From a virus, in IMG/VR virus record IMGVR_UViG_3300020055_000005, positions 62,001-126,000 of that record: a DNA stretch of 64,000 nucleotides. The stretch is one strand, 5' to 3'. The notes beneath the pieces are model-generated. The model was not told the DNA's origin. It ran no database searches and saw nothing but the letters and a program-made list of their open reading frames with translations. The translations under genes and the position numbers were made by a program. Of the stretch, positions 1 through 64,000 are shown piece by piece (the stretch's first letter is position 1; the number at the start of each line of letters is the position of its first letter).

Positions 1-1
1 T

Positions 2-727
2 ATTGGATTAATTCCTGCACGTTGGAACTCATCTCGTTTTGAGGGTAAACCCCTTGCAGAAATATGTGGTATACCTATGATTCATAGAGTATATAATCAA
101 TGTCTTCAATGTGAATCGTTAGATAGAATAGTAGTCTTGACTGACGATGAACGAATCAATCAGTATTGTGCATCCAATGAAATTCCATGTGTTGTAATTG
201 ATGAACCATGCGAGACAGGAACAGACCGTTGTGCGAAAGCGATTGAACTCTTAGATGGAGATTACTTTGTAAATATCCAAGGTGACGAACCCCTAATCGA
301 CCCTTACACTATTGACACTTTGGTTAGAACATTTTTAGAAAATCCTGATCACTGGATGGCAGGAAATGCGTATGTAAAAATGCATGACGATTTAAAACTG
401 CATGATAAGAATGTAGTTAAAGTTGTGTTCGATGTAACAGACAGTGCGTTGTTTTTTTCACGTTTACCTATCCCATATCCTAAAGGTGATATGGAACAAT
501 ACTATCAACAGTTGGGTTTATACGTTTTTACACGTGAAAGTTTAGAACGATTCTCAGACTTAGAACGTCTTCCATTAGAAAGATCGGAAGAAATTGAAAT
601 GTTGCGTTTTTTAGAACATGACTATAAGGTGAGAATGGTAGAAGTAACAGATGTGGGACTGTCCGTAGACACCCCTCACGATTTAAAGGAAGTAGAGAGA
701 TACATTAATGATATACAATATAACTAA
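2..727 (+). CDS. kdsB: CMP-KDO synthetase, 5' end outside window
   Basis: 3-deoxy-manno-octulosonate cytidylyltransferase activates KDO with CTP for lipopolysaccharide core synthesis in Gram-negative cells. The reading frame is open from base 2 and begins inside the family's N-terminal signature (IPARWNSSRFEGKPL), so only a few residues are missing and the Met codon at 77 is internal. NIQGDEPLID matches the metal/nucleotide-binding QGDEP motif, and a C-terminal VDTPHDL segment is also family-typical. It overlaps the next gene by 20 bases. In a phage it probably alters host surface sugar. The family assignment is firm; the role in infection is inference. Confidence 0.93.
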   Translation: MGLIPARWNSSRFEGKPLAEICGIPMIHRVYNQCLQCESLDRIVVLTDDERINQYCASNEIPCVVIDEPCETGTDRCAKAIELLDGDYFVNIQGDEPLIDPYTIDTLVRTFLENPDHWMAGNAYVKMHDDLKLHDKNVVKVVFDVTDSALFFSRLPIPYPKGDMEQYYQQLGLYVFTRESLERFSDLERLPLERSEEIEMLRFLEHDYKVRMVEVTDVGLSVDTPHDLKEVERYINDIQYN

Positions 728-1544
728 CCCTAATTATACAATTGATGAAGAGAATCTTGCAAGATTAAAAGAAGACTTTGAAAGAGTAAGTGAATATTCT
801 AAACCAAAACTTGTAAGATTGAATGATGCATTTCATCATTACAATCTAGTAGATGCTGATCATCCAACATTACACTTTGCAAAAGGTCTATTAGAACATG
901 GACACAGAGAACCCATACAAAAAGAAACGTTCATGGAAAAAATGAATGATCAAAAAGACAATGTGTTATTTCATGCAGTTAAGTGTATGTTTTTAATACA
1001 TGAAGAATTAATGAGAGGATTCTACTCACTTCCACAAGCTTATATAAATCATGACACTGGTAAATGGGTTGTACATCCAGGCTCGTTTCGTGTCAAAACA
1101 CTTGTTCATACAGGTAAATGGGAACAGAATTTTATTGTATGGGATGATAAAGATATTCTAGAAGAAGACCCCATTGATTTTGACACTTGGTGTGGACACT
1201 TCTTACATAATGCAGAGTTTGAAAGAGACCTTCATGTTGCAGTAGAACCTCAAAATCATAGAGGTAAAAAAAGTCCTATTATAGAATTTCATGTTGGTGA
1301 AGATAGAGAAATGATGTACGCTCTTGCTCACAAAGTACACAATCGATTTAAAGTGAAACCTTATCTAAAAGGAGAGTGTCATCCTGACTTAGAAATATAT
1401 TTTAGTGATGACCCCACTTCGAAGATACACGTTACGACTGCAGAGGGGTATGTTCTACAGGAACATGACCTAGTACACTTCCTAAATTTACATCCAACTA
1501 TTAGAGATTTTAACACTGATAGAGTATTCATTTCATCGAATTAA
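708..1544 (+). CDS. Conserved phage protein of unknown function (278 aa)
   Basis: I do not recognise a named family. It is a soluble protein without signal peptide or membrane segment. It is rich in His and aromatic residues, and a central stretch (about residues 100-150) with HPGSFRVKTL and FIVWDDKDIL looks like a folded domain. Its start overlaps the end of kdsB by 20 bases, so the two are probably translated together, and tail genes follow directly. Confidence 0.75.
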   Translation: MIYNITNPNYTIDEENLARLKEDFERVSEYSKPKLVRLNDAFHHYNLVDADHPTLHFAKGLLEHGHREPIQKETFMEKMNDQKDNVLFHAVKCMFLIHEELMRGFYSLPQAYINHDTGKWVVHPGSFRVKTLVHTGKWEQNFIVWDDKDILEEDPIDFDTWCGHFLHNAEFERDLHVAVEPQNHRGKKSPIIEFHVGEDREMMYALAHKVHNRFKVKPYLKGECHPDLEIYFSDDPTSKIHVTTAEGYVLQEHDLVHFLNLHPTIRDFNTDRVFISSN

Positions 1545-1552
1545 TATAAATA
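1545..1552 (+). promoter_or_regulatory. T4-type late promoter TATAAATA
   Basis: TATAAATA lies 7 bases before the ATG at 1560, directly behind the stop codon of the preceding gene, with no -35 box. This is the T4 late consensus recognised by gp55/gp33-modified polymerase; gp33 is encoded at 9639-9875. Confidence 0.65.
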
Positions 1553-1559
1553 ATAGACG

Positions 1560-2141
1560 ATGGCAGGTCTATTTGAACAATTTGATGAACTTTTACCAGC
1601 AGAGATAGAAGAAAAATCTGCAGAAAGTATCGATTGGTTCAGAAAGAATCTCAGAACAATAAGATTAAGAGTTGATGAAGTGTCACGTTCACAAGGTGTC
1701 ACTGTTCAACCGTCTGAGATGAAGACAGGAGAGATGTTCTTATACTTGTATGATGCAAAACATAAAGAAACACTTCCATGGTACGACAAGTTTCCGTGCA
1801 TGATTCTCTTAGAGAAGAATGCAAAGGGTTTTATGGGACTTAATCTACACTACATTGCACCTAGATTTCGTGCAAAGTTGTTAGATGAATTATACAAGAT
1901 TAGTACAGACGAAGAACTAGAAGAACGAACTAGATTCAGAATAACATACGAACTATTGAAGAAGATTACAGATTTAAAGTATGGTATTCCTTGTGTTAAG
2001 AAATATTTGTGGGGTCACGTAAACAGTCGTATTCAAAGAGTAGACCCTGAACATTGGGACGTAGTGAGTATGTTACCACTACAAAGATTTAACGAAAATG
2101 CAAACACAGTGTATGCAAACAGTAAGAGGTATTTTAACTAA
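1560..2141 (+). CDS. Conserved tail-module protein (193 aa)
   Basis: Unnamed protein of a type seen in marine T4-like tail clusters. The segment around residues 75-105 (PCMILLEKNAKGFMGLNLHY) is the recognisable conserved block. There is no membrane segment. A late promoter lies just upstream, and its stop overlaps the start of the tail tube-like gene (TAATG), which supports a role in tail or baseplate assembly. The role is inferred from position. Confidence 0.75.
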   Translation: MAGLFEQFDELLPAEIEEKSAESIDWFRKNLRTIRLRVDEVSRSQGVTVQPSEMKTGEMFLYLYDAKHKETLPWYDKFPCMILLEKNAKGFMGLNLHYIAPRFRAKLLDELYKISTDEELEERTRFRITYELLKKITDLKYGIPCVKKYLWGHVNSRIQRVDPEHWDVVSMLPLQRFNENANTVYANSKRYFN

Positions 2142-2935
2142 TGGGATTATTCGACTTTAAAGACAATGCACTTGATCTAGATCAATTCAAATATCATTTC
2201 GATAATGGTGCAAGACCCAATAGATTTGAGGTTGACTTTCATGCACAAAAATTAGGATTAAGTTGGGAAGGTCTAAGAGTAGAATCATGTTCGTTGCCAG
2301 GCAGATCATTAGAAGCATCAGACTTCTCTGAGTACGGACAAATAAGAAAGATGCCATTTAATGTAAGTGATGGTGGAACCGTAGACTTTACATTCTTATG
2401 CGACTCATCTTTTGCAGATAGATTCTTACTAGAGGCATGGCAAAGTGCAATCTACAGTGGTAAAACAGGAAACTTAACTGAAGATGGAAGTGAAGCAGGA
2501 GAAAGTGGTGAAGATCAAGGCCCAACATTTGGGACTCAAGGAACAGCCGCAATCCCATACTTCTCTTACTATAATGATTACGTAGGAGAAGTCGATATCG
2601 TACAATTAAGATTTAATGGAGAGTCAGCATTAAGATATAGACTCTTTGAAGCATACCCTATCGCATACGCACCCATGGAATTGAGTGCTCAAACTAGAGA
2701 TGATGTTATGCGATTTACCGTCACAATGGCATATAGATTCTTCTCAACAGAATACGTTGCAGATAGAACTGCTGGCGGACTACTAAATAAAGGTAGAAAG
2801 ATTTTAGACATCATACTTGATGGTGCAAAACTAGGTAGTAGATTTAACTCTAATGCAGGTAAATTCTACGAAAGACTATCAAATCTTGATGAAAAATTAA
2901 GTAGGTTAGATAATCTATCACGTGGTGGATTATAA
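2141..2935 (+). CDS. Tail tube / baseplate tube-initiator protein (gp19/gp54-like)
   Basis: 264 aa. The N-terminal RPNRFEVDF, the central SCSLPGRSLE and the C-terminal YPIAYAPMELS followed by MRFTVTMAYRFF follow the pattern of T4 tube-fold proteins (gp19, gp48, gp54). At 264 aa it is longer than T4 tube protein gp19 (163 aa) and shorter than gp54 (320 aa), so tube initiator versus tube is not settled. A Gly/Glu-rich insert sits near residues 110-130. It translationally overlaps the preceding gene and is followed by the gp26-like gene. Confidence 0.72.
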   Translation: MGLFDFKDNALDLDQFKYHFDNGARPNRFEVDFHAQKLGLSWEGLRVESCSLPGRSLEASDFSEYGQIRKMPFNVSDGGTVDFTFLCDSSFADRFLLEAWQSAIYSGKTGNLTEDGSEAGESGEDQGPTFGTQGTAAIPYFSYYNDYVGEVDIVQLRFNGESALRYRLFEAYPIAYAPMELSAQTRDDVMRFTVTMAYRFFSTEYVADRTAGGLLNKGRKILDIILDGAKLGSRFNSNAGKFYERLSNLDEKLSRLDNLSRGGL

Positions 2936-2963
2936 TTACTTTTAATAATGAGGAAATAATATT

Positions 2964-3671
2964 ATGGCATTACCAATTCAGAATACGCCTAAACATATCT
3001 GCGTATTACCACACTCAGGAGAGGAAGTAGAATACAGACCTTTCTTGGTGAAGGAACAAAAGATACTTGTTTTAGCGAGAGAAAGTGAAAATAATGCAGA
3101 GATTTTCGGTGCAGTTAAAGAATTAATCGGAAACTGTACATTTGGAAAATTAAACGTTGATAAACTTGCATCTATCGACTTAGAATTTTTATTCTTGGCA
3201 ATACGTGCAAAGTCAGTTGGTGAAACTGCAGACGTGACAATTAGTTGTCAAGAAGAAGAGTGTGCAGGTTCAGGACAAGCAACAGTAGGACTAAACGATG
3301 TAGAAGTCGTTGGGTCAGTACCTGAAGATAATAAAATCATGTTAAATGATACTACAGGTGTGACACTTAAAATGCCTACGGTTGCAGATATGAATAAGTA
3401 TTCAGAAGTCCAAGACCAAGCTGACCAAGGACTTGCAATTTTAAAAACATGTCTTGACACAATTTTTGACCAAGAAAATGTTTATGAAGTTGCAGACACT
3501 GACCCTGAAGAGTTAGATGAGTTTATCGAAAGTTTAACACTGGGTCAAGTCGAAACAATCGGAAGATGGTTTGAAGACTTACCTAGATTACAGAAAGATG
3601 TACACTACCAGTGTGGTTTGTGTAATAAAGAACAGAGTAGGACACTCGTAGGACTACAAAGTTTTTTTTAA
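2964..3671 (+). CDS. 26: Baseplate hub subunit gp26-like, likely tail assembly chaperone
   Basis: 235 aa, resembling the T4 baseplate protein family (gp26). An internal pair of cysteines (CQEEEC, about residue 95) and a C-terminal CGLC (about residue 217) could hold zinc. The gene ends LQSFF with a run of eight T directly before the TAA. An open -1 frame continues for 62 codons towards the tape measure gene. That layout is the one used by lambda G/G-T tail assembly chaperones, so both a short and a frameshifted long product are predicted. The gp26 assignment is good; the chaperone role is inference. Confidence 0.8.
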   Translation: MALPIQNTPKHICVLPHSGEEVEYRPFLVKEQKILVLARESENNAEIFGAVKELIGNCTFGKLNVDKLASIDLEFLFLAIRAKSVGETADVTISCQEEECAGSGQATVGLNDVEVVGSVPEDNKIMLNDTTGVTLKMPTVADMNKYSEVQDQADQGLAILKTCLDTIFDQENVYEVADTDPEELDEFIESLTLGQVETIGRWFEDLPRLQKDVHYQCGLCNKEQSRTLVGLQSFF

Positions 3672-3856
3672 TAGCTCTTTCTCATGAAACTTTGGTCAAT
3701 TATTATGAGACCAATTTTCAGATGATGCAACATCATAAGTACAGTCTTACAGAGTTGGACAATATGATGCCATGGGAAAGAGAGGTCTACATTAGACTCT
3801 TGATGAACTATCTTGAAGAAGAGAAGTTGAGACAAGAGAATTCTCGTAGAAGGTAA
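3662..3856 (+). CDS. -1 frameshift extension of the gp26-like protein
   Basis: Read in the -1 frame from the T8 run at 3662-3669, codons continue without stop to TAA at 3854-3856 and encode 62 residues (starting LIALSHETLVNYYETN). There is no usable start with a ribosome site: the first in-frame ATG (3722) would lose the conserved beginning and lacks a Shine-Dalgarno. Slippage on T_TTT_TTT just before the zero-frame TAA would give a fusion of about 297 aa. It sits between the chaperone-like gene and the tape measure. Confidence 0.7.
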   Translation, partial: FFLIALSHETLVNYYETNFQMMQHHKYSLTELDNMMPWEREVYIRLLMNYLEEEKLRQENSRRR

Positions 3857-3905
3857 ATTTTTATTATGTGTACGTGAGAAGTTTAATTAAAATTGAGGAC
3901 ACATA

Positions 3906-4298
3906 ATGGCAAAAGAAACAATAGAAGTTGGACGAAATGAAGTCGACATTGATCTAGACAAGTACACTAATCTAGTGTTAAAACTGGATGAGGCACAAGA
4001 CAAGATCAAAGAGATGGAAAGAATGTCCAAAGAACTAAAGATCGCAGCCGCTGGTGCGAAACCACAAGAAAAGTTTACTTTTAGTGCATTGTTTATGGAT
4101 GATAACACTATCAATGAAAAATCAATCATTGGTTTTGCATCTTTCTTAATGATGCTTGCATTTGGTATCGTAGACCTAGTGACTGGATTTTGGGGTCAGG
4201 ACATTACTATATCTGACACTATCTACACTTCATTTGTAGTAGTAACCCTAGGTTCATTTGGTATTGCAGAAGCTGGTAAAGCATTCGGAAAACAGTAG
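3906..4298 (+). CDS. Small membrane protein with coiled-coil N-terminus
   Basis: 130 aa. The N-terminal half is charged and helical (about residues 15-50, coiled-coil-like). Two hydrophobic helices follow near residues 72-94 and 101-122. The start is set by GAGG upstream of the ATG. It lies between the frameshifted tail gene and the tape measure. Two helices and small size would allow a holin, but the long N-terminal coil is unusual for one and no family is recognised. Confidence 0.7.
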   Translation: MAKETIEVGRNEVDIDLDKYTNLVLKLDEAQDKIKEMERMSKELKIAAAGAKPQEKFTFSALFMDDNTINEKSIIGFASFLMMLAFGIVDLVTGFWGQDITISDTIYTSFVVVTLGSFGIAEAGKAFGKQ

Positions 4299-4308
4299 GA
4301 ACAAATAA

Positions 4309-6405
4309 ATGGCAGACGACAAACGACTAGAAGATTTAGTAATAGACCCTATTAAATCCTTAAAAAGAGTAGTTGGGGATTTTGCAGGCACTTTCAAAAG
4401 TGCAACTGACCCAGTCGTCATGGCACAAAAAAGATTAACTGGATTTCAAGATCAACTTGCAAGTCTAAGTAATCAATACAAGTCACAACAAGCAGAGAAT
4501 GCACAAGCGCATCAAGAGATGTTAGCAAGTATGAATCTCTCTACCCAAGAACGTGCAGATGTAGAACGGAAGTATCAAGAATCAGTTCAAGAAGCAAGAG
4601 AATTGCAAGATAAGAATGTAAAATATTTGGAAGACATTATTAAGTCTGAAGAAGAGATTGTTAATAACTTTAAAGAACTTGCAACAGAATCAGGTGGTCT
4701 TAGTCGTTTATCTGCAGGTGCAAATAAACTTAATGATGGTATCAAAGGATTATCTTTTGGTTTAGTCGACCTTGGTTCTAATACAGGTAAACTCACTGGA
4801 TTCTTCCAAGGTTTACAAGATGCAGCTTCAGGTTTAACTACAATCGTTTTTGGTGCAGTTGAAGCATTAACTGCACTAGTCGGTCTTGGAATATTAAAAG
4901 AAGACACTGTTGATAAAATCAAAGATGGTATCTCAGGATTCTTCAGTAACTTTAGTAATATGGGAGAAGGATTCCGTGAAAAAGGACAGGGATTCTTAGA
5001 TGGTCTTTTCGGTAAAAAGAAAATTGATAAAGGTGGAAGAGTTAGAGATAAAAAAGGTTTTGCAAAAGGTGACAAAGAAGGTGTTGGTGCAGGTGCAAGT
5101 GTATTTACTGCGTTAACAAATCCAATGGAAGGGTTTAAGAAATCCTTCTTGGGTATATTTGGTAAAAAAGGTATCTTTTCAAAAATATTTACAACACTTA
5201 AAGCTGCTGGTGCCGCATTCCTAGTCGGTGCAAAACGTTTACTTATGGCTGCACTTACATTCGCAGCTTCGACACTCATTACACTTGGTGGTATGTTACT
5301 CGCTGCTACACCATTCATCCTAATCGGTATCGCAGCCGCAGCTCTTGTTGTACTCGCATATCAAGTATTAAAGAAATTTGATGAACAGTTCCCTTGGTTC
5401 TTTGATACACTTGCATGGTTCTTTGGTAAGATATACGAGTTCGGTAAAGTTATTGTAGGTAGTATATGGGGAGGACTTGAGTCAACCTTTAACTTTATTA
5501 CTTCACTCTTTGAGTTTGATGAGGATACTAATTTATTCAAACGATTGATAGACATTGTAATGTTACCTCTCAACATGGCGATTAATTTCATATTAGGAAT
5601 CTTTGGATGGGATGACCCTGATGAACCATTTACATTTACTGGGTTTCTATGGAAAATAGTAACAGGTGCATGGGATTGGATTAAGAGTATCTTTGGATTT
5701 GCAAAAGAAGGAATGGAAGAGAGTGGTGGTCTCATGTCATGGTTAGGTGGTATCGCTGGACGTGTATGGGATTGGGTTAAGAGTAAGTTTGGATTCGCAA
5801 GAGAAAAGATGATTGAGAATTCAGAAGGATTTATGTCATGGTTAAGTGGTATTGGTTCACGTGCATGGGATTGGATTAAGAGTAAGTTCGGTTTTGATAA
5901 AGAGAAGATGCAGGCAAATGCCGAGAAAATGAATGAAATGGTTCAGGCTGCATGGAACAAAGTTCAAGAGTGGTGGGGAAGTATGACCGACAAACTCAAA
6001 AATGCATGGAGTGACACTAAAGAATGGTTCGGTGACAAGTGGGATGCTGCAAAAGAATGGGGTTCAGACTTATTAGATGGAAAAGAAAAAGGTGGCCCAG
6101 TATCTGCAAACACACCTTACATGGTTGGTGAAGCAGGCCCTGAAGTGTTTCAACCGTCTACAGGTGGACGAATTATTCCAAACGATTCATTAGGATTTAC
6201 ATCTGCATCGAATGTTGCATCAGCATTAGCAGATATGATAAGTGTGAGAGATTCTAATGCAAGTGGTGGTGGGACTAATGCAGTTTCCCAAGTGTTGAGT
6301 ATGGATAATACAAGTAATCAATCTTATAATTTTACATCAGGAAATAAGACTACAAGTAATGACGATGCTATACTACAAAAAACTGCAATGATTCAGTATA
6401 GTTAA
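4309..6405 (+). CDS. Tape measure protein
   Basis: 698 aa, the longest tail gene here. The N-terminus (residues 1-130) is coiled coil and Gln-rich. A hydrophobic block of several helices covers about residues 290-355. A tandem repeat of about 33 residues beginning WDW(I/V)KS(I/K)FGF occurs three times (about 454, 486 and 519). The C-terminal GGPVSANTPYMVGEAGPEVF with PSTGGRIIPN is a classic tape measure ending. It sets tail length and can form a channel in the host membrane. It follows the predicted frameshifting gene, as in other tailed phages, and converges with the next gene with a 4-base overlap. Confidence 0.9.
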   Translation: MADDKRLEDLVIDPIKSLKRVVGDFAGTFKSATDPVVMAQKRLTGFQDQLASLSNQYKSQQAENAQAHQEMLASMNLSTQERADVERKYQESVQEARELQDKNVKYLEDIIKSEEEIVNNFKELATESGGLSRLSAGANKLNDGIKGLSFGLVDLGSNTGKLTGFFQGLQDAASGLTTIVFGAVEALTALVGLGILKEDTVDKIKDGISGFFSNFSNMGEGFREKGQGFLDGLFGKKKIDKGGRVRDKKGFAKGDKEGVGAGASVFTALTNPMEGFKKSFLGIFGKKGIFSKIFTTLKAAGAAFLVGAKRLLMAALTFAASTLITLGGMLLAATPFILIGIAAAALVVLAYQVLKKFDEQFPWFFDTLAWFFGKIYEFGKVIVGSIWGGLESTFNFITSLFEFDEDTNLFKRLIDIVMLPLNMAINFILGIFGWDDPDEPFTFTGFLWKIVTGAWDWIKSIFGFAKEGMEESGGLMSWLGGIAGRVWDWVKSKFGFAREKMIENSEGFMSWLSGIGSRAWDWIKSKFGFDKEKMQANAEKMNEMVQAAWNKVQEWWGSMTDKLKNAWSDTKEWFGDKWDAAKEWGSDLLDGKEKGGPVSANTPYMVGEAGPEVFQPSTGGRIIPNDSLGFTSASNVASALADMISVRDSNASGGGTNAVSQVLSMDNTSNQSYNFTSGNKTTSNDDAILQKTAMIQYS

Positions 6406-6629
6406 TTACCATCCCAATTCAAATCAGTTAATTCACGTTGTTTATCTTTAAAGTCCTTGCGACTATATTTGGACTTGTCTCTGTGAACTTGAGTTTTACC
6501 ATGCTCAGGGGTTTCCTTTCTAACTTTAACATCAACCTTTTTGCCAAAGATTTTATCAAAGTTATCCCTATAAGCTTCTTCGTTTGAATTCCGTCTCTTA
6601 GAACCTTTACCGCCGTGCCAGTTAGACAT
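6402..6629 (-). CDS. Small basic conserved phage protein
   Basis: 75 aa, very Lys/Arg-rich, starting MSNWHGGKGSKRR. Proteins with this opening recur in marine T4-like phages; no function is known to me. It lies 2 bases after the S21 gene in the same direction, suggesting co-expression, perhaps RNA or ribosome related (inference). Confidence 0.7.
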   Translation of the reverse strand: MSNWHGGKGSKRRNSNEEAYRDNFDKIFGKKVDVKVRKETPEHGKTQVHRDKSKYSRKDFKDKQRELTDLNWDGN

Positions 6630-6631
6630 GA

Positions 6632-6865
6632 TTAAATCCTTCTGTAACCTTTCTGTTCTGCTCTCTTAGCGTCTAGTTTCTTTCTACGTTTGATTTGTTG
6701 ATTTCTTTCGTTACGTTTTTCGTTAGGTTTAATATAATATTCCCTAGAACGAACTTCCTGTACTATTCCTGCACGATCACAGGCTTTCTTGAATCTACGT
6801 AACATCCTGTCGAAGGGCTCAACATTTTTTGATTTCGGATGTTTTTTTGGACTTACACTTGGCAT
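6632..6865 (-). CDS. rpsU: Ribosomal protein bS21
   Basis: 77 aa. The core [31 protein letters not shown] and a basic tail match bacterial bS21, a late-joining 30S protein near the anti-Shine-Dalgarno end of 16S rRNA. Phage copies are known from marine phages and may exchange into host ribosomes to favour phage mRNA. The ATG lies exactly 6 bases after TATAAT with no ribosome site, so the mRNA is predicted to be leaderless. The family call is firm; host takeover is inference. Confidence 0.92.
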
Positions 6866-6871
6866 AGTTAT

Positions 6872-6901
6872 ATTATATAAAAAAAGTTCCTACTTTGTCT
6901 A
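6872..6901 (-). promoter_or_regulatory. Early promoter of the S21 gene
   Basis: On the minus strand TAGACA (6901-6896), an 18-base spacer and TATAAT (6877-6872), followed by 6 bases and the ATG at 6865. Sigma70-like. Confidence 0.65.
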
Positions 6902-6910
6902 GGTGGTTTT

Positions 6911-6959
6911 TAAAAAAAGTGTGTATTCGCCCCTCGCCTTACAGCAACCCGCTATACAC
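6911..6959 (-). terminator. Terminator downstream of gp32
   Basis: On the minus strand GTGTAT (6959-6954) pairs with ATACAC (6926-6921) around a GC-rich loop and is followed by a T7 run (6918-6912). It would end the gp32 transcript just before the S21 promoter. Confidence 0.55.
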
Positions 6960-7058
6960 CGATGAATCCGCTGTTACACCATTCACCTTTCCCTTACTGA
7001 GTACCCCCATTTTTATCCACGGTCTCAGTGAGTATGGAAGACTATCACGGACACTCAT
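6939..7058 (-). CDS. Possible 39-aa protein after gp32
   Basis: Open from ATG (7058) to TAA (6939), with GGAAG about 9 bases upstream. The product (MSVRDSLPYSLRPWIKM...) has no recognisable family. The stop falls in the loop of the terminator, so it fills the gap after gp32. An arm ATGGAAGA..TCTTCCAT pairs around its start, so the stretch could instead be a structured 3' region. Confidence 0.35.
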   Translation of the reverse strand: MSVRDSLPYSLRPWIKMGVLSKGKVNGVTADSSVYSGLL

Positions 7059-7088
7059 AATATTATCTTCCATCCCCTAAGTCAAGAC

Positions 7089-8000
7089 TTACGATTCAGT
7101 CGCAAGTCTCTTGAAGTAATCCATCGCATCATCACCTTCTTCGACACTATTACTTGAAGTTGAATCTGCTGATGAGATTACAGGTTCATCTGCAGTACCT
7201 TCTGTGTTAACATTAGACCAAGGCACTTCGTCAAGGTCTTCTGCAACTGATTCTGCAGTTGATGTTGTGGTTACTCCACCTGAGAGACCTAACACTCTGT
7301 CAAGTTTCTCTTTGAGTTCTTCATAAGATTTGAACTCGTTAGGTGCAATAATCTCAGACAATGAATTAACTGAAGTATATATGTCGTTCAGTTGATTTTC
7401 ATCATCAAAAAGTGGTGCAGGTGTCTCGAACTCTGACTTATCATAGTTCCAGTAACCATCTACTTTTCTGATTTTGATTTTGAAGTTTGCACCTTCTCCT
7501 CTCAAGTCAAAAGGATTGATTGCAGCCTCGTCCTCAAATGCAGGACTGATTGCCTCTTTCAACTGTTCAAAGATTTTTTTCCCATAACGATAAAGGAAGA
7601 CTTTACCTTCGTTGTCAGGATTTTTAGGGTCTGAAACAACATAGATGTTAGACACATAGTGTAAACGTCTTTTCTGTTTACGTGCCTGTTCTTTGTTTGC
7701 TTCGATTCCAGTGTTCCACAACTGAGTGTTGTATTCACTGACAGGGTCTTGTTTACCAAGAGTCGTTAAAGACTTCTCGATATACCATCCACCTGGCCCT
7801 TGAAATCCGTGATCCCAGTATGAGACCCAAGGCATTTCTTCTCCTTCAGGGGTAGGTAAGAAACGAATGATTGCGAAACCATTACCTGATTTATCAAGTT
7901 CAGGTTTCCAAAATCTATCGTCGGAATAGGACTTTTTTTCTCCTCCTGTTTGGGGAGTAGCGGATTCCATAGCCGCTCTGAGTTTTTCTAAAGATGACAT
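7089..8000 (-). CDS. 32: ssDNA-binding protein gp32
   Basis: 303 aa (T4 301 aa). It coats single-stranded DNA during replication, recombination and repair and recruits gp59/gp41. The N-terminal MSSLEKLRAAM is the cooperativity region, the middle (about residues 30-230) is the OB-fold core starting DRFWKPELDKSGNGFAIIRFLP, and the C-terminus is acidic (EEGDDAMDYFK), as expected for the protein-interaction tail. The classic zinc cysteines of T4 gp32 are not visible. AGGAGAATACA precedes the ATG. gp59 and gp33 lie upstream in the same direction. Confidence 0.95.
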   Translation of the reverse strand: MSSLEKLRAAMESATPQTGGEKKSYSDDRFWKPELDKSGNGFAIIRFLPTPEGEEMPWVSYWDHGFQGPGGWYIEKSLTTLGKQDPVSEYNTQLWNTGIEANKEQARKQKRRLHYVSNIYVVSDPKNPDNEGKVFLYRYGKKIFEQLKEAISPAFEDEAAINPFDLRGEGANFKIKIRKVDGYWNYDKSEFETPAPLFDDENQLNDIYTSVNSLSEIIAPNEFKSYEELKEKLDRVLGLSGGVTTTSTAESVAEDLDEVPWSNVNTEGTADEPVISSADSTSSNSVEEGDDAMDYFKRLATES

Positions 8001-8053
8001 TGTATTCTCCTATTGTATTAGCATTGTATTGCATCTTATCTATTATATTAAGA

Positions 8054-8764
8054 CTAAAGATCAAACCCTTGACCTAAAGTCCACGTATCACTACTTTCAT
8101 AGTAATTAAGTTTATTATACTCTACCAGTTCTAACTTGTCTAGGGAGTTTTTGAAATAAACCTTAGATTCGTTATACTCCTTTAAGAGTGCAATAAACTG
8201 AGAACGTTGTGCATCAAACACTCTATCCTCTAGTGTATATTTAGTCTGATAAAATTCCTGACCTTCATATACATTCGACACATCACCATATTGTAATGCA
8301 TCAAAACCTAACAGTGTAATCTCTTCTCTTCCCTGTTCCATTGCATATCCTAATGCACTCATTCCAGTAAAAAGGTTCTTGAGATTTAAAAAATTATATA
8401 TAACTATGTTATCCTGATAACTGCTGCTATAGCCCAATAAATCAGTTTCGTATTCATTCCCCATAACCACAAATCTGTCGTGTTCGATTTCGTCGACGTG
8501 GTCGTTTATTTTCTGTTGTCCTACACCCAGTCCTAACTTCAATCCATGGAAGTATTCAATCTCTAATGGTTCCCATCCTCCGACTGCGACTTTGTGTTCT
8601 TTATAGTATTGTTTATTAAATATGTCTACCTGTTGAGGAATGTCCATACAGAACAATATATCAGGTATCGAATCTTTAAAGATTTGATTACAACCCCACC
8701 ATTCTTCCAGTGAGTCTAAATCATATTTTAATCTACTAGGGCCATTACCAACTATTGTGAGCAT
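8054..8764 (-). CDS. Glycosyltransferase-like protein (GT42 / DUF115-type fold)
   Basis: 236 aa. It opens MLTIVGNGPSRLK and continues with a GCNQIF segment. Near residues 135-155 it has a small-residue stretch (FTGMSALGYAMEQGREEITL) ending LGFDAL. This order (GNGPS, CNQ, TSG..A..LGY..I.L.G.D) resembles GT42 sialyltransferases and related DUF115 enzymes. The substrate cannot be read. It overlaps gp59 by 13 bases and separates it from gp32, an unusual place for a sugar enzyme. Confidence 0.5.
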   Translation of the reverse strand: MLTIVGNGPSRLKYDLDSLEEWWGCNQIFKDSIPDILFCMDIPQQVDIFNKQYYKEHKVAVGGWEPLEIEYFHGLKLGLGVGQQKINDHVDEIEHDRFVVMGNEYETDLLGYSSSYQDNIVIYNFLNLKNLFTGMSALGYAMEQGREEITLLGFDALQYGDVSNVYEGQEFYQTKYTLEDRVFDAQRSQFIALLKEYNESKVYFKNSLDKLELVEYNKLNYYESSDTWTLGQGFDL

Positions 8765-9345
8765 AATTCAATTAGTTTCCTCTTGTACTTATCGTGATCG
8801 AATTGTACAAATGATCTATACTTATTAATCTTAATTGATATTTCAGGATAGACAACGGTCTCTGATATAAGTCTGTCCCAGTCTTTTGTGAATTCAATAA
8901 TCTCATCCATAATACAAAGTGTCTCTAAACTTATTTCCTTTCGCATGTATGCTTTAAGTAAACGAGGATGTTGACCGTTTGTAACTTTCAGTAGTGTATC
9001 TATTTTAAACTTTCTCAATTGATCTGACACTTCAGTTTCAAATAGGTAGAAGAGTTTTTGATTTCTTTTCTTCCAGTCCTTATACACTCTATCTGCATCT
9101 TCATTTAGAAGATCACCTGCCCATTGATCTTTAATGGACAAGTTTGCAATATAAAAATCTTGCAGTTCGTTCTTATACGTTTTAAACAATTTACCAAAGT
9201 GGTATTTGTCTTTACGTTTGAGAAAGGATTTGATGTCTGCTTTTACTTTACCGTTGTACTTAATAAAGTTATAATCCTTGGAAGTGAAGTGTAACTTAAT
9301 CCCAAGGTATAACGTATATGCATCATATCCTTCTCGACTCGTCAT
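8752..9345 (-). CDS. 59: Replicative helicase loader gp59
   Basis: 197 aa, close to T4 gp59 (217 aa). It loads helicase gp41 onto gp32-coated forks. The start TSREGYDAYTLYLGIKLHFTSKDYNFIKYNGK is the typical N-terminal block, followed by all-helical sequence and no membrane segment. It sits in the gp32-gp59-gp33 group and abuts the next upstream gene. Confidence 0.88.
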   Translation of the reverse strand: MTSREGYDAYTLYLGIKLHFTSKDYNFIKYNGKVKADIKSFLKRKDKYHFGKLFKTYKNELQDFYIANLSIKDQWAGDLLNEDADRVYKDWKKRNQKLFYLFETEVSDQLRKFKIDTLLKVTNGQHPRLLKAYMRKEISLETLCIMDEIIEFTKDWDRLISETVVYPEISIKINKYRSFVQFDHDKYKRKLIELCSQ

Positions 9346-9629
9346 TACGTAACGATCTTAGAATCTGCCTTGACGATTGAACTAGTTGCAGTTGCATGTG
9401 CATCTGTCACTTTATCATTTGATTTTGCAATAAACACATACGACCCAAAAGTCATACTGTCAGGATTCTCTTCTCCTGTTACTGCAACACCACGTGCAAA
9501 TCCCATACCACCATCTGCAGCCTGAACTACCATTCGTGGTTTATTAAGTGTCAGGGGTTCAAGTGTCTCAAGTACACCTACGTACTCTCCACTTGTTGCG
9601 ACGACACTTACTACATCACCTTTTTCCAT
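9345..9629 (-). CDS. Small conserved phage protein, beta-rich
   Basis: 94 aa, starting MEKGDVVSVVATSGEYVGVL and containing GFARGVAVTGEENPDSMTFG. Similar small proteins occur beside gp33/gp59 in marine T4-like phages. The alternating hydrophobic pattern suggests a small barrel, possibly Sm/SH3-like, but that is a guess. Good Shine-Dalgarno (GGAG). Confidence 0.75.
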   Translation of the reverse strand: MEKGDVVSVVATSGEYVGVLETLEPLTLNKPRMVVQAADGGMGFARGVAVTGEENPDSMTFGSYVFIAKSNDKVTDAHATATSSIVKADSKIVT

Positions 9630-9638
9630 AATATACTC

Positions 9639-9875
9639 CTAATTATTAAAGAATGAAGTAATGGTTCCTGTTGAACCATTACCTCTGTTAATTAATTTTA
9701 AACCTTGTGCTTCTGCTTCCAACTTCTCTTTGAGGGGGTCAGATAGTAATCTCTTAGTACCCTCAGGTTCGATGTTATTCATTTCACATACTTTAACGAT
9801 TGCATCCATAACACCTGCTTTACCACCTCTAATAAGTTTTTCCACTTGTTCAGTAAATTCCTTTTTACTTATCAT
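9639..9875 (-). CDS. 33: Late transcription co-activator gp33
   Basis: 78 aa. It begins MISKKEFTEQVEKLI and has LSDPLKEKLEAEAQGLKLI, the pattern of gp33 in marine T4-like phages. gp33 bridges RNA polymerase and the sliding clamp to activate late promoters read by gp55, which is not in this window. It overlaps the upstream gene by an ATGA junction, and its targets are probably the TATAAATA-type sites in this window. Confidence 0.78.
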   Translation of the reverse strand: MISKKEFTEQVEKLIRGGKAGVMDAIVKVCEMNNIEPEGTKRLLSDPLKEKLEAEAQGLKLINRGNGSTGTITSFFNN

Positions 9876-10213
9876 ATCAAAGGAGCTCCTTCAACTTCAC
9901 CATAATCAAAGTTCTCTATCCAATCTTGCATTACTCTATAATATGCATAGTATGTTGGACTATGTCCATTCATATCCATACCTTGTCCATCTTCTGAATA
10001 AGGTGTTTCTAAGTAATCAATAAGTGCTTGACATTCGTCTAAGTGGACTTCAGTGAGTTCGTCTTCACTTCCTATTTCAAGATACTCTAACATATTGTCA
10101 TATGCACTATCGTATGCTTGTTGGTGAATCCAATCATCACCCTTGTTAATAATTTTACTCCAGTTCCAATCTTGTTTTAGAGTAAACTTTTCTTCATCAT
10201 AAAAATTTGCCAT
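9872..10213 (-). CDS. Hypothetical acidic protein (113 aa)
   Basis: No family recognised. Acidic and aromatic-rich with a conserved-looking SPTYYAYYRVMQDWIENFDYG near the C-terminus. It lies between the acidic protein at 10215 and gp33 in a tightly packed operon (ATGA overlap downstream). Confidence 0.65.
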   Translation of the reverse strand: MANFYDEEKFTLKQDWNWSKIINKGDDWIHQQAYDSAYDNMLEYLEIGSEDELTEVHLDECQALIDYLETPYSEDGQGMDMNGHSPTYYAYYRVMQDWIENFDYGEVEGAPLI

Positions 10214-10214
10214 A

Positions 10215-10670
10215 TTAAAACCTCAAGTTATATCTGTTATCAGGGTCGACAGGGTCTACTTGTAATGGTAAACCAAAGAAGTGTTCTGCATCCCACGAAT
10301 CATAGTTGTTATCCCAAAACCAGTCGTGTCCTTCTTCACTGACACCTTCTAGAATTGCATCTTCATCTGCTTCACTTCCTTCTGCAAGGTGAACATAAAC
10401 ATCACGTCCACACTCATCAAATGATTCTACGAATTCGTTTTCAGAAAACTCATCAGGTTCCATATCACCTTGTGCATCTTCTGACATATATTTTTCTAAC
10501 AGCTCTTTATCATCTTCGTCTAATACCTTAATGATATAAGCACCACTTCTCCAAAGACATTCAATGACAACTCTATCTTCACTATCGTTATCTTTGAACA
10601 CTTCACGTTCTACATACGACTTTTTAAATTTCGGATAAATCGTATATTCTTTTCCGACTTCAATTTCCAT
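10215..10670 (-). CDS. Hypothetical acidic protein (151 aa)
   Basis: No family recognised. Strongly acidic (many D/E), beginning MEIEVGKEYTIYP. I chose the ATG at 10670 because GGAG lies about 6 bases upstream and it starts one base after the preceding gene's stop; a longer frame would overlap that gene. Acidity suggests a nucleic acid mimic or an inhibitor, but this is speculation. Confidence 0.65.
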   Translation of the reverse strand: MEIEVGKEYTIYPKFKKSYVEREVFKDNDSEDRVVIECLWRSGAYIIKVLDEDDKELLEKYMSEDAQGDMEPDEFSENEFVESFDECGRDVYVHLAEGSEADEDAILEGVSEEGHDWFWDNNYDSWDAEHFFGLPLQVDPVDPDNRYNLRF

Positions 10671-10671
10671 A

Positions 10672-11346
10672 CTATACTCCGTATAAATTTTCATATTGTT
10701 TACGTAGTTGAAGTACATCATCTACATAATCAATAGGATTACAAAAAAACATTTGAAAGTTACCATCAGGTAAACAGACTAATGCCATACATTCTTCAAT
10801 AGGAACTCCTGTAAGCTCCTCAACCATCAGAGAGTATGCAGTCATTTGAACAAACCAAGGTTTTGCATATTCTTCTTTCTTATACTTCTCTGATGTTTTG
10901 AAATCGATTACTGTTAGTGTTCCCTCAAACATTCCTATGCAGTCAACACGTCCTGCCATCTTTAGGTGTGATGAGTATAGTGGTGCTTCAAGTGCAAGTG
11001 GAATGATACCATCTAACACTGGTTTAACACCTTTGAACATTGCCTCTTCTAAGACATTCTTAAACTCAATGTAAGGTTTTTCCTTTCTTAAATAGTCTTC
11101 GATGTGTTGGTGAATACGTGTTCCACGTGACGTTGCTTTCTTCGATACACGATTCGCCTCTTCTTCTCCTACTCGTTCTCTCCATAACTTGATTTGATCT
11201 CTAGTTAAAAGACTGGTGACAGTTGTGACACTAGGATATTTGTTTCCCTGAGTGTCGACATAAAATCGTTTACCATCTACCTGTTCTGTTTTAAGGTCTA
11301 GTCTTTCTAAGTCAGTTATCTCAAGTGTTGATGTTCTAATTTCCAT
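10672..11346 (-). CDS. PD-(D/E)XK exonuclease (RecB/Cas4-like)
   Basis: 224 aa. The nuclease core is visible: RGTRIHQHIEDYL (about residue 73), GRVDCIGMFEGTLTVIDFKTSEK (about residues 132-154, with D, D and the DxK-type motif) and WFVQMTAYSLMVEEL (QxxxY motif). This order fits the PD-(D/E)XK exonucleases of T4-like marine phages, acting in DNA degradation or recombination. It is set in the replication/transcription operon. Confidence 0.82.
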   Translation of the reverse strand: MEIRTSTLEITDLERLDLKTEQVDGKRFYVDTQGNKYPSVTTVTSLLTRDQIKLWRERVGEEEANRVSKKATSRGTRIHQHIEDYLRKEKPYIEFKNVLEEAMFKGVKPVLDGIIPLALEAPLYSSHLKMAGRVDCIGMFEGTLTVIDFKTSEKYKKEEYAKPWFVQMTAYSLMVEELTGVPIEECMALVCLPDGNFQMFFCNPIDYVDDVLQLRKQYENLYGV

Positions 11347-11357
11347 AATTTATTATA

Positions 11358-11663
11358 CTACTTTCTTGACTGTAAGTCTACATGCTTTTTGACAGTCGCA
11401 AGTGTCTTTTCTCTTTTGATGTCTTTCGTTCCATGTTCTGCATGAACATTAGAGCCTGGATGTGCATCACCCACTTTGGATAATACTTCTTTGAACCCAT
11501 CATCAACTTTGAAGTTGGTTGCAACACCACCCACAATATTTGCAGATGTTACTTGTTGTCTAAGATGGGGATTGGTTTCTTTGAATTCGTCTAATACTTT
11601 GTAAGACATTACATGTTCTTCTATCTCACCAGTATCATTATTTAAAAACACATATGTTGGCAT
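11358..11663 (-). CDS. FmdB-like small phage protein without zinc cysteines
   Basis: 101 aa. Begins MPTYVFLNNDTGEIEEHVMS, the opening of FmdB-type zinc-ribbon proteins, and has DDGFKEVLSKVGDAHPGSN, a block common in phage versions. No cysteines are present, so no zinc site forms. Function unknown. Confidence 0.7.
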   Translation of the reverse strand: MPTYVFLNNDTGEIEEHVMSYKVLDEFKETNPHLRQQVTSANIVGGVATNFKVDDGFKEVLSKVGDAHPGSNVHAEHGTKDIKREKTLATVKKHVDLQSRK

Positions 11664-11664
11664 A

Positions 11665-12201
11665 TCACATACTCATAAATTGGGGGACTTCTCTTTTAGT
11701 CCATTTTGCAAAGTCTTTTTTATAGACTGCATAGTATTTATGGTATGCAGAAAGAGAATCATTTTCCACTTTCACATCATCAGGCATACACTGAGGTGGT
11801 TCTTTCCATTCACCTAGTGTAATGTTATCAGGTGAATAGTATAGAATCTCTCTGAGTTTAGTATCGGTCAGATGTTTTTTACCATATCTATGAGTGTATT
11901 CATTACACAATGAAACAAACATGTGATATGCATACATGTACTGTTGTTTGTTTTCACGTACCCATTGAGTGGATGGATGATTGATATGAGAAGCCTTGTA
12001 TAAGATATCTTCTCTATCAGGGTCAAGTCTCCATCTTTGTATCCTGCGACCACTTGATGCATCAGTGTATTGTGTACCATCCAATATTCTATGTGCAGTA
12101 CTCAACATCTGAGCATATTCGATAATCATTTTAACCACGTGTTTGTCACAATGAAGTGTTGCAGACACGTCAGGGTTTTTGTGTAAGTAAAATAAATTCA
12201 C
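11665..12201 (-). CDS. Conserved phage protein with CDKHVVKM motif
   Basis: 178 aa from a GTG at 12201 that overlaps the TGA of the gene before it; homologues usually begin MN(I/L)F, which this start gives. Conserved blocks are LHCDKHVVKMIIEYAQMLSTAHR, HPSTQWVRENKQQYMYAYHMF and YHKYYAVYKKDFAKWTKREVP. It belongs to a widespread phage family with no assigned activity; the conserved His/Cys/Asp cluster suggests an enzyme. Confidence 0.75.
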   Translation of the reverse strand: MNLFYLHKNPDVSATLHCDKHVVKMIIEYAQMLSTAHRILDGTQYTDASSGRRIQRWRLDPDREDILYKASHINHPSTQWVRENKQQYMYAYHMFVSLCNEYTHRYGKKHLTDTKLREILYYSPDNITLGEWKEPPQCMPDDVKVENDSLSAYHKYYAVYKKDFAKWTKREVPQFMSM

Positions 12202-12449
12202 AGTTCCATTATTTGTTTTAAATATTTCTCGACGTTTTCCCAAGACAAGTGTCCAAGTACGTCTTCTGTTATACCACTAGTATAACACATATCTTCGTCT
12301 TTGAGAACCGCTAATTCCCATAAACCTTTTTTACCACCATAACTGTAATCGTGTTTGATTACACTTGCACCATACCCATTAGGGAATGCATAAACATGTT
12401 GCACTCCATCATACGGATAATCTGTATTCTTTAAATATTCTCTGAACAT
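12198..12449 (-). CDS. Hypothetical protein (83 aa)
   Basis: No family recognised. Small and aromatic-rich (GYGASVIKHDYSYGGKKGLWELAVLK), typical of small phage proteins that fold as a single alpha/beta unit. It overlaps both neighbours by a few bases, so it is part of the operon. Confidence 0.65.
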   Translation of the reverse strand: MFREYLKNTDYPYDGVQHVYAFPNGYGASVIKHDYSYGGKKGLWELAVLKDEDMCYTSGITEDVLGHLSWENVEKYLKQIMEL

Positions 12450-12982
12450 TTGAATATACTCCTTTCCTTTTCAGTGATACCCTCACCAAATATAACTCCA
12501 TCAGATATCTTTAACTCTCTAACCATATCTGACACTCCTTTACGATGGAAATACTTTTCCTTCGTTGGGTATTGTTCAATATCATTTCTTGATATCATTA
12601 AAACTTTTGTTCTGTTGAAATTCATATTTGCCATAAAGAATGGTTTGTCTGATTGTTTTAAAAACTTTTCTTTACGTGCAAGAAAATGAATGTGTTTATA
12701 ATAATCTGGCCAGTCAGGATTCCATTCTCTCCATCTTTCTATGTCTATTGTACCTATGATTTCACCCTTGCATACAATACCTATGTCAACACCATACTGA
12801 CCATCAGGATGTTTCCTTAGATGATCAGGTGTTTCAGGTAAGAACGAAGTGAGATATTTTTTTAAAGACTCATCTTTATTAACCATATCAAAAAAAGTTT
12901 TGATGTCTTCTCCATCATCAAAACTATTGTTTCTATCGTTGTATGAACCCCACTTAGTTCTATGTACGCTTGTAACCTTCAT
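12431..12982 (-). CDS. Hypothetical protein, possible nuclease-like fold
   Basis: 183 aa. The central segment QYGVDIGIVCKGEIIGTIDIER resembles the D...(D/E)xK hairpin of restriction-like endonuclease folds, though the last position is Arg, so an active nuclease is uncertain. The rest is not recognisable. It overlaps the lysin gene by an ATGA junction. Confidence 0.6.
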   Translation of the reverse strand: MKVTSVHRTKWGSYNDRNNSFDDGEDIKTFFDMVNKDESLKKYLTSFLPETPDHLRKHPDGQYGVDIGIVCKGEIIGTIDIERWREWNPDWPDYYKHIHFLARKEKFLKQSDKPFFMANMNFNRTKVLMISRNDIEQYPTKEKYFHRKGVSDMVRELKISDGVIFGEGITEKERSIFKCSENI

Positions 12983-13536
12983 TTATAAAATAGATGATTG
13001 TCAACTGTTACTGTACGATTCAGACTGGATGCCCAGTAAGGTAATACACTGTCTGCATGATAATGGGTTGCACCTTCTGTTACATCAGACCACTCACCTT
13101 CCATGACTCGTCTTGCAATTAACATTGATTCAATCCATGTTTTACTATCGACTGGTTCATCTGACTTACCATCACAGAACCAACTGAACTGACACTTGTT
13201 TCTGACTGGAACTTCGTTACCTTTCCAGTTAATTTTCCATTGTGCCTGATACACTACATCGCAAATAGTGTCAGGATATAGACTAGAATCCACACGATTC
13301 AACACTACATGTGACACTGCAACCTTACCAATCATAGGTTGATTACCAGCTTCAAAATAAATGTTTTTTGCGAGACAGAATGCCTCTCCGTTTGCATCGT
13401 AGGCTTCTACTTTGGATGAAAACATTAGTACGAATACTAAAAATGCACTGAGAAATGCACCTGTTCCAAACCCAATGAGTGTATTAAGAAAATCACGGTT
13501 TACACGATCATTGATAACCTTTCCATATCTATTCAT
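12979..13536 (-). CDS. SleB/CwlJ-type cell wall hydrolase (endolysin candidate)
   Basis: 185 aa. An N-terminal hydrophobic helix (about residues 20-42) acts as signal or anchor, followed by the hydrolase domain: CLAKNIYFEAGNQP with the catalytic Glu, GKVAVSHVVLNRV, a CQFSWFCDG block and TEGATHYHADSVLPYWA. SleB-type enzymes cut peptidoglycan. No other lysin is seen in the window, so this is the best lysis candidate, working with the spanins at 36038-36887. An export anchor would make it a signal-arrest type (inference). Confidence 0.88.
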   Translation of the reverse strand: MNRYGKVINDRVNRDFLNTLIGFGTGAFLSAFLVFVLMFSSKVEAYDANGEAFCLAKNIYFEAGNQPMIGKVAVSHVVLNRVDSSLYPDTICDVVYQAQWKINWKGNEVPVRNKCQFSWFCDGKSDEPVDSKTWIESMLIARRVMEGEWSDVTEGATHYHADSVLPYWASSLNRTVTVDNHLFYK

Positions 13537-13715
13537 GTGTTATCTCCATCGGTTGTTTTAACTTTGGACTTATCGAAATATCCACCCTTTTCCCAAGGAA
13601 GTGGAATATATTTATTCTTTCGTCTTTCTTCATTGATATGAATTGCACCATAACAAAAAATTCCTGCAAGTGTGCAGAAAACTATTCCAAATAGAATATC
13701 AAATATACCCATCAA
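13533..13715 (-). CDS. Small membrane protein (60 aa)
   Basis: One hydrophobic helix (residues 3-25, FDILFGIVFCTLAGIFCYGAI) then a charged cytoplasmic tail. It overlaps the lysin start by an ATGA junction, so a holin-like or lysis-accessory role is possible, but no family is recognised. Confidence 0.65.
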   Translation of the reverse strand: MMGIFDILFGIVFCTLAGIFCYGAIHINEERRKNKYIPLPWEKGGYFDKSKVKTTDGDNT

Positions 13716-13882
13716 TATCCACTGGTTGTATGTGCATATTCATCTGCACAATTGGTTTCACCACAAACACAAACACCCTCAGGTAGTTCGTCTTCAGGAC
13801 TTGGTGCAAAGTCACTAATGTGGTGTTCCACTCCACAGTCATCTACAAACGTTGTGATGACTTTATCATTATCAATAGTCAT
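13712..13882 (-). CDS. Small Cys-containing protein (56 aa)
   Basis: I place the start at ATG 13882, eight bases after AAGAGGAG. Contains DDCGVEHH and CVCGETNC, four to five cysteines and paired His that could bind a metal. No family recognised. It overlaps the 54-aa membrane gene upstream and has an ATGA junction with the gene downstream. Confidence 0.6.
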   Translation of the reverse strand: MTIDNDKVITTFVDDCGVEHHISDFAPSPEDELPEGVCVCGETNCADEYAHTTSGY

Positions 13883-14036
13883 AATCATTCTCCTCTTGGT
13901 CATAAGCAAACCAAGTCATTAATCCTAACCCTACTATTATAACACTAATACTGTCTAATGGGAAGAGGGTTTCCGTATTCTGTTCCATCCCACCGACTCC
14001 ACCGAGTACTAGTATCAATCCAATAATTAATCTCAT
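13872..14036 (-). CDS. Micro-protein with membrane helices (54 aa)
   Basis: Starts at ATG 14036, forming an ATGA overlap with the stop of the 29-codon gene before it, with GGGG 5 bases upstream. Two hydrophobic segments (residues 2-16, MRLIIGLILVLGGVGG; residues 28-44, ISVIIVGLGLMTWF) and an acidic tail. The coupled stop-start junctions argue for real translation. Function unknown. Confidence 0.6.
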   Translation of the reverse strand: MRLIIGLILVLGGVGGMEQNTETLFPLDSISVIIVGLGLMTWFAYDQEENDYDY

Positions 14037-14122
14037 ATTATCCCCATAATAATTAATGCAAGAATAATGAATTCATCTATGATCATTATCCCTACAAAGA
14101 TTTTAAACAGTAACCATTTCAT
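14033..14122 (-). CDS. Micro-protein, single membrane helix (29 aa)
   Basis: ATG 14122 overlaps the TGA of the coiled-coil gene (ATGA), and its own TGA overlaps the ATG of the next micro-gene. The product MKWLLFKIFVGIMIIDEFII... is almost entirely hydrophobic. Two ATGA junctions in a row are good evidence of a translated chain. Confidence 0.55.
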   Translation of the reverse strand: MKWLLFKIFVGIMIIDEFIILALIIMGII

Positions 14123-14442
14123 GCTACTGCCTCTTCAAGTTCCCACTCAAGGTCATCAATCTCGATACCTTTATCTCTGACTGCATCCTCAAATGGTTCT
14201 ACTAAATCGTACATTGCAGATTCAAGTGCATTGATTTTTTCTCTGACTTCTTTGATTTTCCACTCAAGGTCAGATGAATCAGATACGTCCATACCCAACT
14301 CTTCTGCAACATTTGTAACCTTGTTGTAGATAGAGAAGAAGTCAATGTACTTAACATCTTTAGTAATGTTATTCACTTTATTAACTGCAGATTCCAAGTC
14401 CCACTTTTCATCATACAGCTTATCTAATTTTGCATTTGCCAT
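14119..14442 (-). CDS. Coiled-coil hypothetical protein (107 aa)
   Basis: Highly charged, helical throughout, with heptad-like spacing (KIKEVREKINALESAMYDLVEPFEDAVRDKGIEI). No family recognised. Good GGAG ribosome site. First gene of an ATGA-coupled series running to the lysin. Confidence 0.65.
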   Translation of the reverse strand: MANAKLDKLYDEKWDLESAVNKVNNITKDVKYIDFFSIYNKVTNVAEELGMDVSDSSDLEWKIKEVREKINALESAMYDLVEPFEDAVRDKGIEIDDLEWELEEAVA

Positions 14443-14451
14443 AATCTACTC

Positions 14452-14934
14452 CTAATTTAATAATTCTTTTAATTTGGGGTCGTTACCATCGAACCACCCT
14501 TGTTTAACTTTGTACTGACATGCATAGTCAGTTCTCTCACCATCTTTTAATGGTGTCCACTGTTCACTCTTTGCGAGGATTTCTTTCCTCATGTAACCAT
14601 ACTCGTCGTTGGTGACGAATCGAAGACACGTCCACTTACCATCGACGTATTGAAACTCAATGGGATTTTCCCACTCTGCACATTCCTGAGCATCATCCTC
14701 AACGATTTCCCAATCAAGGATGTACTCCTCAAACCCATCGTGAGAAAACTCAATGAGACTTGTTAGAGTTGGAATACCCTCATTTGCAATCTTGTTCATT
14801 GAAGATGAAGACAAGTTATTCACCACATAAGTGTCACCACCTTTGAACTTCCAGTATTGAGGACACTCACCCTTACCATCCCAGTCGTGGAAACCGTAGT
14901 TCTCTTTGTGTTGTGTTTGAATAACAAGTTTCAT
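14452..14934 (-). CDS. Conserved phage protein (MKLVIQTQ family, 160 aa)
   Basis: The opening MKLVIQTQHKENYGFHDWDGKG followed by ECPQYWKFKGGDTYVV is a widespread conserved block in proteins of diverse phages. No activity is known to me. Soluble, aromatic-rich. Good Shine-Dalgarno. Confidence 0.75.
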   Translation of the reverse strand: MKLVIQTQHKENYGFHDWDGKGECPQYWKFKGGDTYVVNNLSSSSMNKIANEGIPTLTSLIEFSHDGFEEYILDWEIVEDDAQECAEWENPIEFQYVDGKWTCLRFVTNDEYGYMRKEILAKSEQWTPLKDGERTDYACQYKVKQGWFDGNDPKLKELLN

Positions 14935-14944
14935 AAAATATCTC

Positions 14945-15271
14945 CTAGATTAAATAGTCAGGGCCGTACTTTCTCATCCCTCTGATTTCGTATCCATCGA
15001 ACAGGTTACCACGTCCTGCATTCAGAGTTGGAGTCGCCCAACCTGCAGCTTTGAGAACAGTTCCTATCTCAAACTTGGGATTTGATTTGTTAATGAAACC
15101 CCAAACAGTTCGTTGGTTACCAGTGTTGGTAATCACCTTAACATACTTACGTGCAACCTCAAAATAGGTATGATACTCAGTAAGTGTGGGGTATTCCTTG
15201 ATATGCAGATCATTAATGTCATCACATAATTTCTGCACAAGGGGTAAAAGATTGTCTACGTTGCGTTCCAT
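14945..15271 (-). CDS. Hypothetical protein (108 aa)
   Basis: Start at ATG 15271 is set by AAGGAG 5 bases upstream; the upstream Met codons precede that ribosome site. The KYVKVITNTGNQRTVWGFINK segment and C-terminal RGNLFDGYEIRGMRKYGPDYL look like a small nucleic acid-binding or virion-accessory protein, but no family is recognised. It has its own early promoter. Confidence 0.7.
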   Translation of the reverse strand: MERNVDNLLPLVQKLCDDINDLHIKEYPTLTEYHTYFEVARKYVKVITNTGNQRTVWGFINKSNPKFEIGTVLKAAGWATPTLNAGRGNLFDGYEIRGMRKYGPDYLI

Positions 15272-15298
15272 ATTGTCTCCTTTTTTCATCATGTGTAT

Positions 15299-15328
15299 AG
15301 TATACTAAAAAGTGAGACCCTTTGTCAA
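15299..15328 (-). promoter_or_regulatory. Early promoter TTGACA-N18-TATACT
   Basis: TTGACA (15328-15323), 18-base spacer, TATACT (15304-15299), just upstream of the ribosome site for the gene starting at 15271. This transcript has a normal leader. Confidence 0.7.
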
Positions 15329-15362
15329 GCTTTTTAACGTCTGATTTTAAAGGATTTTTTGG

Positions 15363-15447
15363 TGCCTGAGGCGAGAATCGAACTCGCATGACCGTAAAGT
15401 CGAGGGATTTTAAGTCCCTTGTGTATACCTATTTCCACCACTCAGGC
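15363..15447 (-). tRNA. tRNA-Leu (anticodon TAA)
   Basis: Cloverleaf with acceptor GCCTGAG/CTCAGGC, anticodon loop CTTAAAA giving TAA, a long class II variable arm and T arm GCGAGTTCGATTCTCGC. Discriminator A; CCA is not encoded (ACC follows). Reads UUA, a codon favoured in AT-rich genes. Confidence 0.93.
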
Positions 15448-15578
15448 AACGTATGACGTATTAAGTCATAGGTAAGATAGAAGACTGTCCCCAATAGGTA
15501 TATGACAGTCCCTAGTGTGATGAATAACCACCCATAAACTAGTAATAAAAGAATGACATTGATTATTTCATTTATCAT
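15429..15578 (-). CDS. Micro-membrane protein overlapping tRNA-Leu (49 aa)
   Basis: ATG 15578 with GGAG six bases upstream. The product has two long hydrophobic stretches (residues 6-37: INVILLLLVYGW, then TLGTVIYLLGTVFYL) and ends HTLPEWWK, with the TAG inside the first 19 bases of the tRNA-Leu gene. It fills the space between two tRNAs. Processing of the tRNA would remove the stop codon from the mRNA. Confidence 0.5.
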   Translation of the reverse strand: MINEIINVILLLLVYGWLFITLGTVIYLLGTVFYLTYDLIRHTLPEWWK

Positions 15579-15591
15579 GTGGTTCTCCATT

Positions 15592-15668
15592 TGGCACCCT
15601 CGGCAGGAATCGAACCTGCAACCTACGGTTTAGAAGACCGTTGTTCTATCCGATTGAACTACGAGGGC
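15592..15668 (-). tRNA. tRNA-Arg (anticodon TCT)
   Basis: Acceptor GCCCTCG/CGAGGGT with a G-U first pair, anticodon loop CTTCTAA giving TCT, T arm GCAGGTTCGATTCCTGC, discriminator G and encoded CCA. Reads AGA, the Arg codon favoured in this AT-rich DNA. Confidence 0.93.
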
Positions 15669-15670
15669 AG

Positions 15671-15922
15671 TTATACTGCAATTTGTTCTAACACAACCTG
15701 TTTCTCAAGTTGGGTCAGATCATCAATAGATTTAAAACGAGTCCATACAGTTCCGTATGTGACTAACTTATTACCTGCAGTAACAGCTGCATTCCATTTT
15801 GCATCCAGTTCACTCTGTTTCTCTAATGGTTGTTTTGAGTTACTTGCATATATCTTGTTTTCTTCGCAATCCTTGATCAATCGTTGACCAAGTTTCACAT
15901 AATATTCTTCTGCGTTTTGCAT
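15671..15922 (-). CDS. Hypothetical protein (83 aa)
   Basis: Start chosen at ATG 15922 with GGAG six bases before it. Soluble, helical (MQNAEEYYVKLGQRLIKDCEENK), no family recognised. Own early promoter upstream; ends 3 bases before tRNA-Arg. Confidence 0.65.
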   Translation of the reverse strand: MQNAEEYYVKLGQRLIKDCEENKIYASNSKQPLEKQSELDAKWNAAVTAGNKLVTYGTVWTRFKSIDDLTQLEKQVVLEQIAV

Positions 15923-15947
15923 TAGGTTCTCCATAATTAATGTTGTT

Positions 15948-15977
15948 ATAGTATCAAAAAATACTATGCAATGTCAA
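15948..15977 (-). promoter_or_regulatory. Early promoter TTGACA-N18-TACTAT
   Basis: TTGACA (15977-15972), 18-base spacer, TACTAT (15953-15948). Drives the 83-aa gene and probably the tRNA-Arg/Leu group. Confidence 0.65.
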
Positions 15978-15983
15978 TGGATT

Positions 15984-16232
15984 TTATAGATTTTTTTGAA
16001 TTAGATTTAATTCTTCGATTTTTTTGTTGATGATCTCTACTCTGTTAGGCCAGTAGATGTAATCTTTATCAGAATCCTTTGCAAGATTTTCTAGGAGTGG
16101 TCTGATAAAGTTATCTAAGTTTTGGATTACTTCAGTTGCACTAGTGGTCTTTTCGACAATCTTAGTGTCGATAGATGCAAGTTCATCACCATCTAATGCA
16201 GTGAATCCAAAGTCGTTGTATTCAATACTCAT
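15984..16232 (-). CDS. Hypothetical protein (82 aa)
   Basis: Start at ATG 16232, five bases after CTAAATA (late-type promoter). Product MSIEYNDFGFTALDGDEL..., helical C-terminal half with paired Lys/Glu. No family recognised; late promoter suggests a virion or assembly role. Confidence 0.6.
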   Translation of the reverse strand: MSIEYNDFGFTALDGDELASIDTKIVEKTTSATEVIQNLDNFIRPLLENLAKDSDKDYIYWPNRVEIINKKIEELNLIQKNL

Positions 16233-16236
16233 AGTA

Positions 16237-16815
16237 TTATTTAGTAAACCTCTCCATTTCTTTAAGGGTTTCTTTATCACTTTGCACATCTACATAGTTT
16301 GCATGTGCTTGAAGTGTAATATCTGACACTTCATAATCAGGATATGAGGTAATAAGTTTATGTATCAATCCTGCGACATCCTGATGTTTAACACTTGGTA
16401 GATCATGTTCAAGTAATCCCAAGTTAATGGTTGTCATCTTATATCGTTTCTTAGAATTGAATTGTAGATTATCTGCAAGGTGATTGAGTTGTGCTTTCTC
16501 AGCTGCATACTCATATCCTTTAGATATGTTAGGACGAGCAGCACGTGATGAAATGTTGATTATGTATTTGGTCTTTTCAGTTTCCCATGCACGATGTGTA
16601 ATTCCCAATATCTTTGTTTGGTCTTGATGTGCAAGATTGATAAGAACATCGCAAGGTCTATGACCTCTGTATATCCAACAGTTCTCTTTGTTTGCAGTTA
16701 TGTCCTCACAACGAATAGGTGACACTTCAATAGTCTGTCCTCTAAAAGGTGTTGACTCTAGTGTATCCTTAATTACTTTTGCAAGTCCTGATGTTCCTGT
16801 TATTGCTACTCTCAT
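16237..16815 (-). CDS. Short-chain dehydrogenase/epimerase-like protein
   Basis: 192 aa. N-terminal Rossmann start MRVAITGTSGLAKVI, then INLAHQ, a Ser-rich IINISSRAARP and YEYAAEKAQLNHLA with the YxxxK catalytic pair. This is the SDR/NAD-epimerase layout, in a short form. It is ATGA-coupled to the DUF2061 membrane gene and part of a cassette with nucleotidyltransferase, kinase and radical SAM genes, so sugar or small-metabolite modification is likely. Confidence 0.8.
   Translation of the reverse strand: MRVAITGTSGLAKVIKDTLESTPFRGQTIEVSPIRCEDITANKENCWIYRGHRPCDVLINLAHQDQTKILGITHRAWETEKTKYIINISSRAARPNISKGYEYAAEKAQLNHLADNLQFNSKKRYKMTTINLGLLEHDLPSVKHQDVAGLIHKLITSYPDYEVSDITLQAHANYVDVQSDKETLKEMERFTK
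16238..16244 (-). promoter_or_regulatory. Late-type promoter CTAAATA
   Basis: CTAAATA followed by ATACT and the ATG at 16232. Overlaps the 3' end of the SDR gene. Fits the late box seen before other genes here. Confidence 0.5.
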
Positions 16816-16997
16816 ATCTTATTCCATACTCTCTCATGTATAAAGTAAATAAACATTTTTGCAATGAACTCTACTCCACCAATTGCAAGTCCTACTTTGT
16901 AGTCACCTGTAATCGCCCATGCAATTAATATGGTTGTTATTGTTGCTGTAATTCTCCAACTAAAAGTTTTAGCTAGAGTTTTCTTTATAGAGTCCAT
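16812..16997 (-). CDS. DUF2061 membrane protein
   Basis: 61 aa. SIKKTLAKTFSWRITATITT with two short membrane helices (residues 14-30, 33-52) and a final HERVWNKI match DUF2061, a small membrane family. In bacteria it is often found as a domain next to sulfate/APS-kinase genes; here the APS kinase-like gene lies just upstream. Activity unknown. Confidence 0.85.
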   Translation of the reverse strand: MDSIKKTLAKTFSWRITATITTILIAWAITGDYKVGLAIGGVEFIAKMFIYFIHERVWNKI

Positions 16998-17337
16998 TCC
17001 TTATTTCTGTTGCACTTACGTCTTCGATCTCCTTATCGAAGTGTTCTTGTTCAATCTTATACCCTACATCACGTCCATAAGTTATATGTGTAATGTTTGG
17101 TACTTCGACTATATCATAATCCAATGTACGAGTGAATCCATGTTTCTTTAAGTCTTCACTAATAAATTTTACTCTTTCCCCAAAATTATATGGGTTACTG
17201 TCTGTACCGTCTTCCTTCCTGAGTAGTATTACTACTTGACCAGTTTTGGAAATTCCTCGCTTAAATAGTTCGAGATGCCCTCTATGCCAGGGCTGGAACC
17301 TTCCAAGGAGTTGCGTAGTTGGTCTAGTCCAATCCAT
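16969..17337 (-). CDS. Cytidylyl/adenylyltransferase-like protein
   Basis: 122 aa. LLGRFQPWHRGHLELFKRG holds the HxGH nucleotide-binding motif, and SATEIRNG near the C-terminus is the matching ISxTxIR motif. Enzymes of this fold join a nucleotide to a phosphate compound. The start lies inside the kinase gene in another frame (106-base overlap), suggesting an ancestral kinase-transferase fusion that was split. Substrate unknown. Confidence 0.82.
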   Translation of the reverse strand: MDWTRPTTQLLGRFQPWHRGHLELFKRGISKTGQVVILLRKEDGTDSNPYNFGERVKFISEDLKKHGFTRTLDYDIVEVPNITHITYGRDVGYKIEQEHFDKEIEDVSATEIRNGLYKENSS

Positions 17338-17690
17338 TCTGTTATCCTTATATCGTACTCATCTTCTGTTGGTGGTTCGAATAATGCATTCGTGTCTTCA
17401 TACTCTGACTCTTTAATCGTATCCATCCAAATAGTAAAGGTTGCATCCGTTAGAGTTCTTGTCTTTTGAGTAGGACAAACAAAATCCAAAATACCAAAAA
17501 GTGCTGACCCCATTCTTCTCGCTTGTTTATCTCTACCTTCCTCAGAGAAATCCCAATCTTTGAAATTCTCTCTAGTAGTATCTGCGTTAATATGAGGCAT
17601 AAGGAAGTGGTACGCTAACTCCCTTGCAAGTGTAGTCTTGCCTGAACCAGGCAATCCCATGATCATAATCTTCTTATGTTTCTTAATCAT
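17232..17690 (-). CDS. Adenylylsulfate kinase-like P-loop kinase
   Basis: 152 aa. KIMIMGLPGSGKTTLARELA is a Walker A motif close to APS kinases, and INADTTRENFKDWDFSEEGRDKQARRM matches the DGD/N..R.....GFS...R.....R region of that family. The C-terminal 30-odd residues are read across the start of the next gene and may not be ancestral. APS kinase makes PAPS, the donor for the sulfotransferase at 33105; that link is inference. Confidence 0.78.
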   Translation of the reverse strand: MIKKHKKIMIMGLPGSGKTTLARELAYHFLMPHINADTTRENFKDWDFSEEGRDKQARRMGSALFGILDFVCPTQKTRTLTDATFTIWMDTIKESEYEDTNALFEPPTEDEYDIRITEWIGLDQLRNSLEGSSPGIEGISNYLSEEFPKLVK

Positions 17691-18613
17691 CTATTCTCCA
17701 AGTGTTTGTTCACAATGTCAAATGATGGTTTACCAAATAGTGAACCATCAACACTACACTTATTGCAAGGGGACTGTGAACGGTCTCCCTTTGCAAGTTT
17801 CCTACGAATTTTATTCATAGGTTTACTGAACCATACATCGTATAGAGATTGTTGTAAAAGATTTCCTACAACGTGTTCTCTACCCCAATCGTTGGAACAG
17901 AATAAAACATCACCATTCCAATCAACAAACATTTTATAAAAAGGATAGTGACACGGTTTACCTTGTAATTTTTTAATATCTGTTTCTTCAATTCCGACCC
18001 AGTCAATGACTCCACTCCTGTTGTTTAAAATTAATCCGTGTTTCTCAAAGTCACCCCAATGCATTCTATACTTGTATCTGTCTTGGGGGATTCTTGCACT
18101 TTTCATTATCTCATCAAAGTGTTCCATCTGTTCAGGCCCATCATATAGATTTATATAGAGTAAGTCTAAACCTGATTTTGCAATTCGTATTGCATAATCT
18201 ACATCTAACTTGTCACCGTTAGTGTTACACTCTAGTGTCGCTTGTGGTAGTGCATGTCTAAAGGTTGATATGATCTGTGGGAACCATGGATTTAATAAGT
18301 TCTCACCGAATCCACTAAAAGATATTTTACCTTGGTATCCATTGTCTGCTAATTCTTCTGCAATGGTTTCAGCACCCTTAATTGTAAGGTGGAGTTGCCT
18401 ATTGGGAAATACTGTTGGGTCATGTCTCGGACAAAAGACACATGTACGATTGCACAACTCAGTAGTATTAATTTCAACTGTAAGAATCGACATGAGTGGG
18501 TCATCTTGACCTCCTATCCTTTTCCAATGTTTCTTTTCTTGTTCTCTTCTATGTTCAAGAAAATCAAACTGGTCAACTGCAGTAGTAGGGATTATGTTTT
18601 TGTCGTAGAGCAT
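17687..18613 (-). CDS. Radical SAM / SPASM protein
   Basis: 308 aa. The iron-sulfur motif is CNRTCVFC (CxxxCxxC, about residue 56). FSGFGENLLNP matches the GGEP-like SAM site, and the C-terminal half has CHYPFYKMFVDWNGDVLFCSNDW and CNKC, the cysteines of a SPASM auxiliary cluster domain. Substrate unknown. It is ATGA-coupled to the kinase and overlaps the upstream gene by 22 bases. Radical SAM enzymes of this form modify peptides or sugars. Confidence 0.87.
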   Translation of the reverse strand: MLYDKNIIPTTAVDQFDFLEHRREQEKKHWKRIGGQDDPLMSILTVEINTTELCNRTCVFCPRHDPTVFPNRQLHLTIKGAETIAEELADNGYQGKISFSGFGENLLNPWFPQIISTFRHALPQATLECNTNGDKLDVDYAIRIAKSGLDLLYINLYDGPEQMEHFDEIMKSARIPQDRYKYRMHWGDFEKHGLILNNRSGVIDWVGIEETDIKKLQGKPCHYPFYKMFVDWNGDVLFCSNDWGREHVVGNLLQQSLYDVWFSKPMNKIRRKLAKGDRSQSPCNKCSVDGSLFGKPSFDIVNKHLENR

Positions 18614-19038
18614 GTGATGTATCTTTCCCTATCTTCAGTTTCGTTTACATAAGTGTAAGTGATGTCATCACCTACATTAAACTCTTCTGCATAATGACGT
18701 GGTACGCAAAAGAATTGATGATCTTCGTATTCAGATAAACTTGTTGTTGTTGGTGACTTGGTTGGATTCCATAAGTTAGGTGATAAAAGAATATGATCAC
18801 CCAATGGTTGTTCTAACACTGAGAAGATTAAAGTGTCATTGTCTTTATATAATCTTACATAAGGTGTGTCGAACTGACACCCTAATTTCATTGTGTAGTC
18901 TTTGGGGAAATCAAAACGAAGTAAATCGTCTGCAACTTCTTGCTGAAATTTAAACTCTCGACTTACCTCGTCCTGTTTTAATTCTCTAACTGTCGATGGA
19001 CTAGAAGTAGCCACCGTCCCTGTGATCGTCGTCACCAT
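18592..19038 (-). CDS. Hypothetical protein (148 aa)
   Basis: Start uncertain: ATG 19038 has AAGGTGG upstream and still overlaps the end of the preceding gene by 38 bases. Core LRFDFPKDYTMKLGCQFDTPYVRLYKDND is beta-rich. No family recognised; it follows the large coiled-coil protein and may be virion associated. Confidence 0.6.
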   Translation of the reverse strand: MVTTITGTVATSSPSTVRELKQDEVSREFKFQQEVADDLLRFDFPKDYTMKLGCQFDTPYVRLYKDNDTLIFSVLEQPLGDHILLSPNLWNPTKSPTTTSLSEYEDHQFFCVPRHYAEEFNVGDDITYTYVNETEDRERYITCSTTKT

Positions 19039-20455
19039 CTGTTTCACCACCTTCATCTGTTTCAGTTGCAGATATGAAACCACTCTCTTCATCTTCAGTT
19101 AGTGACTGGATAAATTCTTCTGTACGTAATACAAACTCGTCAATCATTTTTGCTTTTGATTGAGTTGCATTTACATCAAAGTCTAATCTATCTGCTTCTT
19201 GTTTAATTTTTGCTTTAGTTAAACCCTCTAACTCTGAACGACTAGGGATTACAATCTCATCGTATTCCTCTTCTTCAGGTTTAGGTTCAGGTTCATCTGC
19301 ATACTTCTCTTTGAGTTTCTCTAAGAGTTCTTCTTCTGTATCTGCAGTTGTTACGATTTTAAGATCAGGTACCTTCGCTTCGACGGAGTCCCCACTTGAT
19401 AATGTTTGTCTTACACTAGGTGCATTACCAGCTGACACTATTGGTTTACTAAAGTCAGGTTCTGATTCTGTGTCATCTTGTGTTACATTAAATTCTGATT
19501 CAATGTCTTCAAGGTCAGGTAATGAATCCTCTGTATCCTGCCACTCTTCCCATGCAGTTTGATCTTCTGCAGGGTCTTTATAATCTTCATCAGTGAAAGA
19601 TTCTACAGGTAAGTCTTCACCCCAATCTTTGATCTCTTGTTCACTAAAATCTTTGAATGCTTGTTTTGTCTCTTCAACCTTTTCTGCAAGTTCTTTATCT
19701 TCTGTGAAAGGTGTTGTGACTTCTGATTGATGAAGGGTTGCACCATCCTTTGCGACAGACTCTGAATGTTCTTCATCAGTCTTTAGATGATGATAGAGAC
19801 CTCTGTTTGCATTGTCCCACTCTTCAGGTGTTACATCGTCTAAACCTTTTGCAGGTTCTTCTGTGATATTGTTTTCTTCAATCTCTACAGTCTTTGGTCT
19901 TCCTGCACGAATTAAATCCCATGCTTTAGACTTAGGTTTTTCAGGTTGAAGTGTCGGAGGTGTCCATTTCTCCCATGACTCAAAATGGTCAGATTGTTCT
20001 TGTTCAGGTGTTTGTCTATCAATATTTTCTACTGCAGACTTAGACTCACCCAACAATGCCTCTAAATGTTTAAGTCTATCTTCTAATGATTTTCTTAGTT
20101 GTCTTTCTTCAACTAATTTTTGTTTCTCTTGTTCTCTGCGTTTTGCAAGTTCAATTTCTTTTTCCTGTTGTTCTTCAACTGCAATCTCATTTAATCTATT
20201 TGTTGCAACTTCAACTGAACGATTGTATTCTGCAAGACCGTTAGTTACATCATCACGTACTGCAATCAAAGCCTCAAGTTCTGTTAACTTTGCCTGACCG
20301 TTCTTTAAATGTGATTCTAACAATGCACTAGTGATCTGTGCAACCTGTGGTGTTACACCTACTTTAAAATTGTTAATGCGATTTTGTATCTGTTCCTTCT
20401 CTGAAGGTTCAGGTGGAGTTTGACTAAACTCTGATGGGGTCACATCTTCTGCCAT
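19001..20455 (-). CDS. Large acidic coiled-coil protein with C-terminal SAP-like motif
   Basis: 484 aa. Residues 40-150 are a long coiled coil rich in Glu/Arg/Leu. Residues 150-390 are low-complexity and very acidic (repeated Asp/Glu with Pro/Thr). Residues 400-450 (SELEGLTKAKIKQEADRLDFDVNATQ...) look like a SAP/HeH helix-extended-helix DNA-binding motif. It has an unusually long structured leader behind a late-type promoter, so it is probably a late, virion or DNA-packaging related protein. No named family. Confidence 0.7.
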   Translation of the reverse strand: MAEDVTPSEFSQTPPEPSEKEQIQNRINNFKVGVTPQVAQITSALLESHLKNGQAKLTELEALIAVRDDVTNGLAEYNRSVEVATNRLNEIAVEEQQEKEIELAKRREQEKQKLVEERQLRKSLEDRLKHLEALLGESKSAVENIDRQTPEQEQSDHFESWEKWTPPTLQPEKPKSKAWDLIRAGRPKTVEIEENNITEEPAKGLDDVTPEEWDNANRGLYHHLKTDEEHSESVAKDGATLHQSEVTTPFTEDKELAEKVEETKQAFKDFSEQEIKDWGEDLPVESFTDEDYKDPAEDQTAWEEWQDTEDSLPDLEDIESEFNVTQDDTESEPDFSKPIVSAGNAPSVRQTLSSGDSVEAKVPDLKIVTTADTEEELLEKLKEKYADEPEPKPEEEEYDEIVIPSRSELEGLTKAKIKQEADRLDFDVNATQSKAKMIDEFVLRTEEFIQSLTEDEESGFISATETDEGGETDGDDDHRDGGYF

Positions 20456-20479
20456 AATTTTACCTCATAATATCCATGG

Positions 20480-20562
20480 AGTCGCACACGACTAGAAAGG
20501 TTCTATATCGGAAAGTGATTAATCCCCTTTCCTTGGTGTTTCTATGTATAGTCTCTGGCGAC
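20480..20562 (-). promoter_or_regulatory. Structured 5' leader of the acidic coiled-coil gene
   Basis: On the minus strand GTCGC (20562-20558) can pair with GCGAC (20485-20481), closing an RNA of about 80 bases. Inside is GGAAAG..CTTTCC (20532-20510), and at its 3' edge a competing hairpin AGTCG-TGTG-CGACT (20493-20480) uses the same 3' arm. The predicted late start site falls at 20562. Two mutually exclusive structures are switch-like; the ligand or purpose is unknown. Confidence 0.5.
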
Positions 20563-20567
20563 ACTAA

Positions 20568-20574
20568 TATTTAG
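20568..20574 (-). promoter_or_regulatory. Late-type promoter CTAAATA before the structured leader
   Basis: CTAAATA on the minus strand overlaps the stop of the gene ending at 20571 and is followed 6 bases later by the first base of the folded leader. Confidence 0.5.
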
Positions 20575-21092
20575 TTAAATACAGTGTTCGGAAATGCTTC
20601 CTGAACAAACTTTTTATTGATATTTTTAAAAGGATTTACCTTGTCTTTAACTAAATCAATTAACACTGCTTCCTCTTTGGGAATGCCTTCTAACAGTTGA
20701 ATCCACAATGATTCTCTACGAACTTGTGGTACTTGTTCTGTTACAAAATACTTGAACTTTTTAAATTCAAATCTCAATGATGTTTCTGATAAATCTCCAG
20801 CTGGTGCCTGATTCTCACCGTAAGGTGTTTTACCATCAGGTAGTGTTGAATTAATATTATCATCAAATAACCATTGCAGTACTTTTTCTACTGCACCGTT
20901 TCGACTTGCAAAAGTTCTTAGACCATTGATTGCAAACTCTTCATTCTCTCCTAACACTAGGTCAGTCTGACAAAGAATCTCATATACGTTTGCATCATTA
21001 GTAAGACGAACTCTCTCAGTCACTAATTCCATTTTAGGTTTGTTAGGAGCACCCTTTGGTCTCCCTCTACCTCTTTTCTTTTCTTCACTCAT
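20571..21092 (-). CDS. DUF6433-like phage protein with AT-hook-like N-terminus
   Basis: 173 aa. Starts EEKKRGRGRPKGAPNKPK, an RGRPKG AT-hook motif that suggests AT-rich DNA binding. The C-terminal PKEEAVLIDLVKDKVNPFKNINKKFVQEAFP resembles the end of a conserved T4-like phage family (DUF6433). It is ATGA-coupled to RNase H. Function unknown; DNA association is inferred. Confidence 0.72.
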   Translation of the reverse strand: MSEEKKRGRGRPKGAPNKPKMELVTERVRLTNDANVYEILCQTDLVLGENEEFAINGLRTFASRNGAVEKVLQWLFDDNINSTLPDGKTPYGENQAPAGDLSETSLRFEFKKFKYFVTEQVPQVRRESLWIQLLEGIPKEEAVLIDLVKDKVNPFKNINKKFVQEAFPNTVFN

Positions 21093-21931
21093 AAATTAAA
21101 ATCCTCAATATTATTTAGAAGTTCATTCAAACGATGTTTCCTTAGGTAGTCAAACACTAACCCACTAGGAACATCCAAACTATCAAACTCGTTAAGGATA
21201 TTAGTTTCCATATCTTCAGGTATGAAATCCAAATCAATTAGAGTTTGGTTTCTTAAATAGTTACGATAGTATTTATCATCGTTTTCAATACTAATTCTGA
21301 GATACTTATCGACCACTGGTTTACGAAGTGGAGTTTGTCTAATACCTTCATCTAAACAATTATCATTAGATAGAATGTTTGGTATACCATCTGACTTATC
21401 ACCACGTAAGATATGTTCTTTAAGGAATACATCAGGGTCATCACACTGAATCATTTTATTCAGGTTAGGTGAGAACTGTTGCACTCCACGATACTTATGT
21501 AACTGTTGGAAATCTTTATCTCCACTCACAATAAGAATGTCTTCTTGTTCTGCAAAGTGTTTTACTAACACTGCAATGATATCATCTGCCTCTGCCTTTT
21601 CTACGTACATATACTTGTACGGAAAGTTCTCTTTGATTTCCATCTTAACTTGATGTAGTGTATCAAAGATAAACTTCCAATCCATGTCAGATGCATCACG
21701 AGCCTTCTTACGATTCGCTTTGTATTGTGGGAAGTAATCTCTTCTCCATGGATTAGGTGCATCTGTGCAAAGAACTATTTGACCGTAATCACCACTGTAT
21801 CTCTTTTGGTAATTACGTACTGAATTAAGAATCATGTGACGAAGTAAATCTTCCGACACCTCACCATCATTCATCTTCAATTGTGCCATCAGACCTGCAA
21901 TTATGGTCTGAGTAAAATCTATTAAAATCAT
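21089..21931 (-). CDS. rnh: RNase H (5'-3' exonuclease, T4 rnh type)
   Basis: 280 aa. Removes RNA primers during lagging-strand synthesis. Acidic metal sites are visible: LIDFTQ near the N-terminus, EKAEADDIIAVL (about residue 113), SGDKDFQQL (about residue 136) and RGDKSDGIPNIL (helix-hairpin-helix/metal region). Length matches T4 RNase H (305 aa) within normal variation. ATGA overlap with both neighbours. Confidence 0.93.
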   Translation of the reverse strand: MILIDFTQTIIAGLMAQLKMNDGEVSEDLLRHMILNSVRNYQKRYSGDYGQIVLCTDAPNPWRRDYFPQYKANRKKARDASDMDWKFIFDTLHQVKMEIKENFPYKYMYVEKAEADDIIAVLVKHFAEQEDILIVSGDKDFQQLHKYRGVQQFSPNLNKMIQCDDPDVFLKEHILRGDKSDGIPNILSNDNCLDEGIRQTPLRKPVVDKYLRISIENDDKYYRNYLRNQTLIDLDFIPEDMETNILNEFDSLDVPSGLVFDYLRKHRLNELLNNIEDFNL

Positions 21932-22617
21932 TTAATCACTTTTATTAATAATGTATTTTTGGTAATAAGATCGTTTCCTGTTTTTAATTTACTTCTTGGA
22001 ATCTCTTCCATAAACTTTTGTGCAATAATATTACCACCTCTATACAGTCTATCAAGTAACTTGGAATCTGTCAAGGTCTTTTCTGAACATGAGTCGTATC
22101 CTATGATACGTGAACCTTTGACACTCAAGTGTCCATCGAACTGAGTAAGTTTCTTACTTGAAGTATTGTATGTAAATAATGTTCTTGCACGAATGATTTC
22201 TTTTGGGTCTACAGATTTAAATTGTTCCCACTCATCTAAGAAGGGTAACTTCTTAACGAGTTGAGCAGGAGTTTTAATACGAACCTTACGAACTGGTTTG
22301 TACTCTTCAATGTATTTGTCAATGTCATCTTCAAACCCTTGAATGGTTTTGATGATTCTCTCTTTTTGTTTTGCAGTGAGGAAGTTGTATGCCTCTGATA
22401 GTTGTTCACACTTTTCTTCGTTCTTTAATTCAAAGACGATGTGATCAAAGTGTCCTTTCATATACTGAACAACTCTTGAACTATAACCCAACTGTTTTAA
22501 AAGTTTATACATGGAGAATGATGTTTTCTTTTTTTCCATAAGATCATCTATGACACCCTCGACTTGACCGAGTGCATCGATGGCCTTATTTCTCATTCTC
22601 TCTTGTATGGTGTTCAT
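21928..22617 (-). CDS. Conserved T4-like phage protein (229 aa)
   Basis: No named family. Conserved-looking block VKKLPFLDEWEQFKSVDPKEIIRARTLFTYNTSSKKLTQF followed by SVKGSRIIGYD. Helical N-terminal part. Usually sits beside RNase H in related phages, as here; coupled on both sides. Possibly structural or neck-associated, not shown. Confidence 0.72.
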   Translation of the reverse strand: MNTIQERMRNKAIDALGQVEGVIDDLMEKKKTSFSMYKLLKQLGYSSRVVQYMKGHFDHIVFELKNEEKCEQLSEAYNFLTAKQKERIIKTIQGFEDDIDKYIEEYKPVRKVRIKTPAQLVKKLPFLDEWEQFKSVDPKEIIRARTLFTYNTSSKKLTQFDGHLSVKGSRIIGYDSCSEKTLTDSKLLDRLYRGGNIIAQKFMEEIPRSKLKTGNDLITKNTLLIKVIK

Positions 22618-23384
22618 TACTCTTCTATAGTTGGTGGATAAAATTGTTGTATGTTACCTGCAACACTAATTCGTTCTCTGTCCTCTTGATAAAATTGGTG
22701 GACACTATGTTGTAACCATGATGGGAACATGATGATGTCACCCACATTAGGATAGTGTTGAAACTGTGAGAAGTTCATCCAAATGTGTTCACCGTATCTA
22801 CACTCAAGTGAACCTGCAAGTTGTTGACCTTTCTGATTGTCATAATGATTTTGAATTGCCTCCTCATAAGGAATGTCATTTTGTACATAGAAAACAAAAG
22901 AGAACATACCATCATGTACGTGGGGAGGATTGTATTCTTTTGCCTTTTGAATGTTGACCCACAATGCATCGACACCCAACTGTTGTTGTTTTAAATTTTC
23001 AAGTAGTTCGTCTGCCGCATAACCAGTTGCAGTTTCAATTCCTTCTAAGAAGTTTTTAGTGTGTAACATAAGGTGACCGTACACTCTGTCTGACACTATG
23101 TCACTAATGTTTAATTGTTCAATGATTCGTCCTGCAAGTCTATCACCAAAGTCTCTCTCAGGGTCACTACGTACTTTGTCGATTGCACTTTGAACTTCAT
23201 GCACTACGTAGTTTGCAAGTTTACCAACATAGATAGGTGGCCCAAAAGGTAACCTAGTCATACCATCAACTCTTTCAACTGATGACTTACCTGTTATTGT
23301 TCTTCCGTCTCCTAGATCATGTTTCTCTTCAGGAAAATCTAGGACTTTAGAATCCATTAAATCTGTTCTTATTTGTTCACTCAT
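22617..23384 (-). CDS. 2OG-Fe(II) oxygenase superfamily protein
   Basis: 255 aa. PPHVHDGMFSFVFYVQND carries the HxD iron ligands. GDIIMFPSWLQHSVHQF has the distal His and RISVAGN the 2-oxoglutarate-binding Arg. This is the prolyl-hydroxylase-like phage type. Substrate unknown. First of six oxygenase-like genes in the window. Confidence 0.85.
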   Translation of the reverse strand: MSEQIRTDLMDSKVLDFPEEKHDLGDGRTITGKSSVERVDGMTRLPFGPPIYVGKLANYVVHEVQSAIDKVRSDPERDFGDRLAGRIIEQLNISDIVSDRVYGHLMLHTKNFLEGIETATGYAADELLENLKQQQLGVDALWVNIQKAKEYNPPHVHDGMFSFVFYVQNDIPYEEAIQNHYDNQKGQQLAGSLECRYGEHIWMNFSQFQHYPNVGDIIMFPSWLQHSVHQFYQEDRERISVAGNIQQFYPPTIEE

Positions 23385-23713
23385 TTCTTATGTAACTCCA
23401 CAAAATATTCTGCATCCACTAACACTAGTGGTTTTGTTCTGTTGCGTTTAATCACAACCAATGGTTCGTATCCTTTGCAGTTCTCAGTTGCCTGTTCGTA
23501 TGCCTTCCACACGTTTACTGCCTCCTGATTCTTACATTCTACACTATAAGGAAAGATTTGTCTAGTCTGTTTTCCCATGATGATGTCCTCACCTTGAGAA
23601 CCCATCGGTCTCGATTCAATGTCCTCTTCGTCTGCCCCTAGTGTCTCGACTAGAAGTTTGGTAAACCACTGTTGTAGTTTTCTACCCTTTGCTTTCGCTG
23701 AACTTGTTTTCAT
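23381..23713 (-). CDS. PD-(D/E)XK nuclease-like / resolvase-like protein
   Basis: 110 aa. GSQGEDIIM followed by FPYSVECKNQEAVNVWKAYEQA has the D...ExK arrangement of small Holliday-junction-resolvase-like nucleases. Likely cuts branched DNA during recombination (inference). Overlaps the carbamoyltransferase C-terminal gene by 33 bases. Confidence 0.72.
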   Translation of the reverse strand: MKTSSAKAKGRKLQQWFTKLLVETLGADEEDIESRPMGSQGEDIIMGKQTRQIFPYSVECKNQEAVNVWKAYEQATENCKGYEPLVVIKRNRTKPLVLVDAEYFVELHKK

Positions 23714-24323
23714 AATCTTCAGGGTCAGGTGACTTGAATCTTAGTGCTTCATTAGGTATGTATATATCTCCTTCTTCTTCAGGAATATACAAATGATTAA
23801 TCATTGAACGATTGCAAGTGTCAATCGCATCATAGACACTCTCCACTAATGACTCACCACCTAGGTTAAATGAAGTGTTAAAGATAATAGGAGTCCCAGT
23901 TCTCTCTCCAAACTTTTTGATAAGATTATAATAGACTGGATTGTCTTCTTCGGTAACCGTTTGGATTCTACAGGTTCCGTCTGCATGAACGAGTGTAGGA
24001 ATCTCTTGGTATGCTTTGTCTCTTGATTGAATTGCAAAAGACATGTAAGGTGAACCATACTTCTCTAACTGGTTCATATAAAAATATTCATTCGCATGTT
24101 CTCTTAATACACTACATGCAAATGGTCTGTACTCTTCTCTCATCTTAATGGAGTTAACGATGTTCTTTGCATCAGGATGTCTAGGGTCAAACATGATAGA
24201 ACGATTACCCAATGCACGTGGGCCCCATTCTGAATGACCTTGATAGATTGCAACAATCTGTTGATTCTCAATCAGTTCATCTAGAACGGAATCTAAGTCT
24301 CTGTGTATTTGTGTAACGATCAT
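23682..24323 (-). CDS. Carbamoyltransferase C-terminal half (NodU/TobZ family)
   Basis: 213 aa. IYQGHSEWGPRALGNRSIMFDPR is the signature of the C-terminal domain of NodU/TobZ carbamoyltransferases, and PIIFNTSFNLGGESLVESVYDAI is also typical. The domain starts its own gene with ATGA coupled to the N-terminal half upstream. Together the two chains match one normal enzyme of about 600 aa. They probably carbamoylate a sugar or other small molecule. Confidence 0.85.
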   Translation of the reverse strand: MIVTQIHRDLDSVLDELIENQQIVAIYQGHSEWGPRALGNRSIMFDPRHPDAKNIVNSIKMREEYRPFACSVLREHANEYFYMNQLEKYGSPYMSFAIQSRDKAYQEIPTLVHADGTCRIQTVTEEDNPVYYNLIKKFGERTGTPIIFNTSFNLGGESLVESVYDAIDTCNRSMINHLYIPEEEGDIYIPNEALRFKSPDPEDYENKFSESKG

Positions 24324-25468
24324 GATGATAACTCCCTATGTAACCAAAGTGCGGCTCCTATTGCAGTACCACCATCATGAGGTACAGGGTCAACAAAGAA
24401 GTCAACCTCAGGGAACCTTTCCATATATTTGTAATTGTTCGTACAGTTCAATGAGAACCCTCCTGAGAGCACGATTCGATTGCAGTTAGGGTTTAGGTCT
24501 AATGCACGTTGAATAACCTTTACAGAGTGTTCTAGGGACTCTAACTCACATTGTTGTGCAACGGTATGTCTTGTAAACACATTGTCTCTTGGAGGTTGTT
24601 CTGCATAAGAAGCCATCCCCATGACTTTACCAGCTGCACGTCCTTCTGCATCACATCCCAATGCATAGGATAGATTACTGAAGTTCATTCCACACGATGG
24701 TGCAGACGTTAACACTGTTGGAACACCTTCGATGATGACCTCTGCATCATCAGGACAATCTAAACAGTTCTCTAACATATTTTGAAAACCGTGTGCTTTC
24801 CATTCTCCTAATGCACGATGATTGGATAGACGTTGCCATTGTAACTTGGGTTGTTTGGTTTTACCTTCGCAAAAATAAATGGATTCGATCTCTTGGTAAT
24901 TGGGATACTGTTTGTAGTTGGGTTGTGCGCCCCCACCATCCCATGTAATTGCGATTGCAGGTTCATCATCTTTGTACCATGGTGAAAAGTAATAACCACT
25001 CTCTGCATGATACAGGTGGTGTTTGGTTTCATCAAAGACAAACTCTTTTGATTCTAACTGTTCTGAAATGACCTTGTTGATTTCATTGTCACCTTCTTTA
25101 TCATGATTAATGAAGATACGTTTTCTTTCTTGGTCTTTATTGAACTCTTCTTCGATGTCTCGTAAACGACTCATGGTGACTTGTTCGTGTGCGAATGCAT
25201 TTGCAATGTCACGTTGGAGTAAACGGTCTTCTCTGACTTCATTGGAAAATTCTATTCGGAGGACTCGTCTGTCGAATGATGCAAAGATGAGGTGATCAGG
25301 TTGTGACACTCCACGTTGCACTAGTGTTAACAGATTACAGTCAGAAGGTTTCGGTGACCAGTACTTAGATCGTCTGTGTCGTTCTTCTTCCCATACGTTG
25401 GTGATGATACCATCTTTCGCAGTTACGATAGAAGTATCGTGTGATGTATTGATCGCTAATATGTCCAT
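24320..25468 (-). CDS. Carbamoyltransferase N-terminal half (NodU/TobZ family)
   Basis: 382 aa. MDILAINTSHDTSIVTAKDG is the ASKHA-type start of the family, HHLYHAESGYYFSPW gives the metal-binding His pair, and AITWDGGGAQP, GRAAGKVMGMASY and LSGGFSLNCTNNYK are later nucleotide-site motifs. It stops cleanly at the inter-domain point and overlaps the C-terminal half by ATGA. Whether the split is natural or a recent mutation cannot be told from one sequence. Confidence 0.87.
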   Translation of the reverse strand: MDILAINTSHDTSIVTAKDGIITNVWEEERHRRSKYWSPKPSDCNLLTLVQRGVSQPDHLIFASFDRRVLRIEFSNEVREDRLLQRDIANAFAHEQVTMSRLRDIEEEFNKDQERKRIFINHDKEGDNEINKVISEQLESKEFVFDETKHHLYHAESGYYFSPWYKDDEPAIAITWDGGGAQPNYKQYPNYQEIESIYFCEGKTKQPKLQWQRLSNHRALGEWKAHGFQNMLENCLDCPDDAEVIIEGVPTVLTSAPSCGMNFSNLSYALGCDAEGRAAGKVMGMASYAEQPPRDNVFTRHTVAQQCELESLEHSVKVIQRALDLNPNCNRIVLSGGFSLNCTNNYKYMERFPEVDFFVDPVPHDGGTAIGAALWLHRELSS

Positions 25469-25501
25469 AATATACCTTGTTGTCTTTTTATATAGTGTTC
25501 A

Positions 25502-25672
25502 CTATTTTTTGTCGAGTGAATAAAACTTTATAAGTTTTTCTGAAGTGGTGATGCCGTCGTCGATGAACATATTGATAATGTCTTTCTTACCTTGACTCCA
25601 ACCTGCTACCCAACTTCCTCCTGCACATGCAAGAATGAACACTATGTGTAATAAAATCATACTGTCGCTCAT
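25502..25672 (-). CDS. Micro-membrane protein (56 aa)
   Basis: ATG 25672 overlaps the TGA of the upstream membrane gene (ATGA). One hydrophobic helix (residues 5-24, MILLHIVFILACAGGSWVAG) and a charged C-terminus. No family. Fills the space before the carbamoyltransferase gene. Confidence 0.6.
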   Translation of the reverse strand: MSDSMILLHIVFILACAGGSWVAGWSQGKKDIINMFIDDGITTSEKLIKFYSLDKK

Positions 25673-25887
25673 ATACCTGACTCCCAGTCTATATCGTCGT
25701 CGTCTACTCTTCTACGTTTACTTCTTGCAGTGAAGTAATCCTCTAAGTAGGGTTGCATAAATTCGTTGTAAGCATACTTAAAACTTACAACAGTGATTCC
25801 TATCATGGTTGTCCAAAAGATTGCCATGACAAAGAATTGTAAGAACACCAGTGGTGCCCAAAATAAATTAATTAGCCATTCGATCAT
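25669..25887 (-). CDS. Membrane protein (72 aa)
   Basis: Start chosen at ATG 25887, six bases after AGGTG. Starts MIEWLINLFWAPLVFLQFF, with hydrophobic stretches to about residue 42, then a basic-acidic tail (RSKRRRVDDDDIDW). No family; coupled to the next micro-gene. Confidence 0.65.
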   Translation of the reverse strand: MIEWLINLFWAPLVFLQFFVMAIFWTTMIGITVVSFKYAYNEFMQPYLEDYFTARSKRRRVDDDDIDWESGI

Positions 25888-26068
25888 AATCATCACCTTT
25901 TGCAAAGAACAGTCGTCTCTCGACATGTTCAATCACATCTTTTTCTTTATACCATAGACCTGAAAAGAGTTCGTTGTGATCTTCCCATTCTACGATGTAC
26001 CTTCGGTACCCAAACGGTCTCTCTGTGTAAATGACACAGTCACCGTAGTTCTGTAATACCATTCTCAT
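25868..26068 (-). CDS. Hypothetical protein (66 aa)
   Basis: Soluble, aromatic-rich (GDCVIYTERPFGYRRYIVEWEDHNELF). ATG 26068 lies five bases after CTAAATA. No family recognised. Confidence 0.6.
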   Translation of the reverse strand: MRMVLQNYGDCVIYTERPFGYRRYIVEWEDHNELFSGLWYKEKDVIEHVERRLFFAKGDDYDRMAN

Positions 26069-26073
26069 ATTTA

Positions 26074-26080
26074 TATTTAG
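26074..26080 (-). promoter_or_regulatory. Late-type promoter CTAAATA
   Basis: CTAAATA followed by TAAAT and the ATG at 26068; a second overlapping TATAAATA reaches into the start codon. Confidence 0.45.
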
Positions 26081-26081
26081 A

Positions 26082-26402
26082 CTAGACTAATAGTATCTTT
26101 TCTGCTAATGTGCGAATCAGAAACAGTAGTCCAACTCCGTTCAACAAGATCAATGCACGATCTTGCCATAATATACTCACCCATAACCATAGTGTAATCC
26201 CCACTAAGGATAGGTATAAGTCCAACATGCTATACTCAGGTATACCACGTAGGGACATTGCACCCAGTACGAAAAAACTTGCAACCCATTTCACGTACCA
26301 GTCAAGAGTGTACTTAGGTGTTGCACTCTTAAAGATACGTTTGGATTTTAGTTTTCCAATCTGTTCTTTCTGTTCATCAGTGAACTGTAATTTTGACACC
26401 AT
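26082..26402 (-). CDS. Membrane protein (106 aa)
   Basis: N-terminal 35 residues charged, then three hydrophobic segments (about 36-52, 58-78, 82-104). No family recognised; abuts the ParB-like gene (shared TAATG). Confidence 0.65.
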   Translation of the reverse strand: MVSKLQFTDEQKEQIGKLKSKRIFKSATPKYTLDWYVKWVASFFVLGAMSLRGIPEYSMLDLYLSLVGITLWLWVSILWQDRALILLNGVGLLFLIRTLAEKILLV

Positions 26403-27553
26403 TAAATCTCCGTGTCTAGGTTGTCAGGGTTCAGGTATTTGTTACCTTTGAACTTGACAGGTTTGTTCATAGGATACAACTCATCATACGCCCATACCGC
26501 TGGAAGTGCAGAGTGTAAATGAATCGTCGGTAATGCACCTCTCTTCTTTGCATTGACCACACGTCCAGTGTTGTTCATAAAACCTTTCTTCACTCGCATG
26601 AATTTTTCAAATGCAGTAGAGAGTTGGTGTTCCCAATCTTTTCTTTTCTCTTTCGCAGTGGAACCACCTACGGTACCACAGTATAGTAATATATTCACCG
26701 TGTCGACATCTTCCCAACCAATCTTGTTGAAGTCTAACTCCGCCACCATGTTAAAGATTTTCATTTCTGAAGTTGCAGCTGCAAGTATCCATTTGGTATG
26801 TCGACCATCAGGGTCGATACCCATCAGTTCCCATATCTTGGATTTACTCGCACCACTAGGAAAGTGTCTGACTCCATTGTCATCACCGATCTTGTCTTTG
26901 ACCACATAGTCCACCACCTGTGCAATCTGAGCATCCGTAAACACTCCATTGACATCAATCTCTTGCATTTCTGCAGTGACGTAAGTACTGATCTGATCTT
27001 CGTCGTAAGGTTGGCCTAACGTAGAGAAGTGACCTTCGGTCTTGGTGATCATTCCCACCTTGACATCTTCTAGAGTCGCATCCCCACTTTGTTTCTTGTA
27101 GAGGTTGTAGATGAGTCCCAGTGAAACACGAATGTCGTTGAGTTTTGCTTCAGAAGGTTCGTTTTGAATCTCGAACACTTCGAAGATACATTCTTCGACG
27201 AAGTCTTCATCCAGTTTACCAACACGTGTGACACCATCTAGTAGATAATAGGTATCGGTCTCCACCACATACAAAACGATAGGGGGAACCTCACCAAAGG
27301 AAAAACCATTCTTATCGATGTCTTTCCATATTGCGTTTTTCTTTTTATTAACCCCAGTCCGTGCAAGTTGATTAAAAAAATCATCACGAACTATCGCATC
27401 AAGTTTAATGACACGTGGGTCTATGAGTTTGATTGCATGTTTGGGATAATCTTTGAAGACGTTAGGGTATGCACCTACTCTTCGGATTTTTTCTTTATAT
27501 TCTGCAAACAATTCATCTGATATGGTTGCTTGCTTATGAGTATATAATATCAT
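26402..27553 (-). CDS. ParB/Srx-like domain protein (383 aa)
   Basis: Start at ATG 27553 is supported by AAAGGAG eight bases upstream. The region IKLDAIVRDDFFNQ ... EVPPIVLYVVETDTYYLLDGVTRVGKLDE has the layout of a ParB-type N-terminal domain (DGxxRxxK). The remainder is not recognisable. Such domains bind or cut DNA or bind CTP. The upstream region holds a strong palindrome, so the gene may be autoregulated (inference). Confidence 0.6.
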   Translation of the reverse strand: MILYTHKQATISDELFAEYKEKIRRVGAYPNVFKDYPKHAIKLIDPRVIKLDAIVRDDFFNQLARTGVNKKKNAIWKDIDKNGFSFGEVPPIVLYVVETDTYYLLDGVTRVGKLDEDFVEECIFEVFEIQNEPSEAKLNDIRVSLGLIYNLYKKQSGDATLEDVKVGMITKTEGHFSTLGQPYDEDQISTYVTAEMQEIDVNGVFTDAQIAQVVDYVVKDKIGDDNGVRHFPSGASKSKIWELMGIDPDGRHTKWILAAATSEMKIFNMVAELDFNKIGWEDVDTVNILLYCGTVGGSTAKEKRKDWEHQLSTAFEKFMRVKKGFMNNTGRVVNAKKRGALPTIHLHSALPAVWAYDELYPMNKPVKFKGNKYLNPDNLDTEI

Positions 27554-27589
27554 ATTGTTCTTCTCCTTTAGAGTCACTTCAGACTCTGA

Positions 27590-27622
27590 TGTAACTAAAT
27601 TTAGTTACAAATTGTAACTAAA
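27590..27622. promoter_or_regulatory. Operator-like palindrome with extra half-site
   Basis: TGTAACTAAATTTAGTTACA (27590-27609) is a perfect 20-base palindrome, and its half-site TGTAACTAAA recurs at 27613-27622. It lies about 37 bases upstream of the ParB-like gene start, with a separate GAGTC/GACTC inverted pair (27571-27586) next to the ribosome site. Confidence 0.55.
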
Positions 27623-27630
27623 AATATTAT

Positions 27631-27660
27631 AAAAAAACTGCAGTCAACTTTGGACTACAG
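27631..27660 (-). terminator. Rho-independent terminator
   Basis: Minus strand CTGTAGTC-loop-GACTGCAG, 8 pairs with one G-U, followed by T7 (27637-27631). Ends the small-gene operon upstream. Confidence 0.65.
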
Positions 27661-27664
27661 TACC

Positions 27665-27693
27665 ATTATAGTATACACCTCTACGTTTGTAAA
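27665..27693 (-). promoter_or_regulatory. Promoter TTTACA-N17-TATAAT for the ParB-like gene
   Basis: TTTACA (27693-27688), 17-base spacer, TATAAT (27670-27665). Initiation would fall at the first bases of the terminator stem, weakening it, so the transcript could read on through the palindrome into the ParB-like gene. Confidence 0.55.
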
Positions 27694-27700
27694 GGGGGTT

Positions 27701-27859
27701 TTATAAAGTAGACAAATAAATCATCAGGTCATTCCATACATTCGGCACCATAGTATACACTACGAGAATAAGGAATATTAAGCCCACCGTACAAAGGTTC
27801 AGTATAAACCATACTATACTTAGGAGATTTTTTAACCCTGTCCATGCAAAATTAATCAT
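27701..27859 (-). CDS. Micro-membrane protein (52 aa)
   Basis: ATG 27859 overlaps the end of the lipoprotein gene. One long hydrophobic region (residues 9-36, KNLLSIVWFILNLC..LIFLILVVY). Last gene before the terminator. No family. Confidence 0.55.
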   Translation of the reverse strand: MINFAWTGLKNLLSIVWFILNLCTVGLIFLILVVYTMVPNVWNDLMIYLSTL

Positions 27860-28073
27860 AAGTGTCAACCTTTACGTCTAGGTTATCAAAGATCACAGGA
27901 ACATCAATATATTCACAGTGAGTATTGTCTTCCGTACACACTAGAATGTTTGTTCTTGCTTCACACCCACGATTATCACATTCGAATTTAATGGGGTCAC
28001 GTTCAAAGTCAACCACAACACACCCATGTAAAAAAGGTAGTGTAACACAAAATACCCCAAAAAAATTTTTCAT
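27852..28073 (-). CDS. Small predicted lipoprotein (73 aa)
   Basis: MKNFFGVFCVTLPFLHGC is a signal sequence with a lipobox-like LHGC. The mature part has four further cysteines (CDNRGC, C..., C) and would be periplasmic. No family; possibly a superinfection or lysis-related factor. Confidence 0.6.
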   Translation of the reverse strand: MKNFFGVFCVTLPFLHGCVVVDFERDPIKFECDNRGCEARTNILVCTEDNTHCEYIDVPVIFDNLDVKVDTYD

Positions 28074-28168
28074 AACACCTGTCCTAAGGTTATTAAAGTC
28101 GTTAACCCACCCAACGTAGAGACAAAGTCCCAGTCGAAGAGTCCGTGTTCAGTTAAAAATTTCATCAT
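28070..28168 (-). CDS. Micro-protein, leaderless (32 aa)
   Basis: I place the start at ATG 28168, six bases after TATACT; a longer frame would begin upstream of the promoter. Product MMKFLTEHGLFDWDFVSTLG... with a hydrophobic C-terminus. ATGA junction with the lipoprotein gene. Confidence 0.5.
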   Translation of the reverse strand: MMKFLTEHGLFDWDFVSTLGGLTTLITLGQVL

Positions 28169-28174
28169 GGTTAT

Positions 28175-28204
28175 AGTATATGAAAAAGTGAACAGCATTG
28201 TCAA
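28175..28204 (-). promoter_or_regulatory. Early promoter TTGACA-N18-TATACT
   Basis: TTGACA (28204-28199), 18-base spacer, TATACT (28180-28175), then six bases to ATG. The TGA stop of the upstream micro-gene is inside the -35 box. Confidence 0.7.
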
Positions 28205-28281
28205 TAGGGGTTGGTATATAGAAATAAAAGGAATATGGATATAATTAATACCCAAAAAATAATTTTTCGCAGTGGTCTCAT
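28201..28281 (-). CDS. Micro-membrane peptide (26 aa)
   Basis: ATG 28281 with GAGGAG four bases upstream; product MRPLRKIIFWVLIISIFLLF... is one basic-capped hydrophobic helix. Strong ribosome site; otherwise unsupported. Confidence 0.45.
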   Translation of the reverse strand: MRPLRKIIFWVLIISIFLLFLYTNPY

Positions 28282-28393
28282 AATCTCCTCAGAAATATTC
28301 ACTAGGGGTCTTTAGTCGTTTCTCAAACACTCTAGGAGTCCCATACGACTGTTCTAAGAGCATTTAGGGGGGGTACCCTTGTCTCAGGTCACC

Positions 28394-28576
28394 TCAGTCA
28401 TCATCATCACGCTGGCGCAATTCTACGACATGTCCCTCTTTGTTCAGTGCAGACCCCAACTTAGAGGCCTCCATGAGAGACAGTGGTGTGTCATTGCGTT
28501 GTTCCAGTGGTGATTTCACTGTGCGATCTAACCCTATGACCTTACGATCTATAGAAAATACATCAAACATTCGCAT
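28394..28576 (-). CDS. Possible small protein (60 aa)
   Basis: Start at ATG 28576 with AAGGAT upstream; an earlier ATG (28645) has no sensible spacing. Product contains DTPLSLMEASKLGSALNKEG and an acidic end. Base composition here is more GC-rich than in neighbours. No family. Confidence 0.4.
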   Translation of the reverse strand: MRMFDVFSIDRKVIGLDRTVKSPLEQRNDTPLSLMEASKLGSALNKEGHVVELRQRDDDD

Positions 28577-28737
28577 ACAACTTATCCTTCCATTTATCAG
28601 TCCTCTGAAACCCTTATTGGCAAAGGGTTTGGGGGTCTCTCTCATCCCCCCATGGTGATTGTCGGCATCACAGCCCCAGCGCCGTCACATTATTCATAAC
28701 GAATACAAGAGCCTTCACTGGTCACTCTTATAACTCT

Positions 28738-28766
28738 ATTATACCATATAAGCATGGTATATACAA
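28738..28766 (-). promoter_or_regulatory. Promoter with operator palindrome in its spacer
   Basis: TTGTAT (28766-28761), 17-base spacer, TATAAT (28743-28738). ATACCAT-ATAAGC-ATGGTAT (28741-28760), a perfect 7-base inverted repeat, lies between the boxes, where a repressor dimer would block polymerase. Confidence 0.5.
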
Positions 28767-28938
28767 GGGGAAAACCCACCAGTCAGAAAGATTGCGACTC
28801 TTTTTTAGGACTACCAGTGGTATTAAACCCTCATATTGGTACTCTCGTCTAACAGTGGAGTCACTCCCTAGGTCAATATCATGGGGTCAGAACCCAATTC
28901 GATGACCGCCAGAAGACGATTTCCCATCATTCAAGTAC

Positions 28939-28968
28939 ATTATACACAAAAATGCACCCCTTTGTCAA
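28939..28968 (-). promoter_or_regulatory. Early promoter TTGACA-N18-TATAAT
   Basis: TTGACA (28968-28963), 18-base spacer, TATAAT (28944-28939). No clear gene follows for 360 bases, so the product may be an untranslated RNA. Confidence 0.6.
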
Positions 28969-28978
28969 GCCTTATACC

Positions 28979-29206
28979 CTAGTGAAAGGGTCTAGAAACA
29001 CCATTCACCACTAGAGAATCAATAAACATGTTGCCTCTAGGGTCTATAAAACCGTTACATACGCATATAGCACAGACCATATCCCATGAAGTGTTCATAG
29101 TGTCAGGGTTTTTATCTAATGCTAACTGCATTTGTTTACTATTAAAAGGTATATCAACAGGGGTATCTGTTGCAATATGTGTACCAGTAATACCGTTAAT
29201 AATCAT
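28979..29206 (-). CDS. Hypothetical protein (75 aa)
   Basis: Start ATG 29206 is set by GGAG seven bases upstream. Product MIINGITGTHIATDTPVDIP..., with NTSWDMVCAICVCNGFI carrying three cysteines. No family recognised. Own early promoter. Confidence 0.6.
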   Translation of the reverse strand: MIINGITGTHIATDTPVDIPFNSKQMQLALDKNPDTMNTSWDMVCAICVCNGFIDPRGNMFIDSLVVNGVSRPFH

Positions 29207-29227
29207 AATACTTCTCCTATAGTACCT

Positions 29228-29257
29228 ATAGTAACAAATGTTTAGGGGTATTGTCAA
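29228..29257 (-). promoter_or_regulatory. Early promoter TTGACA-N18-TACTAT
   Basis: TTGACA (29257-29252), 18-base spacer, TACTAT (29233-29228) before the 75-aa gene. Confidence 0.65.
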
Positions 29258-29513
29258 GCCCTCATATACGCAAATCACGCTGACACCCCACCTCTGAGAC
29301 CCTCTGTTTATAGGGGTTTCCGAGACCCTCCGAAAGTGCTTGACTCCTAATTAGAAATCGTGTTTGCCTCTCCGAACAACACCACCAAAACCCAAAATAA
29401 TCCACTTTCTCCCACCATGCTTAAATACGAATATATTTCACACTTTCACACACTTTGTCACACTAATATATTCACTCGCACCATGATCACCATAAAAATA
29501 TATTAAAACCCCC
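29258..29513. other. Divergent intergenic region without clear genes
   Basis: About 250 bases between divergently transcribed genes. GAGACCCTC occurs twice (29296-29304, 29322-29330), and CACACTTT/CACACT-type short repeats occur at 29440-29465. Only open frames under 25 codons without ribosome sites are seen. Confidence 0.4.
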
Positions 29514-29543
29514 TTACATCAACCACTTAGTGTATGATATAAT
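29514..29543 (+). promoter_or_regulatory. Early promoter on the plus strand
   Basis: TTACAT (29514-29519), 18-base spacer, TATAAT (29538-29543), six bases, ATG at 29550. GTGTAT..ATACAC flank the -10 box as an inverted pair. Confidence 0.65.
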
Positions 29544-29549
29544 ACACTT

Positions 29550-29735
29550 ATGAAGTATTATGAAAGAATTATCCAATATCTCAGAGATAATCCTTATATC
29601 GCATGTATGATATTTCTTACATTCGTTCTGATATTGGTTAAATACCTTCTTACAGGTTGTGTTATTGTATGCATAGAACCTTCCATCTACATAGACCCTA
29701 TTGATGTGTCTGAGGATATAGAACGTGTCGCCTAA
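29550..29735 (+). CDS. Small membrane protein, leaderless (61 aa)
   Basis: One hydrophobic helix (residues 15-42, PYIACMIFLTFVLILVKYLL..CVIV) with an acidic tail. No ribosome site; ATG six bases after the -10 box. Overlaps the next gene by 11 bases. Confidence 0.6.
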   Translation: MKYYERIIQYLRDNPYIACMIFLTFVLILVKYLLTGCVIVCIEPSIYIDPIDVSEDIERVA

Positions 29736-29955
29736 AACAAGAAAGATACACCAAGAAACCTTTACTACAGTCTTTACAGGCTTATTGATTAATTATCCAT
29801 TGAATCTAATGGGGTTATGGTTGTGTATTGATTATTGGGGTATGTCTGACCCCTTTTGGATAGGTACGACGATTACTGCGTATATGACTATAGTTGCATA
29901 CACAAGGGTTTTTCTAATACGGCGTCATTTTTATAACAGACATACCTCTCAGTAA
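29725..29955 (+). CDS. Small two-helix membrane protein (76 aa, GTG start)
   Basis: Starts at GTG 29725 (MSPKTRKIHQETFTTVFTG). Two helices (about 14-36 and 44-65), then RRHFYNRH. The layout resembles small membrane proteins common in marine phages (DUF7220-like). Its 3' end overlaps the oppositely oriented oxygenase gene by 68 bases. Confidence 0.62.
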   Translation: MSPKTRKIHQETFTTVFTGLLINYPLNLMGLWLCIDYWGMSDPFWIGTTITAYMTIVAYTRVFLIRRHFYNRHTSQ

Positions 29956-30580
29956 ACCTCTCGTTTCTTTGCATAAAATACGGTTTAGTCATAACATCGA
30001 CTGCCATTGATATCCGTGGCGTTTGGTATATATTGGTTTTGACTTCGTGTTCGTGTTCCTGTCCGACGATGGTGAGTGTCCCTACTTCGTTTGGTGTGTA
30101 CCCTCCTGCGGCGTAGTAGTGTGTACCAGTCCGTGTGTCACCTTGAATGAATATATTACATGCATAGAGGTGGTTTGGAGGTTGATAGGTATGTGCATGT
30201 TTGTTAAGGTTCTCTCCTTGACGGAGTATATTAGTCCAACACTGAAATAGATAACACTTCCAAGTGTTAAATTCAGGTAACTCTGCGAGGCGTTGTGGTA
30301 TATTCAAAAACGACACTTTAGGATGATTGAACCAGTTATATACGGTGTGTTGTTTAGTTAACCCTTCGTAAGGTTTCTGGCTATCGTTGGGTATATTCAG
30401 AATGCGTTCTTCTTCCTCTATGATAATACGTGCAAGTGTGTTGCATTCTTCGAGAGTGAGAAAGTTCTTATATTCTTTATAGTAAAAGGGGTCTAGTGTT
30501 AGACCCCCATTATCGTGGAAAATTAATGTCTTGTTATCGTTATTCCACAGTGAGTGTATGTTTTGTTTTACAATACCCAC
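29888..30580 (-). CDS. 2OG-Fe(II) oxygenase-like protein
   Basis: 230 aa. KHAHTYQPPNHLYACNIFIQGD supplies the first metal His, and HEHEVKTNIYQTPRISMAVD the distal His and the 2OG Arg. The usual HxD is HxH/HxY-like here, so activity is less certain. N-terminal half unrecognised. Coupled to the next upstream gene. Confidence 0.68.
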   Translation of the reverse strand: MGIVKQNIHSLWNNDNKTLIFHDNGGLTLDPFYYKEYKNFLTLEECNTLARIIIEEEERILNIPNDSQKPYEGLTKQHTVYNWFNHPKVSFLNIPQRLAELPEFNTWKCYLFQCWTNILRQGENLNKHAHTYQPPNHLYACNIFIQGDTRTGTHYYAAGGYTPNEVGTLTIVGQEHEHEVKTNIYQTPRISMAVDVMTKPYFMQRNERFTERYVCYKNDAVLEKPLCMQL

Positions 30581-31449
30581 AGGTGGAGATACCTATCTGC
30601 AAATGGGTCGATGTTGTCTTCCCCTCTGTCTAGGTATAGAATAGACGTTTGTTTGGTGATATCACGATATTCATGATCGAATTCGATATATTTTGCTTCA
30701 GGTTCACCACCCATTCCTCTCCATAGGTTTTGGTCTTCTTCATAGAGAGGTCTGATCTTTTCTTCAAAATGGGCGTTGACTGCACGATTCTTAGTCTCAT
30801 CATTGACGTAATAACCACCGACAGCACCCAATGGTACTGGTAAGACGTACCCTTCGAATTCGTTCTCATAGAACTCACCCAGTGTTTGGTATTTCTCTTG
30901 ATACCCTGCAGGGTCTGTCATGAATTTACGATAGAGGTCACGTGTGTCACCTGCGACAAAACCAAAGTAACAATCTGAATACTTAGGTGCATTCTCTTCT
31001 ACGGCCCACCAGTTAGGTGCAAGGTGTAGGAATGCAAGGTTCTCATCTTCGATACGATCACGGTCTTCACGTGAGAATTTAACATTTGTCTCACTGGTAG
31101 TCCCTCTATCAGGAATACCATCGAAACAGAACCCTTGAGTTAAGTCTCTTGCAATACAGTTTGCATCAAAATACATAGTCTTGGTACCTGTACCAAAGTA
31201 GTCATCGTAATTGTGCAATTCAATTGCATGAAAGTTGGGATTGGTAATCTCTTCATTACCTAGATACGGAACCACACGAATACCTTCGTCGAGTCCAGTC
31301 TTATCATCAGTGAGTACGTTCAATCGACAGAATTGAAATCCATCAGAACGTGTCACTCGCATTCTATCTAATGATAGTTTAAAACGATTGATATCTTCAG
31401 AGGTCACTCCATTATCTTTCGTCTTTACACATACTAATTCAATAGCCAT
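30568..31449 (-). CDS. Hypothetical protein (293 aa)
   Basis: Soluble. FGTGTKTMYFDANCIARDL and PNWWAVEENAPKYSDCYFGFVAGDT are distinctive but match no family I know. Acidic with many aromatic residues. Clear GGAG ribosome site. Overlaps the oxygenase gene by 13 bases, suggesting a shared pathway. Confidence 0.68.
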   Translation of the reverse strand: MAIELVCVKTKDNGVTSEDINRFKLSLDRMRVTRSDGFQFCRLNVLTDDKTGLDEGIRVVPYLGNEEITNPNFHAIELHNYDDYFGTGTKTMYFDANCIARDLTQGFCFDGIPDRGTTSETNVKFSREDRDRIEDENLAFLHLAPNWWAVEENAPKYSDCYFGFVAGDTRDLYRKFMTDPAGYQEKYQTLGEFYENEFEGYVLPVPLGAVGGYYVNDETKNRAVNAHFEEKIRPLYEEDQNLWRGMGGEPEAKYIEFDHEYRDITKQTSILYLDRGEDNIDPFADRYLHLWVL

Positions 31450-31463
31450 TTATTAATTCTCCA

Positions 31464-31550
31464 TTATGAATATTTGTTATTATCATCGTTGTAATACTTA
31501 TATATGACAACCATGACACCTATTAATAATAAACCTTCAACCACATTCAC
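31464..31550 (-). CDS. Micro-membrane peptide (28 aa, GTG start)
   Basis: GTG 31550 overlaps the TGA of the 114-aa gene (GTGA). Product MNVVEGLLLIGVMVVIYKYY..., one helix with a polar tail. No family. Confidence 0.45.
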   Translation of the reverse strand: MNVVEGLLLIGVMVVIYKYYNDDNNKYS

Positions 31551-31891
31551 CGTCTCATCCTCGCAAGGTCTTTTGCATATTGTGAACCACCATTCTCTTC
31601 TGCAAAGACTGGAACAAGATTAGACTTATGCATTGTTGCAATACCCAGTAACTTACGTTCACCTGTATATTGCATGGGTTCCACACGTGGTGTGAGACAC
31701 CCTGTTGCATTAGTTTTGAGTGAAGGAATCTCTTCTTTCACCTCTCGCATCACTTGATCATAAATCTTTTGTTGAGTTGCGATTAGTTCATTATATTTAG
31801 TACGTTTTGACTTCTTAGTAAATGCACGTGTTTTACGTCTTTTACCATGAGGCCCATAACGAATACTATTACTTAGATTTAAATAACCCAT
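31547..31891 (-). CDS. Conserved phage protein, leaderless (114 aa)
   Basis: Begins MGYLNLSNSIRYGPHGKRRKTRAFTKKSKR, a basic stretch seen in marine T4-like phages, and continues with PRVEPMQYTGERKLLGIATMHKSN. ATG exactly six bases after TATAAT, no ribosome site. Function unknown; the basic N-terminus suggests nucleic acid binding. Confidence 0.72.
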   Translation of the reverse strand: MGYLNLSNSIRYGPHGKRRKTRAFTKKSKRTKYNELIATQQKIYDQVMREVKEEIPSLKTNATGCLTPRVEPMQYTGERKLLGIATMHKSNLVPVFAEENGGSQYAKDLARMRR

Positions 31892-31897
31892 AAGGTT

Positions 31898-31926
31898 ATT
31901 ATACTAAATCTAGGTCAGTTTGTAAA
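31898..31926 (-). promoter_or_regulatory. Early promoter TTTACA-N17-TATAAT
   Basis: TTTACA (31926-31921), 17-base spacer, TATAAT (31903-31898), six bases, ATG 31891. It overlaps the 3' end of the upstream gene. Confidence 0.6.
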
Positions 31927-32105
31927 GGGTTTTTCTTACGCAATTTAACACACCCATCGACCAATTCAACTTGTAGGTCTTGGTGGTTCTCTAGTCCTAA
32001 CTCATTTAGAGACAGGTCAGACTCAAACGTAATACCATCATCTGATACCGTGAATGTCCAATTTTGAAATACAACGTCTCTAACGTTTCCTTTAAATACA
32101 GACAC
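31899..32105 (-). CDS. Hypothetical protein (68 aa)
   Basis: Beta-rich small protein (FQNWTFTVSDDGITFESDLSLNEL). No family. Starts at the last base of the MazG-like gene's stop codon. Confidence 0.6.
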   Translation of the reverse strand: MSVFKGNVRDVVFQNWTFTVSDDGITFESDLSLNELGLENHQDLQVELVDGCVKLRKKNPLQTDLDLV

Positions 32106-32446
32106 TAGAAGTGTTCCTCCGCTTCAGTCCATGGTAGAATAGGTTTATGATACCCATCCTTTACAAAGATACCATCGATCATGGTTCCAGTACGATCTTT
32201 GATATCATCGTATGCAGTTTGCATACATTCCTGTAGTGTCAGATTATTACGTTCCATAATGTTGGTTAACACTACAATACAATCACCGATATCATCCCTG
32301 ATATCGTTACCTTTGCATACATTATCACTGAGTTCACCAACCTCCTGAATCAGTTTGCATACTTGGTCTTTATCGTTTGCACCTTCGATAAGATTTCTGT
32401 CGTGGTGCCATTGTCGAATCTTTACATCTAGTTCTCGTACATTCAT
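32105..32446 (-). CDS. mazG: MazG-like nucleotide pyrophosphohydrolase
   Basis: 113 aa. CKLIQEVGELSDNVCKGNDIRDDIGDCIVVL contains the EVGEL...D..GD helices that bind metal in MazG enzymes. It hydrolyses (d)NTPs to monophosphates; in marine phages it has been linked to nucleotide recycling or alarmone levels. Good Shine-Dalgarno, just downstream of tRNA-Ser. Confidence 0.88.
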   Translation of the reverse strand: MNVRELDVKIRQWHHDRNLIEGANDKDQVCKLIQEVGELSDNVCKGNDIRDDIGDCIVVLTNIMERNNLTLQECMQTAYDDIKDRTGTMIDGIFVKDGYHKPILPWTEAEEHF

Positions 32447-32470
32447 GACTTTCTCCTGTTAGTTAGTCAC

Positions 32471-32560
32471 TGGCGGAGAGGGAGGGATTCGAACCCTCGA
32501 TACGTTCTCACGTATGCTGGTTTTCAAGACCAGTGCATTCAACCGCTCTGCCACCTCTCC
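32471..32560 (-). tRNA. tRNA-Ser (anticodon TGA)
   Basis: Acceptor GGAGAGG/CCTCTCC, anticodon loop CTTGAAA giving TGA, long variable arm (CATACGTGAGAACGTATC), T arm GAGGGTTCGAATCCCTC, discriminator G, CCA encoded. Confidence 0.94.
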
Positions 32561-32564
32561 GAAA

Positions 32565-33029
32565 TTATTGTTCATGTATAATGGTATATGCATCCCCACT
32601 ATCAAAATAGTTTTTGACAAGACCGATCTTCTGCCACCCATTACGTATGGCTGCCTTCCATACACCTATGTTTTCTTCTTGTATATGTGCGTAATTCAAT
32701 GGGTACCTGTCATTGACAAATGACACTATGGTGTCAGTTCCCTCATGTCTATGTGGTTTTTCTACGCACAAGTCCATATAGTACCAACCTATCTCTCCTT
32801 GTAAGTCAAGTGGAAAATAGTCTTGTTCAGTGATAGTACGTATCAATCCGACTGCATATCCTACAACCTTTTCATCGTGTATCAACACCCATGAGTCATG
32901 TAGATTGTTAAGTACAAATGCCCACTTGTATTCATCCCACAAGTATTCGTCTGATTGTATGCCATTCTGATGTTGTATTCTTAGACAATCATCCTTGTCT
33001 TCTATCTTTGCGTTTCTTATACTATACAT
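32565..33029 (-). CDS. GNAT-family acetyltransferase
   Basis: 154 aa. N-terminal IRNAKIEDKDDCLRIQ, central DEKVVGYAVGLI and YYMDLCVEKPHRHEGTDTIVSF, and C-terminal IGVWKAAIRNGWQKIGLVKNYF follow the GNAT fold order (acetyl-CoA loop H/R-x-x-G-x). Substrate unknown. AGGTG ribosome site. Lies between two tRNA genes. Confidence 0.83.
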   Translation of the reverse strand: MYSIRNAKIEDKDDCLRIQHQNGIQSDEYLWDEYKWAFVLNNLHDSWVLIHDEKVVGYAVGLIRTITEQDYFPLDLQGEIGWYYMDLCVEKPHRHEGTDTIVSFVNDRYPLNYAHIQEENIGVWKAAIRNGWQKIGLVKNYFDSGDAYTIIHEQ

Positions 33030-33038
33030 ATCACCTCA

Positions 33039-33114
33039 TGGTGGAGCTGGAGGGAATCGAACCCACGACCTCCTGAATGCAAATCAGGCGCTCTCCCAAC
33101 TGAGCTACAGCCCC
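33039..33114 (-). tRNA. tRNA-Ala (anticodon TGC)
   Basis: Acceptor GGGGCTG/CAGCTCC with one G-U pair, anticodon loop TTTGCAT giving TGC, T arm GTGGGTTCGATTCCCTC, discriminator A, CCA encoded. Overlaps the last 10 bases of the sulfotransferase gene. Confidence 0.94.
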
Positions 33115-33818
33115 AAATCAAAGTCATCTTTCCATAACCATTCCACAAATTTACGTGTCTCTATATCTAGGTCAAACTTAGGTATATTGAAATCAAGTTG
33201 TAATGCTTTACTCGCATCTTCATTAGTCCACCATCTGTCTCGAAAGTCAACTTTAAGATCACCAGTGAGAGACACTATAGTGTCAGTGACATCCTCTAAC
33301 TTGATAATACGAGATATCTGTTCACCCTCATGCATAATCCATTCTGCTTGGGGCAATGTTAAGAGATTGGTATATAATGCATGAAACTCATGTGGTTTCA
33401 ATTGTCCTCTAAACTTAGGGACTCCTTTTATATCCATATCTAAGTTCATCATCACTGGTATGAACCTCATAACAGACACAAATCTATCGTATGGATTACG
33501 TGTAACAGTGAATACGTCTATATCGTGATCTGCAATCCACTCCTTGAGTGTAGGGAACACTTTAAATGCCTGTTCAAGTGTTAGATGTGCATAGTCATCG
33601 ATAGGTAAATTCGGATGATCAAGTATGGATTGATAATAAGGATTCTGTTTTATCCTTTCATCTGCATACGTTGGTAAAAAGTGATGTGGATTCCGTATTT
33701 CTACCTTACCACTATATGCTTCACGAATATATGATCGAATGAAGGTACCTGCAGTCTTTGGTATATGCATGAATAATCCAAAGAACTTACGTGACTCGAC
33801 ATCTTGTAATGCATACAT
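33105..33818 (-). CDS. Sulfotransferase-family protein
   Basis: 237 aa. FMHIPKTAGTFIRSYI is the 5'-phosphosulfate-binding loop and VFTVTRNPYDRFVSVMRF the 3'-phosphate-binding motif of PAPS-dependent sulfotransferases. It could sulfate surface sugars. The APS kinase-like gene at 17232 could supply PAPS (inference). Its stop lies inside the tRNA-Ala gene. Confidence 0.85.
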   Translation of the reverse strand: MYALQDVESRKFFGLFMHIPKTAGTFIRSYIREAYSGKVEIRNPHHFLPTYADERIKQNPYYQSILDHPNLPIDDYAHLTLEQAFKVFPTLKEWIADHDIDVFTVTRNPYDRFVSVMRFIPVMMNLDMDIKGVPKFRGQLKPHEFHALYTNLLTLPQAEWIMHEGEQISRIIKLEDVTDTIVSLTGDLKVDFRDRWWTNEDASKALQLDFNIPKFDLDIETRKFVEWLWKDDFDLGL

Positions 33819-33991
33819 TATTTTACCTTCTTCTTGAACTTCCTTTTCTTATCTCTTTCTATGTGCCAGTCGTGACTACAATATGCATCGCAAAATACGT
33901 GTAGTCCACTATCATCATTCCAATATTTAACTTTCGTCAGATCGATTAATGTCTGACACTGACTGCATTTCTGCGTATTGTTCTGATTCAT
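33818..33991 (-). CDS. Small zinc-finger-like protein (57 aa)
   Basis: Start set by GGAG six bases before ATG 33991. CSQCQTLIDLTKVKYW and CDAYCSHDWH give CxxC...CxxxC, a likely zinc site, with a Lys-rich tail. No family. Confidence 0.65.
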   Translation of the reverse strand: MNQNNTQKCSQCQTLIDLTKVKYWNDDSGLHVFCDAYCSHDWHIERDKKRKFKKKVK

Positions 33992-34616
33992 CATCAGCTC
34001 CATCTATTGATTCGATTGTTGTTTCGTGATATCTACCAAACCATATTGCTAACACCCATCTTTCTCCTTTGTATATGGGTTCAACACTATGCCATCTTTC
34101 AGTAGAATTATTAAATGTCACCATAGTACCTAGTCTAGGTTGTATAAGATGTCCTTCGACATTTAATCTACCTCCTTCATATTCATCGTTAAGGAAAAAT
34201 ATTGCAGTTGCAGTATCATTACCATCTGCAACGTCTTTATGCCACTGGAACATTGCATCTTCTTTGTATCTAATGATCTGTGCATAGTTGACACCATCGT
34301 AATCTTCGTTCTTAGGTAAGTATGGTGTTACAATCTCCATACATTCATCAAATGGTTGTTCATCAGGATGCAACACTGTGAACTCTTTAAAGTCAGATTC
34401 GTATTTCCATGTAGAGTCCATTGCACGTTCATTCTTAGCAGCGACTTTACCACCAATACCATCTACATTCTCCCATATATCTTCAAAGGGTAATGCAAGG
34501 TGGTGACCAATAATTTTGTCACAGTCTCTTCGATCTAATAGTTGATCACCAACCATCAAAAAGTTTGGTGACCTATCAAAGTTATTCTGTTTCTTGAGTA
34601 TGTGTAAGTTAGCCAT
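33927..34616 (-). CDS. 2OG-Fe(II) oxygenase (PKHD-type)
   Basis: 229 aa from ATG 34616, which overlaps the previous stop (TAATG). FQWHKDVADGND has the HxD-like pair (H-K-D), STERWHSVEPI the distal His and GERWVLAIWFGRY the Arg. This matches prolyl 4-hydroxylase-like phage enzymes. Second in a run of three oxygenase genes together with 34616 and 35296. Confidence 0.85.
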   Translation of the reverse strand: MANLHILKKQNNFDRSPNFLMVGDQLLDRRDCDKIIGHHLALPFEDIWENVDGIGGKVAAKNERAMDSTWKYESDFKEFTVLHPDEQPFDECMEIVTPYLPKNEDYDGVNYAQIIRYKEDAMFQWHKDVADGNDTATAIFFLNDEYEGGRLNVEGHLIQPRLGTMVTFNNSTERWHSVEPIYKGERWVLAIWFGRYHETTIESIDGADDESEQYAEMQSVSDINRSDES

Positions 34617-35299
34617 TATAGTGTTGGATGAAAGAATCGCACATAAGAGTATCTCCATGTGTCTTTGTATTTACTGTAGTCGTTTATGTATGCACCATGC
34701 AATCTATTGCCTGGGAATATAACACATCGATTGAACTTTGCAGGTATGATGTGGTCAATGGTAAACAGTTCTTCTACTGGATACAATAGATTCTGATGTT
34801 CTGCATTCCATATCCACTCCCCACCATATACTGCAGTACCACCATCTTCGATCTTATCTAGATACACTATCAGATTAAGTGTCGACATATCGTCTGCAGT
34901 CGCTAACTCACTATCTGTATGTGGGTAGTGTTGATACTTGTTATCAGTTACTGCAAGTGGTTGAAAACAATTTATCTCTATGTTATCATTACAATGATAG
35001 TTCGCTTTGTTCCAGTATCGTCTACAGATTTGTTTCATAGTTTCAATACTGTTTTCATATAAACGTGTAGGATGACCTACAAAATCTACAACACGACAAT
35101 CATTATAATCAATACCATTACGACTATCACGTTCACTGTTATATTTCCACATGGGTACAGGACGTGTCGATAAGTGTTCATGTATGTCCTCTGCATTTGC
35201 AAAGAAGTTATCGATGGTTACAACCTGAGTCTTCTCATCAAATGTTGGTTCTAAGTGTGGACTTAATTTCCACAGTTCTTCTGTAATATATGGTTTCAT
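34616..35299 (-). CDS. 2OG oxygenase-like protein (DUF6445 type)
   Basis: 227 aa from ATG 35299 (ATGA overlap). YQHYPHTDSELATADDMSTLNLIVYL has the HxD pair, and VIFPGNRLHGAYI plus RYSYVRFFHP the distal His and Arg. Fits the DUF6445 oxygenase-like family. Substrate unknown; coupled to both neighbours. Confidence 0.8.
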   Translation of the reverse strand: MKPYITEELWKLSPHLEPTFDEKTQVVTIDNFFANAEDIHEHLSTRPVPMWKYNSERDSRNGIDYNDCRVVDFVGHPTRLYENSIETMKQICRRYWNKANYHCNDNIEINCFQPLAVTDNKYQHYPHTDSELATADDMSTLNLIVYLDKIEDGGTAVYGGEWIWNAEHQNLLYPVEELFTIDHIIPAKFNRCVIFPGNRLHGAYINDYSKYKDTWRYSYVRFFHPTL

Positions 35300-36057
35300 T
35301 TGGGTAAAAAGTCGTATGAGAGTGGTGTACCATTCTCTCTGCACTCGTTTAAGTCTTGTGCATTTCTATGATCTAAATTAAATGATATTGATATTCGTTC
35401 ATAATCATCAGGTGCATCATCATCTGCCAGACCAACACCATGTAGTAAGTGTGAAGGCCACAACAGGAATTCTCCATCACGTGGGAACAGTCTCATTTCT
35501 GATTGTACACCTGTAGTACCCCAAAACTCACAATCTTCATATCCATCTAGTGTAATGTTTCCTTGTTCTGCACGTGTACCAAAGTCTGCACTAATTGATG
35601 GACTAAAGAATTTAATTGGTTGTTTACCCTCTGCAAGAGGATAGTAGGTACCTGACACTAATGCATTGACATGGTTATGTGTATCATGCCAGTGTTTCTT
35701 AGTGTATCTATTGACCCATGCAAACAGATGTATGTCTTGTCTGTTTAAGTCTCTAACTGTCATGTTATATTGAGTGGTAATGAACTCAATGTATGAGTCC
35801 TTTAAGACATTAGAGAAGTCATTCCACCATGACCACTGTTTTTGTTTGTCTCTAATATCTTGTATGAAATAGGTAGTGTAATTGTTACATGTGTTCTCTT
35901 CTCGTTCCTCTACCTCTTTGACAATATCACGTACATCGTCACAAACTTGTTTAGTGTCCAAAGGCATGAATCCTCTGAACATGGTAGTAGGGAACAATCT
36001 GAGTATCTCACCCCTTGCAGGTGAGTACTGTTGTTCTTTAGTCTGATTTGGTCTCAT
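35296..36057 (-). CDS. 2OG-Fe(II) oxygenase superfamily protein
   Basis: 253 aa. KHWHDTHNHVNALVSGTYYPLAEG has the HxD/H region, LLWPSHLLHGV the distal His and YERISISFNLDH the Arg. Same type as the protein at 22617. First gene of the three-oxygenase operon; overlaps the o-spanin gene by 20 bases. Confidence 0.85.
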   Translation of the reverse strand: MRPNQTKEQQYSPARGEILRLFPTTMFRGFMPLDTKQVCDDVRDIVKEVEEREENTCNNYTTYFIQDIRDKQKQWSWWNDFSNVLKDSYIEFITTQYNMTVRDLNRQDIHLFAWVNRYTKKHWHDTHNHVNALVSGTYYPLAEGKQPIKFFSPSISADFGTRAEQGNITLDGYEDCEFWGTTGVQSEMRLFPRDGEFLLWPSHLLHGVGLADDDAPDDYERISISFNLDHRNAQDLNECRENGTPLSYDFLPK

Positions 36058-36553
36058 TCTTTTTCACTTCCACACCAATACCTTCTTGTCCATCAGGTAG
36101 TGTTACATTACGATAATATACGATGACTTCTCCTAGTTCTCTGATGTATCTGCGAATCTCTTGCATGTTTGCAGACATCATTTCGTAGTCACCTATTGTG
36201 GTTGCAACAAATACTACGTCACCACCATTTAGTTTCTTCATGTCATCTAAGAACCTGTCTAAGTATGTATAACCCTCAGGCCACTCAGGATATTCTCTGT
36301 CTTCAGGTAGACATGTCTTAGGTCTCTTCATAGACCCATCATCCTGTAATCTCTTGATACATGGATTAGCAATAATTGCTTCTGATACCACATACCATTT
36401 TGGAGTTTGTAGATTAATGTCTCTTGGTAGTGTAGGTTGAATTATATCAATCTGTACAGGTTTTGTTACTATTTCAACTTGTTTAGTTCCAAGTAGTGAA
36501 CACCCACTAATCGCTATTAGTAGTGTCGAGAGCGCTAATGTTTTTGCTATCAT
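36038..36553 (-). CDS. Outer-membrane lipoprotein, o-spanin candidate
   Basis: 171 aa. MIAKTLALSTLLIAISGC is a lipoprotein signal with lipobox ISGC. The mature part starts with Pro-containing, beta-rich sequence (VEIVTKPVQIDIIQPTLPR), as in Rz1-like o-spanins. It overlaps the i-spanin-like gene by 47 bases in another frame, a typical spanin arrangement. Confidence 0.68.
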   Translation of the reverse strand: MIAKTLALSTLLIAISGCSLLGTKQVEIVTKPVQIDIIQPTLPRDINLQTPKWYVVSEAIIANPCIKRLQDDGSMKRPKTCLPEDREYPEWPEGYTYLDRFLDDMKKLNGGDVVFVATTIGDYEMMSANMQEIRRYIRELGEVIVYYRNVTLPDGQEGIGVEVKKNETKSD

Positions 36554-36887
36554 TCTCTATATCCTCAAATACTGCCTTGGTACCATTATTTACTCTTGTT
36601 TCAATCAGGCCTGGTTTTACCAATGCAAGTTTATCTAAATTATGTTTTCGAAAGATTTCCAAATACTGGTCTTTCTCTGCCTCGATTCGTGCATTTGCAC
36701 GTTGTAAGTTCTGTAGGGATACTCCTTGTTTCTCATACGATTCTTTCATCGCATTAAAGGCTGCCTTTTGTTCTTCTACTGCGAATTCCAACTTGACGTT
36801 GTTTGCTGTTAACGTTTGATTTTCATTCCATAGGTACCAAGACCCCAGTCCTAGTACAAGAATGATTCCAATGAATAATTGGTTCAT
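36507..36887 (-). CDS. Inner-membrane i-spanin (Rz-like)
   Basis: 126 aa. One N-terminal helix (residues 3-20, QLFIGIILVLGLGSWYLW) then a periplasmic coiled coil (residues 30-90) rich in Gln/Glu/Lys. With the lipoprotein next door this forms a two-part spanin that fuses inner and outer membranes at lysis in Gram-negative hosts. Confidence 0.7.
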   Translation of the reverse strand: MNQLFIGIILVLGLGSWYLWNENQTLTANNVKLEFAVEEQKAAFNAMKESYEKQGVSLQNLQRANARIEAEKDQYLEIFRKHNLDKLALVKPGLIETRVNNGTKAVFEDIENDSKNISALDTTNSD

Positions 36888-37120
36888 AACTCTTCTCCAT
36901 ATTCATAGTCTTCTATGATATAATTCAGTCCTGCAGAACTTCTATACTCTACGATCTTACCTTCCTCAGTTCTGAACTTTAGATGTTTTTCTTTCTGCAC
37001 TAATACCTTTTTAGTGACGTATGTACGATCATCAGAATCACCCCACTCTTTATTGAATGATACTGTGACCTTATATCGTGTGGTAAATAGGGACTTCACC
37101 CATAACCAAAATTTTTTCAT
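36884..37120 (-). CDS. Hypothetical protein (78 aa)
   Basis: Start at ATG 37120 after GAGGTG. Begins KKFWLWVKSLFTTRYKVTVSFNKEWGDSDDRTYV; beta-rich, basic N-terminus. ATGA-coupled to the i-spanin. No family. Confidence 0.65.
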   Translation of the reverse strand: MKKFWLWVKSLFTTRYKVTVSFNKEWGDSDDRTYVTKKVLVQKEKHLKFRTEEGKIVEYRSSAGLNYIIEDYEYGEEL

Positions 37121-37134
37121 ATTCACCTCATGTG

Positions 37135-37161
37135 CGAAAAGACAGGATTAAGTCCTGTCTT
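37135..37161 (-). terminator. Terminator hairpin
   Basis: AAGACAGGA/TCCTGTCTT, a perfect 9-pair stem with loop of 5 and a short T run (TTTT) on the minus strand. Just upstream of the 78-aa gene, it separates two transcription units. Confidence 0.6.
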
Positions 37162-37180
37162 ATTATATATGGTTCTAAAA

Positions 37181-37247
37181 TGAGAAACGGTAATGCAGGG
37201 GGCTACTCTTCCTGCTCGTTCCTAGGTACCACTCTTACCGTTTCTCA
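37181..37247 (-). terminator. Long hairpin at the end of the nucleotidase gene
   Basis: TGAGAAACGGTAA (37181-37193) pairs perfectly over 13 bases with TTACCGTTTCTCA (37235-37247). Its loop holds a second stem GCAGG/CCTGC. The 5' arm on the RNA is coding sequence of the gene ending at 37222; TTTT follows. Confidence 0.55.
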
Positions 37248-37734
37248 AACCTTTTAGTATATTTATAGTCTTTTCTGCACTCTCATGGATGATTCCGATA
37301 CCACCTGCATCTTCCCATGCTTTGATGTTCTTTGGTCTATCATCAATAAGGACACTACCTTTCTCTGCAAATGCAGCTTTTTGACTACCACTGTAAGTAC
37401 AAGTCACAACCACTGTAGGGTCGATATACTTTCTTACCCACTTGTTCTTATCATACACTACTAACTCTCTGTTCACTTTACCAGCAGCAGTTAGTATCTC
37501 CCAAGGAACACCAGTGTGTTTGATGTATCCTATGAGGTCTGCATAATCGACCATTGGAGGTAATAGTCCAAATAGTCTTTTGTTAGTTAATTCTTCTTTC
37601 CTGAGGTCATACTCAGAATGACCAGCGTCATCACTGGTTAATGGTTTACCCAACATTTCACTGCATCCTGCAAGGAAATCGGCAACCACTCCGTCCATAT
37701 CGACGAAGATTCTTTTCACTACTTTATTTTCCAT
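37222..37734 (-). CDS. HAD-family 5'(3')-deoxyribonucleotidase-like, leaderless
   Basis: 170 aa from ATG 37734. RIFVDMDGVVADFLAG is HAD motif I (DxDGV), EILTAAG motif II and VLIDDRPKNIKAWEDAGG motif III/IV. Similar to phage 5' nucleotidases that dephosphorylate deoxynucleotides. The ATG is six bases after TATACT with no ribosome site; an upstream-extended frame would start before the promoter. Confidence 0.87.
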   Translation of the reverse strand: MENKVVKRIFVDMDGVVADFLAGCSEMLGKPLTSDDAGHSEYDLRKEELTNKRLFGLLPPMVDYADLIGYIKHTGVPWEILTAAGKVNRELVVYDKNKWVRKYIDPTVVVTCTYSGSQKAAFAEKGSVLIDDRPKNIKAWEDAGGIGIIHESAEKTINILKGLRNGKSGT

Positions 37735-37740
37735 ACTGTT

Positions 37741-37770
37741 AGTATAGTGCATTTTGGGTAGCTTTGTCAA
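37741..37770 (-). promoter_or_regulatory. Early promoter TTGACA-N18-TATACT
   Basis: TTGACA (37770-37765), 18-base spacer, TATACT (37746-37741), six bases, ATG 37734. Confidence 0.72.
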
Positions 37771-37783
37771 GCTTTTTTAACAC

Positions 37784-38209
37784 TTATTTTACCCAAAACA
37801 TGTCGTGAATTAACTCCTCTTTTTTGTATGCTTCCAGTTCCCATGGTTGTCGTGAGTATGGTTTATGCACCACATTGTGGGCTTTCCAGTTACGACATGT
37901 AGGTGATAATTCACCCTTCAGAAACTGTTTTGCATGAATTAATTCATGTGCAAGTGTCAACATCATCTGATCAAGTGTCAAATTACCCTTGAATATCTCA
38001 ATCTCTACGTTGTGTTTATCACCTAAACAGTAACCATAGACATCACCATCTAATCCTTTCTTAAATGAGATATCAATGACTACATTTCGACGTAATCGTG
38101 GCATAAAATAATGCAACACGTTACGTACATACTTCGTTATACGTTTCTTGTCTCGGATTTGTCCGTGGAAATCAACATGGATATTGTCAAAGTATATCTT
38201 CTTCGTCAT
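37784..38209 (-). CDS. SprT-like zinc metalloprotease
   Basis: 141 aa. LAHELIHAKQFLKGEL has the HExxH zinc motif, and PWELEAYKKEEL supplies the later Glu as in SprT-like proteases. These can act on DNA-protein crosslinks or other targets. Overlaps the zinc-ribbon gene by 23 bases. Confidence 0.85.
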   Translation of the reverse strand: MTKKIYFDNIHVDFHGQIRDKKRITKYVRNVLHYFMPRLRRNVVIDISFKKGLDGDVYGYCLGDKHNVEIEIFKGNLTLDQMMLTLAHELIHAKQFLKGELSPTCRNWKAHNVVHKPYSRQPWELEAYKKEELIHDMFWVK

Positions 38210-38381
38210 GTTCTAATTCACTTTCCTCTTCGTCATCGTAAATAACTTCACCACATAATGGACAGAATTCAACAGGAGGTAACTCCTCCTCATATTCATG
38301 ATTTGTAGTGTCTAATTTAATTTTCAGTTCCATATCTAGATCACAATGATCGCAATACAGTTGTATGTTCTTAGTCGTCAT
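38187..38381 (-). CDS. Zinc-ribbon protein (64 aa)
   Basis: CDHCDLDMEL and CPLCGEVIY form a CxxC...CxxC ribbon, followed by an acidic tail. SprT proteins often carry such a ribbon as a domain; here it is a separate gene next to the SprT-like protease, so they may work together (inference). Confidence 0.72.
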   Translation of the reverse strand: MTTKNIQLYCDHCDLDMELKIKLDTTNHEYEEELPPVEFCPLCGEVIYDDEEESELEHDEEDIL

Positions 38382-38640
38382 AATTGGGTACGTAATCGTC
38401 TCTCGCTAGTCCAGTCTTGACAATGATTTTATCCCATAGAGATTCAAATGATTTCTTTTGACCATCTAATACTGCATAGGGAAGTGGATGTTTTGCATCT
38501 GACTCAGAGAAGTCTAATCCTGCAGTATATACCCTTACCTCTTGAAACTCCCTATCGATCATTCGAAATAGATGCACCCATCTAGCACAGATCACGTCTT
38601 GTTTGTCTTTAGAGGGTAAGTATAACTTATATGTACGCAC
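38371..38640 (-). CDS. Hypothetical protein (89 aa, GTG start)
   Basis: Product MRTYKLYLPSKDKQDVICARWVHLFRM... Beta/alpha small protein, no family. A TTGACA-N18-TATACT match overlaps its first codons, so the true start may be downstream or the promoter match may be chance. Confidence 0.55.
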   Translation of the reverse strand: MRTYKLYLPSKDKQDVICARWVHLFRMIDREFQEVRVYTAGLDFSESDAKHPLPYAVLDGQKKSFESLWDKIIVKTGLARDDYVPNYDD

Positions 38641-38670
38641 AATGTCAAGCTCTTTTATTTTCGTTTAAAA

Positions 38671-38913
38671 TCAGATGGTTATGTCACCAATCTGACTGTC
38701 TGACCACTCTTTGAGCTCAGTATAACCCCCAATATTGACCTCATCTACCCTAATTTGGGGAAATGTACGTGCAGTTGGGAAGGTTTCAAACAACTCTTCA
38801 GTGGTAAAATCTGTACCTAAGGACAGGTACGAATATGCATATCCTTTCTGTTCGCATAATGCTTTTGCTTTGTCACAAAAAGGACACTGTGGTTTTCCGT
38901 ATATTTCTATCAT
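38671..38913 (-). CDS. Glutaredoxin
   Basis: 80 aa. CPFCDKAKALCEQKG is the CPxC redox site; TFPQIRVDEVNIGGYTEL has the cis-Pro and GG glutathione-binding motifs. It would reduce the phage ribonucleotide reductase encoded next to it. ATGA overlap with the next gene. Confidence 0.93.
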   Translation of the reverse strand: MIEIYGKPQCPFCDKAKALCEQKGYAYSYLSLGTDFTTEELFETFPTARTFPQIRVDEVNIGGYTELKEWSDSQIGDITI

Positions 38914-39122
38914 AGTTTTATTGCCAGTAATATGAAAATACCCATCAAGATTAGATTAGTTGTTGCAATCAGAATACCTAAAATGGTGTGATACCAAATC
39001 CATCTAGTCTTGTAAGCATTTTCGATTGTTAATTCATCAGGGTCAGGAGATTTCTCTGCAACCTTTCGTATTGCATCATCCTCTTCCTTAGACCCCCATA
39101 ATATTTCGTGCCATTTTCTCAT
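38910..39122 (-). CDS. Small membrane protein (70 aa)
   Basis: Charged N-terminal half, one hydrophobic helix at residues 44-69 (TILGILIATTNLILMGIFILLAI). ATGA-coupled between NrdB and glutaredoxin. No family. Confidence 0.62.
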   Translation of the reverse strand: MRKWHEILWGSKEEDDAIRKVAEKSPDPDELTIENAYKTRWIWYHTILGILIATTNLILMGIFILLAIKL

Positions 39123-40216
39123 AATTTAAAGTCTGCAAAAGTGTCATCTGACACATCTTGTTTAATACCACCAATCACATAAGATTCAATCTCTGTCTCT
39201 TGTGGTGCATTCTGTAGTCCTCTACTGTTGAACCAGTGTTTAGTCCATGGTAAAGGGTTATTTGTTGAAGAGATATCATAGATAGGATTTAGTCCTATTG
39301 CACGTAATCTCTTATTACAAATATATTCTATATATTGATTCAACAAAGGCACACTTAGTCCAATCATAGAACCATTCTTAAATAAGAACTCAGCCCATTC
39401 CTTTTCTTGACTGACTGCATTCTCATATAATTCGTAAACTTCTTTCTCACAATCCTTCATGACCTTGTTCATGAGTTTATCGTTCTCATGGTTCTTGTAA
39501 CACTTCAGAATGTGTTGTGACACTGCAAGGTGTTGTGATTCGTCTCTTGCAATGAAAGATATAATCTTTGCACTACCTTCCATCAGTTTCAGTTCTCCGA
39601 ATCCAAATGAACATGCAAAAGAGACGAAGAATCGTATACCTTCTAGGATATTAACTGAGATAAGTGCAAGGTATAATGCCTTATATAAGTCATAGTCATC
39701 GACCTTGAGTCCTAGTAACCTTCTTCGTCCCAATGCAATAAACTCGTCGTACTTTTCTGTTACCATTTCTGCACGTTTTACAATTGCAGGTTCATCTAAG
39801 ATAGTGTCAAAGATGTCACTAGGGTCTGCATATACATTCTTAATAATATGTGTATATGATCTACTATGGATTGTCTCCATGAAGTCCCATGTGATAATGC
39901 AAGACTCTAGTTCAGGTAAGGACACAAAGGGTAAAAATGCTATGGAGGGCGCCCTTCCCTGAACAGAATCAAGAAGTGTTTGATATCTCAGGTTTGATGT
40001 AAAAATATGTTTTTGTGCATCATTCAGAGTTGCGTAATCAGACCTGTCTTTTTGTAATGACACTTCTTCAGGTCTCCAAAAGAAACCTAATTGTGTTTGT
40101 GTTAGTTTATCAAATATAGGGTATTTGAACTCATCAAATCTTTGAGTGTTCAAAGGTTCACCAAAGAATATCTTTTGTTTGGTGAAGTCTACATTCTTTT
40201 TGTTAAAAACTGTCAT
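39119..40216 (-). CDS. nrdB: Ribonucleotide reductase small subunit NrdB
   Basis: 365 aa. Class I R2 protein that holds the radical for NDP reduction. LPELESCIITWDFMETIHSRSYTHII is the conserved metal-ligand helix (E, E..H), and IARDESQHLAVSQHIL another (E, H). Small overlap with the 57-aa gene upstream. NrdA, glutaredoxin and primase follow the usual T4 nucleotide cluster. Confidence 0.95.
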   Translation of the reverse strand: MTVFNKKNVDFTKQKIFFGEPLNTQRFDEFKYPIFDKLTQTQLGFFWRPEEVSLQKDRSDYATLNDAQKHIFTSNLRYQTLLDSVQGRAPSIAFLPFVSLPELESCIITWDFMETIHSRSYTHIIKNVYADPSDIFDTILDEPAIVKRAEMVTEKYDEFIALGRRRLLGLKVDDYDLYKALYLALISVNILEGIRFFVSFACSFGFGELKLMEGSAKIISFIARDESQHLAVSQHILKCYKNHENDKLMNKVMKDCEKEVYELYENAVSQEKEWAEFLFKNGSMIGLSVPLLNQYIEYICNKRLRAIGLNPIYDISSTNNPLPWTKHWFNSRGLQNAPQETEIESYVIGGIKQDVSDDTFADFKL

Positions 40217-40376
40217 ATCCTAAGTCCTTGTACTTCTTCGCAAGTTTTTCTGCTCTTTCTTTTGTTTCTCTTCTAAAACTTACTTCTTGTCCGTTATAAA
40301 ATTCAGTGATAGTGTAACGTCTAGAATTCTCATTTGGAATAATAGACACTTGATGGCCTTCGCATTCAAAAATCAT
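40203..40376 (-). CDS. Small conserved protein between oxygenase and NrdB (57 aa)
   Basis: ATG 40376 overlaps the TGA of the oxygenase gene (ATGA), with GGAG upstream; its end overlaps the nrdB start by 14 bases. Product MIFECEGHQVSIIPN..., basic amphipathic C-terminal helix (RRETKERAEKLAKKY). No family. Confidence 0.65.
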   Translation of the reverse strand: MIFECEGHQVSIIPNENSRRYTITEFYNGQEVSFRRETKERAEKLAKKYKDLGYDSF

Positions 40377-41356
40377 TTCTTCTCCTTCGGTTCAAATTGC
40401 ACAAGATGGTCATAGTTATTACAGTAATCACCTTTCTTTCCTTTGGTATCTCTATATAATCCATTATCCCACCATTTAATAAAATCTATGAATTTCTTTC
40501 TTCTATCTGCAGACTCATCGATGTTTGTCTCATATCTGTTCTTTCTACCATCGTATTCTAACACGATGTGCTCACCAGCAATCTTGTCTTCAGGCATATA
40601 CGTTGCACCATCTATCATTCCTATTTTAGAATGTTGATGAAAGAAATGCACAAAGATGTGATAACTATAATCACCTAGTAATCTATCTCTCCAGTGTGGT
40701 ATGTTAGGGCCTTGATATAATAATATATCACCAACTTCTAGTTCAACACACTTTGCACCGTTTTCAATTCTCTTACGTGGACTGACACCCTGTGTTATTT
40801 CAACTAATTTTTTGTTATCTTCGAAGTCAATATAGTCCTGATCATTCTGTACCCATATCTTCCATGGTTTACCATCATCAGTATGATAGTCTAAACAAAG
40901 TGTCGCACTGATTTCACATGAAGGTCTATCAGTATGTGAAGTTAATATTGCACCTCTGTCATACTTACGTGTGTAAGAGTAAGTTTCTTTTAGGTTCATG
41001 TCTATAACATCAGTCAACCTATCTCTGATATATCTGTGTAATGCAACTGCCCATGGTGTGCAGTAACCACCCTTAGATTTGTTTATCGCATCATCAGGTG
41101 TCATGTGAGTGATATCTTTTTCTTCACGATACATGATTGCACTGTCCCAATTCTCATTCTGTTCGACAGTTTTCCATGCATCAAGTGTCATGTTGATAAT
41201 TTCTTTAGGGATAAAATTACGTAAAACTACGTATCTGTCTTTCCACAATGCCCATGTCTCAGGAGTTGTTTTACCTGATACTTTTTTACCACCCTTTTCA
41301 TTTCCATAGGGATGATGTATATAATTTACTGTTCGCTTTTCAAATGGTATAGTCAT
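40373..41356 (-). CDS. 2OG-Fe(II) oxygenase-like protein (327 aa)
   Basis: Metal site LTSHTDRPSCEISATLCLDY (HxD), later LLYQGPNIPHWRDRLLGDYSYHIFVHF with distal His. It is the longest of the six oxygenase-like proteins here. Substrate unknown; it lies in the nrd gene group. Confidence 0.8.
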   Translation of the reverse strand: MTIPFEKRTVNYIHHPYGNEKGGKKVSGKTTPETWALWKDRYVVLRNFIPKEIINMTLDAWKTVEQNENWDSAIMYREEKDITHMTPDDAINKSKGGYCTPWAVALHRYIRDRLTDVIDMNLKETYSYTRKYDRGAILTSHTDRPSCEISATLCLDYHTDDGKPWKIWVQNDQDYIDFEDNKKLVEITQGVSPRKRIENGAKCVELEVGDILLYQGPNIPHWRDRLLGDYSYHIFVHFFHQHSKIGMIDGATYMPEDKIAGEHIVLEYDGRKNRYETNIDESADRRKKFIDFIKWWDNGLYRDTKGKKGDYCNNYDHLVQFEPKEKK

Positions 41357-41365
41357 TACTTTATC

Positions 41366-43678
41366 CTATATTGCACATGCCTCGCAGTCTTCCTCATCTT
41401 CTTGGTAATTACTCATTACGTTAGCTGCATCATCTACTGCACTTGGTAGTTCTTCTAATACATCTTCTTTCTTACCATCCATAGTATTCTGATAGTAAGA
41501 AGTTTTCCATCCGTACTTATATGTAGTCAATAAGTCACGTGCCATAACTGAAATAGGTACTTCACCGTTCTCATAGTTCTCAGGATTGTATGACCAATTA
41601 CCTGAGATTGCTTGATCAAAGAACTTCTGCATCACTGCAACCACATTGATATATCCTGTATTGTCTTTCATATCCCATAGTAGTGTATATGCAGACTTCA
41701 GGTGTGAGTACTGAGGTACGATTTGTTTCAGTGTACCCTTCTTACTCTTCTTGACACTTAGATAGTCTCTAGGTGGTTCAATACCGTTTGTTGCGTTACA
41801 AACAACACTAGAACTCTCTGAAGGCATCTGTGCAGTCAGTGTAGAGTGTCTTAATCCAAACTCTTTGATATCTTTTCTGAGTCCTTTCCAGTCCATGTAT
41901 AAGTTGTTAGGTGTAATCTCATCAACATCTTTCTTATATGTGTCGATAGGTAAAACACCATCTGCATATTTTGTTCTGTCAAAATACTCACATGCACCTT
42001 TTTCTTTTGCAACCGTGTTGGACGATTTTAACAGATAATACTGGAACTTCTCTGTAAGTTCATGCACCAAAGACCATGCACCTTCATCACTGTACTTGAG
42101 TTTGTTCTTTGCAAGATAGTGTGCAAGACCAATGTATCCAATACCTAATGATCTACGTGCAAGTGTTGACCTCTTTGCGGCTTCGACTGGATAGTTCTGA
42201 TAGTCGATTAACTCCTCCAGTCCTCTTACTGCAAGGTCACATAGGTTTTCAAGTTCATCCTCCTTGATAAGTCCTACATTAACTGCAGACAATATACACA
42301 GTGCGATCTCCCCCTCACCATCGATATGTTCGATTGGGTCTGTGGGGAGTGTAATTTCTTGACATAGGTTACTCATGTTTACTTTGTCTTTAAAACTACT
42401 GTGAGAATTACTGTGATCTATGTTCATGATATAGATTCTGCCAGTCTCTGCACGTTCTTTTAATAAATCAGTAATTAATTCTCTCGCACTAATCTTAGTT
42501 TTAGGTATGGACGTTGCACGTTCATACTTCTCATAGAGTTCATCGAACTCAGGTGTACCAAATGCATCATATAAGCCAGGCACATCATGTGGAGAGAATA
42601 GTGTTATTTCTCCATTTGAAAGGAAACGTTTATAGAAGAGTTCGGATAACTGTATCGAGTAGTCCAACTTCCTAACTCTGTTGTCTTCAGTACCTTTGTT
42701 ATTTTTAAGGACAATAATGTCTTCGATTTCTTGGTGCCAGATTGGGAAATGGACTGTTGCACTTCCACCTCTGACTCCGTTTTGGGTACAACATCTAACT
42801 GTTGATTCGAATTTTTTGAGAAAGGGAATAACTCCAGTATGTTGGACTTCACCACCTCTGATTCTTGCACCCAATCCTCTGATTCTTCCTGCGTTGATTC
42901 CGATACCTGCACGTTGAGCAACGTATCTTCCGATAGCCATGTCTGAACTGAAGATTGACCCCAAGGTATCATCGGAGTCAACGAGGACACAACTTGCAAA
43001 CTGTCTGAGTGGAGTTCTAACTCCTGACATGATTGGTGTTGGTATGTTAATTTTGAAAGTTGATATGGCATCATAGTATCGTTTAATGTATTCAAGTCTA
43101 TTCTCCTTGTATTCTTTGAATAGTGTCATTGCAATTAAAATGTACATGAACTGTGGTGTTTCATATACAGTACTTGTTGATCTGTCCTGAACCAAATACT
43201 TATCAACTACCTGTTGCAATCCTGCATAAGTGTAATCTAAGTCTCTACCATGTTTGATGTATTTGTTCAGTGTTTCAAATTCTTCATCTGAATAATGGTT
43301 TAGTATGTCATCATCATACACACCATGTTCTATATTTCTTTCTACAATCTCTTTGAGTGATGGATAGATTTCTGAGTCTTTCCATTTAGTATTGAACACC
43401 TGTTTCTGAACTGCAAACAATAGTAGTCTAGATGCAACAAATTGATAGTTTGGTGATTCTAACGAAATCAGATCACTTGCACTCTTGACAAGTATCTTTT
43501 GGATTTCTTTAGTGGTGATGCCATCATAAAACTGTAACCCACTATTCATTTCAACCAATGACTCTGATACACCTGTAATACCTCTACAGGCCTTCTCTAC
43601 CATTTTGTGGATTTTATCTAAATTGATTTCTACTTTTGAACCGTCAGACTTGACTACCTTGATGTCCGTGTTACTCAT
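41366..43678 (-). CDS. nrdA: Ribonucleotide reductase large subunit NrdA
   Basis: 770 aa (E. coli 761). ATG 43678 overlaps the primase stop (ATGA). N-terminal ATP-cone (DIKVVKSDGSKVEINLDKIHKMVEKA), substrate site FASCVLVDSDDTLGSIF, LCQEITLPT, the active-site region TLTAQMPSESSSVVCNATNGIEPP, and a C-terminal CEACAI redox pair. Makes dNTPs for phage replication. Confidence 0.96.
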   Translation of the reverse strand: MSNTDIKVVKSDGSKVEINLDKIHKMVEKACRGITGVSESLVEMNSGLQFYDGITTKEIQKILVKSASDLISLESPNYQFVASRLLLFAVQKQVFNTKWKDSEIYPSLKEIVERNIEHGVYDDDILNHYSDEEFETLNKYIKHGRDLDYTYAGLQQVVDKYLVQDRSTSTVYETPQFMYILIAMTLFKEYKENRLEYIKRYYDAISTFKINIPTPIMSGVRTPLRQFASCVLVDSDDTLGSIFSSDMAIGRYVAQRAGIGINAGRIRGLGARIRGGEVQHTGVIPFLKKFESTVRCCTQNGVRGGSATVHFPIWHQEIEDIIVLKNNKGTEDNRVRKLDYSIQLSELFYKRFLSNGEITLFSPHDVPGLYDAFGTPEFDELYEKYERATSIPKTKISARELITDLLKERAETGRIYIMNIDHSNSHSSFKDKVNMSNLCQEITLPTDPIEHIDGEGEIALCILSAVNVGLIKEDELENLCDLAVRGLEELIDYQNYPVEAAKRSTLARRSLGIGYIGLAHYLAKNKLKYSDEGAWSLVHELTEKFQYYLLKSSNTVAKEKGACEYFDRTKYADGVLPIDTYKKDVDEITPNNLYMDWKGLRKDIKEFGLRHSTLTAQMPSESSSVVCNATNGIEPPRDYLSVKKSKKGTLKQIVPQYSHLKSAYTLLWDMKDNTGYINVVAVMQKFFDQAISGNWSYNPENYENGEVPISVMARDLLTTYKYGWKTSYYQNTMDGKKEDVLEELPSAVDDAANVMSNYQEDEEDCEACAI

Positions 43679-44712
43679 ATTTTCTTGTACTCCGTTAGTT
43701 TTAATTTTGCAGAGAGACCATTGTATGTACAAGAGTTAATAATGTCTACTACTTTATCTACTGTTAGTCCACTCATAATCATATCATTTATATCTTTTAA
43801 TTCTCCTACTCGTTTATCATCCCAAATGCACACGTTCCATCCGTCATCGATTACACCATCTATTTTCTTGATGATTTCTTCGTTTCTAGGTTCGTTGTCG
43901 TAGATAAGTATTGCATTCTCTTTTAAATTCTTATCAATCTTTTTAAAATCACTACCACCTACTGCAATACTGTTTGGTAGGAATAAACTATCTATTGGCC
44001 CCTCTGTGACATAGATAGTATTTGATTTGTCCACATTATTCAGGTTATAGATGAGTGGAACGTCATCTATGAATCGCATGGTAAGGTAACGTAATGGTGA
44101 GTCATTTATTGCACGTCCACTTACACCTAACAATTCCCCATCATCATTGATGAATGGGATGACAACTCTAGGGTCATTACCCAAGACTCTGTCTTTATAT
44201 TTGAGAGACAGATGTGAGAGTGATTGTGCATTTTGGACGAACCATAATGATCTTATCGCATCATCAGGAATTAGACGTTGTTGAAGATACTCTCTTGCAA
44301 CAATTTTATCCCATGCACCGTGACACACTGCTTTCAATGTCTCTTCAGTTTTATATAGTGATTCTTGACGGTCAACCTTGGGTTTGAATTTGAATGCACT
44401 TGAGGGAGGCATACGTTGAGGTTGTCGTCTCCCCTTACCACTTTCTTTCAACCATTCCTTCACATATTCTTTGTGAATCACAGGAAAGTTTTCCTTTATA
44501 AAATTAACTGATGATGTGGATTTACCACAATTGTGACATTTATAGATGTACGACTGGTCTACAGCAAAGTGATAACCACGTGCCTTGAATGTGTTTTTAG
44601 ATGAATCACCACAGTATGGACATCTGTGGTTTAATGTGTTCTCATTTACCCATTTAGCCCTGTCCAGTGAGGACATGACCATATTGAGATATTTTCTCTC
44701 TAACCATAGCAT
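43675..44712 (-). CDS. 61: DNA primase gp61-like, leaderless
   Basis: 345 aa. N-terminal zinc finger CPYCGDSSKN...CHNCGKS (about residues 32-62), then a TOPRIM core: YVTEGPIDSLFLPNSIAVGG and AILIYDNEPRN. Makes RNA primers with helicase gp41. The ATG lies six bases after TATAAT with no ribosome site; an internal Met (residue 11) is an alternative start. Confidence 0.92.
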   Translation of the reverse strand: MLWLERKYLNMVMSSLDRAKWVNENTLNHRCPYCGDSSKNTFKARGYHFAVDQSYIYKCHNCGKSTSSVNFIKENFPVIHKEYVKEWLKESGKGRRQPQRMPPSSAFKFKPKVDRQESLYKTEETLKAVCHGAWDKIVAREYLQQRLIPDDAIRSLWFVQNAQSLSHLSLKYKDRVLGNDPRVVIPFINDDGELLGVSGRAINDSPLRYLTMRFIDDVPLIYNLNNVDKSNTIYVTEGPIDSLFLPNSIAVGGSDFKKIDKNLKENAILIYDNEPRNEEIIKKIDGVIDDGWNVCIWDDKRVGELKDINDMIMSGLTVDKVVDIINSCTYNGLSAKLKLTEYKKI

Positions 44713-44718
44713 GTATCT

Positions 44719-44724
44719 ATTATA
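44719..44724 (-). promoter_or_regulatory. -10 box TATAAT of the primase gene
   Basis: TATAAT (44724-44719), then six bases to ATG 44712. The -35 region (CTAGAT at 18 bases) is weak. Confidence 0.5.
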
Positions 44725-44759
44725 CTATGGTTTTGAGAGAAAATCTAGTGGGTTTTTAA

Positions 44760-44975
44760 CTATTCTGCATCGATCAATGCTTGGATTTCTGCAACCTGTT
44801 CGCCATGTGTGACCATTGAAGCATCATATGCAACCTTTTGAGGGTCATCTGCTTCCATGTCTGCATAACCAGTAGGTTGAGGTGGTAATCCTGCGCCATT
44901 GAACCATGCAAGTCTTCCTGCCAAGTCATCCATGCCTGGAATTGTTGGGGTATCGTATCCTTCAGGTGCTGCCAT
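44760..44975 (-). CDS. Small late protein (71 aa)
   Basis: MAAPEGYDTPTIPGMDDLAGRLAWFNGAGLPPQP..., Pro/Gly/Ala-rich N-terminus then a helical tail. AGGAG and a TATAAATA late box upstream. Probably virion associated by promoter class; no family. Confidence 0.65.
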   Translation of the reverse strand: MAAPEGYDTPTIPGMDDLAGRLAWFNGAGLPPQPTGYADMEADDPQKVAYDASMVTHGEQVAEIQALIDAE

Positions 44976-45008
44976 GATTGTGTTCTCCTAGTTTGAATTG
45001 TACTACAT

Positions 45009-45016
45009 TATTTATA
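45009..45016 (-). promoter_or_regulatory. T4-type late promoter TATAAATA
   Basis: Exact TATAAATA on the minus strand, about 35 bases before the 71-aa gene start. Confidence 0.65.
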
Positions 45017-45031
45017 AAATTACAACCTTGT

Positions 45032-45496
45032 TTAGACAATAATTGCTACTGTTCCTGCAATGATTACTGCACAAACAATTGCACCTATAAAGATTGCAAT
45101 ACCATCTAGTACGTTTTTTCTAAATTCTGCCTTTGCACGTGCTCGAATGAGTCTTTGTTCTCTTATCTTTCTTCTTTCTATCATCATGTCTTCATAGAAA
45201 TCAGACTGACCAGTGTAGATAAGATACTCTCTAAGTTCTTTCTCCATTTGTGCAATTTTGTATTTTGCAGATGTAACTTGAAGTGCCTGTGCTTCGACAC
45301 TTTTACCTGAAAACATCTTTCCAAATACTGATGGATTTTTTGCGTATTGATTTGCCTCTGCTATATTTTCTTTTGCATCAAACCATCGACCAAAGAACTC
45401 CGCCACGTCTTGAGCCTCTCGACCCATCTCCATACCTTTTTTGATTGCATTATAAGCAGAGGATGCCATACTCATCGCAACTGCGACTTCGACCAT
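45032..45496 (-). CDS. Helical protein with C-terminal membrane anchor (154 aa)
   Basis: Residues 1-125 are charged and helical (MVEVAVAMSMASSAYNAIKKG...), then one hydrophobic helix at the C-terminus (about 130-153, GIAIFIGAIVCAVIIAGTVAI). GAGGAA ribosome site; GATAAATA lies at 45521-45528. No family. Confidence 0.65.
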   Translation of the reverse strand: MVEVAVAMSMASSAYNAIKKGMEMGREAQDVAEFFGRWFDAKENIAEANQYAKNPSVFGKMFSGKSVEAQALQVTSAKYKIAQMEKELREYLIYTGQSDFYEDMMIERRKIREQRLIRARAKAEFRKNVLDGIAIFIGAIVCAVIIAGTVAIIV

Positions 45497-45519
45497 GGTT
45501 AAGTTCCTCTTCTGATACT

Positions 45520-46692
45520 TTATTTATCTTTAGAGAGGTCTTTAACCCTGTTTTTTGGTACCTGTATTACGTATCTATTTTCGACTACTTTAGGTTTCTC
45601 ATCTTCGATTTTACGTGCAATGAGTCCTGCAGAAGTAATCAATAGTAACACTGCAAGTGGGTCAAACACAAAGATAAGTGCAAAAATGACCCATCTAATA
45701 GCGTTGTCAAGATACTTGACAGAGTCATCTTGACCGTAAATAACCTCTGCAATGTACTTTATAGGGCCTACTTCACGTTCAAAACCGAGTATTTCCTGTT
45801 CAAATACAAATCTTTCGTTCTTATACTCCTGTATAGTGTCAAGAAGTGTATCTATATCTGCATTGTATTCATTGGTCTTAACTATCTTCTCATCTAGATC
45901 ACCAGTGGATAGGTTCTGCAGTCTGTTGATTTCTGCATTCGCAGAATTAATGGTGGATTGTGCCTGTTCTCTATATTTGTCTATATTTCCTTGTTGAACG
46001 GTTATATCTGCTCTTATACGGTCTCTCTGCTCCTTCTGAGATGCATATAACTCTTCTGCTTGTGCAACATAATCGATTACCTGAACCTCATCATTGAATA
46101 ACCCTTCATTCAAAGTAATCGTTTCGGTTCCTTTACTTCTTAAATCATTGACACTATCATCTAATGATTTAAGTTCTGCACGTAGACTATCTATTTGTCC
46201 TTGTGCATAATCAATATCACCTTGAACTCTATCCCACGCACCATCTCGTATTTCTATCTGTGCGTTTACAGAATCTGTTACATCGACACTATTAGTGTCA
46301 AGTGCAGTAATTCTTTGTTCTACTAAATCTATCTGATTTTCTGTTCTTTCAATCAGTCCGTCGATACGTTGTATCTCTGAGTTTGCAGTTGCAGTTGCAT
46401 AAGATGTGTCTGATGATGCCTTTGCAAGATATCCAAAGATTCCAAGTGATGTGATTAACATGAGTACTACTACACTAAGTGTCAAATAGTACTTCATATA
46501 GTTTAGTTTTTCCCAAAAGAGATGGAGATAAGTTGCAGTAACTATCTTACCAAACTCTAATGCACCTGCCATTATAACAACTCCCATGTACGCACCTGCA
46601 AATATAGTTGCAAGTCCCAACACTGAGAAGTAGGCTGCAATACCAGCAATGCCCAACGATGTAAATAATGCAAGATAATTCAAAAATTTCAT
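45520..46692 (-). CDS. Membrane protein with long coiled coil (390 aa)
   Basis: Three N-terminal membrane helices (about 5-25, 28-50, 68-92), a long extramembrane coiled coil (95-320), a fourth hydrophobic helix (about 333-357), and a charged tail. Found in similar position in marine T4-like phages; no activity known. Could sense or remodel the host membrane (speculative). Confidence 0.68.
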   Translation of the reverse strand: MKFLNYLALFTSLGIAGIAAYFSVLGLATIFAGAYMGVVIMAGALEFGKIVTATYLHLFWEKLNYMKYYLTLSVVVLMLITSLGIFGYLAKASSDTSYATATANSEIQRIDGLIERTENQIDLVEQRITALDTNSVDVTDSVNAQIEIRDGAWDRVQGDIDYAQGQIDSLRAELKSLDDSVNDLRSKGTETITLNEGLFNDEVQVIDYVAQAEELYASQKEQRDRIRADITVQQGNIDKYREQAQSTINSANAEINRLQNLSTGDLDEKIVKTNEYNADIDTLLDTIQEYKNERFVFEQEILGFEREVGPIKYIAEVIYGQDDSVKYLDNAIRWVIFALIFVFDPLAVLLLITSAGLIARKIEDEKPKVVENRYVIQVPKNRVKDLSKDK

Positions 46693-46695
46693 AAT

Positions 46696-47457
46696 TTATC
46701 TAAGTCTTGTCAACACATCATATAATTTTTTTCTTTTCTTAGGTTTCCAATGTGCAACGTCACTACCTGTTCCTGCGACTGCACTTCCTGTTGCGTTGAC
46801 TGGTGCATCCTCCATCATATCAAACTTCAGATACTTCATCAGTTTGTTTGCGAGGTCATGTCCTGCTTCTATATCAGATGGGAAGTGTACTCCCATTCTA
46901 ACTCTACCCATTGCAGACTTGATTGCACCTTCAAATAATCCATTCTTATGTTCAGGGTAGATTGTTGCATAATAGTTTGCAACTAATTTTGGTTGCACTG
47001 TATGTCCTGATGGATACGATGGAGTCTTTGCAGTCTCCGTTTTATATCTATCGAAAGGGATATTAAGTGCTTCTGCGATTTGATATGGTCTTGGTCTATT
47101 AAACATGTTCTTGTAGTGTTTAATGATTGGTTTTGCCTGTTGACCAAGATATACCAGTCGTTCTTCATCATAATACAGTTCGTTCTCCTCCATATATTCT
47201 TGTATGTAATAGTATGGATTTTCATCTGTGTTGACGTATTCTAATTCATGTTCTTTAGTCATGGAATCTCTCATCTTTTTGACTTCTTCGAGTTCCATAC
47301 GTGTTTGTTTAGAATCGTTCTTATCAGGTGTCGGAAGTGTAATGTCTTTCCAGTCACCTGAGAATGCTTCAATCTTTTTATATTTGGGTTTCTTTAATTC
47401 GTCTTTTGGTGCGAATCCCATCAGATTGATGGTTTGAATTGTCTCAATATACATCAT
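46696..47457 (-). CDS. PAP2-family phosphatase
   Basis: 253 aa. The three phosphatase motifs are in order: KNMFNRPRP, PSYPSGHT and GRVRMGVHFPSDIEAG. No signal peptide or membrane span, so a soluble acid-phosphatase-like enzyme. In a late gene group; may act on lipids or phosphometabolites. Overlaps the next upstream gene by 14 bases. Confidence 0.87.
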   Translation of the reverse strand: MMYIETIQTINLMGFAPKDELKKPKYKKIEAFSGDWKDITLPTPDKNDSKQTRMELEEVKKMRDSMTKEHELEYVNTDENPYYYIQEYMEENELYYDEERLVYLGQQAKPIIKHYKNMFNRPRPYQIAEALNIPFDRYKTETAKTPSYPSGHTVQPKLVANYYATIYPEHKNGLFEGAIKSAMGRVRMGVHFPSDIEAGHDLANKLMKYLKFDMMEDAPVNATGSAVAGTGSDVAHWKPKKRKKLYDVLTRLR

Positions 47458-48046
47458 CTGCAGTTACCAGTATTCTTTTACCTTCACATACAGCTGCGTA
47501 TACTTTTATACCGTAAAACTGTGAGTGTAGGTTGTTTACAAATAGTTCCGATTTTGCTTCGAAGACATTTTCAAAAGGGTAATTCACTTGTGTTGTATGT
47601 CTTCTTAATCTATACTTACCACGTTCAAGATCATCAATGTTTGCAAGTTCTTCTGCAATCATTTCTGCATTGATGATACCTTCTTCCTTCAACCATTTGT
47701 AGTATTCTTCTTCTAGTCTCTCTAATTGATCATCATCTAACTCTTGGTTCTCTTTCAACAATGCAAGTGCAACAGCGTATGATGCAAATTGTGTTTTACC
47801 AAACGGAACCTTTTCGATAATTTTCTTTAGATTAAAGACGAGTCTATGTAGAGGTGTAAGTGATGCCTTTTCCTCTGCAGTTTTAGGGTTATTCTCGACT
47901 TTTTGATTTGACCCTTCAACAGATTTTAGTTTAATTCTGTTACCCTTATCATCAATAAACCCAAATTTATATGCGGCTTGTTTGGTAAAAGGTGTAGTCA
48001 ACATCTTTAAAATACGAAAGACTATTAATGTATCTACTACTCTCAT
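47444..48046 (-). CDS. Conserved late protein (200 aa)
   Basis: Starts MRVVDTLIVFRILKMLTTPFTKQAAYKFGFID, a conserved opening in marine T4-like phages, with TPLHRLVFNLKKIIEKVPFGKTQFASYA in the middle. No activity known. The ATG follows CTAAATA by five bases (late promoter, very short or no leader). Confidence 0.74.
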   Translation of the reverse strand: MRVVDTLIVFRILKMLTTPFTKQAAYKFGFIDDKGNRIKLKSVEGSNQKVENNPKTAEEKASLTPLHRLVFNLKKIIEKVPFGKTQFASYAVALALLKENQELDDDQLERLEEEYYKWLKEEGIINAEMIAEELANIDDLERGKYRLRRHTTQVNYPFENVFEAKSELFVNNLHSQFYGIKVYAAVCEGKRILVTADDVY

Positions 48047-48051
48047 ACTAC

Positions 48052-48058
48052 TATTTAG
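48052..48058 (-). promoter_or_regulatory. Late-type promoter CTAAATA
   Basis: CTAAATA, five bases (GTAGT), ATG 48046. No ribosome site fits between. Confidence 0.55.
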
Positions 48059-48071
48059 GTGTTTTGAACGG

Positions 48072-48147
<76 letters not shown>

Positions 48148-48148
<1 letters not shown>

Positions 48149-48519
48149 TAAAGTTCCCTTAACCTACTAATTAATTTCTGATCTAGTGGGATATTGCTTT
48201 TGAAATCTTCATCGACTAGTTCTAGATATATCAACATAGTCTTAATGGATGACCAGTATGTGTCTTCTTTTATTTTGAATTCTAACATTCTCATGCATGG
48301 TTCAAAACCAAACACATTGAAAAGTGTTATAATGTGGTTCAACATCAAACGTTCACGAACCTCACCATACTCATGATGACGATACAGAAGTCTTTTGAGG
48401 TATCGGAAACGTCTCAGGTCTTCTTGAAAATCTTCAATGTCCTCACATTGAGGGTCATCGTAGTATTTTAATGCGAATGCCTGAAAGTTTTTAGATGTGA
48501 GTTTATCAAATAATCCCAT
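48148..48519 (-). CDS. Conserved late protein (123 aa)
   Basis: MGLFDKLTSKNFQAFALKYYDDPQCEDIEDFQEDLRRF..., all-helical, common in marine T4-like phages. Follows CTAAATA (48529-48535). Function unknown; likely virion assembly by promoter class. Confidence 0.72.
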
Positions 48520-48528
48520 AATATAAAG

Positions 48529-48535
48529 TATTTAG
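48529..48535 (-). promoter_or_regulatory. Late-type promoter CTAAATA
   Basis: CTAAATA nine bases before ATG 48519. Confidence 0.5.
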
Positions 48536-48540
48536 AATGT

Positions 48541-48562
48541 AAAAAGGGGACTCAAAGTCCCC
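48541..48562 (-). terminator. Rho-independent terminator
   Basis: Minus strand GGGGACT-TTG-AGTCCCC followed by TTTTT. Ends the late transcript of genes 52294-48568. Confidence 0.88.
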
Positions 48563-48567
48563 AAATG

Positions 48568-49008
48568 TTACACTAATGAACCGTAGACTTTGAAAGAACC
48601 GTTGTCTAGTTGTTCATATTTGAATTTTACATCGATGACTTTTTCTTCTTTTTCAATTTCATCGATGGGCGTATCGACTGACTTACCGACGATCTCACCA
48701 AATTGTGAGAATGATACTACCATCTCACCTGACCCTGCGAAGTCTTCTTCTGCGACTTCATTTCTTGGGTCGTCTGAAGGATGTACAACTCTGTTGATAC
48801 CAACTTGTGCAAGTTTAGATTCCACTTGACCTACAGCGGCCTTTGGGTTTAGGAATTCTGATACTGCAGTGTGTCCTAAAATTGCGTTGATTCTTTGTTT
48901 GACATCTTCGTCTGTTACTTCGTAAGGAACTTTCTCAGATGAAAGTCCTGAACCAAAGAAAGTTGATGGTCTGTAAAGTTCTGTTACAAATTCTCTAAAA
49001 TTTTTCAT
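48568..49008 (-). CDS. Virion-type hypothetical protein (146 aa)
   Basis: Starts MKNFREFVTELYRPSTFFGSG; mixed alpha/beta with acidic C-terminal half. Last gene of a late operon that ends in a strong terminator. The first residues (M.NFREF..E) resemble those of neighbouring late proteins, perhaps a shared targeting or core-association signal. Confidence 0.65.
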   Translation of the reverse strand: MKNFREFVTELYRPSTFFGSGLSSEKVPYEVTDEDVKQRINAILGHTAVSEFLNPKAAVGQVESKLAQVGINRVVHPSDDPRNEVAEEDFAGSGEMVVSFSQFGEIVGKSVDTPIDEIEKEEKVIDVKFKYEQLDNGSFKVYGSLV

Positions 49009-49016
49009 AATACGTC

Positions 49017-49280
49017 CTATGCGTTTGTTGCTACTGGAGTTCCAAAAACAGTTGCACTATCTGAAAAAACTTCATCAGTTGGGTCTTTGTGTAAGTCGAT
49101 TGATTGACCTGCACCTATATGAATATCCCCAATTAATACGTTTGCAGATGTCTCTACTGACACTATGTGAAATGCAGTGTCACTATTGTATAATCTAACA
49201 ACTGTTGATGAACCGAAGTTACTACCGTTAGTTGAACCAACTTGTAGTGCTTCATGTCCTGCCAATAACTTATATTTCAT
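49017..49280 (-). CDS. Virion-type hypothetical protein (87 aa)
   Basis: Beta-rich (STVVRLYNSDTAFHIVSVETSANVLIGDIHIGAGQSIDL), consistent with a small capsid or fibre decoration protein. Late operon member. No family. Confidence 0.65.
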   Translation of the reverse strand: MKYKLLAGHEALQVGSTNGSNFGSSTVVRLYNSDTAFHIVSVETSANVLIGDIHIGAGQSIDLHKDPTDEVFSDSATVFGTPVATNA

Positions 49281-49290
49281 AATTTATCTC

Positions 49291-49575
49291 TTAACTGTCA
49301 GCGAGTACTGTATCGTCGTCAACGTCAGGTGTGTTTACATCTGAATCGTCATCGAAATCAGCAACGTCTGCTCCCATTGAACCTGATGACATTGCAACCA
49401 ATGTCTCCCATTGAGTTCTAGAACCTACTACTTTTCTTAACTGCCAACCTTCTGACTTAACACCAGCGTTTGCACCAACTTCAGCGTTGTCTGCACCGTA
49501 TGTGTTAGCCTTATCTGCAGTATTAAGATACTTAGGTTTTGATGCCTCGTCGTCTAATAATCCCCAAAGTGCCAT
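49291..49575 (-). CDS. Virion-type protein (MALWG family, 94 aa)
   Basis: Starts MALWGLLDDEASKPKYLNTADKANTYGAD and has GWQLRKVVGSRTQWETLVAM; the MALWG opening and W..R..G.R...E.L pattern recur in marine T4-like structural proteins. Acidic C-terminus. Confidence 0.7.
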   Translation of the reverse strand: MALWGLLDDEASKPKYLNTADKANTYGADNAEVGANAGVKSEGWQLRKVVGSRTQWETLVAMSSGSMGADVADFDDDSDVNTPDVDDDTVLADS

Positions 49576-49588
49576 ATCTTTCTCCTAA

Positions 49589-50170
49589 TTAAATTTTGTT
49601 TGCGACCTTCAAAATTGCGTTGAAAGTCTTTTTGAAAGAATTTTTATCTTTCTGTAATAACTGTATATATTTAGTACGAATGGGAGCCTTAACCTTCATT
49701 AATGTGTCATAAACTTTGACTGCATCATCTCTTTTGACCTTGTTTTTCTTATTGTCATTTGTAGAGATTTCACCATCTTTTGTAAGGTCTTTAAAGTTAC
49801 CCAATTGTACCATTACGTTTTTGTCTGCCCATGCTTGTGACCCACTTGCGTTGTCATCTAGTGCTTGGATAGCTCTTTGGACGACATCGTCATCCTGTGC
49901 TTCGGAGTATTTACCCCCTGCCATATTTGCGATTTTGTCTAGTCTCTTTCTAAGGTCTGCTTCGTTCTTAGATTGTGAAACTGCACGTGCAACTTTCTTG
50001 TTACCTGCATCAGACATCATTCCAAAATCACCGATCTTCTCCATGATCTTGTTGACTTTCTTCGCTTCTACTTTTGCATAACCTAACTTCTTCAATTTCT
50101 CTTTGAAGAGTTTAGTCCTTGCATCTGTGGTAAGTACTTTCTCTAATTGTTTTTCAACACTCTCAGACAT
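49589..50170 (-). CDS. Lys-rich virion-type protein (193 aa)
   Basis: Highly charged and helical, Lys-rich; AKVEAKKVNKIMEKIGDFG and KAPIRTKYIQLLQKDKNSFKKTFN. Coupled by 1-base overlap to the upstream gene. Could be a DNA- or core-associated head protein. No family. Confidence 0.65.
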   Translation of the reverse strand: MSESVEKQLEKVLTTDARTKLFKEKLKKLGYAKVEAKKVNKIMEKIGDFGMMSDAGNKKVARAVSQSKNEADLRKRLDKIANMAGGKYSEAQDDDVVQRAIQALDDNASGSQAWADKNVMVQLGNFKDLTKDGEISTNDNKKNKVKRDDAVKVYDTLMKVKAPIRTKYIQLLQKDKNSFKKTFNAILKVANKI

Positions 50171-51420
50171 TACCTACTTACCTTGTATTTTGTTAACACT
50201 GTTGCCATATCACCCCATGCAAGTGTAGCGTCTTTACCACCACGACTATAGAATGTAAACTTAGTCTTGTTTCTAGGGTCATCCTTTGCAACCATGTTGA
50301 TTTTATCAACATTGTATTTGTTACTGCGAGTAATACTCTTTACGAGTAAATCCATTTTGTGTCCCTTCTTCATTGAAGAATCGAACTCTACTGAAACGGT
50401 ATTACCCTTTTTAATCTTTTCGAATTCCTTTCTAGGGACTGCAATCTCTTGTAAGTCCTGTTCAGGTAATTCCTGTTTAGGTGCATACTTTTGTCCTTGT
50501 TCCCACATCTTTCTGTATGAGTCCATGACTGATTCGTTTTTAGGTTTTTCACCTTTCTCTTTCTTTGCAATTGCTATAGCAGCCTGTTGTGCAGGTGATA
50601 CTGCTTCTTCGACTTCTTCAAACTGAATACCTAATCTCTTTTCGTGTTTCTTCATTAGGTCTTTGACAGTCATGTTTTTGTTTTTTGGATATGCAAAATC
50701 ATCAGCAAGTTCATCATCTGATAGATATTTTAAATCTAACTGTTTGAAAAACTTTTTACCCTCAGGTGAACCTACTTTAGTGCTTGGTTTTATACTCTTG
50801 ACAAGTTTTCGCATTCCTGCAATTGCTTTCTTTTGAACTGAAGGATTGTCATCAAAGATACCAATTGCCATTGTTCCTTCTTCTAGTTCTTCTCTTTTCA
50901 TAGATTTCTCTATGGTCTGTTTAGTTTGAAGTTTACCAATCATTGACAAGATTGTATCTCTTGCTTTAAGAACCTGTTCGTAATCGTAATTGTGTTTTGT
51001 GTTTTTGAGTTCTTTGTCACCCATGTTTGCAATCTTCTGATAAGACACTAAGACCTTTTGCATGTCTTTAGAGACTTTTCTCATTGCATTGATTTCTTTA
51101 TCAGTGACTTCATCAAGTTGTGTTTCTTCTACTTGATTTCTTAGGGATACTGATTTACCCTTTAACAGTGATTGTGCTTTCTTTCTGTCGTGGAACAAGA
51201 AACTGTATGTCTTACCTTTGTCATCTTTTACTTGATAACCTTTTGAAGACATCTTAGTAATCTTTCCGAATCTTTTGTCACCGTTTTTTGGTTCATAGAA
51301 GTCTAACTCTAGACCAACTCTTGCAGAGTTTTTAGTTTCTGTACCCATTCCTTTACGGGCAAGAGTTCTATAGTTCTCTTCTAATCTAGCGGATTCTTTT
51401 AAGGATTGAAAGAGGTTCAT
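50170..51420 (-). CDS. Large basic virion-type protein (416 aa)
   Basis: Starts MNLFQSLKESARLEENYRTLARKGMGTETKNSARVGLELDFYEPKNGD; Lys-rich, mostly helical, with two Glu/Lys segments containing EVEEAVSPAQQAAIAIAKKEKGEKPKNESVMDSYRKMWEQGQ. No enzyme motif. The late operon context suggests an internal head or core protein. Confidence 0.65.
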   Translation of the reverse strand: MNLFQSLKESARLEENYRTLARKGMGTETKNSARVGLELDFYEPKNGDKRFGKITKMSSKGYQVKDDKGKTYSFLFHDRKKAQSLLKGKSVSLRNQVEETQLDEVTDKEINAMRKVSKDMQKVLVSYQKIANMGDKELKNTKHNYDYEQVLKARDTILSMIGKLQTKQTIEKSMKREELEEGTMAIGIFDDNPSVQKKAIAGMRKLVKSIKPSTKVGSPEGKKFFKQLDLKYLSDDELADDFAYPKNKNMTVKDLMKKHEKRLGIQFEEVEEAVSPAQQAAIAIAKKEKGEKPKNESVMDSYRKMWEQGQKYAPKQELPEQDLQEIAVPRKEFEKIKKGNTVSVEFDSSMKKGHKMDLLVKSITRSNKYNVDKINMVAKDDPRNKTKFTFYSRGGKDATLAWGDMATVLTKYKVSR

Positions 51421-51776
51421 TACTTATCCTCTGATTCTTTCTCGTCTTCGTCCTCTTTCTCGTCTTCATCGTGATGAGCTTCAGACATTTCTTTGACCAT
51501 CTCTTCTACTTCTTGCACTTGGTATTTTTTACCTGCACATGTGAATTCTTTATCCCCATTGTCTTTTGCGGCCTGAAGTGCTTTAGTAAATGCATTACCT
51601 TCGTCCTTCATTGCCTTCTTGATTGCATCACGTCTTTTTCCTAGATATTCGTCTGAAGAATCTACGTCTCCATCATTATCTACGTCTGCATCTCTTTTAC
51701 CAACAGGGTCTAATTTTTTACCCTCTAAGATTGCACGTGCATCTTGAAGTAGTGACTTAGTTAGTTCGTCGATCAT
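51420..51776 (-). CDS. EF-hand-like late protein (118 aa)
   Basis: DADVDNDGDVDSSDEYLGKRR is a DxDxDG calcium-binding loop as in EF-hand/dockerin repeats; a single copy is visible. Very acidic C-terminus (EDEKEDEDEKESEDK). Calcium binding is inferred. Confidence 0.68.
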   Translation of the reverse strand: MIDELTKSLLQDARAILEGKKLDPVGKRDADVDNDGDVDSSDEYLGKRRDAIKKAMKDEGNAFTKALQAAKDNGDKEFTCAGKKYQVQEVEEMVKEMSEAHHDEDEKEDEDEKESEDK

Positions 51777-52294
51777 TGTTTTAACTCCCCTTTCTCAAAG
51801 TAATTGAATAACTGTTCTTTACCAGTTTCGTTCAGTTGGAGTTGCTTAGCAAGACGACCCAACATATTTTTTTCTGTGAGTTTTTCTACAGTCTTCTCTA
51901 CTGAAAGTTTTTCTTCTTGGACTTCTACTTCTTCCATAGAAGGTAGTTCACCCATTTTAGCGGCCATTCTTTTAAATCCTTTAGGATTTTGTTTCTGCAT
52001 TGATTGGAGAACTTTTAGACTTGTCATATTCATAAGATTTGCAATACCATCAATTTCTTTCTTATCTTTAGTTTTAAAGAGTTTACTGATTGCATCACCA
52101 GTTCCTACAATTTTCTCATCTAATTCTAAATTGTCTTCAACAATCTCGTCTTCTCCAAAGAATGTTGCAAGTTCCTCATCGATTTGATCACTAAGAATCT
52201 CGTCTGCGCTCTTCTCCACTGAACCTTCTTTCAGTTGTACGTGGTTACGAACTTGCTCAAGTTTTTCTTTCCAGTTTTCTGACTTATAACTCAT
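51773..52294 (-). CDS. Virion-type hypothetical protein (173 aa)
   Basis: Starts MSYKSENWKEKLEQVRNHVQLKEGSVEKSADEIL; acidic, helical. ATGA-coupled to the EF-hand-like gene. Opens a late operon; the TATAAATA box lies eight bases before ATG. No family. Confidence 0.65.
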   Translation of the reverse strand: MSYKSENWKEKLEQVRNHVQLKEGSVEKSADEILSDQIDEELATFFGEDEIVEDNLELDEKIVGTGDAISKLFKTKDKKEIDGIANLMNMTSLKVLQSMQKQNPKGFKRMAAKMGELPSMEEVEVQEEKLSVEKTVEKLTEKNMLGRLAKQLQLNETGKEQLFNYFEKGELKQ

Positions 52295-52302
52295 AGTAGT
52301 AT

Positions 52303-52310
52303 TATTTATA
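52303..52310 (-). promoter_or_regulatory. T4-type late promoter TATAAATA
   Basis: Exact TATAAATA followed by ATACTACT and ATG 52294. Drives the operon ending at the terminator 48541-48562. Confidence 0.7.
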
Positions 52311-52590
52311 TATTCTCTATTCTTATTACGAGGTTTCCCTCACCTTTTATCAACCTATGGTACTGCATCTTGGGAATGTAGTACTCTTTACCCATCTCTA
52401 AATCGATGGGTAATGCATCATCGTGTTGTATCTTCCATTCTGACCCACTTAACACGTGGACTTTCCTAGACGTAGTGTCACGATGCCACACCAAATCATC
52501 TAGTTCAACAGACTCGTCGAATGTACGCAAGACATATCTACGTCCTGTACCCTGTTGTTCTTGGATTTCTTCTTTGTAGGGGTTAGTCAT
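52306..52590 (-). CDS. Small cupin-like hypothetical protein (94 aa)
   Basis: Beta-rich; C-terminal LEMGKEYYIPKMQYHRLIKGEGNLVIRI has the alternating pattern of a cupin barrel, but only one metal-type His is seen. Overlaps the upstream gene by 8 bases. Confidence 0.6.
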   Translation of the reverse strand: MTNPYKEEIQEQQGTGRRYVLRTFDESVELDDLVWHRDTTSRKVHVLSGSEWKIQHDDALPIDLEMGKEYYIPKMQYHRLIKGEGNLVIRIENI

Positions 52591-52846
52591 CTATTTCAGG
52601 ATAAAAGTTATCTGTTTTTTGATTATATCCGTAATATCCCACTGCGTTTGGATTGGGAACTGCATCGAAAATTCCATCGACATAGTTCTCTGCACATGAT
52701 TCTGCATAACTTTCAGAATGATCATGAACTTCTCTGATCTCTTGGATTTCTCCTTTCAGAAATAGATCAACTTCAAATCCTTTCTCAGTGTATCTTACGA
52801 CAGCCTTTCTATCGTCTCTCCAATATTCATGTATCACTTGACTCAT
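52583..52846 (-). CDS. Hypothetical protein (87 aa)
   Basis: MSQVIHEYWRDDRKAVVRYTEKGFEVDLFLKGEIQE with HDHSESYAESCAENYVDGIFD; small alpha/beta protein, no family recognised. Conserved-looking in marine phage neighbourhoods. Confidence 0.65.
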   Translation of the reverse strand: MSQVIHEYWRDDRKAVVRYTEKGFEVDLFLKGEIQEIREVHDHSESYAESCAENYVDGIFDAVPNPNAVGYYGYNQKTDNFYPEIDD

Positions 52847-52873
52847 ATTAACTCCGTTTCTAATATATATGGT

Positions 52874-53413
52874 TTACCAAAAAAAGTTTCCACCACCACT
52901 CAAACCTAACTGTTTTGCATAGTATGGAAGTCTACATGCCCAATAGGATGCTGTTGTTTTGTCGTTTGCAGTTGAACATTGATGACGAGCTGCAAATGAT
53001 TTACGTGCCTTTGGGTCATCTATCTTAACTTTTAATCCTGTAGTGTCACCCCATGACACTTTCTTGATGTTTTTTGTTTTGGGGTCTCTGACATAAACAT
53101 AGTATTTCTTAGAACCACCTTTCTTAGGTTTGTTTAATTCAGGTTCTTCCTCTTCTACTATGTTCATCATAGGACAGTCTAGGGGTACCAACTCACCCTC
53201 ATAGACTTCGTAATCACCTAGATCAGTTTCTAGGATGTGTTTGTCGACTTCTGTAAGTCTGTATTTTTGTTCATGAACAAGTCTTTTCACTTCCTTTATA
53301 GTTTCAAAATACATCAATGACCCCAGTCTAAATGGGTTGTCAATGAAGTTAGTTTTAGATTCCTGAAGGTCATTGATGACTTGATCAAGAGCTTGTTCTT
53401 TTAGTGTTTTCAT
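52874..53413 (-). CDS. DUF5872-like phage protein (179 aa)
   Basis: C-terminal half KKYYVYVRDPKTKNIKKVSWGDTTGLKVKIDDPKARKSFAARHQCSTANDKTTASYWACRL matches the DUF5872-type domain with conserved C, C and W. N-terminal 90 residues variable. One-base overlap with the next gene; late virion cluster. Confidence 0.78.
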   Translation of the reverse strand: MKTLKEQALDQVINDLQESKTNFIDNPFRLGSLMYFETIKEVKRLVHEQKYRLTEVDKHILETDLGDYEVYEGELVPLDCPMMNIVEEEEPELNKPKKGGSKKYYVYVRDPKTKNIKKVSWGDTTGLKVKIDDPKARKSFAARHQCSTANDKTTASYWACRLPYYAKQLGLSGGGNFFW

Positions 53414-54045
53414 TATGCTAAATCTTGGTCGTGGTTTAGATTACCTTTTTTCTTTTTGACAATAAATGCGTTGACCCTTGCATGTCCCCACTGCTGTGGT
53501 GTAGTGCCTGGTCTATGACCACCTTTCCAAGCTGCGACACCTCTATCATACACTTTCTTTAGTGTTGCAACTGAGATACCACTTTTCTTTGACTTGTCTG
53601 CAAATGAATCTTCTTCAAGTGTCTCTTCGTTTGCAAGTCTGAGTGCATGTTGAACTTTTGGATGATCTCCAAGACCTTTCTTCATCTTTTCAATCTTCTT
53701 ATATGCACCAGTCATGTTACCACTCATTTTCTTTGCGATGTCTTGTGCCTTTTTGATAAGATTAGAGGGGAATGATGCCTCCAAAAGTTCTTCATCAATA
53801 AGACCTTCGATATCATCTAAGTCTTCTTTGATCTCTGTGACTTGGAATTCTTCGTTATAAGGGAAACCTTTGAGAGGATTTTGGAACACTTGACTGAAGT
53901 GTTTCTTTTTATTATTCTTCAGTTCTTTTTGTGCCTCTTCGATATACTCTTCAATAGTTTGCCCAGGCGTATCGTCTTGATATGCATTTCTTATTTCGTC
54001 TGTACCCACTTCGTGTACACCGTTGTCTGTTTTATTACCTGACAT
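53413..54045 (-). CDS. DUF5824-like phage protein (210 aa)
   Basis: Start ATG 54045 overlaps the preceding stop (TAATG), with GGAG upstream. C-terminal SGISVATLKKVYDRGVAAWKGGHRPGTTPQQWGHARVNAFI is a DUF5824-type domain; related domains occur next to DUF5872-type ones in many phages, as here. Acidic N-terminal part. Confidence 0.78.
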   Translation of the reverse strand: MSGNKTDNGVHEVGTDEIRNAYQDDTPGQTIEEYIEEAQKELKNNKKKHFSQVFQNPLKGFPYNEEFQVTEIKEDLDDIEGLIDEELLEASFPSNLIKKAQDIAKKMSGNMTGAYKKIEKMKKGLGDHPKVQHALRLANEETLEEDSFADKSKKSGISVATLKKVYDRGVAAWKGGHRPGTTPQQWGHARVNAFIVKKKKGNLNHDQDLA

Positions 54046-54452
54046 TATAATTCTCCTACTCTTGATTGAAAGTCTTCCCATGAAGTTGACTCTGCAACTA
54101 TAGACTTTAAATGTGATTCTAAGATGACTGGTTCTCCGTTGTATGATAAAACATTATTCTCTGTTGAGATAGAACCTGATGCAGTGTGAATGGTAGTATC
54201 TGACAAATACATGTCTCGAAATTTATATTCAGCACTACCTAAGTCATATGCATCGTTTGTATCAGGTATCAAATGACCTGTTACTGTTCCTGATAATGTT
54301 ACAGGTAGACCATTTCCACCTGCAGTAGTACCATCAGACACTTTAAGTGTACCTGTTGAAGGGTCATAGAATATTTCACCTTCTTTGGGGTTAAAAGTTG
54401 CAGGGTCTGTTCCACCTAGTTTTTCTGCGACTATTTTATACGTTGTTGCCAT
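54045..54452 (-). CDS. Tail-fibre-like repeat protein (135 aa)
   Basis: GEIFYDPSTGTLKVSDGTTAGGNG and LIPDTNDAYDLGSAEYKFRDMYLSDTTI are typical phage fibre repeats. Short, so perhaps a head fibre or decoration. GTAAATA lies just before the ATG. Confidence 0.75.
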   Translation of the reverse strand: MATTYKIVAEKLGGTDPATFNPKEGEIFYDPSTGTLKVSDGTTAGGNGLPVTLSGTVTGHLIPDTNDAYDLGSAEYKFRDMYLSDTTIHTASGSISTENNVLSYNGEPVILESHLKSIVAESTSWEDFQSRVGEL

Positions 54453-54454
54453 CT

Positions 54455-55375
54455 TTATTTACCGTCCTTCTTATCCAAATATGCTGCAATCGCCATTTGT
54501 CTTATTTTTTTATCAGACTTTCCCTTAAATTGTGGTGCATCTGATTTCCTAAAATCTTTTACGTAGTCTCCTGCATCTGCATCAGGCCCTAATTCCATCT
54601 TCAAAAAGAGTTTACCTTTCTGTTGCATCTTACTTGATGCTTTTGCACCAATCATTGAACCCAAACGATTCAACATTGCAAGACCCTTTTCGTTATTCTT
54701 TCTATAGAGACTACCGAATTGTTTCTTAAATTCACTAACCATTGCATTTAGAATTGCATCTACATCTGCAACTAGTTTACCTTCCTGTACTTCTTCACTC
54801 ATAACCAGTGTAGATAATTGGTTAACTACTGTCGTTAACATTGGTGAAGGTATTGTGGATAAAACTCTAAGTTGGTCTTTTGTTAGACCTTTAATCTTTT
54901 TTAATTTTTTGAGAACTTTTTCATTTGCCTCTAACTGCACTTCTTTTCTTTGTTTTTCTCTTTCCTTCTCTGCATCTACACTTGCCTTTGCAGTGTCACT
55001 TTGTCTGTCTTGTCTACTCTTGAGTGCTTCAAGTTCTCTTTCGTGTCTTGCTTTGAGTTTTTCCATGTCATCTGCATGTTTCGCTTTTAAATCAGACACT
55101 GCATCTTCACCAAACATCTTCTTATATTGTTTAGTGTATTGTGATGGTTTAGTCTTTGCAGTCTTATCGCCTGGCGCAGGTTTGTACGCAGATGCATCAT
55201 CGTCATCTTTTTTACTATTCTTTGCAAAATGAGCTGCACGATCATCTTTAGTTGACTTTGACATTTCGTCACCGTCAGCATCTTTTGCATAGTATCTTTT
55301 AGGTTGAGAACCTTCTTTGTCCTCAATGTCTTTGTCCTGTGCAGTCTTAATCTTTTCTCTTAATTGATTTAACAT
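54455..55375 (-). CDS. Virion-type coiled-coil protein (306 aa)
   Basis: Residues 30-110: RAAHFAKNSKKDDDDASAYKPAPGDKTAKTKPSQYTKQYKKMFGE, a conserved block in marine phage structural proteins. Residues 110-160 are coiled coil (Lys/Glu), and the C-terminal half has LRVLSTIPSPMLTTVVNQLSTLV. No enzyme motif. Confidence 0.7.
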   Translation of the reverse strand: MLNQLREKIKTAQDKDIEDKEGSQPKRYYAKDADGDEMSKSTKDDRAAHFAKNSKKDDDDASAYKPAPGDKTAKTKPSQYTKQYKKMFGEDAVSDLKAKHADDMEKLKARHERELEALKSRQDRQSDTAKASVDAEKEREKQRKEVQLEANEKVLKKLKKIKGLTKDQLRVLSTIPSPMLTTVVNQLSTLVMSEEVQEGKLVADVDAILNAMVSEFKKQFGSLYRKNNEKGLAMLNRLGSMIGAKASSKMQQKGKLFLKMELGPDADAGDYVKDFRKSDAPQFKGKSDKKIRQMAIAAYLDKKDGK

Positions 55376-55381
55376 ACTAAC

Positions 55382-56683
55382 CTACTTCTTTTTTGCATCT
55401 AACTCTGCCTGTTTCCATTCAAGTGCTTTCTTGTTTGCAGGGAATGAACTTGACCATCCCATCATCTTACCATACAATGCATTAACCTTTTTCTTTAAAG
55501 CTGCATGATCATCATCATTTACAATCTCTATAAAGTTTTTACCAAATAACTTTTTAAACCCATTAACGTTCTTTTGTGATGCATTCCAATCTTTCTCTAC
55601 AACTTCCTTTGGAAGTTTTCTTGCACGTTCATCATTTCTTGCCTGTGCAAACTCTAATGAAGTGTTAACGAATACCATTTTGTATTCGTAACCTGCATTG
55701 TCTAATAACTTCTTATAGTTTTTAATCTTGGATGCCTTTGCACCTGTAGTGTCAAATATCATTCCGAGTCTACCTCTGATATACGCACTCATGTTTTTTG
55801 CAGTAATCTCTTTTGCACGTGCTCTGATTGGGTCTCTAAGTTCTGCATCCATGTTTCTCAAGTCAAGACCAAGTCCTGCCTTTTTCAGACCAGTCTCAAA
55901 TGCCTTGTCAGTGTTTACAATCTTCAATCCTAATGCAGTCAATCCTAGTTCACTAACAACTGTTGATTTACCTGAACCAGGCCCACCCATCAAGAACACT
56001 GCCTTGAAGATGCCTGGGTCATACACACCCTCTTGTATTAAGTCTTCTACCATGTATTTTGGTGCAGAGTATAAGTCTTCTGTTAGACCCATTCCCTTAC
56101 GTATTGCTTTATATAATTTCTGTGCATGACGTTTACCAGTAGAAGGAACCCCATCTTTGAATGAGTCGAAGTCACCCTTCTCTGCGAATGCTCTCATTTT
56201 AGATGCACTCATTCCTGATACATCGTCGGCGTCAGGGTCACGATCACCTGCAGATATAACTTGAATCTCATCAAATTTATAGAAACCGTGACGACCTTTC
56301 ACCGAATTATACTTGTTAATGATAGTGTCAAACTCTCTAATTCTATCTGAACCTACGACCATTCTAATCTTAGTGTAACCTTTATCGTGTAAGAATGTTA
56401 GGATTTGAAAAATCTGTTTTACATCTGCATCGACAACATTTACCTTCTTACCAAAGAATGCACGTAAAAATTTAATTTTATCTTTGTGCGATAAAGGATT
56501 CTTAATCTTATCGTTTGAATGTGATGAAAACAATAATGCATCACCATATCCTTTTGCAACTTTGTTTAACTTATCAACTAATTTTTCGTGACCGTTTGTA
56601 GGAGGATTAAATCGACCAAAGGTGAACACTGCACCTTTTCCTTTTGCCTCTGATAACCACGATGTAAATGTTTTATTTGGCAT
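55382..56683 (-). CDS. Bifunctional nucleotidyltransferase-kinase fusion (433 aa)
   Basis: Residues 15-170: FTFGRFNPPTNGHEKLVDKL with HxGH-type motif and VSGMSASKMRAFAEKGDF (ISxTxxR-type), a cytidylyl/adenylyltransferase. Residues 225-400: AVFLMGGPGSGKSTVVSEL (Walker A) and a kinase fold with DTTGAKASKIKNYKKLLDNAGYE, similar to AAA-type nucleotide or polynucleotide kinases. It sits in the late virion cluster beside a ligase-motif protein, so a nucleic acid end-processing role is possible. Confidence 0.85.
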   Translation of the reverse strand: MPNKTFTSWLSEAKGKGAVFTFGRFNPPTNGHEKLVDKLNKVAKGYGDALLFSSHSNDKIKNPLSHKDKIKFLRAFFGKKVNVVDADVKQIFQILTFLHDKGYTKIRMVVGSDRIREFDTIINKYNSVKGRHGFYKFDEIQVISAGDRDPDADDVSGMSASKMRAFAEKGDFDSFKDGVPSTGKRHAQKLYKAIRKGMGLTEDLYSAPKYMVEDLIQEGVYDPGIFKAVFLMGGPGSGKSTVVSELGLTALGLKIVNTDKAFETGLKKAGLGLDLRNMDAELRDPIRARAKEITAKNMSAYIRGRLGMIFDTTGAKASKIKNYKKLLDNAGYEYKMVFVNTSLEFAQARNDERARKLPKEVVEKDWNASQKNVNGFKKLFGKNFIEIVNDDDHAALKKKVNALYGKMMGWSSSFPANKKALEWKQAELDAKKK

Positions 56684-57041
56684 TTTTCTTAGTCTTCTCC
56701 TGTTCCTTCTTTCTAATCATTGGTAAGAGTTTCTTTGCAAGTTTCTTAATTGCACCTTTTTTCTTGTCTAATTTTTTCTCTAATGCAGCCTTTCCACTCA
56801 TACCCAAATCATTCTTATCTTTATCTTGTAAGAGTTTCTTTGCGACCATTCCACGTGCCTGTTTCTCTGCACGTTTCATAAGTTTCTTAGGGTCAAGAAC
56901 CTTTTTCTTCATCGCCTTTTTACGTTTTGCGAGAATCTTATGTTTGTTCTTTTGGAATGCTTTCTTTTTCTTCAGACGAGTTGCCATTGAGTCTGCTTCT
57001 TGCATCTCATCTAAGTAATTTTTGAAACTTTTTAATTCCAT
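56673..57041 (-). CDS. Highly basic late protein (122 aa)
   Basis: Start ATG 57041, five bases after GATAAATA. Product MELKSFKNYLDEMQEADSMATRLKKKKAFQ..., more than a third Lys/Arg, helical; probably a nucleic acid-binding head protein. The opening M..FKNYL.E resembles other late proteins here. Confidence 0.7.
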   Translation of the reverse strand: MELKSFKNYLDEMQEADSMATRLKKKKAFQKNKHKILAKRKKAMKKKVLDPKKLMKRAEKQARGMVAKKLLQDKDKNDLGMSGKAALEKKLDKKKGAIKKLAKKLLPMIRKKEQEKTKKNAK

Positions 57042-57045
57042 TATA

Positions 57046-58254
57046 CTATTTATCCCAATTTTTAGCAGCATTAAAATTATTCTGACTGAATTCCATTCGG
57101 TCTACTAACTTAACTGCCTTACCTTCATGGTCAATTGCAACATATCCTTCAGGATTAACTGCTTTGAATCCTGTTGAGGTCTTAACAAATGTACCTATAC
57201 TTTTAACTTTATTCAAACCATCTACGATTAATTGTTTTGCAACAACCATCAATTCTTGAAACTTGGTTAGTGCTTCGATCATTTTCTTTAATGCACGTAA
57301 CTCATTGTAGAGTTGTTCACCAATCTCTCTCTTAATTGCCTTAGTCTTTTCTTGTTTTACTTTACCAACTACCTTCACTCTCCAATAATTTTCGAAGTGT
57401 TTTAAATAACCGTTGTAGTTTGGTTTGAATTTACCTTGACGTATCTGTGCGTTACAATAGGTTTTATAGGTTGCACCTGGCCCCTTCTTTTCTATTGTTT
57501 GTTGTATTTCTTTGAACTTCTTTAAGTCCTTTCTTTTGATATTGTGGAATTGTTTACCCACTGCAGTCAAATAGTTTGATAGTTTAAGTGTCTCAGTTGC
57601 AGTAAGTGTCGCATTGCCTGATACATCTTTATAGGATGCATCATCCATCCATACGTCTTTAGATGCACCCAGTTTTGATATGTTTGCACCGAATGATGCA
57701 GATAAGTCCTCGATAGTTCCACCTGTATAGGTAGTGTGAAATACAATACCAAGTTTTGCATTAGCGATTTGTTTACCTAGTTCTGATTTTGTTTGAACAC
57801 GATACACTATAGTGTTAGGCCCAAACTGAATATAGGATTCGAAGTCGTCCTTGACCATCTGTTTGTCTTCGTCAGTGAACATTAGATCACCCTGAAGTAT
57901 CTCGTTACCCCATGACAGTCCTGAAAGATACTTAAAACATGTAAGGAACTTCTTTTCTAAGTCTCCTGATATCTCAGATGCATCTTTGATTTCTTGTTCT
58001 GAAGTGTAAAATAAGGGGGTTTGATTGAATAATGATTTCTTTGCAACAAAGAAACGACCATCTTCAGGATGTTTCCCACAAAAGATTGCAGGAGCACCAT
58101 CCCATTTGACTGTCATATTGACACCCTTTTTGGTGTTTCCCTTCATCATGTCACGAAGACCACGAAGGAAGTTTATAGATGCACGCCCACCATCAATACC
58201 ATTGTTGATGATCTCGTCTTCTATGTGTTCTAAATGTAGATTCTTGACTGCCAT
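57046..58254 (-). CDS. DUF6267-type protein with nucleotidyltransferase (ligase-like) motifs
   Basis: 402 aa. VKWDGAPAIFCG (about residue 49) fits ligase motif I KxDG. ILQGDLMF (about 119) is motif III-like. EGYVAIDHEGKAVKLVDR (about 368-385) fits motif IV (EGYV, as in T4 RNA ligase 1) and motif V (K-x). About 250 residues separate III and IV, longer than usual. If active it would form an AMP-lysine adduct and join nucleic acid ends. Known mainly as an unassigned marine phage family; the ligase reading is inference. Confidence 0.65.
   Translation of the reverse strand: MAVKNLHLEHIEDEIINNGIDGGRASINFLRGLRDMMKGNTKKGVNMTVKWDGAPAIFCGKHPEDGRFFVAKKSLFNQTPLFYTSEQEIKDASEISGDLEKKFLTCFKYLSGLSWGNEILQGDLMFTDEDKQMVKDDFESYIQFGPNTIVYRVQTKSELGKQIANAKLGIVFHTTYTGGTIEDLSASFGANISKLGASKDVWMDDASYKDVSGNATLTATETLKLSNYLTAVGKQFHNIKRKDLKKFKEIQQTIEKKGPGATYKTYCNAQIRQGKFKPNYNGYLKHFENYWRVKVVGKVKQEKTKAIKREIGEQLYNELRALKKMIEALTKFQELMVVAKQLIVDGLNKVKSIGTFVKTSTGFKAVNPEGYVAIDHEGKAVKLVDRMEFSQNNFNAAKNWDK
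57047..57054 (-). promoter_or_regulatory. Late-type promoter GATAAATA
   Basis: GATAAATA, five bases (GTATA), ATG 57041; overlaps the end of the ligase-motif gene. Confidence 0.6.
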
Positions 58255-58290
58255 AATAGTAGTATATCACAATTTCCTGTGTAATACTAC

Positions 58291-58298
58291 TATTTATG
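58291..58298 (-). promoter_or_regulatory. Late-type promoter CATAAATA
   Basis: CATAAATA followed by GTAGTA; an 8-base inverted repeat AGTAGTAT/ATACTACT (58258-58291) lies between it and the ligase-motif gene's start codon. Confidence 0.55.
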
Positions 58299-58313
58299 GT
58301 TATTTATTTTTTG

Positions 58314-58682
58314 TTAAGCGCCAGCGTCAACTACACCAGTGTCAATATTGTTCTGAAGATTATCTCTATCAGAAATATATTCGTCTCTTTGTGTGGTCAT
58401 TGCAGTGATTTTTTCAGCAGTAACAGCAGACCAATCAGCACCTTGATTTGCATCATTCCATTCATTCCATGCATTAAAGTTTGCAAGTTCGTCTCCTGTT
58501 GACGATGATGATGCAGAAGGATTTGCAGTTCTCCATGCAGCCCAAAAACCATCACGACCATTTACTGTTGCAGTGTAACCTCTAACTGTGTACTCTTGAT
58601 TTGTACCACTCAACCAAGCGATAACTGTATTAGTGTCATCTATTCTTGTTTGCAGTGATGCTATTTCGTCTACCCATGCCAT
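58314..58682 (-). CDS. Virion-type hypothetical protein (122 aa)
   Basis: MAWVDEIASLQTRIDDTNTVIAWLSGTNQEYTVRGYTATVNGRDGFWAAWRTAN..., helical ends with a Ser-rich middle; the W..L.GTNQEYTV opening resembles small structural proteins next to fibres. GGAG ribosome site, late promoter upstream. Confidence 0.68.
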   Translation of the reverse strand: MAWVDEIASLQTRIDDTNTVIAWLSGTNQEYTVRGYTATVNGRDGFWAAWRTANPSASSSSTGDELANFNAWNEWNDANQGADWSAVTAEKITAMTTQRDEYISDRDNLQNNIDTGVVDAGA

Positions 58683-58715
58683 GGTTTATTCTCCGTGAAA
58701 GTGTTATAACACTAC

Positions 58716-58722
58716 TATTTAG
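58716..58722 (-). promoter_or_regulatory. Late-type promoter CTAAATA
   Basis: CTAAATA overlaps the stop codon of the 57-aa gene; GTGTTATAACAC, a perfect palindrome, follows in the leader of the 122-aa gene. Confidence 0.5.
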
Positions 58723-58892
58723 GATTTCTGCAGGTGCGATTGGGATAGTTTATCTTCGATTCGAACAATCTTATTGGATGTTTTGTTAATAAGAACCTTA
58801 TCTCCGTCCTTTTTCGCTTGACGAAGTGCCTTTTTTAACTCAATCTTCTGTTGCAGAAGACCAATAACGTCCTGTGATTTCAATGTTTTCAT
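58719..58892 (-). CDS. Small basic late protein (57 aa)
   Basis: ATG 58892, stop TAA 58719. Product MKTLKSQDVIGLLQQKIELKKALRQ..., Lys/Gln-rich, one amphipathic helix. TATAAATA 11 bases upstream. Opens the late transcript that runs to the virion genes. No family. Confidence 0.65.
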   Translation of the reverse strand: MKTLKSQDVIGLLQQKIELKKALRQAKKDGDKVLINKTSNKIVRIEDKLSQSHLQKS

Positions 58893-58903
58893 ACCTATTA
58901 TAT

Positions 58904-58911
58904 TATTTATA
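58904..58911 (-). promoter_or_regulatory. T4-type late promoter TATAAATA
   Basis: Exact TATAAATA before the 57-aa gene, first of the long late cluster. Confidence 0.68.
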
Positions 58912-59028
58912 TAAAATAATATGGCTTATCAATCTTGGTAGGCTATTCTTTTAACTGACTAACTTAGCTTCTCCCTTATTCGTGTGATCAAGACAACCTT
59001 TGAGAAGTACCATCTTTTATTATACTAT

Positions 59029-59051
59029 AAAAAACCCCTCAGGACAAGGGG
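59029..59051 (-). terminator. Terminator after the tRNA-Asp/Glu region
   Basis: Minus strand CCCCT-loop-AGGGG followed by TTTTTT. Separates stable-RNA transcription from the late promoter at 58904. Confidence 0.65.
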
Positions 59052-59064
59052 ATTTTGAAAAAAG

Positions 59065-59138
59065 GAGGGTAGGGCAGTAGGGTTTACATACTCCGAGCAT
59101 CCGATTGAGACCCCATATTACTACAGGGTCATACCCTC
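59065..59138 (-). ncRNA. Possible tRNA-like or small structured RNA (74 nt)
   Basis: GAGGGTA (59138-59132) pairs perfectly with TACCCTC (59071-59065), enclosing 60 bases with an inner stem GACCC/GGGTC; C and a T-run follow. Length and 7-pair closing stem fit tRNA, but no anticodon arm or T loop is seen, so it may be a decayed tRNA or another RNA. Confidence 0.35.
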
Positions 59139-59143
59139 AAAAT

Positions 59144-59219
59144 TGGCGATTCCAAGGGGACTCGAACCCCTAATACTACCGTGACAGGGTAGCGTGTTAA
59201 CCAATTACACCATGGAACC
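59144..59219 (-). tRNA. tRNA-Asp (anticodon GTC)
   Basis: Acceptor GGTTCCA/TGGAATC with a G-U pair, anticodon loop CTGTCAC giving GTC, T arm AGGGGTTCGAGTCCCCT, discriminator G, CCA encoded. Confidence 0.93.
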
Positions 59220-59225
59220 GTGTAC

Positions 59226-59306
59226 TTAAACTTTTTTAAGAGATAGTAAACACCAAACTAACAGTGCAACTGTCAATGATAGAAAATACATTGATAGTAA
59301 ACCCAT
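59226..59306 (-). CDS. Micro-membrane peptide between tRNAs (26 aa)
   Basis: ATG 59306 with GGAGG eight bases upstream. Product MGLLSMYFLSLTVALLVWCL... is one hydrophobic helix with a basic end. Short, but the ribosome site is the strongest in this stretch. Confidence 0.45.
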   Translation of the reverse strand: MGLLSMYFLSLTVALLVWCLLSLKKV

Positions 59307-59330
59307 TCTATGTTCCTCCTCTATTTAAAG

Positions 59331-59405
59331 TGGTACCCTGTAGGAGAATCGAACTCCTGTTGCATGGATGAAAACCATGTGTCCTAACCACTAGACGAAC
59401 AGGGC
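59331..59405 (-). tRNA. tRNA-Glu (anticodon TTC)
   Basis: Acceptor GCCCTGT/ACAGGGT with a G-U first pair, anticodon loop TTTTCAT giving TTC, T arm AGGAGTTCGATTCTCCT, discriminator A, CCA encoded. Confidence 0.94.
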
Positions 59406-59648
59406 TTAAAAAAAGCGAGGGGGGATTCGCACACATCAATCATGTATAAACTTGTGGATTTTGTGATACTTGAATCCTTGTCCCTTCGCCGAGTCTTTCG
59501 ACCCTAAAAAAGTCGAATCCTCTCGTCATTCAATACTCTTCAGCAGTGTTGAGAGGATTCTAGACCGTAACCTTCGTACTTCACCATCGTCATTAGTTCT
59601 TGTACCCAGTTTACTGGAGAGGTTGACGATTCCTCGGTGTTACTGGTC
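59406..59648 (-). ncRNA. Structured non-coding region upstream of tRNA-Glu
   Basis: No gene. On the minus strand GAATCCTCTC pairs perfectly with GAGAGGATTC (59515-59560), with a further inner stem AACACT/AGTATT. TCGAC..GTCGA lies next to it, and GCGA-ATCCCCCC-TCGC followed by T7 (about 59430-59409) looks like a terminator. GGATTC/GAATCC recurs five times. A stable RNA of about 200 bases is plausible. Confidence 0.45.
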
Positions 59649-60095
59649 TTAAAAATCTCCTTCTGCAACTTGCACTACAGTGGTTCCTCTTTTTCTCCAC
59701 ATGTCGACAACTTTATTTCTGTCATCAAACACTAAGTCAATAGTACCACCCATTTCTTCAAATGTGTCTGCAAGGTCAGACTTAAACTCTTCATCAGGTC
59801 TGTAGTCACCATCAGGTCTTAAAAATAATCCTTTGTGACCATCCCCAACCCATTCTGAAATCTGTTTTTCAGTAATCTCTCTTTCAGACTCATTTCTTGC
59901 AGAGAAGAATGCAACATGATCTCCCTGTGCAATGAATCTCTTTGCGACATCAACAACCCACTGCATAGGTGTGTCGTTTACAGTTTCTGCTCTGAAAGAC
60001 TTCCAATCTGCAGGTTTCTGTTCCACAAAATGTCTTCTGTGTTCAACGTCAGCGATTGTTCCGTCAATGTCAAAGATTACATTCCTAATTTTCAT
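59649..60095 (-). CDS. Polynucleotide 3'-phosphatase (PseT C-terminal-like), leaderless
   Basis: 148 aa from ATG 60095. IRNVIFDIDGTIADVEHRRH is HAD motif I. The ending VFDDRNKVVDMWRKRGTTVVQVAEGDF matches the end of T4 PseT's phosphatase domain (DDR..VVEMWR..G...WQVA.GDF). It lacks the kinase domain of PseT. Removes 3' phosphates from nucleic acid ends. The ATG is six bases after TATAAT. Confidence 0.87.
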   Translation of the reverse strand: MKIRNVIFDIDGTIADVEHRRHFVEQKPADWKSFRAETVNDTPMQWVVDVAKRFIAQGDHVAFFSARNESEREITEKQISEWVGDGHKGLFLRPDGDYRPDEEFKSDLADTFEEMGGTIDLVFDDRNKVVDMWRKRGTTVVQVAEGDF

Positions 60096-60101
60096 ACTAC
60101 T

Positions 60102-60131
60102 ATTATATGAAAAAGTGACCCCCATTGTCAA
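60102..60131 (-). promoter_or_regulatory. Early promoter TTGACA-N18-TATAAT
   Basis: TTGACA (60131-60126), 18-base spacer, TATAAT (60107-60102), six bases, ATG 60095. The TGA of the 42-aa gene is inside the -35 box. Confidence 0.75.
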
Positions 60132-60256
60132 GCAATATTTACTCTTTTTTGGAGAACTTCTATCTCCTTTTTTTGACGATCATTGGGTTCCTTTACCTTT
60201 AGAAGTCTTTCCAAGGCACCCTTTCTTCTGTTTTGTACGTTCTTTTTTCTAATCAT
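60128..60256 (-). CDS. Small basic protein after the helicase (42 aa)
   Basis: ATG 60256 overlaps the helicase TGA (ATGA). Product [20 protein letters not shown]..., very basic N-terminus and helical C-terminus. Probably nucleic acid binding; no family. Confidence 0.6.
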   Translation of the reverse strand: MIRKKNVQNRRKGALERLLKVKEPNDRQKKEIEVLQKRVNIA

Positions 60257-61635
60257 ATTTTAAAGTCCGAAAATTTATCTTTACCCCTATCGAACACTGG
60301 AGTGTCATCATTCTCCACTGCAGATTCAATAAGTTCCTCTTGTGCTTCCTGTTCACAATCATACAACTTCATTCTACTTCTATCAATACCGATTACAAAT
60401 CTCTTGAAAATTGTAGGGTCGTTGTATCTGTTCTTCAATTGTTTCACTACTAACTGATCTAGTTCTTCTAGTTCATCACTGGTAATCAATGCGAACATCA
60501 AATCTGCAGTTGCAGGTAGACCAAATGATTCTGAAGTGTCTTCAAGTCCAATATCAGTTGAACCATAACCACTACGTGTAGTCTGTGTTGCACTCACTAT
60601 TGGTACATCATACTCCACTGCAAGTCCTCTGAGTTCCTCTGCAATACTCTTGACCAAAGTGTAAGAGTTTGCACCTGAACCAGGCCTGATTCTATGTGAT
60701 GCACAAATGTTTAGATAATCAATAAAGATGATATCAGGTTGAAAGTCTTTCTTGATATCTAACTCCTGCATCAAATGTCTGAAGTGACCTACGTGTGCAG
60801 ATGCAGTTGGATATTCTTTGACAATCAGTTTACCTTTAGTCTTCTCTCTGAGTTTCTCAATCTTCTTATCATACAACTTCTTGTTCATGTCAGGAAGTTC
60901 TTTCATAGGAACGTTCATGATGTTTGCATCAATACGTTCTGCGATTCTCTCTTCTGACATTTCAAGTGTAATGTATAATACATTCTTGTTCATCATTAAA
61001 CAGGATGCAGCCTGATGACACATGAACAATGATTTACCAACACCAGTACCTGCAAGAACAATGTTAAGTGTCTTGTTTGGTAGACCACCTTTGGTTATCT
61101 TGTTGAAGTATTCCAAGTCAAATGGAATCTTTTCTTCTTCTGTGTTATAGAATTCAAATCTTGCATCTGCATCTTCTAAGACATCGTGTCCAATGTGAGT
61201 ATCAAAAGACACGGAAAGTGCATCCTTCAATAGTTCAGGTATTTCACCAGTAGACCGTTGTGATGTTTTATCAAGGACGTTGATACTATCCATCACTGCA
61301 ATGTATATTGCACGATCTTTACACCATGATTCAGTTTCAGTTACTAACCAATCCTGTGGTGTTTCTTCTTTGTTCCTTCCGATTTTCTCTACAATAGATT
61401 TTGTGTTCTTGACAACGGAATCGTTCAGATTCGTATTGTTGTCAAGATTAATGAGAAGTGCTTCTGTTGTAGGATTTTTAGTATACTTGTCAAAGTAACT
61501 TCTTACTTCTTCAAATATTACCTTCTCTTCAGGGTCTGTGAAATAGTCTGATCTAATGAAAGGAATACACTTCCGTGCAAACTCTTCACTCTGAATCAGA
61601 TTCTTCAGTATTGTCTGTTCTAGTCGTGTTTCCAT
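60253..61635 (-). CDS. 41: Replicative DNA helicase gp41 (DnaB family)
   Basis: 460 aa (T4 475). Walker [16 protein letters not shown] (about residue 193), [11 protein letters not shown] (Walker B, about 302), [13 protein letters not shown] and KNRYNDP for the arginine-finger region. The N-terminal helical domain binds primase. Start ATG 61635 overlaps uvsX by 50 bases. Works with gp59 and gp61 encoded elsewhere in the window. Confidence 0.95.
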
Positions 61636-62638
61636 ATTTAAAGTAATCTTGTACCACTGTTTCTATTTGTTCCATCACCTCATCAGTGAAGTATTTTTCA
61701 GGGTTGTTATTAATTGTCTTACCAAATTCTGTTTTACCATTTGGTAGTTCAACTCTTGTTGAAGACTTTTTGAAGATACCACTTGCAAGTGCAAGGTCTA
61801 GTAGACCATAGTATCTATCAAGTCCTTTGTCGTATGTCAATCTAACATCTACGACTCTGTTCTCAACAGTCAACCTACTCTTTGCATTCTTACAATGAAT
61901 GATATTACCAATGACTTCCGTTCCTTCTTTCTCTTTCTTCTTTGAAAGATAGACAATGGAAGAGGCTGCATATTTGAGACCTGAACCACCACCCATTTCT
62001 TTCTGAGGGAACATAGAACCAATCACATCATAAGTGTGGTTAGTTACAATCATTGGAACTCCTGCTCGTCCTAGTTTAAGAGTTAAGACTCTGAATGCAC
62101 CTTTTACAATCTGTGCTCTCGTCATGTCTCTTGTCTCTTTACCATCTGCAGTGTCTTCGATTTCTTTGGTTGTTGATAACATACCAAGTGAATCAAGAAC
62201 GAACATCATAGGTGGACGTTTGTCTTCAGGGGTTTCGATATACTTATCAAGAATATTAATGGACTGTGTCCTAAATTCTTGTACGGTTACGACTGGAACA
62301 ATCACCACTCTATTTGCATCAATACCTCTGTCTTCAATCATTTCTTTACTGATTGCAGATTCTGATTCAAAGTAGATTACGGCCGCCTCAGGATGGTCTT
62401 CCAAGAATTGTTTTACCATTCCTAGTGCGAAAAAAGTTTTACCAGTTGCAGATTCACCTGCGATTGCAGTGATCTTGTTCTTGGGTAGTCCACCATAAAG
62501 TGAACCACTGAGTAATGCATTAAAGATGTATGACCCACTATCTATGAATGAATCAACATCACCAGCGGAAACACCATCTGCGACGATGGATGCATATTCG
62601 TTCCCACTCGATTTAACTAAGTCTTTAATAAACGACAT
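61586..62638 (-). CDS. uvsX: RecA-like recombinase UvsX
   Basis: 350 aa (T4 391). Walker [14 protein letters not shown] (about residue 61), FESESAI, Walker [12 protein letters not shown], and [31 protein letters not shown] for DNA-binding loops. Drives strand exchange and recombination-dependent replication. GGAG ribosome site; promoter and palindrome upstream. Confidence 0.96.
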
Positions 62639-62649
62639 AACACTTCTCC

Positions 62650-62693
62650 ATAATGTTTAATAACATTATACGTTAGTTTATGTGTTTTGTGAA
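62650..62693 (-). promoter_or_regulatory. uvsX promoter with palindrome over the -10 box
   Basis: TTCACA (62693-62688), 17-base spacer, TATAAT (62670-62665). ATAATGTT-ATTA-AACATTAT (62650-62669) is a perfect 8-base inverted repeat covering the -10 box and start point, as expected for a repressor site. Confidence 0.55.
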
Positions 62694-62860
62694 GGGGTTT
62701 TTTTTAATTCTTTTGAAATTTCTGATAATTTAACTTCGCACTTGACGTGTTCTTCCATCATAGTACGTAACACTCTTATTTGCATTTCCATGTGGGCGAC
62801 AAAACCCATAATCACTAGGATAGAACCTAAGTAAAAACAATCTAAGAGATCAAGTGTCAT
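62678..62860 (-). CDS. Small membrane protein (60 aa)
   Basis: One hydrophobic helix (residues 7-23, DCFYLGSILVIMGFVAH) then a charged coiled coil (25-55). ATGA-coupled to the nuclease gene. No family. Confidence 0.62.
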   Translation of the reverse strand: MTLDLLDCFYLGSILVIMGFVAHMEMQIRVLRTMMEEHVKCEVKLSEISKELKKTPSQNT

Positions 62861-63297
62861 AGTTCTACTTCACCTGATTCAGTTAATATATCCCTATTTT
62901 TTAGATGTTCTGCTTCGATCTCTTCTTTGTTTCCACCACCATAATCGACTGCATGATGATCATCAATCATTTGTTGATTGACATTTATTTCTGTTTCGAA
63001 TTGAGGATGACCCTCATTGTTATGAATGTAAATCTCTCCAAGGATTCTACCAAACTTACCTTTATCGTGTGAGATAAGAGAAATTCTTTCACCACTTTCT
63101 AGAAGTTTCTTTAAGTGTTTCTTTGATGCTTTTCCAAATTTCTTTTCAACCAAGTCTCTTGTTCTAGATTCAGGCGTGTCGATACCCATGAGCCTAACTC
63201 TTTGTTTGCGATAGGTCATGCCGAATCCTAGATCGATGTCCACGTCTATAGTGTCACCATCCACTACTTTTATAACTGATACATTATACTGATACAT
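62857..63297 (-). CDS. Thermonuclease-like protein (SNase family)
   Basis: 146 aa. KVVDGDTIDVDIDLGFG (calcium site and first Asp), RLMGIDTPESR (catalytic Arg/Glu region), FGKASKKHLKKLL and KGKFGRILGEIYI follow staphylococcal nuclease order. No signal peptide, so probably intracellular; degrades or trims DNA/RNA. Confidence 0.88.
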   Translation of the reverse strand: MYQYNVSVIKVVDGDTIDVDIDLGFGMTYRKQRVRLMGIDTPESRTRDLVEKKFGKASKKHLKKLLESGERISLISHDKGKFGRILGEIYIHNNEGHPQFETEINVNQQMIDDHHAVDYGGGNKEEIEAEHLKNRDILTESGEVEL

Positions 63298-63316
63298 TTT
63301 TTATTTCTCTCATAAA

Positions 63317-63343
63317 GTTAAGGGGAACTCAGTCCCCCTTAAC
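63317..63343 (-). terminator. Terminator hairpin after the lipoprotein gene
   Basis: GTTAAGGGG/CCCCTTAAC, nine perfect pairs with a 9-base loop. Followed on the minus strand by TTTATG, a weak T-run. The stop of the frameshift extension (63329) lies inside it. Confidence 0.65.
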
Positions 63344-63431
63344 AGTTCTACATTTCTGTGGGAACTCTGAACAGTAGAGCATCATTGCCTCTAGCAACAT
63401 TGCTGTTGGAATGACTTCTTCTACTTTTTTT
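63329..63431 (-). CDS. Predicted -1 frameshift extension of the lipoprotein
   Basis: A_AAA_AAG (63430-63424), the slippery heptamer of E. coli dnaX, lies directly before the TAG stop, with AGGAG (63443-63439) eight bases upstream, as in dnaX. After a -1 shift the frame is open for 31 residues (KKVEEVIPTAMLLEAMML...) to TGA 63329 at the terminator. No start codon with a ribosome site exists for this piece alone. Confidence 0.55.
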
Positions 63432-63693
63432 CAGGCGTCTCCTGTAGTTCATCGGTTTGTCTGTCAACCTCATCTGCAACAGTGTCTACTACACCTATTA
63501 CAGTTTCAGTTGCGAGAGTACCGACTGATACTACATCGTCTGCTACTGCTGTTGCAACGGTTCTTGTTCCTTTTACTGCACCGTCAACAACACCAGTTGT
63601 AAATTCTTTACCACCTTCAATTACACTACCAACTGTAGCGCATGATGGAAGTAATACCACAGAAAATAGTAACATATACATTACTATTTTCAT
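63421..63693 (-). CDS. Small lipoprotein with frameshift signal
   Basis: 90 aa from ATG 63693 (GGAG seven bases upstream). MKIVMYMLLFSVVLLPSC has a lipobox (LPSC). The mature part is Val/Thr/Asp-rich and low complexity (VGSVIEGGKEFTTGVVDGAVKG), with few strong secondary motifs. Ends QETPEKK at a A7 run. Likely in the periplasmic face of the inner or outer membrane. No family. Confidence 0.65.
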   Translation of the reverse strand: MKIVMYMLLFSVVLLPSCATVGSVIEGGKEFTTGVVDGAVKGTRTVATAVADDVVSVGTLATETVIGVVDTVADEVDRQTDELQETPEKK

Positions 63694-63756
63694 AATTATC
63701 TCCAAATTTGGATAAATCTGTTACACCTCCAACTGAGAGTGTAACCCCACATTTAT

Positions 63757-63999
63757 TTATGTAAGATAACAACCTGAAGACTTTAGTTTGAGGTCAATCT
63801 CGTTATGCACCTCGTATGGGTATGGTACTGGTTCTATAGATAGATTTTCTGCAGCTATCATTAGGTCTTCTAATCTGAGTCTTTCTTTGACGTATGTAAT
63901 AATAATCACTATTGCACCTATAAATGCGAATATGTGTAACATTTCATTTGGAAACATAATCGTAAGTCCAATAATATGTGCAACCAGCACACTATACAC
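63757..63999 (-). CDS. Membrane protein, may extend past the window
   Basis: 80 aa readable. Hydrophobic residues 1-35 (VLVAHIIGLTIMF...HIFAFIGAIVIIITYV) then a charged C-terminus. The first Met is within the last bases of the window, so the true start may lie outside; ATG 63957 is another option. An inverted pair GTTACAC/GTGTAAC (63720-63745) follows the gene. Confidence 0.55.
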   Translation of the reverse strand: MYSVLVAHIIGLTIMFPNEMLHIFAFIGAIVIIITYVKERLRLEDLMIAAENLSIEPVPYPYEVHNEIDLKLKSSGCYLT

Positions 64000-64000
64000 A

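Follow-up and report, generated by a model that had tools for sequence, protein, structure and literature searches.

A predicted −1 frameshift from gp26 into gp51 in a T4-like phage and its conservation among T4 relatives

The gp26/gp51 junction and its neighbors

The window, which is the whole stretch of 64,000 nucleotides that was analyzed (positions 62,001 to 126,000 of IMG/VR record IMGVR_UViG_3300020055_000005), contains a run of tail genes in the order tail tube, chaperone pair, small membrane-type gene and tape measure (Table 1). The zero-frame gene of the pair encodes gp26, which scores 175.8 bits to PF12322 (T4_baseplate; curated cut-off 24.5; E=1.3e-51), matches phrog_150 with E=2e-55 and aligns with T4 gp26 in hhalign with E=2e-18. 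Its AF2 model has a pLDDT of 93.6. Sequence and fold searches of the PDB with gp26 returned nothing significant and no solved structure resembling it (best fold match E 0.2), and the named matches in a BFVD fold search were mostly gp26-type baseplate/chaperone proteins.

Table 1. Features at and around the gp26/gp51 junction (window coordinates)
Feature	Position	Strand	Evidence or remark
Tail tube protein gene, upstream neighbor	2141..2935	+	phrog_45 tail tube, E=2e-27
gp26, zero-frame gene, 235 aa, putative short chaperone form (TAC-N)	2964..3671	+	PF12322; phrog_150; SD ATGAGGAA 8 nt before ATG
SD-like element CGTAGGAC, core AGGA 3650-3653; candidate stimulator upstream of slip site	3647..3654	+	−3.9 kcal/mol to anti-SD
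Slippery heptamer T_TTT_TTT	3662..3668	+	within T-run 3662-3669
Zero-frame stop TAA immediately 3' of heptamer	3669..3671	+	next codon TAG
gp51 domain in −1 frame, 62 codons; predicted C-terminal extension of long form	3668..3856	+	phrog_634, E=8.6e-27
Small gene, apparent membrane segment (read from sequence by eye)	3906..4298	+	no family match
Tape measure protein gene, downstream neighbor	4309..6405	+	phrog_58 tail length tape measure, E=5e-15

The 3' end of gp26 reads GGA CTA CAA AGT TTT TTT TAA. A G at 3661 is followed by the eight T's and then by AATAG, and the last zero-frame codons before the stop are AGT (3660-3662), TTT (3663-3665) and TTT (3666-3668). The −1 frame from 3668 translates as LIALSHETLVNYYETNFQMMQHHKYSLTELDNMMPWEREVYIRLLMNYLEEEKLRQENSRRR and ends with a stop codon at 3854-3856. 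The eight T's, the zero-frame TAA and the open −1 frame of 62 codons are therefore as the preliminary description gave them. That description treated the 62 codons as a tail of gp26; they are predicted to extend gp26, but they are not a new tail, being the known gp51 domain (phrog_634, "baseplate hub assembly catalyst"). The tail matches 568 phage records, and judged from these sequence comparisons the match of the −1 frame to gp51 is far beyond chance. Its predicted model consists of three helices (pLDDT 77).

The tail ends just before the membrane-type gene and the tape measure gene, as had also been described; the ATG of the former lies 49 bases past the −1 frame stop. Small open reading frames in a position like that of this gene occur in Melnitz, phiM7, phiM9 and Cr30. 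Two other genes in the neighborhood may be mentioned. A cytidylyltransferase gene (77-727, + strand; PF02348, E=6e-30) that is CMP-KDO synthetase-like lies beside the tail genes and is possibly a surface-sugar gene carried by the phage. A homologue of ribosomal protein S21 (6632-6865, − strand; PF01165, E=9e-14) is encoded between the tape measure gene and gp32. S21 has a role in how the small ribosomal subunit recognizes mRNA, and one might speculate that the phage homologue bears on initiation or on an SD-like frameshift stimulator.

Conservation of the −1 frame and its signals

To compare this junction with others, loci were fetched with a gp26 alignment and, independently, with an alignment of the tail, and isolate genomes were added, for a total of 168 loci. 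These comprise 147 distinct junctions and 116 representatives below 70% gp26 identity (median 37% gp26 identity). The FF motif is part of one of the two patterns used in the gp26 search, and so the gp26-selected half of the loci is biased to Phe-Phe, although not to any codon choice, while the half selected by the tail is free of this bias. The gp51 domain is in the −1 frame of gp26 in all 168 loci, including those fetched by the tail domain alone. An in-frame T_TTT_TTN is present in all 147 distinct junctions, with C as the last base in 78, T in 53 and A in 16, and a zero-frame stop follows the heptamer after 0 or 1 codon in 142 of them. Differences between related tails fall by −1-frame codon position in the order 3 > 1 > 2 (35101, 18836 and 8220, from pairs that are not independent).

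The codon choice at the site is also constrained. The codon before the slippery codons is AGT, AAT, GAT, TCT, GCT or GGT and thus ends in T in 116/116 representatives, whereas T-ending codons for the same amino acids make up only 32-76% elsewhere in gp26 (log10 P=−27.8, or P about 1e-28, under codon usage). Likewise, the first Phe codon is TTT in all 116 representatives (log10 P=−15.7). These P values treat the representatives as independent and hence are optimistic, but the pattern itself is without exceptions. The other FF/FL pairs in gp26 have T_TTT_TTN in only 15 of 321 cases.

Across the relatives, an SD-like element precedes the heptamer by about 9 nt. Its mean duplex energy with the anti-SD is −6.0 kcal/mol versus −4.4 to −4.5 in synonymous-codon shuffles (z about −9; P=3e-10), and the window's own element is weaker than this mean (Table 1). 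The same preference is visible in the codons used for Glu-Gly, which are GAG-GGN in 50 of 71 junctions (70%) versus 11 of 57 pairs (19%) elsewhere in gp26 (Fisher P=7e-9). Across the relatives, no tail start codon lies at a distance at which the element would suit initiation. Since frameshifting in E. coli dnaX is stimulated by an internal SD upstream of the site (PMC5600365), it is plausible from this analysis that the SD-like element stimulates frameshifting here as well. Downstream, the RNA from +11 to +71 folds better than shuffled sequence (mean z=−1.55, versus −0.1 to −0.5 inside gp26; −0.98 with codon-preserving shuffles). A conserved downstream hairpin was considered for the window's clade, with 68% of cells paired, but its covariation was weak compared with shuffles; consequently, we claim only a general excess of folding.

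Usable starts for the tail are uncommon. The window has no −1 start codon with an SD near the beginning of the tail; the first candidates are a TTG at 3692, which has no SD, and an ATG at 3722 with only −2.7 kcal/mol, and the preliminary description was right that the tail lacks a ribosome site. By comparison, SD energies range from −4.2 to −6.3 kcal/mol for the genes starting at 2141, 2964, 3906 and 4309. Among the 116 representatives, 30 have an early ATG, GTG or TTG in the −1 frame and an SD accompanies it in only three, while 78% of the gp26 start codons have one. Homologues that give the tail an ATG and ribosome site of its own were looked for as well; a minority do have an ATG (24/147 junctions), but overall the homologues do not follow this arrangement.

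Proposed mechanism and its alternatives

These observations lead us to predict, with a probability of roughly 0.9, that a −1 programmed ribosomal frameshift at T_TTT_TTT makes a minor long gp26-gp51 chaperone. Most ribosomes would translate the 235-aa gp26 and terminate at the TAA. A minority would slip back one base at the heptamer, with tRNA-Phe occupying both the P and the A site over TTT_TTT, presumably aided by the SD-like sequence upstream and perhaps by downstream structure, and would then read the −1 frame through gp51 to give a predicted 297-aa fusion. The short (TAC-N) and long (TAC-NC) forms would cover the tape measure protein and bring in tail-tube subunits in the manner of gpG and gpGT. 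We infer the occurrence and efficiency of slippage and also that the two forms act as chaperones in this phage, the last because its gp26 and gp51 are homologous to those of T4. Ribosomal slippage joining gp26 to the tail had been proposed in the preliminary description, which also called for a comparison of gp26 homologues; both the slippery run and the −1 frame proved to be conserved. That description further considered a slippage-dependent gp26 notable in a T4-like phage. The slippery site is indeed here, but this phage is not alone in having it, as it is the rule among the loci compared.

The gp51 domain could instead be a separate small protein, its translation reinitiated or coupled once ribosomes have finished gp26. 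This is how it is annotated in most GenBank records, with a separate gp51 CDS in P-SSM2, S-RSM4, S-PM2, Melnitz, phiM9 and others, and some relatives have an ATG at the junction or a TGATG or TAATG stop-start overlap. However, independent initiation leaves the invariant heptamer, the T-ending preceding codon and the upstream SD-like element unexplained, and a start codon with an SD is rare among the representatives. In the window, initiation at TTG 3692 would have to do without an SD and initiation at ATG 3722 would remove the conserved SHETL block; moreover, T4 gp51 itself has an N-terminal gp26-like domain. We therefore regard a separately initiated gp51 as unlikely, but coupled reinitiation could coexist with frameshifting in relatives that have starts or overlaps. 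In six non-cyanophage T4 relatives (L171, L172, L174, L175, L176 and L185) the heptamer is accompanied by a TGATG stop-start overlap at the end of gp26. Because several non-cyanophage relatives have such stop-ATG overlaps (TGATG/TAATG), coupling could add to frameshifting there.

The T-run itself invites two other explanations. On a run of eight T's, slippage by the polymerase is conceivable, and an added U would yield mRNAs that read on into gp51, as the preliminary description had also offered. T8 is shared by the window and its nearest relatives, but only T6, with C or A as the next base, is present in 68 of the 116 representatives, and T7 in another 19; furthermore, what is conserved is a codon-phased heptamer together with an SD-like element, and the latter acts on ribosomes and not on a polymerase. 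Polymerase slippage is thus a poor general explanation and very improbable. Homopolymers of eight T's are also prone to error, and a mistake in sequencing or assembly could split a single gp26-gp51 gene. Copies of the phage with seven or nine T's were looked for and not found; the T8 junction is identical in two IMG/VR contigs from other metagenomes, and the frame relation is common to all 168 loci and to many isolate genomes, most with only T6. Such an error is hardly credible.

T4, other frameshift systems and the meaning of gp51

The arrangement also occurs in more distant relatives of T4. T_TTT_TTN followed by a −1 tail is present in Vibrio phages VH7D, 1.081.O and K567, Aeromonas phage Ahp1_CNU-2021, Pseudomonas phage Astolliot, Stenotrophomonas phage Moby, Acidovorax phage ACP17, Caulobacter phage Cr30, Sinorhizobium phages phiM7 and phiM9, and Rhizobium phages N34 and AF3. 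As a point against the proposal, a −1 tail without T_TTT_TTN occurs in Kuttervirus S8 (L177, about 3238-3420) and Cba120 (L182, about 3240-3420) and in Vibrio phage D504 (L179, about 3155-3350). In the two kutterviruses (Ackermannviridae) and D504, ATT TTC or CTT TTC precedes the stop, and the tail is un- or only partly annotated. Cyanophage records in GenBank, such as those of S-CAM1 (L007), Melnitz (L008) and S-RSM4 (L009), leave gp51 unannotated or give it an internal start. None of the 24 annotated records examined marks a joined frameshift CDS or ribosomal slippage at the site.

T4 and Aeromonas phage 25 display a different arrangement. In both, gp26 has no tail of its own, and gp51 (249 aa), a separate gene in divergent orientation, consists of a gp26-like domain fused in frame to the tail; the window's tail aligns with gp51 of Aeromonas phage 25 with E=3e-9 and with T4 gp51 with E=2e-4 (hhalign). 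This explains the earlier remark that T4 itself is not thought to frameshift in gp26. A search of the window's own record found a single gp26 match and no separate gp51 gene with a gp26-like N-terminal domain. T4 and this phage share homologous gp26 and gp51 C-terminal domains but differ in that one gene plus a frameshift would give both forms here, whereas T4 appears, from its sequence, to obtain the long form by duplication and fusion. The chaperone genes that Vladimirov and colleagues described are presumably gp26 and gp51, which is consistent with this T4 fusion. A phylogenetic tree groups the T4-type proteins together on long branches that may attract, and for this reason we make no claim about the direction or number of switches between frameshift and fusion.

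The locus resembles the lambda G/GT system (Levin 1993, Xu 2004), also a −1 frameshift, in lying between the tail tube and tape measure genes, as in the lambda order V-G-T-H, in joining a short zero-frame protein to a −1 C-terminal domain reached by slippage, and in having a second ORF without an SD-backed start of its own. It differs in its slippery sequence, in the zero-frame stop that abuts the heptamer and in the upstream SD-like element, and the lambda proteins have no demonstrated sequence similarity to gp26 or gp51. In lambda, gpG and gpGT are made in a ratio of 30:1 and are both absent from virions; through the portion they have in common, both bind the tape measure protein, and gpGT binds the tail tube subunit with its T domain (PMC5009743). 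The E. coli dnaX site likewise combines a slippery heptamer with an internal SD upstream of it and structure on its 3' side (PMC5600365), but the heptamer of this locus is U_UUU_UUN instead of A_AAA_AAG, and it is the long form that would be the frameshift product here. The tail assembly chaperone (TAC) of phage Adele (Vandenendeviridae/Andersonviridae, GTTTTT motif; PMC12846349) likewise has poly-T at the 3' end of TAC-N and, ahead of the tape measure gene, an open −1 frame that routine annotation missed; it comes from different phage families and is compared by architecture and not by gp26 homology.

Frameshifts of this type are already known in T4-like phages, as far as the citing papers convey. 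According to PMC10885494 and PMC12846349, Vladimirov, Gautam and Davidson (2022) dealt with the tail assembly chaperones of T4-like phages; PMC12846349 credits them with poly-T −1 frameshift signals in T4-like TAC-N genes, and the PRFect paper (PMC10885494) states that a fusion gene replaces frameshifting in some T4-like phages. Relative to that work as cited, the breadth of the conservation and the SD-like element are new here. A 2016 review considered lambda-type G-T frameshifting widespread "except T4" (PMC5009743).

In this marine T4-like phage, "gp51" is almost certainly, by sequence, a frameshift extension of gp26 and not a separate gene, and the arrangement is conserved among marine T4-like phages. 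We also think it likely that in most of the T4 superfamily, the T4-proper lineage excepted, gp51 is a C-terminal domain that ribosomes add to gp26 by frameshifting at a site resembling that of dnaX (internal SD with T_TTT_TTN), and that the T4 lineage swapped recoding for a duplicated gene fused in frame. According to Sullivan et al. (2010; PMC3037559), who gave no explanation, cyanophage gp51 reaches only about 20% of the usual length, and the copies in cyanophages and marine vibriophages are without the first approximately 200 residues. Reading gp51 as a frameshift domain, if true, would explain why gp51 in cyanophages and marine vibriophages has long been noted as "80% truncated"; the missing N-terminal part would be gp26 itself, which settles the most likely identity of the short gp51. 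A lambda-type frameshift is seemingly used by very abundant ocean phages, and T4 seemingly has a substitute for it.
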